The position numbers and the translations under genes are program-made. The notes beneath the pieces were generated by a model. The model saw nothing but the letters and a program-made list of their open reading frames with translations, did not search any database and was not told the DNA's origin. Positions 1 to 22,655 of a stretch of DNA of 22,655 nucleotides are shown here, piece after piece; positions within the stretch are counted from its first letter, which is position 1; each line of letters opens with the position of its first letter. This DNA is from a virus. The stretch is from positions 1 to 22,655 of IMG/VR virus record IMGVR_UViG_3300047358_000060; one strand, 5' to 3'.

Positions 1-2
1 AT

Positions 3-947
3 GTTGCCTCTGCCGCGCCTCCAGGTCAGATGCAGCAGTATATTGATACTGAAACTGCCATGCTTGCGGGTACGCGGCCTGTGCAGGACGCCATAGCCAA
101 TGTGGCGTTTCCTCCACAGCCAGTGAATCTAGGCACTGTTGCAACCTCTGGTGCCCCTTCATCGATAACTGGCGTTGGTGGAGCGGTGTTTGACACAAAT
201 TCTGGTGAGATAATCTCTGGCGATGCGTCTTACTTTGGAGATTTAGCTGATGGGCCGGTGCTTGGCACTACGGCCGCAGAGCGTTTTAGGCAGCAAGAAT
301 CTGACCGTGCGATGGGCCTTGATCAGCGGCAAGCTGGTTATGACGCCTATCAAGCCATGCTAAATGACGCGGTGGGTGCGGCGCAGAACAATATCAACAA
401 TGCTTCTGGCCTTTTTGGCGGCGCTACCAAGTTTATGAATCAACAATTCATCGACGGCATGAACACCCGAATTGGTGACAGGGATAGCGAAGCGTATCAG
501 TCGTATCTTAATGACCCGAACTTGTTTTCGCCGGTCTACAATCAGGAAGGTCGGCTGACCGGATATCGCGATCAATACAACCGCCTTACTGGCACCGACC
601 CAATTTCGGACATGGCAGCGGCTGGCAATGACGACGGCGGCGACACGGTTCCGCCCGTCACAAACCCAATGACCGGCACCGAACAATGCCCAGATGGGTA
701 CACGTTTGACGAAGATTTGCAGGCGTGCCGTCGCAAGACAAAGCGTGAACTGCGAGGTGACGCGGATTCCTCCACCGCGTCTGGCGATATGTTCTATCGG
801 CGCACCAGTCTGGACGATGCGCCTGCAAACCTACCTAGCGGTTTCAACTTTGCTGATGCGAACCGCGCCTTTACGCAGTCTTACGCTTATCGACCTTCGT
901 TCTATCGCAACCCGATGGATACCACAGGGTTTACGAAGCTGCTGTAA
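3..947 (+). CDS. Phage virion-region protein of unknown function, 5' end outside window
   Basis: The frame is open from the first complete codon at position 3, so the start is probably upstream; an internal ATG at 30 would give 305 residues. I do not recognise a family. The middle part is rich in Gln, Asn, Ala and Asp and looks soluble and partly helical. Near nucleotides 680-735 there is a CPDGYTFDEDLQACRR motif with two Cys, a short disulfide- or metal-capable loop followed by a basic stretch. The C-terminus is aromatic and Pro-rich (AYRPSFYRNPMD). It lies just before a small helical protein and the scaffold gene, where tailed phages usually keep portal-associated genes, so a portal-proximal virion or assembly role is inferred. 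Its TAA overlaps the next ATG (TAATG), indicating translational coupling. Confidence 0.6.
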   Translation, partial: VASAAPPGQMQQYIDTETAMLAGTRPVQDAIANVAFPPQPVNLGTVATSGAPSSITGVGGAVFDTNSGEIISGDASYFGDLADGPVLGTTAAERFRQQESDRAMGLDQRQAGYDAYQAMLNDAVGAAQNNINNASGLFGGATKFMNQQFIDGMNTRIGDRDSEAYQSYLNDPNLFSPVYNQEGRLTGYRDQYNRLTGTDPISDMAAAGNDDGGDTVPPVTNPMTGTEQCPDGYTFDEDLQACRRKTKRELRGDADSSTASGDMFYRRTSLDDAPANLPSGFNFADANRAFTQSYAYRPSFYRNPMDTTGFTKLL

Positions 948-1210
948 TGCGTGAGGGAAAACTGAGGCACGACGTAGAGCGTGCAGCCAAGGCAGAGGCT
1001 TTGCTTCGTGAGCCAATCCTTGTCGAAGCCTTCGATACACTGGAAACGAATTTCATAGATGCGTGGCGTAATTCGTCGGTTGCAGACACTGACAACCGGG
1101 AGCGCATTTATCACTTGCTGTCGGCCCTTCAAGCACTGAAAGGCCATCTCCACACGGTCATTGAAAGTGGAAAGGTCGCACAGGCGAACTTAGACCAACT
1201 GAAAAAATAG
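947..1210 (+). CDS. Small helical phage head-region protein
   Basis: This 87-residue, highly charged, all-helical-looking protein carries LLREPILVEAFDTLE, then FIDAWRNSSVADTDNRERIY, then ALQALKGHLHTVIESGK. Small proteins of this pattern (an AF-x-LE helix, a W-R segment, D-T-x-x-RE, then an amphipathic helix) are common next to portal or scaffold genes in tailed phages; to my knowledge none has an established function. No signal peptide or membrane segment is visible. The start overlaps the preceding stop by one base (TAATG), and only seven bases separate its end from the scaffold gene, so it belongs to the head-assembly operon. A role in head assembly or DNA packaging is inference from position only. 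Confidence 0.7.
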   Translation: MREGKLRHDVERAAKAEALLREPILVEAFDTLETNFIDAWRNSSVADTDNRERIYHLLSALQALKGHLHTVIESGKVAQANLDQLKK

Positions 1211-1217
1211 GTGATTT

Positions 1218-2225
1218 ATGGCTGATAATCCTGACGGAACCAGCAACCTGTCCATCGCGGACGCAACTAGCCTTCTCGCAACGCCCCCGCCAGAAGCGGA
1301 AACGGTAGAAGAAGAAGCGCAGCAGGAGCCTCAAGTCGAAGAAGACGAGGAGGTTACCGAGTCAGACGAGGTAGAAGAAGCCGAGGTTGAAGAAGCCGAG
1401 GAAGAAGCTGCCGAGGATGATGATGTCACTGACGAAGATGATGTCGAGGACGACGACCAAGAGCAACCTGAGATGGTTTCCGTCACTGTTGACGGTGAAA
1501 CCTATGAGGTGACGCTGGAGGAAGCGGCTAAAGGCTATCAACGTCAGGCGGCTTTTACGAAGGGTATGCAAAAGAACGCCGAAGACCGCAAAGCACTAGA
1601 GGCAGAGCGGACGCAGGCAGCGCAAGAGCGTGACGCATACCAGCAGGGACTTCAACAGGTGTTGCAATACCTGAGTCAGACTAACGCTGAACCAGATTGG
1701 GACAACCTGAGAACCACCTTGCCAGCAGAGGAATATGCCCGCCAATACACTGATTATCAGCGGAAGCAAGAGCGCACAAAGCAGCTTGAAGCTGAAAATC
1801 ATAGGATCATGCGTGAACAGCAGATTGAGCAACGTGAGGTGTTAAAAAGTCACCTAGCGCAAGAAGCTGAACTGATGTTCGAGAAGATACCGCAGTGGCG
1901 CGACGATACTGTTCGTCAGTCCGAGCGCACAGAACTGATTGAGTTTGCCAAGCGTGAGTTTGGTTACACTCAAGAAGAAATTGATGCGGCAGCTGACCAT
2001 CGTGCCATCAAGGCACTGTATGATTCATGGCAGTTGAGCAAGATCAGCGATCAAGCAAAGACAGCCAAGAAGAAGGTGCGTAAGGCACCGAAGATGGCAA
2101 AGTCCGGCACTCCTCGCAGCAAGAAAGAAGTCCAAGCAAGCACCCGTAGAAAGCAACGGGCGCAATTCAACCAAGCACCAAGCATCGCAAATGCTGTGGA
2201 CTATCTTCTGAAAACTCAAACCTAG
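1218..2225 (+). CDS. Capsid scaffolding protein (putative)
   Basis: This 335-residue protein lies directly upstream of the major capsid gene. Residues about 26-88 are an extreme acidic, Glu/Asp-rich low-complexity tract. It is followed by a short folded-looking segment (VSVTVDGETYEVTLEEAAKG), then a long Gln/Glu/Arg-rich coiled coil at about 110-215 and a strongly basic C-terminus at about 275-315 (KKKVRKAPK, RSKKEV, RRKQRAQ). An acidic N-terminus, a central coiled coil and a basic C-terminal capsid-binding tail are the usual architecture of phage scaffolds, which assemble inside the procapsid and leave before packaging. No protease domain is visible, so exit would be passive or need another factor. 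The call rests on architecture and position, not on a catalytic motif. Confidence 0.8.
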   Translation: MADNPDGTSNLSIADATSLLATPPPEAETVEEEAQQEPQVEEDEEVTESDEVEEAEVEEAEEEAAEDDDVTDEDDVEDDDQEQPEMVSVTVDGETYEVTLEEAAKGYQRQAAFTKGMQKNAEDRKALEAERTQAAQERDAYQQGLQQVLQYLSQTNAEPDWDNLRTTLPAEEYARQYTDYQRKQERTKQLEAENHRIMREQQIEQREVLKSHLAQEAELMFEKIPQWRDDTVRQSERTELIEFAKREFGYTQEEIDAAADHRAIKALYDSWQLSKISDQAKTAKKKVRKAPKMAKSGTPRSKKEVQASTRRKQRAQFNQAPSIANAVDYLLKTQT

Positions 2226-2237
2226 TGAGGTTACATT

Positions 2238-3191
2238 ATGGCAACGGCCACCACTGCAACCGCTGTAGGCGAGCGGGAGACACTTGCAGATATCATCTAC
2301 AAAGTGGACTCAGACGAAACGCCAATTTTTAGCTCCATTGAGAAGGAAACTTCCAATGGCATTTTCACCGAGTGGCAAGTGCAGGAACTTGCATCTGCTG
2401 CTACTGACAACCACGTCAACGAAGGCGCTGACATGTCGGACAGCGGCGTTACTGCTACGTCACGTCTCGGCAACTATCATCAGATCAGTCAGAAGGGGTA
2501 TATCGTAAGTAATACCCTCGATGCAGTTGACAAGGCGGGGCGCGACCGGGAAGTAGCTTACCAGCGTGTTTTGAAGGGACTTGAGCTTCGTCGTGACATC
2601 GAAAAGATGATCGGTGACACCAACGTAGCGCGTTCCGCTTCTGAGCCGCGCAAGTCTGCATCCCTGCTGACTTGGATTACCAATGGTGATGCGCCGTCTG
2701 ACATGGCGTTTGCTACTGGTGACGGTACTGACACTGCTGACGTTACCGGCACTGCTGCCGCTCTGACGCTGGCAAAGATCGACACAGCCGTCACCGCAGC
2801 ATGGCAAGACGGTGGCAACCCGTCGATGCTGGTATGTTCTGCAACCAATCGCGCCAACATCAGCGATCTGACGCAGAGCGGCACCAACCTCGTAAGCAAC
2901 CAAGTCAACATGACTGAGGGCAAGGCACCAACCTTCGTTGGTTCTACTGCCGTCTATCTGACCGACTTCGGTACGCTCGACATTACGCCGAGCCGCTTTA
3001 TGAGCAACGACAAGCTGTTCGTGATTGACCCGAACTTTGTATGCCTCTCGACTCTCACTGGACGCAATTTCGCTGAAAACGATATTGCCAACACTGGTGA
3101 TGCCGAGAAGTCGCAAATCGTTTGCGAGTGGGCATTGAAGGTCAAAGCGCCGAAAGCACACGGTGCAGTCATCGGACTGAATGGCAGCTAA
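2238..3191 (+). CDS. Major capsid protein, SU10 type (DUF5309-like)
   Basis: This 317-residue protein matches the SU10-type major capsid family (HK97 fold). The N-terminus has the family pattern ERETLADIIYKVDSDETPIFSSI, then EWQVQELASA and the region KGYIVSNTLDAVDKAGRDREVAYQ, which runs into a helical spine with LRRDIEKM. The middle (SKIDTAVTAAW-like helix, MLVCSATNRANISDL) and the C-terminal part (LDITPSRFM, LFVIDPNFVCLSTLTGRNF, WALKVKAPKAHGAVIGL) fit the remainder of the fold. Length is about normal for the family. A GAGG ribosome site lies just upstream of the ATG at 2238. It follows the scaffold and is followed by a strong terminator, the usual arrangement for a highly expressed capsid gene. 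Confidence 0.93.
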   Translation: MATATTATAVGERETLADIIYKVDSDETPIFSSIEKETSNGIFTEWQVQELASAATDNHVNEGADMSDSGVTATSRLGNYHQISQKGYIVSNTLDAVDKAGRDREVAYQRVLKGLELRRDIEKMIGDTNVARSASEPRKSASLLTWITNGDAPSDMAFATGDGTDTADVTGTAAALTLAKIDTAVTAAWQDGGNPSMLVCSATNRANISDLTQSGTNLVSNQVNMTEGKAPTFVGSTAVYLTDFGTLDITPSRFMSNDKLFVIDPNFVCLSTLTGRNFAENDIANTGDAEKSQIVCEWALKVKAPKAHGAVIGLNGS

Positions 3192-3214
3192 CAACTGTTC
3201 ACACAAACAAGAGA

Positions 3215-3238
3215 GGGCAGCTTCGGCTGCCCTTTTTT
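3215..3238 (+). terminator. Rho-independent terminator after the major capsid gene
   Basis: A perfect 7-bp stem, GGGCAGC with GCTGCCC, closes on a very stable TTCG tetraloop and is followed by a run of six T. It lies 24 bases after the capsid stop and just before the ribosome site of the next late gene. It would cap the capsid transcript and reduce, not abolish, downstream tail-gene expression. Confidence 0.88.
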
Positions 3239-3250
3239 ATTGGAGGTTTC

Positions 3251-3574
3251 ATGGCAAAGCGCCTGATTAAGAAAGATGAGACATCCGGCAAAGAAGTCTG
3301 GATGCACGACGATGGCGATGGATACGTCATCGAAGAAACGCAGCACGTCACGCCGCTTCTTGATGAAAACAAGAAGAAGGCGAATGAGTGGCAATACGGC
3401 AATATGATTGGCGATACGCAGCGCCATTGGCAGCAAGTCGCTGAGATACCCAACGTCATCTATTTGCAGCTTGTCGAAAAGTATGGCGCGCCGCGTGACA
3501 ACCCGACCGCTTGGAGAAAGTGGTTGAATGATTACGACAATCGCTATTTTAGGACCGGTGGTGGCAGCTTATGA
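3251..3574 (+). CDS. Small phage head/tail-region protein, unknown function
   Basis: This 107-residue protein starts at the ATG at 3251, chosen because TGGAGG lies at 3241-3246; the longer frame from 3122 runs back through the terminator and the capsid gene. The sequence is charged and soluble (KKDETSGKEVWMHDDGDGYVIEETQ). Its C-terminal half has LVEKYGAPRDNPTAWRKWLNDYDNRYFRT, a pattern (W-x-x-WLND, then FRT) seen in small proteins next to capsid genes of podoviruses. No function is known to me. It is the first gene after the capsid terminator and its stop overlaps the adaptor start (ATGA), so it is probably translated together with the connector genes. Confidence 0.8.
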   Translation: MAKRLIKKDETSGKEVWMHDDGDGYVIEETQHVTPLLDENKKKANEWQYGNMIGDTQRHWQQVAEIPNVIYLQLVEKYGAPRDNPTAWRKWLNDYDNRYFRTGGGSL

Positions 3575-4209
3575 GCATCAGCACATACAGTGAGTTGAAG
3601 ACGGCTGTAGCCAACTTCCTAGCACGCTCTGACCTTACAACGCAGATACCCGACTTCGTCAGCCTTGCAGAAGCGCGCATGTCTCGTGAATTGGAGACGC
3701 GCAGCCAAGAGAAGCGTGCCACGGCAACGCTGACTGCGAATGATGAGTATGTGGCGCTGCCCACGGATCTGCGTGAGGTGCGTGAGGTAAAGCTGAACAC
3801 CAGCCCAAACACTGTATTGGAATACCGTTCACCCACAGCACTGGACAGCCAGTTTAGTGGTGCGGGGGGCAAGCCGCTTGCCTACAGCATCGTCGGCACT
3901 GAGATTAAGTTTCGCCCCATCCCAGACTCTGACTACACCGCAGAGATTGTCTATATCGGCAGTCTGGAAGCTCTTAGCGACAGCAACGCCACCAACAACA
4001 TTCTTACACGCCATCCCGACGCCTACCTCAACGGCGCTTTGGTCGAGGCGTATCTGTACCTCATGGATGACGCCAGGGCGCAAGTCTATGACCAGAAGTT
4101 TTCCCGCGCGATTGAGGAAATCAAGAAAGACGAGCAACGCGCGCATTACGGCACTGGAACGCTCCACATGACGAGCATCTACCAGCGGCAAAACTCTGTA
4201 GCATCGTAG
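3571..4209 (+). CDS. Head-tail adaptor protein (SU10-type phage adaptor)
   Basis: This 212-residue protein resembles the phage adaptor family that docks under the portal and connects it to the tail. It has the N-terminal helical segment YSELKTAVANFLARSDLTTQIPDFVSLAEARMSREL, the beta region YVALPTDLREVREVKLN, then LEYRSPTALDSQFSG, YSIVGTEIKFRPIP, a TAEIVYIGSLEAL strand, and C-terminal helices LTRHPDAYLNGALVEAYLYLMDDARA. That order (helices, P-x-D-x-x-E strand region, F-x-P-x-P, a P-x-x-Y-L-x-G-x-L helix) is typical of the family. Length is normal. It is coupled by an ATGA overlap to the preceding gene and lies upstream of the tail genes, as expected for a connector component. Confidence 0.85.
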   Translation: MSISTYSELKTAVANFLARSDLTTQIPDFVSLAEARMSRELETRSQEKRATATLTANDEYVALPTDLREVREVKLNTSPNTVLEYRSPTALDSQFSGAGGKPLAYSIVGTEIKFRPIPDSDYTAEIVYIGSLEALSDSNATNNILTRHPDAYLNGALVEAYLYLMDDARAQVYDQKFSRAIEEIKKDEQRAHYGTGTLHMTSIYQRQNSVAS

Positions 4210-4218
4210 GAGCATATC

Positions 4219-4605
4219 ATGTCTGCACTTTCTGATTATGCGGAGTTGAAGGTTCTTGACCATCTTCTCGGCACCTCGTCCTTTACCATGCCATCGGCAG
4301 TCTATATCGGCCACGCTGGCGAGAGCCTTGCAGATGATGCGTCTGGCACAGAGACAAGCGGCAACGGATATGCGCGTCAGGCCATCACCTTCGCGGCAGC
4401 ATCTGGTGGCAGCGCGGCATCAAACGCAACGGTGAACTTTCCGGCGGCAACAGGGTCGCAAGGCACCATCACGCACTTCGGAATTTTTGATGCCTCATCG
4501 GGCGGTAATCTGCTTTGTCATGGCGCTTTCGACAGCAGCAAGACGATTGCCACAGGTGACATTCTTCGGATCAACAGCGGCAGCATTACCATCACCGCAG
4601 CATAA
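4219..4605 (+). CDS. Small tail-fibre-like protein (Gp80-like)
   Basis: This 128-residue, mostly beta protein begins LSDYAELKVLDHLLGTSSFTMP, then VYIGHAGESLADDASGTETSG, GYARQAITFAAASG, a Gly/Ser/Ala loop, TVNFPAATGSQGTITHFGIFDA, LLCHGAFDSSKTIATGDILRI and SGSITI. This is the pattern of a small family commonly annotated as phage tail fibre protein (Gp80-like), in which a short N-terminal helix precedes a beta-sandwich. The annotation of that family is itself poorly supported, so head fibre or decoration are alternatives. A GGAG ribosome site lies in the gap before the ATG. It sits between the adaptor and a repetitive structural protein. Confidence 0.7.
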   Translation: MSALSDYAELKVLDHLLGTSSFTMPSAVYIGHAGESLADDASGTETSGNGYARQAITFAAASGGSAASNATVNFPAATGSQGTITHFGIFDASSGGNLLCHGAFDSSKTIATGDILRINSGSITITAA

Positions 4606-4617
4606 GCGGAGGGTCAG

Positions 4618-5313
4618 ATGGCAGAGATACTTGGCCCGACCCTTGAGCAGCTAGACAACTGGGGCAGTCTCGACAATCTGGACTTCATCGGAAGTCTGGA
4701 GTCGCTTGACAATATCAACCTCTTTGAAGGCTCTGGAAGCGTCGCTACAGCCTTCAGCACGTCCGGTGCGGCTGTCCGTATACAGGCGGCGTCAGCAAGC
4801 GCCAGCGCGGCTGTAAGCGCCTCTGGTGCGGCTGTGCAGATACATTCAGCCAGCGGGGCAGCAACTGGCGCATTGAACATCGCGGCAAGCGCAGTTGCGG
4901 TTGTCGTGTTTCCGGGCAGCGCGACCTTTGCAATCTCTGCAAGCGGTGCTGCAACCCGTATCCAGACCGCATCTGGCACGGCTGCAACGTCAGTTTCGGC
5001 GGCAGCAGACTACAACGTCATTCTGCATGTGGCGGGCAGCGCAAGTGCCGTCGTCTCAGCATCGGGCGCGCAGAACTTCACTGCCATTATGGATGGTTCT
5101 GGCGCAGCAGTTATCAGCGCGTCGGTCAGCCCGAAGATACTTGGCGAAGATTGGTCAACCATCGCGGATGAAGGCGAGACATGGAGTGATATCGCCGCCG
5201 GTACGGAGACGTGGACCGAACAAACGGCAACAGGTTCTTGGTCGGTGATAGCCGCTGGTGCGGAGACATGGGCTGACCAGACCGGCAATACGAGGACGTG
5301 GCTGAATCAATGA
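4618..5313 (+). CDS. Ala/Ser-rich repetitive structural protein with Trp-repeat tail
   Basis: This 231-residue protein starts with MAEILGPTLEQLDNWGSLDNLDFIGSL, a short segment with repeated LDN/SLDN units. Residues about 40-180 are an Ala/Ser/Gly beta-rich repeat region built on variations of GSA-x-x-x-x-SASGAA-x-x-I. The last 55 residues are Trp repeats: four to five copies of the kind W-s-x-IA-x-G-x-ETW. Such low-complexity repeats are typical of extended virion proteins, but I cannot assign a specific role. GGAGGG precedes the ATG closely. Its stop overlaps the propeller gene start (ATGA), linking it to the tail-tip genes. Head fibre, tail decoration or adhesin are all possible. Confidence 0.7.
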   Translation: MAEILGPTLEQLDNWGSLDNLDFIGSLESLDNINLFEGSGSVATAFSTSGAAVRIQAASASASAAVSASGAAVQIHSASGAATGALNIAASAVAVVVFPGSATFAISASGAATRIQTASGTAATSVSAAADYNVILHVAGSASAVVSASGAQNFTAIMDGSGAAVISASVSPKILGEDWSTIADEGETWSDIAAGTETWTEQTATGSWSVIAAGAETWADQTGNTRTWLNQ

Positions 5314-6746
5314 TACAGTTTGGAGAATGGTTGCCGGATCAAACCGATTTTGGCGTGCCGATCAGTGTAGCGCAGAACGTCCTGCCAGCAGCGCGTGGCT
5401 ACAGGTCGGTGAATAATCTGGCAACGCTGTCAGGTGCGGCAGATGACCGGCTGCGAAAGGTGTTTGCAGCAAAAGACAACACCGGCTCAACGCATCTGTT
5501 CGCGGGTGATGGCACTAAATTGTATAAATTTAATACCACCACCAGCGCGCTTGATAACGTGTCAAAGGCAGGCAACTACACGCTTGGCGCGTTTGATAAC
5601 TGGCAAGTCGCACAGTTTGGCAGGAAGCTCATAGTGGCAGGCGATACTGGCGAGACGTTGCAGTTTTGGGAGCTTGGCTCCTCAAGTGCATTTGCCGACA
5701 TCAGTGGCTCACCGTCAGCAAGATATGTGACGGTGGTGCGGGATTTTGTTGTGACAGGCTATGTCACCAATCCGTACCGTGTGCAGTGGTCTGCCATCGG
5801 TGATGAGACAAGTTGGACGGTCGGCACCAATCAGGCCGACTTCCAAGACATCGCAGATTTAGGCGCTGTCACCGGCCTTGTCGGCGGCGAGTACGGTGTG
5901 GCGCTGATGGAAAAGGGCATCAGCCGGTTCAGCTATATTGGCGATCCGCTGATCTTCCAGTTTGACAATGTTGAGACAGCGCGCGGGATGCCGTTTGAGG
6001 GCGGATATGCCGCCATCGGTCCAAGCCAGATTTACTATCTGAGTGATGACGGCTTCTATCTGTTCAACGGACAGAACAGCATGCCGATTGGCTCTGAAAA
6101 GGTGAACAAGTGGTTCTATGACAATCTGAACATTGGCTTTGCAGAGCGCATCAACTGTTCGCTTGACCCAGTCAATCAGATCGTAGCGTGGGGCTTCCCA
6201 AGCCAGAACAGTGGAGACGGCACGCCGGACACGATCTTGTTCTACAACTACGCAGTGAACAGGTGGTCAACGGCTGAAATCACGCATGACGTTCTTGGCA
6301 CGTTTTTCACCGCCGCATCAACGCTTGAGGCTCTGGACAATATCAGCAGCAGTATTGACGGGCTGGACACCACGCTCGACAGCCGGTTGTTCAAAGGCGG
6401 CACATTTACGTTCGGCGGCGCGAAGGACAACAAAATAGCGTCCTTCACGGCATCGCCACTTACAGCAACGCTGACGACTGGTGAGAACAAGCTGGTAGAT
6501 GGCAGGCTGTCAAATGTCACAAAGATTGTGCCGTACTTTACCAACGGCACGATTAGCGCAGAGATAGGCACACGCAACAGCCAAGCAGATACCGTGTCTT
6601 TCACTTCGTCGTCGGCTCTCAATGATGACGGCTTTCTGCCATCTCGCGCTGTGGGACGCTATCACAGGATGCGTTTCACACTGTCTGGCGCGTGGAAAGA
6701 ACTGATTGGCTACGACTTAGAAGTTAAGCCTTTGGGGCAGCGATGA
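5310..6746 (+). CDS. Beta-propeller tail nozzle / gp10-like DNA stabilisation protein
   Basis: I chose the ATG at 5310 because it overlaps the preceding stop (ATGA); a GTG at 5298 is in frame but lies only two bases after GAGG. The 478-residue product is nearly all beta. It starts with IQFGEWLPDQTDFGVPISVAQNVLP, then carries propeller-blade-like repeats such as HLFAGDGTKLYKFN, DNWQVAQFGRKLIVAGD and PYRVQWSAIGDETSW, then GEYGVALMEKGISRFSYIGDPLIFQFDNVE and QIYYLSDDGFYLFNG, where it also has VNKWFYDNLN. This is the pattern of podovirus tail proteins that plug the tail and hold packaged DNA (P22 gp10 type, SU10/T7 nozzle type). It follows adaptor and fibre-like genes, as expected. Confidence 0.75.
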   Translation: MIQFGEWLPDQTDFGVPISVAQNVLPAARGYRSVNNLATLSGAADDRLRKVFAAKDNTGSTHLFAGDGTKLYKFNTTTSALDNVSKAGNYTLGAFDNWQVAQFGRKLIVAGDTGETLQFWELGSSSAFADISGSPSARYVTVVRDFVVTGYVTNPYRVQWSAIGDETSWTVGTNQADFQDIADLGAVTGLVGGEYGVALMEKGISRFSYIGDPLIFQFDNVETARGMPFEGGYAAIGPSQIYYLSDDGFYLFNGQNSMPIGSEKVNKWFYDNLNIGFAERINCSLDPVNQIVAWGFPSQNSGDGTPDTILFYNYAVNRWSTAEITHDVLGTFFTAASTLEALDNISSSIDGLDTTLDSRLFKGGTFTFGGAKDNKIASFTASPLTATLTTGENKLVDGRLSNVTKIVPYFTNGTISAEIGTRNSQADTVSFTSSSALNDDGFLPSRAVGRYHRMRFTLSGAWKELIGYDLEVKPLGQR

Positions 6747-7060
6747 GCAACTTTCTCAAGCTGCCATATGTAGGCGGCACGCCCCGCGAAATCAGTCAGG
6801 TTGTGAACAATCTGGTTGATGGCAAGTCAAACAACACAGGCACTTTTACTTGCACTGCCAGCGCAGCAACAACGGCTGTGACTGACTTCCGTGCAGGCAA
6901 AAGCAGCATCATCCTTCTGATGCCGCAGACAGCAAATGCTGCGGCAGAGGTGGGCAATGGGACGATATATGTCAGCACCCGCGCAAAGCAGTCATTCACA
7001 GTCACGCACGCCAACAATGCTCAGACCGATCGAACTTTCGGATACGTCGTTATTGGATGA
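6743..7060 (+). CDS. Small beta-structured virion-region protein
   Basis: This 105-residue protein starts by ATGA overlap with the propeller gene. It begins FLKLPYVGGTPREISQVVNNLVDGKSNNTG and continues with alternating strands, TFTCTASAATTAVTD, KSSIILLMPQTANAAAEVG, IYVSTRAKQSFTVTHANNAQTDRTFGYVVIG. The C-terminal THANNAQTDRTF-Y-V-V-G ending recurs in small podovirus proteins and at the C-termini of some phage fibre proteins, suggesting a beta-sandwich structural module. Its function is not established; a tail accessory or fibre-attachment role is inferred. Its 3' end overlaps the next gene by 44 bases. Confidence 0.72.
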   Translation: MSNFLKLPYVGGTPREISQVVNNLVDGKSNNTGTFTCTASAATTAVTDFRAGKSSIILLMPQTANAAAEVGNGTIYVSTRAKQSFTVTHANNAQTDRTFGYVVIG

Positions 7061-7406
7061 GTGGGAGCGGTGCGGCGACTACATAGAGGACGCACTGGAA
7101 TATGCTCAATTCTCTCATACGCTTGAAGATGTACTGCGCGTTGTTTTGGCAGGAGACGCGCAGTTTTGGCCAGAAAGCAAAGCGGCGCTTGTCACAGAAA
7201 TTATCGACTATCCGCAACGCCGCACACTGCGTTTCTGGTTGGCTGGCGGCGACCTTGAGACGCTGCGGGATTTGGAAGTAGCAGCAATCGAATGGTCGAA
7301 AACATGGGGTTGCTCGGCTTCTGAAATAGTTGGGCGACGTGGGTGGGTGCGCGCCCTAAACGGCTACGAAGAAGCCGCAACGGTAGGAGTTAAATACTAT
7401 GGGTAA
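7017..7406 (+). CDS. Putative small virion-associated protein, possibly GNAT-like (T7 gp13-like position)
   Basis: The ATG at 7017 gives 129 residues; the frame extends further upstream but would lie deep within the previous gene. The protein has an N-terminal helical part (LLDEWERCGDYIEDALEYAQ, TLEDVLRVVLAGDAQFWP), then ALVTEIIDYPQRRTLRFWLAGGD, a helix with LRDLEVAAIEWSKTWGC, and IVGRRGWVRAL. An amphipathic beta strand followed by WLAGG, a helix, a GC loop and GR-x-GW-x-R-x-L recalls the degenerate acetyltransferase (GNAT) fold of small podovirus proteins, including T7 gp13 just upstream of its internal core genes. The acetyl-CoA loop is not convincing, so no enzymatic activity is claimed. 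It precedes three ejection-type genes and overlaps the next one by eight bases. Confidence 0.65.
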   Translation: MLRPIELSDTSLLDEWERCGDYIEDALEYAQFSHTLEDVLRVVLAGDAQFWPESKAALVTEIIDYPQRRTLRFWLAGGDLETLRDLEVAAIEWSKTWGCSASEIVGRRGWVRALNGYEEAATVGVKYYG

Positions 7407-8622
7407 AGGTGGTGGCGGCGGCGGTTCGCAGACGGTCAATACGCAAGTAGAGCCGCCCGCATACGCAAAGCCGTTTCTTGAGTTTGGTCTGGCAGAAGCC
7501 AAAGACCAGTATATGTCAGACATGCCGGGGTATTATCCTGGCAGCACCGTTGTGGGGTTTGCCCCAGAAAGCCAGATGGCGCTGAACATGGTGCGTGACC
7601 GCGCTCTGGCTGGCTCACCTCTCATAAGCGGCGCACAGAATACAATCAACACCGCTGCCACAGGTGGCTTTGTAAACCCGGCGCTTGCAGGCTATGGCGG
7701 CTTTGCACGAGGCGGTGGTGGCATCGGGTTGGGCGCTAACGTGTTTCGTTCAGCAGCGGCTGGTGGCATGACCAATGAGGCATTGCCATTTGCACGCGGG
7801 GTAGCTGGCGGCGCTGATCTGGGTGAAGCAATAGACATGACCCGCGCCACTGCACGCGGAGACTTTCTTAGTGGCTCACCGGGGCTACAAGGCGCGATAG
7901 ACCGCGCTCTTGATCCGGTACAGGACCGAATCCAAAGTCAGTTTGCTCGTGCTGGCAGAATGGGAAGCGGAGCGAACCAAGAGGTTCTGACAAAAGGGCT
8001 ATCAGACGTTGCGTCTGACATCGCCTATCAAGACTATTCGCGTGAACGTCAGAACCAACTTGCAGCACAGCAAAACCTCGCTGGCCTGCAATCACAGCAA
8101 TTTGGCACGCAACTGAGTGGCCTAAACGCTCTTGGCGCGCTGTCAGGTCAGGATTTGGCACGGCAGATGTCTGGCGCATCTGCGCTATCAGCAGCCGATC
8201 AGGCGCGTATGCAGCGGCAACTTGCGGGCCTTAGCGGGCAGGCAAGCACTGCTAATCAGGACTTTGCACGCAGGATGCAGGGGGCGCAGCTTGCGCCGCA
8301 GTTTGCAGATCTTGACTATCAGGGTGCAGAGCGTTTGGCAGCGGTTGGCAGCGCGCGTGAGCAACAAGCGCAGGCTGAGTTGCAGGATCAGGTCAACAGA
8401 TTCAATTTCGATCAGAACATCGACGCGCAGAAGCTGAACAACTTCATGGCACTGATTGGTGGCGGCACTGTCGGCAGTCAGTCAATCCAGCCGGTGTTCC
8501 GCAACCCGCTTGCTAGTGGCTTGGGCGGCGCACTAAGCGGGGCGCAACTAGGCGGCATGGCTGGCTTCAACCCGATGTACGGCGCTATTGGCGGCGGTCT
8601 TCTTGGCTTGATGGGGGCATAA
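7399..8622 (+). CDS. Putative internal virion / DNA ejection protein A
   Basis: This 407-residue protein begins with a Gly run (MGKGGGGGGSQTVNTQ) and then VEPPAYAKPFLEFGLAEAKDQYM. Its middle is Ala/Gly/Gln-rich and helical (DRIQSQFARAGRMGSGANQEVLTKGLSDVASDIAYQDYSRERQNQ in pattern, then repeated LxG-Q-x-LA-x-Q-M segments), and it ends with hydrophobic Gly-rich GLGGALSGAQLGGMAGF and GGGLLGLMGA. A Gly-rich start, a long Gln/Ala coiled region and a Gly/Ala hydrophobic end are typical of podovirus ejection proteins carried in the head that pass into the cell envelope. It is the first of three such genes between tail-tip and fibre genes. The individual role cannot be told from sequence. Confidence 0.68.
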   Translation: MGKGGGGGGSQTVNTQVEPPAYAKPFLEFGLAEAKDQYMSDMPGYYPGSTVVGFAPESQMALNMVRDRALAGSPLISGAQNTINTAATGGFVNPALAGYGGFARGGGGIGLGANVFRSAAAGGMTNEALPFARGVAGGADLGEAIDMTRATARGDFLSGSPGLQGAIDRALDPVQDRIQSQFARAGRMGSGANQEVLTKGLSDVASDIAYQDYSRERQNQLAAQQNLAGLQSQQFGTQLSGLNALGALSGQDLARQMSGASALSAADQARMQRQLAGLSGQASTANQDFARRMQGAQLAPQFADLDYQGAERLAAVGSAREQQAQAELQDQVNRFNFDQNIDAQKLNNFMALIGGGTVGSQSIQPVFRNPLASGLGGALSGAQLGGMAGFNPMYGAIGGGLLGLMGA

Positions 8623-9879
8623 ATGAACCGTCCGATAAACAACCTAATTGTCGGGCAAGGGCTGCTTCAGCCGTTCCCGGCAGGCGTCACCAATCAAGGT
8701 GGTAATGTGGCACCTGTGACTATGCCTGCGCTTCTGGGCGGGAGCGCGCCCACACCCGCTGTGACGGCTCCGGCAGTTACGTCATACCCGCCATCGTCTT
8801 ACATGGCACCGCAGGCGGCTTCAATGCCCATGCGCCCATCGCCAGCAGCGCCGCAGCCCTATGACGACGCGATCATGCGTAATGCACGCGGCATTGGCAT
8901 GTTGCCGTCCGGCACACCGCAGTCCCTTCTTGGCCAAACCCCGGCAGCACCGGCAGACCAGCAACAGCAGACCGGCCTGTTTGGCGATTTCTTCGGAACT
9001 AGTTTTGAAGATCCGCGCACCCGCCGCAATCTTGCTGGCGCAGCGGCACTGCTTGAGGCTGGTGGTCCGCAAATGCGTCCTGTCGGCACTGGTCAGGCCA
9101 TAGGCATGGGCATCAATGCGATGCTCAAGCAACAGGGCGAGATGGACAAGCTGAACAAGGTTTCGGCCAAAGGTTTTGAGGCGCGCGGGCCTGTCGTCCG
9201 TAAAGGTACAAATGAATACATCGGCGAGGCAGTGTTCAATCCGACAACCGGCCAGATGATGCTGTCCACACCGGGCGGGGAAATCATTCCTATGCCTGCC
9301 GACGCAGAGCCTACCGTCAAAAGCGCGCTTTCTGGTGAACGCCTGTCAGGCAACCAAATGGTCAAGCTGGCTGGTGAGGTGCGTCAGTCTGAGAACACAA
9401 TGCGTAAATTGCAAAAATACCTCACCACCCAAGGTGGAACCAACCAAGGTTTCCAACGTATGGGCGACGAGTTGATAGCCAATCTGAAAACATTTTTTGG
9501 CACCAACGATCTTACGCCAGAACAATTGAATCAACTAATTGTCAAAGGACAAGCGCAAGCAATCCTTGGCGGTATGCGCGTTGCGACAGTTGGTCCGGGC
9601 GTTATGACTGAACAAGACGCTGCCCGCGTGCTGGCTGCGATTGGTGGCAACCCAGATGCGCTGCAAAATCCGGCGGTCATGGGCCAGCTAATCCGTGACG
9701 CTTTCGAGTTTCAATACAACCTGTATGAGCAGCAATACGACGATCTTGCGCTTGCCTATGATTTCTATGGCAGGCCGATGCGCGACAAGATTCTCAATCC
9801 GTTTGATGTTTCCGGCAGCATCCCGTCGTCGCAAGGGAATGTCGGCTTCACTATTTTGCCAAATCAGGGAAGCAACTAA
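8623..9879 (+). CDS. Putative internal virion / DNA ejection protein B
   Basis: This 418-residue protein starts at the ATG that directly follows the previous stop. The first 120 residues are Pro/Ala/Met-rich and probably disordered. Then come GLFGDFFGTSFEDPRTRRNLAGAAALLEAGG and an amphipathic Gly-Met-Gly-Ile-Asn helix (MGINAMLKQQGEMDKLNK). The C-terminal half is helical: LAGEVRQSENTMRKLQKYL, LTPEQLNQLIVKGQAQAILGG, then VGPGVMTEQDAARVLAAIGGNPDAL and a final EFQYNLYEQQYDDLALAYDFYG helix. The segment GPGVMTEQDA-R-L-G is a recurring signature in phage proteins next to ejection genes. An internal virion role is inferred from that, the helical content and its position. Its TAA overlaps the next ATG. 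Confidence 0.68.
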   Translation: MNRPINNLIVGQGLLQPFPAGVTNQGGNVAPVTMPALLGGSAPTPAVTAPAVTSYPPSSYMAPQAASMPMRPSPAAPQPYDDAIMRNARGIGMLPSGTPQSLLGQTPAAPADQQQQTGLFGDFFGTSFEDPRTRRNLAGAAALLEAGGPQMRPVGTGQAIGMGINAMLKQQGEMDKLNKVSAKGFEARGPVVRKGTNEYIGEAVFNPTTGQMMLSTPGGEIIPMPADAEPTVKSALSGERLSGNQMVKLAGEVRQSENTMRKLQKYLTTQGGTNQGFQRMGDELIANLKTFFGTNDLTPEQLNQLIVKGQAQAILGGMRVATVGPGVMTEQDAARVLAAIGGNPDALQNPAVMGQLIRDAFEFQYNLYEQQYDDLALAYDFYGRPMRDKILNPFDVSGSIPSSQGNVGFTILPNQGSN

Positions 9880-11510
9880 TGGCTGTGCGCGTAGACATAC
9901 AAGGGGTTGGTGTTGTCGAATTTGACGACAGTTTTGCCAAACTTTCCAAGCAAGAACAGCAAGACCTTGTGAACCAAGTCGCAAATAGCAGGCGCACGCC
10001 GGGTGCATCTGCCCCGGCAAAGAAGACCGAGGGGCGGACAGAAACAGACACCGAATATCTGCGGTCTGCGCTTCAAGGCATCTTGTTTGGCTTTGGAGAC
10101 GAGGCAGAAGGTCTTGTCTTCGGCCTTTATGATGCGGCAACCAAGGGCAAGTCTGTCACGGAAGCCTACAAGGACGCACGGGACAATGCTCGTAAAGAGC
10201 TAGAGAAATTCCGTGAAGATGACCCGCTGGCCGCGTATGGCACCGAAGTCCTTGCTTCCTTGCCCACTGCGTTGCTTGGCGGCGCAGGGCTGGCCAGAGC
10301 GGGGGTATCGGCAGGCAAGGGACTTGGCGCTGCTATGGGCCGTGCGGGCATTGAGGGGGCGGCATACGGCCTTGGAGCGGGCGAGGGTGACGTTGTTGAC
10401 CAAGCCAGATCTGCCGTGCTGGGCGGTGCCACAGGTGCAGCACTGACCGGCGCTGTTGGGGGCGTGCTGCGCTCGACGGTTGCCCCGGCACCTAGTAAGG
10501 CCGCACAGGAGTTGATGGACCGTGGCGTTAAACTGACTCCAGGCCAGCAATCACCGAATAGCGTTATTGGCATGGTCGATCAGGCGGCGGGCAAGATTCC
10601 GTCTATCCGTGCGGCACAGATGCAGGCCATCCCTGAGTTTAATCGTGCGGCCATGAATGAGGCACTTGAGGGTATCGGCAAGAAAGTGCCGAAGAACCTA
10701 GAGGGCGGTGACATCCTGATTTACGGCAGAGAGGCGTTTGAAGAAGCCTACGACGCCTTAATGAAGGACATTGAGGTGCCGGATCTGAATTCGGTCAAGC
10801 TGTCCGGCCAGAAGATTTTGGACGACGTTGAGCAGATCAGCCCCAAGGCCGCAAAGAAGCTGCAAAAAGAGTTTCAGACGCTGCTTGCCTACAAGGGCAT
10901 GAAGATGCGTACCCGGCTGGATGGCGATCTTTTCAAAGAAATCGACAGCCGTATCGGCAAGCGCGCAGCCGCTTATCAGAGAAAGGCACAAATGGGGCAG
11001 AGCGTTGATGCAGGGGACATCGCCCAAGGCATGTTCGCTTTGCAAAAAAATCTGCGTAACGCTCTTGTAGGCAAGACACCAGCGGCCACCGCTAAGCTGC
11101 GGATGACCAATCAGGGCTACGGCAAGTTTAAGATTGTGCAGGATGCAGCACGTCGGGCTGGCGGTGAGTTTTCACCGGCCAGGCTTGGGCAAGCATCCAA
11201 GGCCGCAGATCTTTCTCCAAGCAAGCGCGCTTCGGCAGAAGGCACGGCCCGTATGCAGCCTCTAGCACAGGCAGGCAAAGAGGCGCTTACCGCACCACCA
11301 GACAGCGGAACGCCGTTTGGTGCAGCGGCCTTCATGGGCGCGGCAGATCCGAATGTCGCCTTGCGTCTGGGAGCGGCAGGGATGCTTTCTCCAATCTATA
11401 GGCCACTAAGCCGTGGCTTGCTTGGCACAGCGCGTATGGGGCGTGCAGGCATCGAAGCGGGCGCGCCCGCAGTTGGTGGTCTTCTTGGCAGTGAATTTGA
11501 GAGGTACTAA
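9879..11510 (+). CDS. Putative internal virion / DNA transfer protein C
   Basis: This 543-residue protein has an N-terminal domain with VDIQGVGVVEFDDSFAKLSKQEQQDLVNQV, a short fold found at the start of large phage ejection proteins. It is followed by GILFGFGDEAEGLVFGLYDAATKGKSVTEAY and a Gly/Ala-rich hydrophobic region (about residues 105-205: LASLPTALLGGAGLARAG, LGGATGAALTGAVGGVLR) that could insert into membranes. Then comes a helical region with LTPGQQSPNSVIGMVDQAAGKIPSIRAAQMQ and the conserved-looking FNRAAMNEALEGIGKKVP. This layout is common in P22- and cyanophage-type DNA transfer proteins, which build a channel during ejection. It is translationally coupled on both sides (TAATG). No lytic transglycosylase motif is visible. 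Confidence 0.72.
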   Translation: MAVRVDIQGVGVVEFDDSFAKLSKQEQQDLVNQVANSRRTPGASAPAKKTEGRTETDTEYLRSALQGILFGFGDEAEGLVFGLYDAATKGKSVTEAYKDARDNARKELEKFREDDPLAAYGTEVLASLPTALLGGAGLARAGVSAGKGLGAAMGRAGIEGAAYGLGAGEGDVVDQARSAVLGGATGAALTGAVGGVLRSTVAPAPSKAAQELMDRGVKLTPGQQSPNSVIGMVDQAAGKIPSIRAAQMQAIPEFNRAAMNEALEGIGKKVPKNLEGGDILIYGREAFEEAYDALMKDIEVPDLNSVKLSGQKILDDVEQISPKAAKKLQKEFQTLLAYKGMKMRTRLDGDLFKEIDSRIGKRAAAYQRKAQMGQSVDAGDIAQGMFALQKNLRNALVGKTPAATAKLRMTNQGYGKFKIVQDAARRAGGEFSPARLGQASKAADLSPSKRASAEGTARMQPLAQAGKEALTAPPDSGTPFGAAAFMGAADPNVALRLGAAGMLSPIYRPLSRGLLGTARMGRAGIEAGAPAVGGLLGSEFERY

Positions 11511-14176
11511 TGGCAAAGACAAAGATTTCTGAACTGGACGCAGCAGCGGCCAACAACACCGATATTAACTCTGTTGACGTATCGGAGGGCTGCGCGCCAT
11601 CAGGCATTAACAATGCTATTCGTGAAATGGGCGCGATGCTGGCGCGGATGGACAATGGCACAGATCATCTGACCAATCCGAACATCACTGGCGATCTGGA
11701 CGTTGACAACATCAACATCAATGGCAACTCAATCACCAGCACAGATACTAATGGCGACATCGTTCTTGATCCGAATGGCTCAGGAAAGGTGGACATCAAC
11801 GGCAATCTGGATGTAGACGGCGGCACGATTAAGCTGGACGGTAACTACCCGACAGGCACAGAAAACGTGGCGTTGGGTGACACTGCCCTCGACAGCGTTG
11901 AAAGTGGTGGACAGTATAATGTGGCAGTAGGCTCTAAGGCTGGCACTGCAATTACAACTGGTGACCAGAATGTTGCTGTTGGTGCGTATACTCTTGATGC
12001 AACGACTACTGGCAGCGAGAACACGGCTGTCGGCAAATCTGCTCTTGGCTCAAACACCACTGCAAATAGTAACACCGCCGTTGGTTCATCTGCGCTACTT
12101 GATAACACGACAGGTAACAACAACGTGGCTGTTGGCCGTCAGGCGCTTACTAATAATACAACTGCCAACTTTAATACCGCTGTTGGTTCTATAGCAATGA
12201 AAGCTAACACCACAGGTGCCAGCAATACTGCGGTGGGCTACGCTGCGCTAGATGCAAACACAGAGGGTGACCAAAACGTCGCTATTGGTCAGGGTGCGCT
12301 TGGGGCAAATACAACCGCAAACAACAATACGGCTGTTGGTTATACGGCACTCAACGCGAATACCACCGGAACAGAGAATACTGCCGTTGGCTCCGCGACA
12401 TTGGACGCTAACACCACGGGCGACCAAAATACAGCCGTTGGTCGTGTTGCTTTAGGGGCAAACACGACTGGAGATGACAACACGGCTGTCGGTACAGGTG
12501 CGCTGCGTGACAACACCACAGCAAACAATAACACGGCTGTCGGTAGTGACGCTCTTAAAGTAAACACCACCGGCACAAACAACACCGCTGTAGGTCAAAT
12601 TTCTCTAGATGCTTGTACGACGGGTAGTGGCAACACCGCTTTAGGCCGTGCTTCTGCCAGTGCTTTAACCTCTTCGGATGACAACACTTATATTGGCTAT
12701 CAGTCTAATTCTGTAGGCGTCTCAGGGGATGATAATACGGGAGTAGGGGCGAATACTCTGTACAACAACGCTGCAGCGAACAACACCGCTGTCGGTTCAA
12801 ATGCGCTATATGCCAACACCACAGGCGGTAACAACGTCGCTATCGGTAGACAGGCACTAGATGCTAATACCACTGCATCCAACAACACAGCCGTTGGCTA
12901 TCAGTCACTTACGACAAACACCATTGGCACCAACAATGCGGGTCACGGATACCGTGCGCTTTATCTGAACACCGAAGGTTCTAATAACACCGCACTTGGC
13001 GCAGAAACACTCGCAGCTAACACCACCGGCGCAAGCAACACTGCTGTCGGTACGTATGCACTTGATGCCAACACCACTGCGAGTAACAACACCGCTGTGG
13101 GTTATCAAGCACTCACCGATAACACCACTGGCGCATACAACACAGCCGTTGGAGACACTTCACTCAGCGCAAACACCACCGGAAATTATAACTCTGCCTT
13201 TGGTCGTAGGGCGTTGTTTGACCACACTACGGGCAGTTTCAACACAGCCATAGGACATGAAGCCCTACAAAACAACACCACCTCAAACAATAACACAGGT
13301 GTTGGGTATCAGGCACTAAACGCAAACACCACTGGCGCATCAAATACGGCAGTCGGTTGGTCTTCCTTGAAGGACAATACCACAGGCGCAAACAATGTTG
13401 CCTTTGGTCAAAGCGCATTGCAGGAAAATACTACAGCAAATGCTAATGCTGCTTTTGGCTATCGTGCGTTGTATCTAAACACCACCGGCGCAACAATTAC
13501 GGCTGTTGGTTATCGGGCGGGATATAATAGCACCAGTGGGAATGGTTCAACATTAGTAGGCGCTAACGCAGGATATTCTTTGACAACATCAGCCCACGCC
13601 AACACATTTGTTGGGTCAGGTGGTTGGGCTAGTGACGGCGCAGGCTATGCCGTAACAACAGGCACAAGAAACACTATTCTCGGTGGTTACACCGGCAATC
13701 AGGGTGGCCTCGACATCCGCACATCCGACAACAACATCGTGCTGTCAGATGGCGATGGTAATCCTCGTATCCAAGTTGATGGGAATGGCGTCTTCAAAGT
13801 TCCCTATGTCTATAGTGATACAAATGGAAGTGCCGCAAATGTTCACATCGCTAGTGACGGTAGATTTTATAGAAGCACATCATCTCAGCGTTACAAAAAC
13901 ACCATTACTGATGCCACACACGGCCTGACGGAACTGCTTGCACTGCGTCCTGTCACCTACAAGGGTAACAATAACGGTGACACAATTTTTGGTGGCCTGA
14001 TTGCTGAAGAAGTACACGACGCTGGCCTGACAGAGTTTGTTGAATATGACGATGAAGGCCGACCAGACGCTCTTGCATACGGGAATATGGTTTCGCTGTG
14101 CATCAAAGCTATCCAAGAACAGCAAGCAACAATCACAGCACTTGAGGCACGTATTGCCACACTTGAGTCCAACTAA
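11510..14176 (+). CDS. Trimeric tail fibre with 17-residue repeats and S74 chaperone domain
   Basis: This 888-residue fibre starts with a short attachment region (AKTKISELDAAAANNTDINS), followed by a GDLDV-x-GN strand repeat (about residues 60-110). Residues 116-693 are about 34 tandem 17-residue units of the type G-x-x-NTAVG-x-x-AL-x-x-NTT, resembling the left-handed beta-roll of YadA-like trimeric adhesins. The C-terminus is a peptidase S74 intramolecular chaperone: SSQRYKNTI with the expected Ser-Lys pair (S791 and K796, spacing five), then LLALRPVTYKG, GGLIAEEVHDAG, YGNMVSLCIKAIQEQQ and a final coiled coil LEARIATLESN. Self-cleavage is expected just before S791, releasing about 98 residues after trimer folding. 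It is coupled by TAATG to the ejection gene and would contact the host surface. Confidence 0.92.
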   Translation: MAKTKISELDAAAANNTDINSVDVSEGCAPSGINNAIREMGAMLARMDNGTDHLTNPNITGDLDVDNININGNSITSTDTNGDIVLDPNGSGKVDINGNLDVDGGTIKLDGNYPTGTENVALGDTALDSVESGGQYNVAVGSKAGTAITTGDQNVAVGAYTLDATTTGSENTAVGKSALGSNTTANSNTAVGSSALLDNTTGNNNVAVGRQALTNNTTANFNTAVGSIAMKANTTGASNTAVGYAALDANTEGDQNVAIGQGALGANTTANNNTAVGYTALNANTTGTENTAVGSATLDANTTGDQNTAVGRVALGANTTGDDNTAVGTGALRDNTTANNNTAVGSDALKVNTTGTNNTAVGQISLDACTTGSGNTALGRASASALTSSDDNTYIGYQSNSVGVSGDDNTGVGANTLYNNAAANNTAVGSNALYANTTGGNNVAIGRQALDANTTASNNTAVGYQSLTTNTIGTNNAGHGYRALYLNTEGSNNTALGAETLAANTTGASNTAVGTYALDANTTASNNTAVGYQALTDNTTGAYNTAVGDTSLSANTTGNYNSAFGRRALFDHTTGSFNTAIGHEALQNNTTSNNNTGVGYQALNANTTGASNTAVGWSSLKDNTTGANNVAFGQSALQENTTANANAAFGYRALYLNTTGATITAVGYRAGYNSTSGNGSTLVGANAGYSLTTSAHANTFVGSGGWASDGAGYAVTTGTRNTILGGYTGNQGGLDIRTSDNNIVLSDGDGNPRIQVDGNGVFKVPYVYSDTNGSAANVHIASDGRFYRSTSSQRYKNTITDATHGLTELLALRPVTYKGNNNGDTIFGGLIAEEVHDAGLTEFVEYDDEGRPDALAYGNMVSLCIKAIQEQQATITALEARIATLESN
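11855..13588 (+). repeat. About 34 tandem 51-bp units in the tail-fibre gene
   Basis: The repeat starts at 11855 and the last clear unit starts at 13538, which is exactly 33 periods of 51 bases. Nearly every unit encodes 17 residues with NTAVG and NTT at fixed places. One unit is a residue longer (unit 1) and one a residue shorter (near unit 18), which cancel out. The DNA is diverged between units but short stretches such as AACACCACTGG recur, so copy number could change by slippage or recombination. Confidence 0.9.
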
Positions 14177-14187
14177 AGGAGTTACCA

Positions 14188-14433
14188 ATGGACGAAATCA
14201 CTAGCGAACAAATCGCACAGCACTACTCAGCGATGGGTGATAGCGTTGACCTTATAAATGCCATCATCGCTGGCGACACGATGGCTGATGACGACGCAGC
14301 GGACAGGCAAGACTGTGTTGACCGAAACGTCGAGCATCTGGAACTGATGGTCGCAAAGGACTACTGGACCAGCGAAGACATGACCGCAGTGAACGCTGCC
14401 ATCACTGCTGGTAAGGCTTACACTGCAAGCTAG
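14188..14433 (+). CDS. Small acidic phage protein, unknown function
   Basis: This 81-residue acidic protein (MDEITSEQIAQHYSAMGDSVDLINAIIAGDTMADDDAADRQDCVDRNVEHL...) has a strong AAAGGAG ribosome site eight bases before its ATG. It looks helical and soluble, with a repeated pattern: an A-I-I-A-G segment near residue 25 and A-I-T-A-G at the C-terminus. The W-T-S-E-D-M-T-A-V-N-A-A-I segment is similar to helices found in small proteins after tail-fibre genes of related phages. No function is established. It could be a fibre-assembly partner or a regulator of lysis; this is inference from its place between fibre and membrane genes. Confidence 0.72.
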   Translation: MDEITSEQIAQHYSAMGDSVDLINAIIAGDTMADDDAADRQDCVDRNVEHLELMVAKDYWTSEDMTAVNAAITAGKAYTAS

Positions 14434-14443
14434 AGGTTGGCCG

Positions 14444-14677
14444 ATGGAAATGTCATCAATGCTGGCTTGGAACGTGTTGCTAACGCTGGTCATCGGACCG
14501 GCGTTTTTTATTTTCCGTTCCATGCTGGCAGAGATAAAGCGCATCGACATCCTGCTAAATCGAACGCGGGAGGACTATGCCACCCGCTCTGAGCTGAAAG
14601 AGGACATGCAACAAGTCTTACAGGCACTGCATCGTGTGGAAGACAAGCTGGACCGCGCGCTAGGTCGCCCACAGTGA
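14444..14677 (+). CDS. Small membrane protein with C-terminal coiled coil
   Basis: This 77-residue protein has one strong N-terminal membrane segment, residues 8-28 (AWNVLLTLVIGPAFFIFRSML), followed by a charged amphipathic region EIKRIDILLNRTREDYATRSELKEDMQQVLQALHRVEDKLDRAL that would form a cytoplasmic coiled coil. Such N-terminal anchor plus coiled-coil proteins are common near phage lysis genes and are often called holin-accessory or spanin-like, but none is clearly proven. AGAGG lies upstream of the ATG. Its coding sequence contains a terminator-like hairpin at 14484-14514. It opens a run of small membrane genes leading to the lysozyme. Confidence 0.7.
   Translation: MEMSSMLAWNVLLTLVIGPAFFIFRSMLAEIKRIDILLNRTREDYATRSELKEDMQQVLQALHRVEDKLDRALGRPQ
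14484..14514 (+). terminator. Terminator-like hairpin inside a coding region
   Basis: CGCTGGTC pairs with GACCGGCG (seven Watson-Crick pairs and one G-T) around an ATCG loop, with A/T closing pairs at both ends, directly followed by TTTTTTATTTT. It looks like an intrinsic terminator but lies within the membrane-segment codons of the gene at 14444-14677, so it may attenuate downstream lysis genes or be coincidental to codons for G-P-A-F-F-I-F. Confidence 0.45.
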
Positions 14678-14678
14678 C

Positions 14679-14870
14679 GTGGAGTTGGTACATGTGTTCT
14701 TGCTGTACGTCTTTTTAGACGGCGCGCCTAAAAGCAAGGATATGTACTTCTATGATGTGGACGATTGTGTGTATTTCGCACGACGCCTCCACAAGCAATC
14801 CGCCAGCGGCAAAATCACTGCTTATTGCCTTCCTGTCAAAGTAAACCCTGACTTTACACGAGTGTACTGA
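14679..14870 (+). CDS. Small phage protein with short hydrophobic N-terminus
   Basis: The start is a GTG one base after the preceding stop; no in-frame ATG is present near it. The 63-residue product has a hydrophobic start (ELVHVFLLYVFL), followed by DGAPKSKDMYFYDVDDCVYFARRLHKQ, SGKITAYCLPVKVNP and a terminal RVY. The pattern of a hydrophobic start, a strand with Y-F-Y, a helix with C-x-Y-F-A, and a strand with Y-C-L-P-V-x-V-x-P looks like a small alpha/beta fold with two Cys. Related small phage proteins usually end in the same RVY. Function unknown; secretion or membrane attachment through the N-terminus is possible. It is coupled by TGATG to the next gene. Confidence 0.65.
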   Translation: MELVHVFLLYVFLDGAPKSKDMYFYDVDDCVYFARRLHKQSASGKITAYCLPVKVNPDFTRVY

Positions 14871-15331
14871 TGATAGATCCGATTAGCGCCTTCGCTGCGG
14901 TCAATACCGCTGCGTCTGCAATTTCGTCTGCCATCAAGGCGGGCAAGGATTTGAGCAGTCTGTCAGGGCCAATCTCAAAATACGCACAGGCCGAAGCGCA
15001 GCTTAACTTTGGCGCTTCCAAGAAGAAGAAAAGCATCTTCTCCAAGATGACTGGCGCAGAGCAAGCAGGCATTGACGAGTTTTTCCGCAAAGAGGAGTTA
15101 GACACATTACGCAACGAAATGCGGTCTGTGTTCCAGCTTTACGGCAAACCCGGTGCCTGGGAGCGCCTACAGGCAGAGATAGCCCGTCAGCGCGCCTTGC
15201 AGAAAGAAGAATTAGAGCGCAGGGCAAAGGTGCGGGAAACGATTGCTTTATTTGTTGTCGGCTTCCTGATCGTCGGCGTGGGCGGCGGCGGCTTACTATT
15301 ATGGATTCTGTGGATGAAGGGCATGGTTTGA
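14870..15331 (+). CDS. Phage membrane protein with C-terminal transmembrane segment
   Basis: This 153-residue protein starts by overlap with the preceding stop (TGATG). Residues 1-50 are small and Ala/Ser-rich (FAAVNTAASAISSAIKAGKD), then come a KKKK patch, a helical segment (EQAGIDEFFRKEELDTLRNEMRSVFQLYGKPGAWERL), a long charged coiled coil (QAEIARQRALQKEELERRAKVRE) and one C-terminal membrane segment at 124-149 (TIALFVVGFLIVGVGGGGLLLWILW). The N-terminus would be cytoplasmic with a short exposed tail. It is of the general kind that precedes lysis genes in marine podoviruses, but its activity is unknown; I do not call it a holin because only one membrane span is visible. Confidence 0.72.
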   Translation: MIDPISAFAAVNTAASAISSAIKAGKDLSSLSGPISKYAQAEAQLNFGASKKKKSIFSKMTGAEQAGIDEFFRKEELDTLRNEMRSVFQLYGKPGAWERLQAEIARQRALQKEELERRAKVRETIALFVVGFLIVGVGGGGLLLWILWMKGMV

Positions 15332-15334
15332 GCC

Positions 15335-15754
15335 ATGTCTACAGCGCGGGGGCTGATTGGCGAGTTTATCACTTGCGCCGCCATCATGTCCCTGTCGCAG
15401 GGGTGGCGGGTCATTCATTGCCCACAAGATCAGATCGACATCATTGCGTTTCTTGATAACGACTTTGTGCGCGTGCAAGTCAAAGCGGCCAGCCTGCGCG
15501 CTAATCTAAGCAGCCGCAAACCGGGCTACCATTTCCAGAACGGAAGCGGATCGGCCAAGAAGAAACTGCCAGACCCGTCAAGGCAGGACATCATCGCACA
15601 CTGCTTTTTAGACGCACGCCGCGTCGTTTTCTATGCGGCGGAATCCGTCAATCAATACAGCCAGCGTTATTCGCAGTCATACCCATTGCGTCCTGATCTT
15701 GAGCAAGAGAGTTGGGACAACGCCATATCAATCATCAATGAAAGGCAGCTATGA
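15335..15754 (+). CDS. PD-(D/E)XK-like nuclease, intron-endonuclease type (PDDEXK_5-like)
   Basis: This 139-residue protein shows the order of the PD-(D/E)XK core: GLIGEFI with E10, then RVIHCP and IDIIAF with D35, and VRVQVKAAS with Q48-x-K50, where Gln replaces the usual acid. The Q-x-K form is known from the group-I-intron endonuclease family typified by I-Ssp6803I, and the following KPGYHFQNGSGS and ARRVVFYAA also recall it. No intron is seen here, so this would be a free-standing enzyme, either a homing endonuclease-like intruder or a phage nuclease of unknown substrate. It lies between a membrane protein and the lysozyme, coupled to the latter by ATGA, an odd place for a nuclease. A structural, inactive role cannot be excluded. 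Confidence 0.65.
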   Translation: MSTARGLIGEFITCAAIMSLSQGWRVIHCPQDQIDIIAFLDNDFVRVQVKAASLRANLSSRKPGYHFQNGSGSAKKKLPDPSRQDIIAHCFLDARRVVFYAAESVNQYSQRYSQSYPLRPDLEQESWDNAISIINERQL

Positions 15755-16173
15755 GCAAGCTAATCCAGATGATCAAACAACATGAAGGTGTTGTGCCACA
15801 CGCCTATCAGGACAGCCGTGGATACTGGACGATTGGCGTAGGGCGTTTGATTGACGAGAATTTGGGCGGTGGCCTGTCTGACGCCGAGATTGACTATCTC
15901 TTGGCCAATGACATCAAACGCTGCCGTGCAGAGGCAGAGCAATACCCGTGGTTCAACAAGATGAATGAACCGCGTCAGGCCGTCATCCTGTCGATGCTGT
16001 TTAATCTTGGCAGGCCGCGCTTCGACAAGTTTCAGAACATGCAGGCTGCGCTGCTTGTAGGTGATTACACCCTCGCAAGCCACGAAATGCTCGACAGCCG
16101 CTGGGCGAATCAAGTCGGCAGGCGTGCGATTGAAATGTCAGACATGATGCAAAGCGGTGAGTGGCATGAGTAA
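15751..16173 (+). CDS. Endolysin, T4-type lysozyme (GH24)
   Basis: This 140-residue muramidase cleaves the glycan chain of peptidoglycan to release progeny. The catalytic set of T4 lysozyme is present at the same spacing: E12 in KQHEG, D21 in AYQDSRGYWTIGVG, and T27 in the same motif. The C-terminal lobe has RQAVILSMLFNLG, FQNMQAALLVGDYTLASHEMLDSRWANQVGRRA, matching the family. No signal peptide or signal anchor is seen, so it should be a cytosolic enzyme that needs a holin. The ATG overlaps the nuclease stop and AAAGG is nearby. It is followed by small holin-like genes, a standard lysis cassette. Confidence 0.93.
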   Translation: MSKLIQMIKQHEGVVPHAYQDSRGYWTIGVGRLIDENLGGGLSDAEIDYLLANDIKRCRAEAEQYPWFNKMNEPRQAVILSMLFNLGRPRFDKFQNMQAALLVGDYTLASHEMLDSRWANQVGRRAIEMSDMMQSGEWHE

Positions 16174-16360
16174 ACTTATCTTGGAGTACCGCATCGTTCC
16201 TCGCTTGATGATGCTGACAATGACCGGCGTTTACATTCGCTGCATCGAATGGGCGTTGCATCAACCAGATCTGTCAACGCAACAGAGTGCGCTGATCAGC
16301 GTTGTGACTGGCGCTATGACAGGCGCGTTTGCTGTGTGGGTAGGAAGTGAAAAGTCATGA
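16166..16360 (+). CDS. Holin-like protein, two membrane segments
   Basis: I chose the ATG at 16166 (64 residues) over a GTG nine bases earlier. It overlaps the lysozyme stop. Two membrane segments are predicted, about residues 11-30 (VPRLMMLTMTGVYIRCIEWA) and 41-60 (SALISVVTGAMTGAFAVWVG), separated by a short polar loop HQPDLSTQQ, with a charged N-terminus MSKLILEYR and a short C-tail. This size and topology match class II holins, and the second segment G-A-M-T-G-A-F-A-V-W resembles small holins of marine phages. It would make lesions that release the lysozyme. A second holin candidate lies at 16536, so the pair could be holin and antiholin. Confidence 0.75.
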   Translation: MSKLILEYRIVPRLMMLTMTGVYIRCIEWALHQPDLSTQQSALISVVTGAMTGAFAVWVGSEKS

Positions 16361-16539
16361 CTTGGCTTTTGCTGATGATCATTGCTGAAGTGAATGGTGA
16401 GTTGACTGTCCACATTCTGAGCGAACACCACACAATGGCGCACTGCCACGTCGCAGGCACAAAGATCCAATGGGAAGAACGGATGCCTGTGAACAAAGAA
16501 TTGCTGTGCTTTGCAACAGACGTTGAGGCTCTACAATGA
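16357..16539 (+). CDS. Small lysis-cassette protein, unknown function
   Basis: This 60-residue protein is coupled by ATGA to the holin-like gene and by ATGA to the next one. Residues 1-10 (MTWLLLMIIA) are strongly hydrophobic but short, with no positively charged residue before them, so it is at best an unusual signal-like segment. The rest is soluble: EVNGELTVHILSEHHTMAHCHVAGTKIQWEERMPVNKELLCFATDVEAL, with two Cys and several His. An exported or spanin-like role is possible, but there is no lipobox and no proline-rich region, so I leave the function open. Confidence 0.6.
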   Translation: MTWLLLMIIAEVNGELTVHILSEHHTMAHCHVAGTKIQWEERMPVNKELLCFATDVEALQ

Positions 16540-16913
16540 TTCAGTTTTTAGGGCCGATTGCATCGCTTGCAGGCACATGGCTTGAGAGCCGTGCTGAACA
16601 GACCAAAGCGAAGGGCGCAGTAGCTAAGGCGCGCGCAGAAGCTGAGAGCCAAGCAATGCTGACCGCAGCTACCCACGACAGCAAGTGGGAGTTGATCATG
16701 GCGCAGTCCACGCAGTCCAGCATACGCGACGAAATCGTCACGGTGATTGTGCTGATTCCCGTGGTGCTGGTCTTCGTTCCGGGCATGGAGGAGGTTGTGA
16801 AGGCAGGATTTGACCGCCTCAACGAATTACCTGAGTGGTATCAAGGTCTTGTGTACGTTACTTGTCTTGCCGGATTAGGGTTGAAGGGCGTAGACAAATT
16901 TCGCAAAAAATAG
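16536..16913 (+). CDS. Putative holin, GTA-holin-like, last late gene
   Basis: This 125-residue membrane protein starts by ATGA overlap. An N-terminal amphipathic segment (FLGPIASLAGTWLES) leads to a helical charged region KAKGAVAKARAEAESQAMLTAATHDSKWELIMAQ, then SSIRDEIVTVIVLIPVVLVFVPGM (membrane segment about 67-83) and ELPEWYQGLVYVTCLAGLGLKGV (about 102-117). The pattern W-E-x-x-M-A-x-x-x-x-S-x-R-D-E-x-x-T followed by an I-P-x-x-x-x-F-x-P-G span and P-x-W-Y is typical of holin-like proteins of marine phages and of GTA-release holins. It ends the rightward late operon; the proposed attP follows. Holin versus antiholin cannot be decided. Confidence 0.7.
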   Translation: MIQFLGPIASLAGTWLESRAEQTKAKGAVAKARAEAESQAMLTAATHDSKWELIMAQSTQSSIRDEIVTVIVLIPVVLVFVPGMEEVVKAGFDRLNELPEWYQGLVYVTCLAGLGLKGVDKFRKK

Positions 16914-16933
16914 GAGAGACACAGGGAGAGACA
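16913..16933 (+). repeat. Direct repeats GGAGAGACA, candidate integrase arm sites
   Basis: GGAGAGACA occurs at 16913-16921 and again at 16925-16933, 12 bases apart. A third GAGACA, in inverted orientation, lies at 17022-17027 on the other side of the dyad. Short repeats flanking a core fit integrase arm-type sites, but their number is small. Confidence 0.35.
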
Positions 16934-16941
16934 TTTTGCTG

Positions 16942-17012
16942 TAACCCACTGAAATCTCTATAATATAATGGCGGAGAGAGCGCCGAATAAAAATAGAGAA
17001 ATCAATGGGTTA
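16942..17012. other. Proposed attP: dyad around a tRNA-Ser-like core
   Basis: Left arm 16942-16961 and right arm 16993-17012 are inverted repeats with 17 of 20 matching bases. Exactly on the same centre (16977) lies GGCG (16970-16973), a 7-base GAGAGAG and CGCC (16981-16984). Read on the minus strand, 16969-16980 is CTCTCTCCGCCA, the 3' end of many bacterial tRNA-Ser genes. A 7-base overlap between short inverted core sites next to the 3' end of an integrase gene is the standard arrangement for a tyrosine-integrase attP. The dyad could also act as a bidirectional terminator between the convergent operons. Confidence 0.6.
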
Positions 17013-17017
17013 TTTGG

Positions 17018-18064
17018 TTACTGTCTCGCCATTTGCGTCACACCGGACGCAAAGGTTCTTTTCGCATATTCACGGGCTTTTTCGCGGTAGTCAGGATGGA
17101 TCTGAGCATAGTGCTGTTCAGTAATCTTGACCGTCGAATGGCCTAGCGCATCGCGGATCTGTTCCATAGGAACGCCGTCCAGTGCCGCGCCAGCCGCCCA
17201 CGTCGAGCGTAGATCATGGAAGCGGAAATCAACCAAATGAAGGCTCTGACACAGTGCCTTAAATTCAGGGTGGATGTTCTTCACCCGCTTGCCGTTGCGC
17301 TCAATAATGTGGCCAGTTTGTGACGTTTCAAACGCCTCTCTAAGCCACGGCTCTACCATGCCGGTGATATCACACACCCGCCTAGCTTTCCGCTTCTTGC
17401 CATCCGCAGGAGCATGAAAGTCGATCTGACCTTCCCCCCACTTGATCTGGTGCTTTTGCAGTTCCAGGATGGCCGACTTGCGTGCCGCCGTAGAGATTGC
17501 GATGCCGACAGCAAGGCGCAGATACAATGGTTGCTGGGGCAACGCCTGTAGCAACCGGGTACGCTCCTCTGTGTCTAGCCACCTGATACGCGCCACCTTC
17601 TGATACCGGTTCCTCGGTATGTACGGCACACCGCGTATCATCCTTCCCCGCTCTCTGTCTGCGGCCCAATTTAGGGCTGCAATCAGCACCGCCAGTTCGC
17701 GCGCCATCGTCACCTCTGACACGTTTGCCAGCCGTTCTTGCTTCCATTCGTACACGGCATCCTCAAAGGATTCATGATCAAGCGGGTCGCAATCGCGAAG
17801 CGGCTCAAGCTGGTTGAGTATAGAGTAGTGCCGTGACATTGAGACTGCGCGTGGGGCGTAATCTCGCACAGTAAACTGGTGCAAGATTTCACCTACGTTC
17901 ACATAATCGTGCGCCTGTTGAAGTCTCTTGAACGTCTCTAGGAAGGTCTTTGCAAACGCCTCATCTGACGTGCCAGTAGACGCATACTGCGGCTCTCCGT
18001 TCTCTCGCCAGTATATGTGCCAGTGCTTCCTGCCACCGCGTTTTTTAAGTTGATAGTTGTGCAT
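17018..18064 (-). CDS. int: Phage tyrosine integrase
   Basis: This 348-residue site-specific recombinase carries the full catalytic set: R195 in STAARKSAILEL, Lys in the GKKRKARR beta-hairpin (about 223-226), H283-x-x-R286 in HDLRSTWA, H309 in LGHST and the nucleophile Y319 in KITEQHYAQIH. The N-terminal part has an arm-binding-like beta region (KHWHIYWRENGEPQYASTGT), then a core-binding SAM-like domain (about 60-155). GAAGGAG precedes the ATG at a good distance, so the start is firm. The gene is the last of the leftward operon and ends only six bases from the proposed attP, as in lambda. The first 127 bases overlap the excisionase-like gene in another frame. Confidence 0.93.
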   Translation of the reverse strand: MHNYQLKKRGGRKHWHIYWRENGEPQYASTGTSDEAFAKTFLETFKRLQQAHDYVNVGEILHQFTVRDYAPRAVSMSRHYSILNQLEPLRDCDPLDHESFEDAVYEWKQERLANVSEVTMARELAVLIAALNWAADRERGRMIRGVPYIPRNRYQKVARIRWLDTEERTRLLQALPQQPLYLRLAVGIAISTAARKSAILELQKHQIKWGEGQIDFHAPADGKKRKARRVCDITGMVEPWLREAFETSQTGHIIERNGKRVKNIHPEFKALCQSLHLVDFRFHDLRSTWAAGAALDGVPMEQIRDALGHSTVKITEQHYAQIHPDYREKAREYAKRTFASGVTQMARQ

Positions 18065-18225
18065 GTCGTGTCTCCTTCGACAGTTGCTAGTGCGTGGGCT
18101 GGTATTCTTATTTTTTTACCCACTTTGATGTGAGGCAGATCGCCTGCCTCTGTCATACGCACCACAGTGCGTGCCGACACTTTCCAGCGGTCAGCAAGCT
18201 CCTGTGGTGTGTAGAACGCCGTCAT
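17938..18225 (-). CDS. Excisionase-like / AlpA-type HTH protein
   Basis: The ATG at 18225 overlaps the preceding stop (TGATG) and has a GGGTGG-type ribosome site. The 95-residue product starts with a winged-helix DNA-binding domain of the MerR/excisionase type: FYTPQELADRWKVSARTVVRMTEAGDLPHIKVGKKIRIPAHAL (residues 4-47), with the recognition helix in SARTVVRMTEAG and the wing IKVGKKIRI. Next to an integrase this is most likely the directionality factor that favours excision, or a small regulator. The remaining 45 residues lie in the 127-base overlap with int and have no recognisable fold, so the true functional protein may be mostly the HTH domain. Confidence 0.75.
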   Translation of the reverse strand: MTAFYTPQELADRWKVSARTVVRMTEAGDLPHIKVGKKIRIPAHALATVEGDTTCTTINLKNAVAGSTGTYTGERTESRSMRLLARQMRRLQRPS

Positions 18226-18434
18226 CAGGCCACCCGCCAAACTCGCGTGCCTTTGTCGAGTTGGCGCGTTGTGACTTTGAATTGGTTCCGCTTTGCATGG
18301 TAAATCACACGCTGCATCTGATTGGCATCCAGCGCCAAAACGCTATCGCCCACCTTCATTTTAGCGATGGCATTTGACTCCGTTGCGTCACCCGCCTTTT
18401 TCGGCGGGATTGGAATGTTTTTTTCTACGACCAT
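18225..18434 (-). CDS. Small phage protein of the early operon, unknown function
   Basis: This 69-residue protein has a strong AAGGAG ribosome site before its ATG. After a short basic leader with IPIPPKKAGDATESNAIAKMKVGDSVLAL, it continues DANQMQRVIYHAKRNQFKVTTRQLDKGTRVWRVA. The pattern KMKVGDSVL, a helix with Q-x-x-x-A-K-R, then F-K-V-T-T-R and G-x-R-V-W-R is common in small proteins of phage recombination or integration operons. It looks like a small alpha/beta fold, possibly nucleic-acid-binding, but no function is established. Its stop overlaps the HTH gene start. Confidence 0.8.
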   Translation of the reverse strand: MVVEKNIPIPPKKAGDATESNAIAKMKVGDSVLALDANQMQRVIYHAKRNQFKVTTRQLDKGTRVWRVA

Positions 18435-18532
18435 AAATTGTCTCCTTTTGTCGTACTGATGGTCAATCCACAGGTGCCGCAGTTAGCACCGTCAAACGCC
18501 GTCACGCATTTTGGGCAAAGGCCAAGATCCAA
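18425..18532 (-). CDS. Miniature zinc-ribbon protein, probable TTG start
   Basis: Between two well-supported genes the frame encodes LCPKCVTAFDGANCGTCGL, with two CxxC pairs (residues 6/9 and 18/21 of the proposed 35-residue product), a small zinc ribbon. The only start with a ribosome site is the TTG at 18532, preceded by AGAGG; no ATG or GTG fits before the first Cys pair without invading the upstream gene deeply. Its stop overlaps the next gene by ten bases, in line with the rest of the operon. The start is uncertain, but the two Cys pairs argue for real coding. Confidence 0.45.
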   Translation of the reverse strand: MDLGLCPKCVTAFDGANCGTCGLTISTTKGDNLWS

Positions 18533-18561
18533 ACGCCTCTGCAACGTGCCGTCGCCAACTT

Positions 18562-18789
18562 CTATGTCTGGTAGCGCCCTTGTTGGTACATCGCTTCGTA
18601 CAGCCGCCTGACAATCGGCATAGCCAATTCCTTCGTCTCCACGTCGCAATCGCTGATTACCCATGTCGGGTCCACTAGGTTGGACAGGTGCAATTCCACT
18701 TCCTTGTTGTTGATGACGAGAACGGCGCGCAGTTCCATGTAGTCTTTCGATGCGCGAATAACGTCTCGTTCTGCTACAGCGCCGTCCAT
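18562..18789 (-). CDS. Small early-operon protein, unknown function
   Basis: This 75-residue acidic protein overlaps the preceding zinc-finger gene by 16 bases; GGAGAGG lies just before the ATG. The sequence reads MDGAVAERDVIRASKDYMELRAVLVINNKEVELHLSN, with two beta strands, followed by LVDPTWVISDCDVETKELAMPIVRRLYEAMYQQG, a C-terminal helix. I do not recognise a family. The strong ribosome site and the folded-looking composition make it a real gene. It sits among recombination genes, so an accessory role in DNA metabolism or host takeover is possible but not shown. Confidence 0.7.
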   Translation of the reverse strand: MDGAVAERDVIRASKDYMELRAVLVINNKEVELHLSNLVDPTWVISDCDVETKELAMPIVRRLYEAMYQQGRYQT

Positions 18790-18962
18790 GCCTCTCCATC
18801 CTTCCAGTAGTCATGTAGGCACTGTGGCCCGCAAAAATATTCACCGTTGCCATTAGCCACCCCCTGATAGCGCCAGTTGAATGTCTCGCCGCATTGCACG
18901 CACTTGTCAGTCCTGTTGGCTGCAACCGGCTTGGTCTTTTTCACGCTCCGCTTCTTCCGCAT
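18774..18962 (-). CDS. Small zinc-finger protein
   Basis: This 62-residue protein has a basic start (RKKRSVKKTKPVAANRTD), then CVQCGETFNWRY and YFCGPQCLHDYWKDG: CxxC and CxxxC at residues 22/25 and 44/48, a four-Cys zinc site of the FYF/treble-clef or MYM-like kind. Such proteins bind nucleic acid or protein partners. The start is less sure because no good ribosome site precedes the ATG at 18962; coupling to the upstream gene, which stops 12 bases before, may supply translation. Its end overlaps the next gene. Confidence 0.65.
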   Translation of the reverse strand: MRKKRSVKKTKPVAANRTDKCVQCGETFNWRYQGVANGNGEYFCGPQCLHDYWKDGEAWTAL

Positions 18963-19008
18963 ATTTCAGTAATTCAATCGCCTTGTGGCGCATCATCGTC
19001 GGCGTCAT
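18907..19008 (-). CDS. Possible tiny helical protein (low confidence)
   Basis: A 33-residue frame, MTPTMMRHKAIELLKYAEEAEREKDQAGCSQQD, overlaps both the preceding and following genes. The KAIELLKYAEEAEREK segment is a convincing amphipathic helix unlike a random shadow frame, but no ribosome site is clear at the ATG at 19008 and a longer form from 19095 has no better one. It may be a real overlapping gene or a chance reading of the neighbours. Confidence 0.3.
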   Translation of the reverse strand: MTPTMMRHKAIELLKYAEEAEREKDQAGCSQQD

Positions 19009-19270
19009 AGCCAATCGTGCTTGGGTGCGCCCAATCACCAGCAACAAACCCTGTGGTTGAACCACTGCTAAGACGGGATGTTCCTTGTGTGACATAGTTC
19101 AAAAGCCGTAATCCATCTTCTGTCAGGCGTGGTGCCATACAATCACTGTCTGTCGTCACCAGCCCCAGTTGCCAAAATTCCTGCCAGCGATCCGGTGTGA
19201 TATAGGCCGAACCGCTGGCGCGGAATAAGTCACCTATGAAGGCGTTAGAATGGTATTTCGTCTGCGGCAT
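18974..19270 (-). CDS. Small winged-helix-like protein of the recombination operon
   Basis: The frame is open further upstream, but the ATG at 19270, with AAGAAGG before it, fits the operon best; the longer form would overlap the SSB-like gene almost entirely. The 98-residue product reads MPQTKYHSNAFIGDLFRASGSAYITPDRWQEFWQLGLVTTDSDCMAPRLTEDGLRLLNYVTQG, then a Ser/Thr/Asp-rich tail. The segment ending in RLTEDGLRLLNYV resembles the end of small winged-helix domains (LT-x-x-G-x-x-x-L), so a DNA-binding role is possible. The last residues are acidic (DADDDAPQGD). Function is not known. Confidence 0.65.
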   Translation of the reverse strand: MPQTKYHSNAFIGDLFRASGSAYITPDRWQEFWQLGLVTTDSDCMAPRLTEDGLRLLNYVTQGTSRLSSGSTTGFVAGDWAHPSTIGYDADDDAPQGD

Positions 19271-19493
19271 CTGCCTTCTTCGCAGGCGCTTCTTTGAGCT
19301 TGCCCGCAATCCACCCGTCGTTTTTCTGGTACAGGTTGGCGTAGTAAGTCTTGCCACCGACAACCAGCTTGCCCGACCAGTCAGCGTGCCAGTCTTCGGT
19401 CTTCTGGCCATCTCCAGACCCAGGCCGCTTATCATTGAGCGACATGGTAAGTTCATCCTGACCAAACTTGGGCCGGTTCTGTTGTTCAGACAT
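19245..19493 (-). CDS. Small protein with SSB-like acidic tail
   Basis: This 82-residue protein overlaps the annealase stop by eight bases. It has a flexible polar start (MSEQQNRPKFGQDELTMSLNDKRPGS), a short beta core (DWSGKLVVGGKTYYANLYQKNDGWIAGKLKE) and an ADAADEIPF end. That D-E-I-P-F tail matches the acidic C-terminus of bacterial single-stranded-DNA-binding proteins, the part that docks partner proteins. The core is too short for a normal OB fold, but compact, single-sheet proteins of this form occur next to ERF-type annealases. A role as a mini-SSB or mimic that loads recombination proteins is inferred. Confidence 0.7.
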   Translation of the reverse strand: MSEQQNRPKFGQDELTMSLNDKRPGSGDGQKTEDWHADWSGKLVVGGKTYYANLYQKNDGWIAGKLKEAPAKKADAADEIPF

Positions 19494-20157
19494 TCATCAT
19501 TTCCTTCTTACGATTACCGAACATTTTCACGATGTTGTCGGGCTGCTTTGTGCCGCCCCGTTGACGGAACGCGGATTCCAAAACCTTCACGTCCGTAACC
19601 TTTGCAAGCGTCTCCTCAAGACGGTCATCCGGCGCAGCGGCTACTACTGCCGGGTCAGAAAAAGCCCCGACGGCAGGCTTCAACCCACCGCCGGGGGAGT
19701 GGCCCGCGACACCGGACAGGGAGACTTGTTCTGGTGCTGTCGCTGCGGGCTGGGAGGAACCTGTTTTTGGTGCGTCGTCAATCAGGCCGTTTGACTCGCC
19801 GTCATCGTCAGAATCTTCGACACCTTTCTCGGTGCCGAACATGCTGGCGAGGGCGTAACGCTTAGCATATGTGATTGCGCCGCCGATCTTCTGGCTGTTG
19901 GTTTTGTCATCGACATAAATCGGATAGCGACTGGCGCGCGCTTCACCGCTGACGTGCATCAACACGGTACGCACGAACATCGTGTCATCTTCAAAGTCCA
20001 CTTCCTGCGTGAAGGTCAGCCCAAAGGCGTTAGCCTGCTTGACGTTGTTGATGACAGCACCAATCGACGCATACTGACTGCGGTTTCCTTTCTTGTCGGC
20101 TTCAAACCCGCCGGTCTGCCGCTGGTACTCACACAACGCCTTCGCTAATTCACTCAT
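19486..20157 (-). CDS. erf: ERF-family single-strand annealing protein
   Basis: This 223-residue recombinase belongs to the ERF family, which anneals complementary single strands and helps circularise phage DNA. Family features: KKGNRSQYASIGAVINNVKQANAFGLTFTQEV, TVLMHVSGEARASRYPIYVDD, then NSQKIGGAITYAKRYALASMFGTEKG and the acidic DSDDDGES, with the highly conserved QK-x-G-x-AITY-x-KRYAL at residues 89-103. The remaining C-terminal region is Pro/Ala-rich and ends in a helix, as is usual. It follows the YqaJ exonuclease with an eight-base overlap, so the two form an exonuclease-annealase pair like lambda Exo/Bet. Confidence 0.92.
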   Translation of the reverse strand: MSELAKALCEYQRQTGGFEADKKGNRSQYASIGAVINNVKQANAFGLTFTQEVDFEDDTMFVRTVLMHVSGEARASRYPIYVDDKTNSQKIGGAITYAKRYALASMFGTEKGVEDSDDDGESNGLIDDAPKTGSSQPAATAPEQVSLSGVAGHSPGGGLKPAVGAFSDPAVVAAAPDDRLEETLAKVTDVKVLESAFRQRGGTKQPDNIVKMFGNRKKEMMNV

Positions 20158-21076
20158 CTACCTCAATCCTCTTTGAGTTGTTCTTGTTCACACGCACACG
20201 GATGCCGTGGCCGGATGCTTCCGACGCATCTCGCGGTACTAGCTTCTTGATGGCCGTCTCGGCGTCCTTGAAGGACTGTGCAGCGCCGTAGGTCTGCGTC
20301 CATGTCTCTGCAAACCGCTTCCAGTCCAGCGCCTTTTTATGCTCCGTCATGTCATACGGAACGCGCTCGTCAGGCGGGACGGGGGCATCAATGGGGATGG
20401 GGATGTAAGGCGGCTCACCTGTCTCGACGGCGTGCATAAACTCTGTCGCCAAGTCGATCAGATAGTCGGTGTAGTGCTTGTCCAGCTTAATGACGTGCGT
20501 GGTAGGTTCGTCACCGGCCCTGATAATGTTGAGGATGCCAAACTTGACCTTTTTGCCGGTATGTTCTTCCAGCAAACGGCCATTCCAGTGAAGCTGTGGG
20601 CTGTAGCCTTTAACAAGGCGAGGGATGACATCCTGCCACGCTTCGCCCTTCTTAGGACGGCCAAGCGTAAACTTAGCATCGAAGACTGCTTGCGCGCCTT
20701 CCCAATCATCCACGCTGCCATCTAAGGTGCAGCGCATGAACGGTAGTCTCTTGGACTGAATGACTAGCTGTTGGTTTCTGACCGTCTTCTGGTGCTTATA
20801 CTCAAACCATGCGACGTTCAGATCCTCGGTTGTCCAGCCCATCAGGACAGGCCATACAGTTGATAGATCGTCTGGTTCAGTCAGCCCGCACTTTTCTTCC
20901 CAAAGACGAGTGATGCGCTCTTGATCTGCGGTAGCGATGATGTTGGCGTCACTGCCGCCAAAAGTATGAGCGCGCTTTGCCAGCGCATCAGGGGGCAGTT
21001 TGAATGAATTAAAAAGATGGGGGATGCGCTTTTGAGGCACATCCCCTGTCTCGGAGGTTTGACTACTCTTGCTCAT
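20150..21076 (-). CDS. YqaJ-type recombination exonuclease
   Basis: This 308-residue nuclease fits the YqaJ/lambda-Exo fold of PD-(D/E)XK exonucleases that resect duplex ends for the annealase. Motifs in order: FGGSDANII (S42-D43), MGWTTEDLNVAWFEY (E84), MRCTLDGSVDD (D119), VFDAKFTLG (D133-x-K135, Asp replacing the usual Glu of E-x-K) and YSPQLHWNGRLL (Q161). The C-terminal part has helices and a basic end (GIRVRVNKNNSKRIEV). No ribosome site precedes the ATG; the promoter at 21084-21112 predicts a transcript that starts at about the ATG itself. It heads the operon and overlaps ERF by eight bases. Confidence 0.88.
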   Translation of the reverse strand: MSKSSQTSETGDVPQKRIPHLFNSFKLPPDALAKRAHTFGGSDANIIATADQERITRLWEEKCGLTEPDDLSTVWPVLMGWTTEDLNVAWFEYKHQKTVRNQQLVIQSKRLPFMRCTLDGSVDDWEGAQAVFDAKFTLGRPKKGEAWQDVIPRLVKGYSPQLHWNGRLLEEHTGKKVKFGILNIIRAGDEPTTHVIKLDKHYTDYLIDLATEFMHAVETGEPPYIPIPIDAPVPPDERVPYDMTEHKKALDWKRFAETWTQTYGAAQSFKDAETAIKKLVPRDASEASGHGIRVRVNKNNSKRIEVDE

Positions 21077-21078
21077 GT

Positions 21079-21101
21079 GGGTAACTGTAGGTTAGTTACC
21101 C
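21079..21101. promoter_or_regulatory. Operator-like dyad GGGTAAC-9-GTTACCC
   Basis: A perfect 7-base inverted repeat with a 9-base spacer lies over the -10 box and part of the spacer of the leftward promoter, just before the YqaJ start. A bound regulator here would block RNA polymerase. Either the repressor or the Cro-like protein may bind; sequence alone cannot say which. Confidence 0.65.
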
Positions 21102-21112
21102 GAGTAAGTAAA
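21084..21112 (-). promoter_or_regulatory. Leftward recombination-operon promoter
   Basis: On the minus strand, TTTACT (21112-21107) and TACAGT (21089-21084) are separated by exactly 17 bases, close to the sigma-70 consensus. The start point would fall at about 21077, at the ATG of the YqaJ gene (21076), giving a leaderless message. Operator-like dyads lie on both sides of the -35 box. Confidence 0.6.
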
Positions 21113-21113
21113 G

Positions 21114-21125
21114 GGGTAATTACCC
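21114..21125. promoter_or_regulatory. Operator-like palindrome GGGTAATTACCC
   Basis: A perfect 12-base palindrome directly upstream of the -35 box of the leftward promoter. It shares GGGTAA/TTACCC with the dyad over the -10 box, so the two may be a pair of sites for one regulator with different half-site spacing. Confidence 0.55.
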
Positions 21126-21130
21126 GTTAG

Positions 21131-21748
21131 TTAGAGAAACTTTACCCCACTAACTCGTTCTAGAGTATTTATATCCTCCGCATCCACTTCGATGTCTTCG
21201 AGTGGGTTGCAGCGTGACAGCAAGATTTTGCCGTCTTTCTGGCCATTATATTGCAGGATTTCCCGCAATCCGTCGTCACCATAACCGACGACTACTAGGT
21301 CTTCTTTCCTGACTGGCTGGTGAGGCTCCACATATAGTAAGTCACCAGTTTTGACGCGCGGCTCCATGCTTTCGCCGGGGACATATACACCATACGCATC
21401 TTTATTAGAGGCGAGGGAGGCTGGCTTTTCTGCCATTTCAACAGGCTCCTGATCAAACTTGATCATGCAGTATCTGCCCACTACTCTCCTGCCGAAGATT
21501 GGCAGTTTTGTGACGACATAACCGTTTTCTGGCGGCGCTGTTTCCAACTTGCTGCCGTGAAATTCCAACAGCTTTTCCGTGGTCACGCCAAATATATCGG
21601 CCAGCTTTTCTGCATGAGGGCCGACTTGGCGTCGGCCTAATTCCATTCGTGAATACTCGCTTTGGCTAACGTCTAAAGCCGCCGCGACCTTCATCTGCGA
21701 CATGCGTGCTGCTGTCCTGCACGCTAGCAAGTTGTTTGGATATTCCAT
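21131..21748 (-). CDS. CI-type phage repressor, S24 family
   Basis: This 205-residue protein has an N-terminal HTH (LACRTAARMSQMKVAAALDVSQSEYSRMELGRR, about residues 8-40), then a linker and an S24 peptidase-like domain with LPIFGRRVVG and the conserved VYVPGESMEPRVKTGDLLYVEP, where S127 is the expected nucleophile. It should silence the lytic operons. Two things are unusual. The cleavage site position reads V90-G91 where Ala-Gly or Cys-Gly is usual, and the partner Lys is replaced by an Arg or nearby residue (LREIL at 161-165). Cleavage on SOS may therefore be weak or lost. GAAGGA before the ATG supports the start. No terminator follows. Confidence 0.9.
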   Translation of the reverse strand: MEYPNNLLACRTAARMSQMKVAAALDVSQSEYSRMELGRRQVGPHAEKLADIFGVTTEKLLEFHGSKLETAPPENGYVVTKLPIFGRRVVGRYCMIKFDQEPVEMAEKPASLASNKDAYGVYVPGESMEPRVKTGDLLYVEPHQPVRKEDLVVVGYGDDGLREILQYNGQKDGKILLSRCNPLEDIEVDAEDINTLERVSGVKFL

Positions 21749-21899
21749 GGATATTCCTTCGACTAATTAGTTCGATGAAGCCACGATTCAAGCCGGCTTG
21801 CACTAGATAGCCATGGCTCTGTGGCGACCCGGTCGGGAAATTGGTCCACTGCCGTTTTGGGCGCGCCCCAATTGTTTCCAAATTAACGTTAGTCGTCAT
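21666..21899 (-). CDS. Possible leader ORF upstream of the repressor
   Basis: This 77-residue frame has a very good ribosome site (AAAGGAGCAGAGG before its ATG) and fills the leader between the control region and the repressor. It overlaps the first 83 bases of the repressor gene. The product, with KRQWTNFPTGSPQSHGYLVQAGLNRGFIELISRRN, matches no family I know and has no clear domain. It could be a leader peptide whose translation tunes repressor translation, or an unknown small protein. Without the ribosome site I would have called it a shadow. Confidence 0.45.
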   Translation of the reverse strand: MTTNVNLETIGARPKRQWTNFPTGSPQSHGYLVQAGLNRGFIELISRRNIHGISKQLASVQDSSTHVADEGRGGFRR

Positions 21900-21942
21900 A
21901 ACCTCTGCTCCTTTCTAAAGCAATAACTCTCGGTTAAAAAAT

Positions 21943-21971
21943 ACGGTAACCAAACTAAACGGGTTTGACAA
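21943..21971 (-). promoter_or_regulatory. Possible repressor promoter (weak)
   Basis: On the minus strand, TTGTCA (21971-21966) and TACCGT (21948-21943) are 17 bases apart. The -35 boxes of this and the rightward promoter overlap almost base for base. The -10 is poor, as often seen for activated repressor promoters. Transcription would begin near 21936, giving a leader of about 37 bases to the ATG at 21899. Confidence 0.35.
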
Positions 21972-21994
21972 GAGTAAATCAGTCAGACTAATTT
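21965..21994 (+). promoter_or_regulatory. Rightward early promoter (PR-like)
   Basis: TTGACA (21965-21970) is a perfect -35 box, followed after 18 bases by TAATTT (21989-21994) or after 17 bases by CTAATT. The start would be near 22001, with the ribosome site GAGGG and ATG 22018 downstream. An operator-like dyad overlaps the spacer and the -10 box. Confidence 0.65.
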
Positions 21995-21995
21995 A
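21975..21995. promoter_or_regulatory. Operator-like 21-bp dyad in the rightward promoter
   Basis: TAAAT-x-AGTC-x-GACT-x-ATTTA has outer and inner half sites that pair perfectly around the centre at 21985, with a mismatch only at the one base between them. It covers the spacer and -10 box of the rightward promoter, the usual place for repressor/Cro binding. It differs from the GGGTAAC sites at the leftward promoter. Confidence 0.65.
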
Positions 21996-22017
21996 CCTCA
22001 ATAACCGAGGGTAAATT

Positions 22018-22266
22018 ATGCGTTTGAACCAATATCTCGTCCAAAACTCAATGACAGCCGCCGCTTTCGCCAAACAGGTGGGCGTTTCTAACGTCGCCGT
22101 CTGGAAATGGCTGAACCGTGTGTCGATGCCAACTGGCAAGCATATGGTCTTGGTTGACCGGCTGACGGACGGACAGGTGACCAGCGCGGATTGGGTCATT
22201 GATGAGCAAGAAACAGCGGGACAAGGGCTACCGGACAGAGAACAACGTCCGGCTCAAGGCGCTTGA
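22018..22266 (+). CDS. Cro-like HTH regulator
   Basis: This 82-residue protein is the first gene of the rightward early operon and diverges from the repressor. Its HTH is clear: LNQYLVQNSMTAAAFAKQVGVSNVAVWKWLNRVSMPTGKHMVLVDRLTDGQVTSADWV, with the turn in VGVSN and the recognition helix VAVWKWLN (residues 23-34). Short, single-domain HTH proteins in this place act as Cro-type antagonists of the repressor. GAGGG lies six bases before the ATG. The last 20 or so residues (QETAGQGLPDREQRPAQGA) lie in an overlap with the next gene and look unstructured. Confidence 0.85.
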   Translation: MRLNQYLVQNSMTAAAFAKQVGVSNVAVWKWLNRVSMPTGKHMVLVDRLTDGQVTSADWVIDEQETAGQGLPDREQRPAQGA

Positions 22267-22528
22267 ACACGGGCTAGATGCCTACCGGGTGCCGCTATCT
22301 GGCGGTGCCAGCATCAAGGGCGACGTTGTTGTGAAGAACAGCGTTGACGAATGGGTGCTGGAAATAAAGTGCCGGGGCAACGGCTTCAAACAAATCTACT
22401 CATGGCTGGAAGACAACGACGCGCTTGTTCTCAAAGCGGACAACAAGCCGGAGTTGGTCGTCCTGCCAATGGCTGACTTTTTTGATCTGTTAATGGGGCG
22501 GCACCATGGCGGCGACACCGATCAATAA
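22202..22528 (+). CDS. Small PD-(D/E)XK nuclease, Hjc/VRR-type resolvase-like
   Basis: I chose the ATG at 22202 (108 residues); a TTG is directly before it. The motifs of a small Holliday-junction-resolvase-like nuclease are complete: KGYRTENNV with E13, SGGASIKGDVVV with D41, and WVLEIKCRG with E54-x-K56, followed by a helix with FKQIYSWLE and a LVVLPMADF strand. Archaeal Hjc and related phage nucleases have this layout. In a phage it may resolve recombination or replication intermediates. It overlaps the Cro-like gene by 65 bases and the next gene by 23 bases. Confidence 0.8.
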   Translation: MSKKQRDKGYRTENNVRLKALEHGLDAYRVPLSGGASIKGDVVVKNSVDEWVLEIKCRGNGFKQIYSWLEDNDALVLKADNKPELVVLPMADFFDLLMGRHHGGDTDQ

Positions 22529-22655
22529 GGAAGGTTTGAACCTTTCTAACTATCTTGTGACAGATGAACGCTCCCGCGTCCGGTCATGTCTGCATTGTGG
22601 GCAGGATTTTAGGTCCTATCACGCCGGGAATCGCATTTGTCCGCGCTGCGAAACC
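22506..22655 (+). CDS. Zinc-finger protein, 3' end outside window
   Basis: The first 50 residues are visible. After a polar leader (MAATPINKEGLNLSNYLVTDERSRVRS) there is CLHCGQDFRSYHAGNRICPRCET, two CxxC pairs in a zinc ribbon-like motif (C28-x-x-C31 and C45-x-x-C48). Similar short proteins with C-x-x-C-x-x-x-F-x-S-x-x-x-G-N-R-x-C-x-x-C occur widely in phage early operons; their function is unknown to me. The ATG overlaps the nuclease by 23 bases, in keeping with the packed early operon. Confidence 0.75.
   Translation, partial: MAATPINKEGLNLSNYLVTDERSRVRSCLHCGQDFRSYHAGNRICPRCET

Follow-up and report, generated by a model that had tools for sequence, protein, structure and literature searches.

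A covarying hairpin spans the core of a putative tRNA-Ser attP beside a phage integrase gene and may report integration state

A phage integrase is needed before integration and before excision, and otherwise not. In phage lambda, sib is a stem-loop beyond attP that forms after int on the int-sense strand and that integration can separate from int. RNase III cleavage at sib lowers int mRNA. The functional parallel for the hairpin described here is sib (PMC5300877). In mycobacteriophage BPs, attP truncates the repressor protein and immunity is integration-dependent (PMC4557955), and DNA folding at a tyrosine-recombinase site is known from CTX phage (PMC5495485).

The locus analyzed here lies in a viral record of 22,655 bases, which as a whole we call the window. 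It resembles the lambda attP/Int system in its arm-type repeats, IHF-like sites and inverted half-sites about a presumed 7-bp overlap, all beside int, and in a Xis-like gene that overlaps int, but it differs in its apparent tRNA 3'-end target, its one plus two arm sites and a long covarying hairpin across the core; lambda has no comparable hairpin 3' of int (best z, -2.7). Like sib, the hairpin follows int as a stem-loop on its sense strand and would be separated from it by integration, but unlike sib, which is beyond attP, its stem extends across the crossover and begins 5 nt past the int stop codon. The parallel with BPs is conceptual: the placement of attP lets integration itself alter a gene product, although the proposed target here is the 3' structure of int mRNA and not the truncation of a protein. 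As in integron attC sites and CTX phage, a hairpin carries the tyrosine-recombinase crossover, but here it is embedded in a duplex-type layout of arm and IHF-like sites and served by an ordinary phage integrase (phrog_1). In the open-access literature, we found no earlier description of an attP core spanned by a covarying hairpin.

The gene content is that of a small temperate tailed phage, including an SU10-type capsid protein, a lysozyme, a YqaJ exonuclease, ERF and an S24 repressor. An 888-aa protein (11510-14176) with repeated NTAVG-type motifs and a C-terminal stretch that by eye resembles an S74 chaperone domain is probably the tail fibre. A search of the PDB by sequence gave no match. 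The dyad sits between a late ORF and the convergent gene of a tyrosine integrase that has the catalytic set called for beside a lambda-type attP (R195, H283, R286, H309 and Y319, invariant in five relatives). The HTH_17 ORF overlapping the int start is, from its sequence, a probable directionality factor; within it, at 18131-18212, a very stable minus-strand RNA hairpin is predicted (-44.7 kcal/mol).

Table 1 Features of the attP region and its neighbouring genes in window coordinates
Feature	Position	Strand	Basis
Late ORF, function not assigned	16536-16913	+	phrog_2524
Putative arm-type integrase site, distal, TGTCTCTCC	16913-16921	-	repeat count; motif changes with int N-terminus
Putative arm-type integrase site, core-proximal, TGTCTCTCC	16925-16933	-	direct repeat retained among relatives
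Whole hairpin, int-sense strand, starting 5 nt past the int stop codon	16942-17012	-	fold, covariation
Outer arm, IHF-like TTTCAGTGGGTTA, imperfect, inverted	16942-16954	-	TCARTRGGTTA match
Inner helix arm TCTCTAT	16955-16961	.	covarying pairs
Identity with tRNA-Ser 3' end, CTCTCTCCGCCATTA	16966-16980	-	tRNA-Ser(UGA) genes in L062, L063
Core, inverted GGCG/CGCC about presumed 7-bp overlap CTCTCTC	16970-16984	-	sequence
Inner helix arm ATAGAGA	16993-16999	.	covarying pairs
Outer arm, perfect IHF consensus AATCAATGGGTTA	17000-17012	+	consensus match
Tyrosine integrase, 348 aa	17018-18064	-	PF00589 E 8e-17; PHROG phrog_1 integrase 1.7e-38
Putative inverted arm-type site TGTCTCGCC, within int 3' end	17022-17030	+	sequence
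Excisionase-like HTH_17 ORF, overlapping int start	17938-18225	-	PF12728 1.8e-12; phrog_7735 excisionase 5.9e-5

The original prediction had placed an attP here, with a tRNA-Ser-like core at the exact centre of a dyad with 20-bp arms, and this geometry was reproduced: 17 of 20 positions are paired between 16942-16961 and 16993-17012, GGCG (16970-16973) and CGCC (16981-16984) share with the arms the centre 16977, and the minus strand reads CTCTCTCCGCCA at 16969-16980. The longer CTCTCTCCGCCATTA has a single occurrence in the window. The DNA dyad scores 14, higher than any other in the window, but the same maximum was reached in one of 30 dinucleotide-shuffled windows, so that on this sequence by itself the dyad exceeds chance only marginally and is not proved. 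On the int-sense strand, 131 nt folded with -50.3 kcal/mol (z = -8.3), and comparison with the sequences of relatives lifts the dyad far beyond chance.

Family scans of viral contigs supplied relatives with integrases 81-99% identical, and the last scan added relatives at 72-74%. The dyad is kept in eleven other distinct attP sites from these metagenomic relatives (integrases 72-99% identical), and wherever the contig extends, the same layout follows int: outer arm, inner arm, core, inner arm, outer arm and arm repeats. From one outer end to the other, the outer arms cover 71 nt in every complete case but L008/L009 (72), and the core GGC/GCC is retained in the 81-99% relatives. Over the twelve distinct attPs, 91% of the cells of the 18-pair stem are paired and eight pairs changed on both sides, giving a covariation score of 0.338 against 0.136 +/- 0.023 in shuffles, none of 500 of which reached it; when the partner was slid by 1 to 3 columns, the score was at most 0.095, and restricting the analysis to the eight closest sites left the result unchanged. 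Among the inner arms are TCTCTAT/ATAGAGA, TATCTAT/ATAGATA, TACATAG/CTATGTA and TACTTAC/GTAAGTA, and the outer arms of L081 are changed to TAAGACATTGA/TCAATGTCTTA. In L078, L079 and L081 the inner helix lacks in-register pairing, and the core CATTCAC pairs with GTGAATG instead. These alignments show the conservation of the pairing, its location and its dependence on sequence from both sides of the core.

In the window and six relatives the fold has z values of -7.3 to -11.4. Lambda and four phages whose integrases are distant gave -1.0 to -4.5, and no comparable fold was present there in the 200 nt after int. A covariance model found one copy per family phage, plus a weak match on the opposite strand of each because the element is a dyad, and had no match in control phages or in 385 alphaproteobacterial genomes. 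An Rfam search of the element gave no match, and scanning phage and viral DNA for the arm repeats added no members to the family; one candidate, L051, was rejected as a chance repeat array. The long symmetric arms, which had been called unusual and left unexplained, read as a covarying hairpin and not just as protein sites, and on this comparative evidence they very probably form a conserved base-paired element.

The region itself is best explained as a lambda-like attP with the predicted order of one arm site, IHF, core, IHF and two arm sites. GGAGAGACA occurs twice in the window against 0.11 expected; relatives have two or three direct repeats, and the closer ones an inverted copy at the int end, with GTATGACA as the counterpart of TGTCTCGCC in those that carry TGTCATACC repeats. 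The repeats switch together with the integrase N-terminus in three pairings (KKRGGRKH with TGTCTCTCC, KRRKGR with TGTCATACC and KERPDRKN with TGGCAAA). Because their sequence tracks the N-terminus, as that of arm-type sites should, the two repeats left of the core and the one inverted copy right of it seem to act as arm sites for the integrase. The outer arms resemble IHF sites, TCARTRGGTTA occurring twice in the window, both times within the dyad, against 0.03 expected. With the site directly 3' of the tyrosine integrase in all relatives, the arm-type repeats and a tRNA-like 3' end in the loop, we place high confidence in the proposed attP. Among distant homologues (27-38% identity) in the 385 alphaproteobacterial genomes, ten loci were read; in eight of them, int is immediately followed by a tRNA gene or a 3' fragment of one (Gly, Arg, Thr; fragments read by eye).

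A match of more than 12 bases to a tRNA-Ser gene had been set beforehand as the test of the proposed target, and we found 15 bp for the window and 17 bp for relatives, in both cases with tRNA-Ser(UGA) genes. The relatives' 17-mer CACTCTCTCCGCCATTA is present in 2 of the 385 genomes, each time as the 3' end of tRNA-Ser(UGA). As many tRNA-Ser genes end in CTCTCTCCGCCA, TTA beyond CCA could be chance (this extension alone is not significant), and we therefore take the identity of 12-15 bp with tRNA-Ser as the evidence. The core also varies by lineage (CTCTCTCCGCCA, CCCTCTCCGCCA, ATCCCGTACGCCA, TCCCCTCCGCCA, CATTCACTCCCGCCA), having been swapped in the loop several times among relatives while the arms covary. 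The original prediction suggested looking for related prophage ends that flank a matching tRNA-Ser gene; the 3'-end match stood, but no prophage was found in the searched genomes. No attL/attR pair or host turned up in these genomes, including the 385 alphaproteobacterial ones, and neither prophage nor attL or attR in 43 genomes of the order holding one tRNA-Ser match. Across 84,980 species genomes, a scan with the integrase family gave no close relative and an attR-type pattern gave nine matches, none of which had an integrase homologue within the stretches tested. Because no lysogen was found, we only infer, from the sequence match, that the phage probably integrates at a tRNA-Ser gene and that its integrase would use this attP to do so.

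Recombination in the core would send the two halves of the stem to opposite prophage ends. On a transcript from the int promoter, the hairpin would therefore form at the 3' end of the int mRNA, 5 nt past the stop codon, only with an intact attP, and integration would give int a 3' end from the host, which in one example is the terminator of the tRNA itself. When the int-side half of attP was joined to two tRNA-Ser(UGA) loci, the hairpin was lost in both, and in one of them the terminator-like hairpin of the host tRNA lands behind int. Because recombination must split the stem and these joins remove the hairpin, we propose a 3' control of int that depends on integration state, and since integration cuts the hairpin in two, it could report that state. 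The predicted control of int mRNA, present only in the unintegrated phage, may work by RNase III processing or by protection of the 3' end (both putative), and its effect on the level of int could be destabilising, as in sib, or protecting. We give about an even chance to a lambda-like attP for tRNA-Ser with a superimposed hairpin that controls int mRNA by integration state, which is our best explanation, and a somewhat smaller one to a phage family with an RNA sensor of integration state built from attP, whose covarying structure is kept while the target in the loop is exchanged. As an integration-state switch, a structure that spans the crossover and is lost in the very recombination it may control would be simpler than lambda sib, and the family illustrates how the target of an integrase lineage can change with the attP scaffold constant.

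Which molecule folds can be approached through the mismatches. Interior transition-type non-Watson-Crick states on the int-sense strand were six G.U and no A.C (one-sided p 0.016), a small bias that weakens to 6 v 1 (p 0.06) when the one A.C state, at a terminal pair, is included, the events being not fully independent. Because the interior mismatches are G·U on this strand, they favour an int-sense RNA hairpin or, less likely, the int-sense DNA strand, although the numbers are small; single-stranded DNA would likewise prefer G.T over A.C. The L010 element folds with -27.8 kcal/mol on the int-sense strand and -17.6 on the complement, while L004 and L007 show a small difference in the opposite direction. 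We infer that the RNA is the functional form.

The dyad might be no more than two inverted IHF sites flanking the core of a plain attP, with incidental pairing. TCARTRGGTTA lies on both arms, the 17000-17012 arm is a perfect IHF consensus, the outer helix is also constrained by IHF-like sequence, and TCARTRGGTTA or an IHF-like motif occurs near the tRNA ends of other elements (L032, L041, L044, L053, L055). However, the inner 7-bp arms co-change on both sides, and so do the four bases of the IHF motif that IHF does not read (TGGG/TGGC/TGTC); IHF binding requires no such match. The window, L003 and L004 have three different inner arms although their HTH proteins are identical over 53 compared residues and their integrases 93-98% identical; since the arms differ while both proteins stay near-constant, protein recognition does not readily explain them. 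We consider incidental pairing unlikely. Alternatively, the structure could act as DNA, folding at attP as an int-sense single strand or a cruciform, much as the sites of integron attC and CTX phage do, and the core in the loop, the symmetric half-sites and the tolerance of G.T wobble in single-stranded DNA would fit. This is improbable: the genes resemble those of an ordinary tailed dsDNA phage, the arm and IHF-like layout is that of a duplex lambda-like intasome, and a preference for G.U over A.C is not expected of a cruciform.

Its position between the late ORF and int would also suit a bidirectional terminator separating the convergent genes, the more so as a plus-strand terminator-like hairpin with a T-rich tail is next to it in the 3' coding end of int (17032-17053), but neither strand has a U-tract after the stem and a terminator scan gave no call. 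We therefore rejected an intrinsic terminator, and the bidirectional one has a low probability. Template switching during replication, which is known to yield compensated changes in quasi-palindromes, would copy one arm onto the other and produce such changes with no function at all; against a spacer of about 31 nt, stable G.U mismatches that persist within lineages, and pairing that survives loop swaps and the 72-99% range of integrase identity, we regard it as very improbable. The hairpin as a 3' control element of int mRNA is the reading we prefer.

Further tRNA-Ser loci were noted in the course of the analysis. In L041, L044, L045, L046, L048 and L049 (Acidobacteria MAGs and Thioalkalivibrio), the same IHF-like motif, AATCAGTGGGTTA, follows tRNA-Ser genes by 10-14 bp; five of these genes were called by ARAGORN and that of L049 by eye, and no int homologue was present beside them in the tested stretch of up to 4.5 kb. 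A viral contig with a distantly related integrase (L032:3720-3900) carries an apparent attP of about 70 bp that resembles the 3' sequence of tRNA-Ser(CGA), adjoined by AAACAGTAGGTTA. In Synechococcus phage Ssp-JY37 (L066), an apparent attP with a long antisense tRNA-Ser-like fragment lies directly 3' of int, and a terminator-like hairpin is found directly after int.
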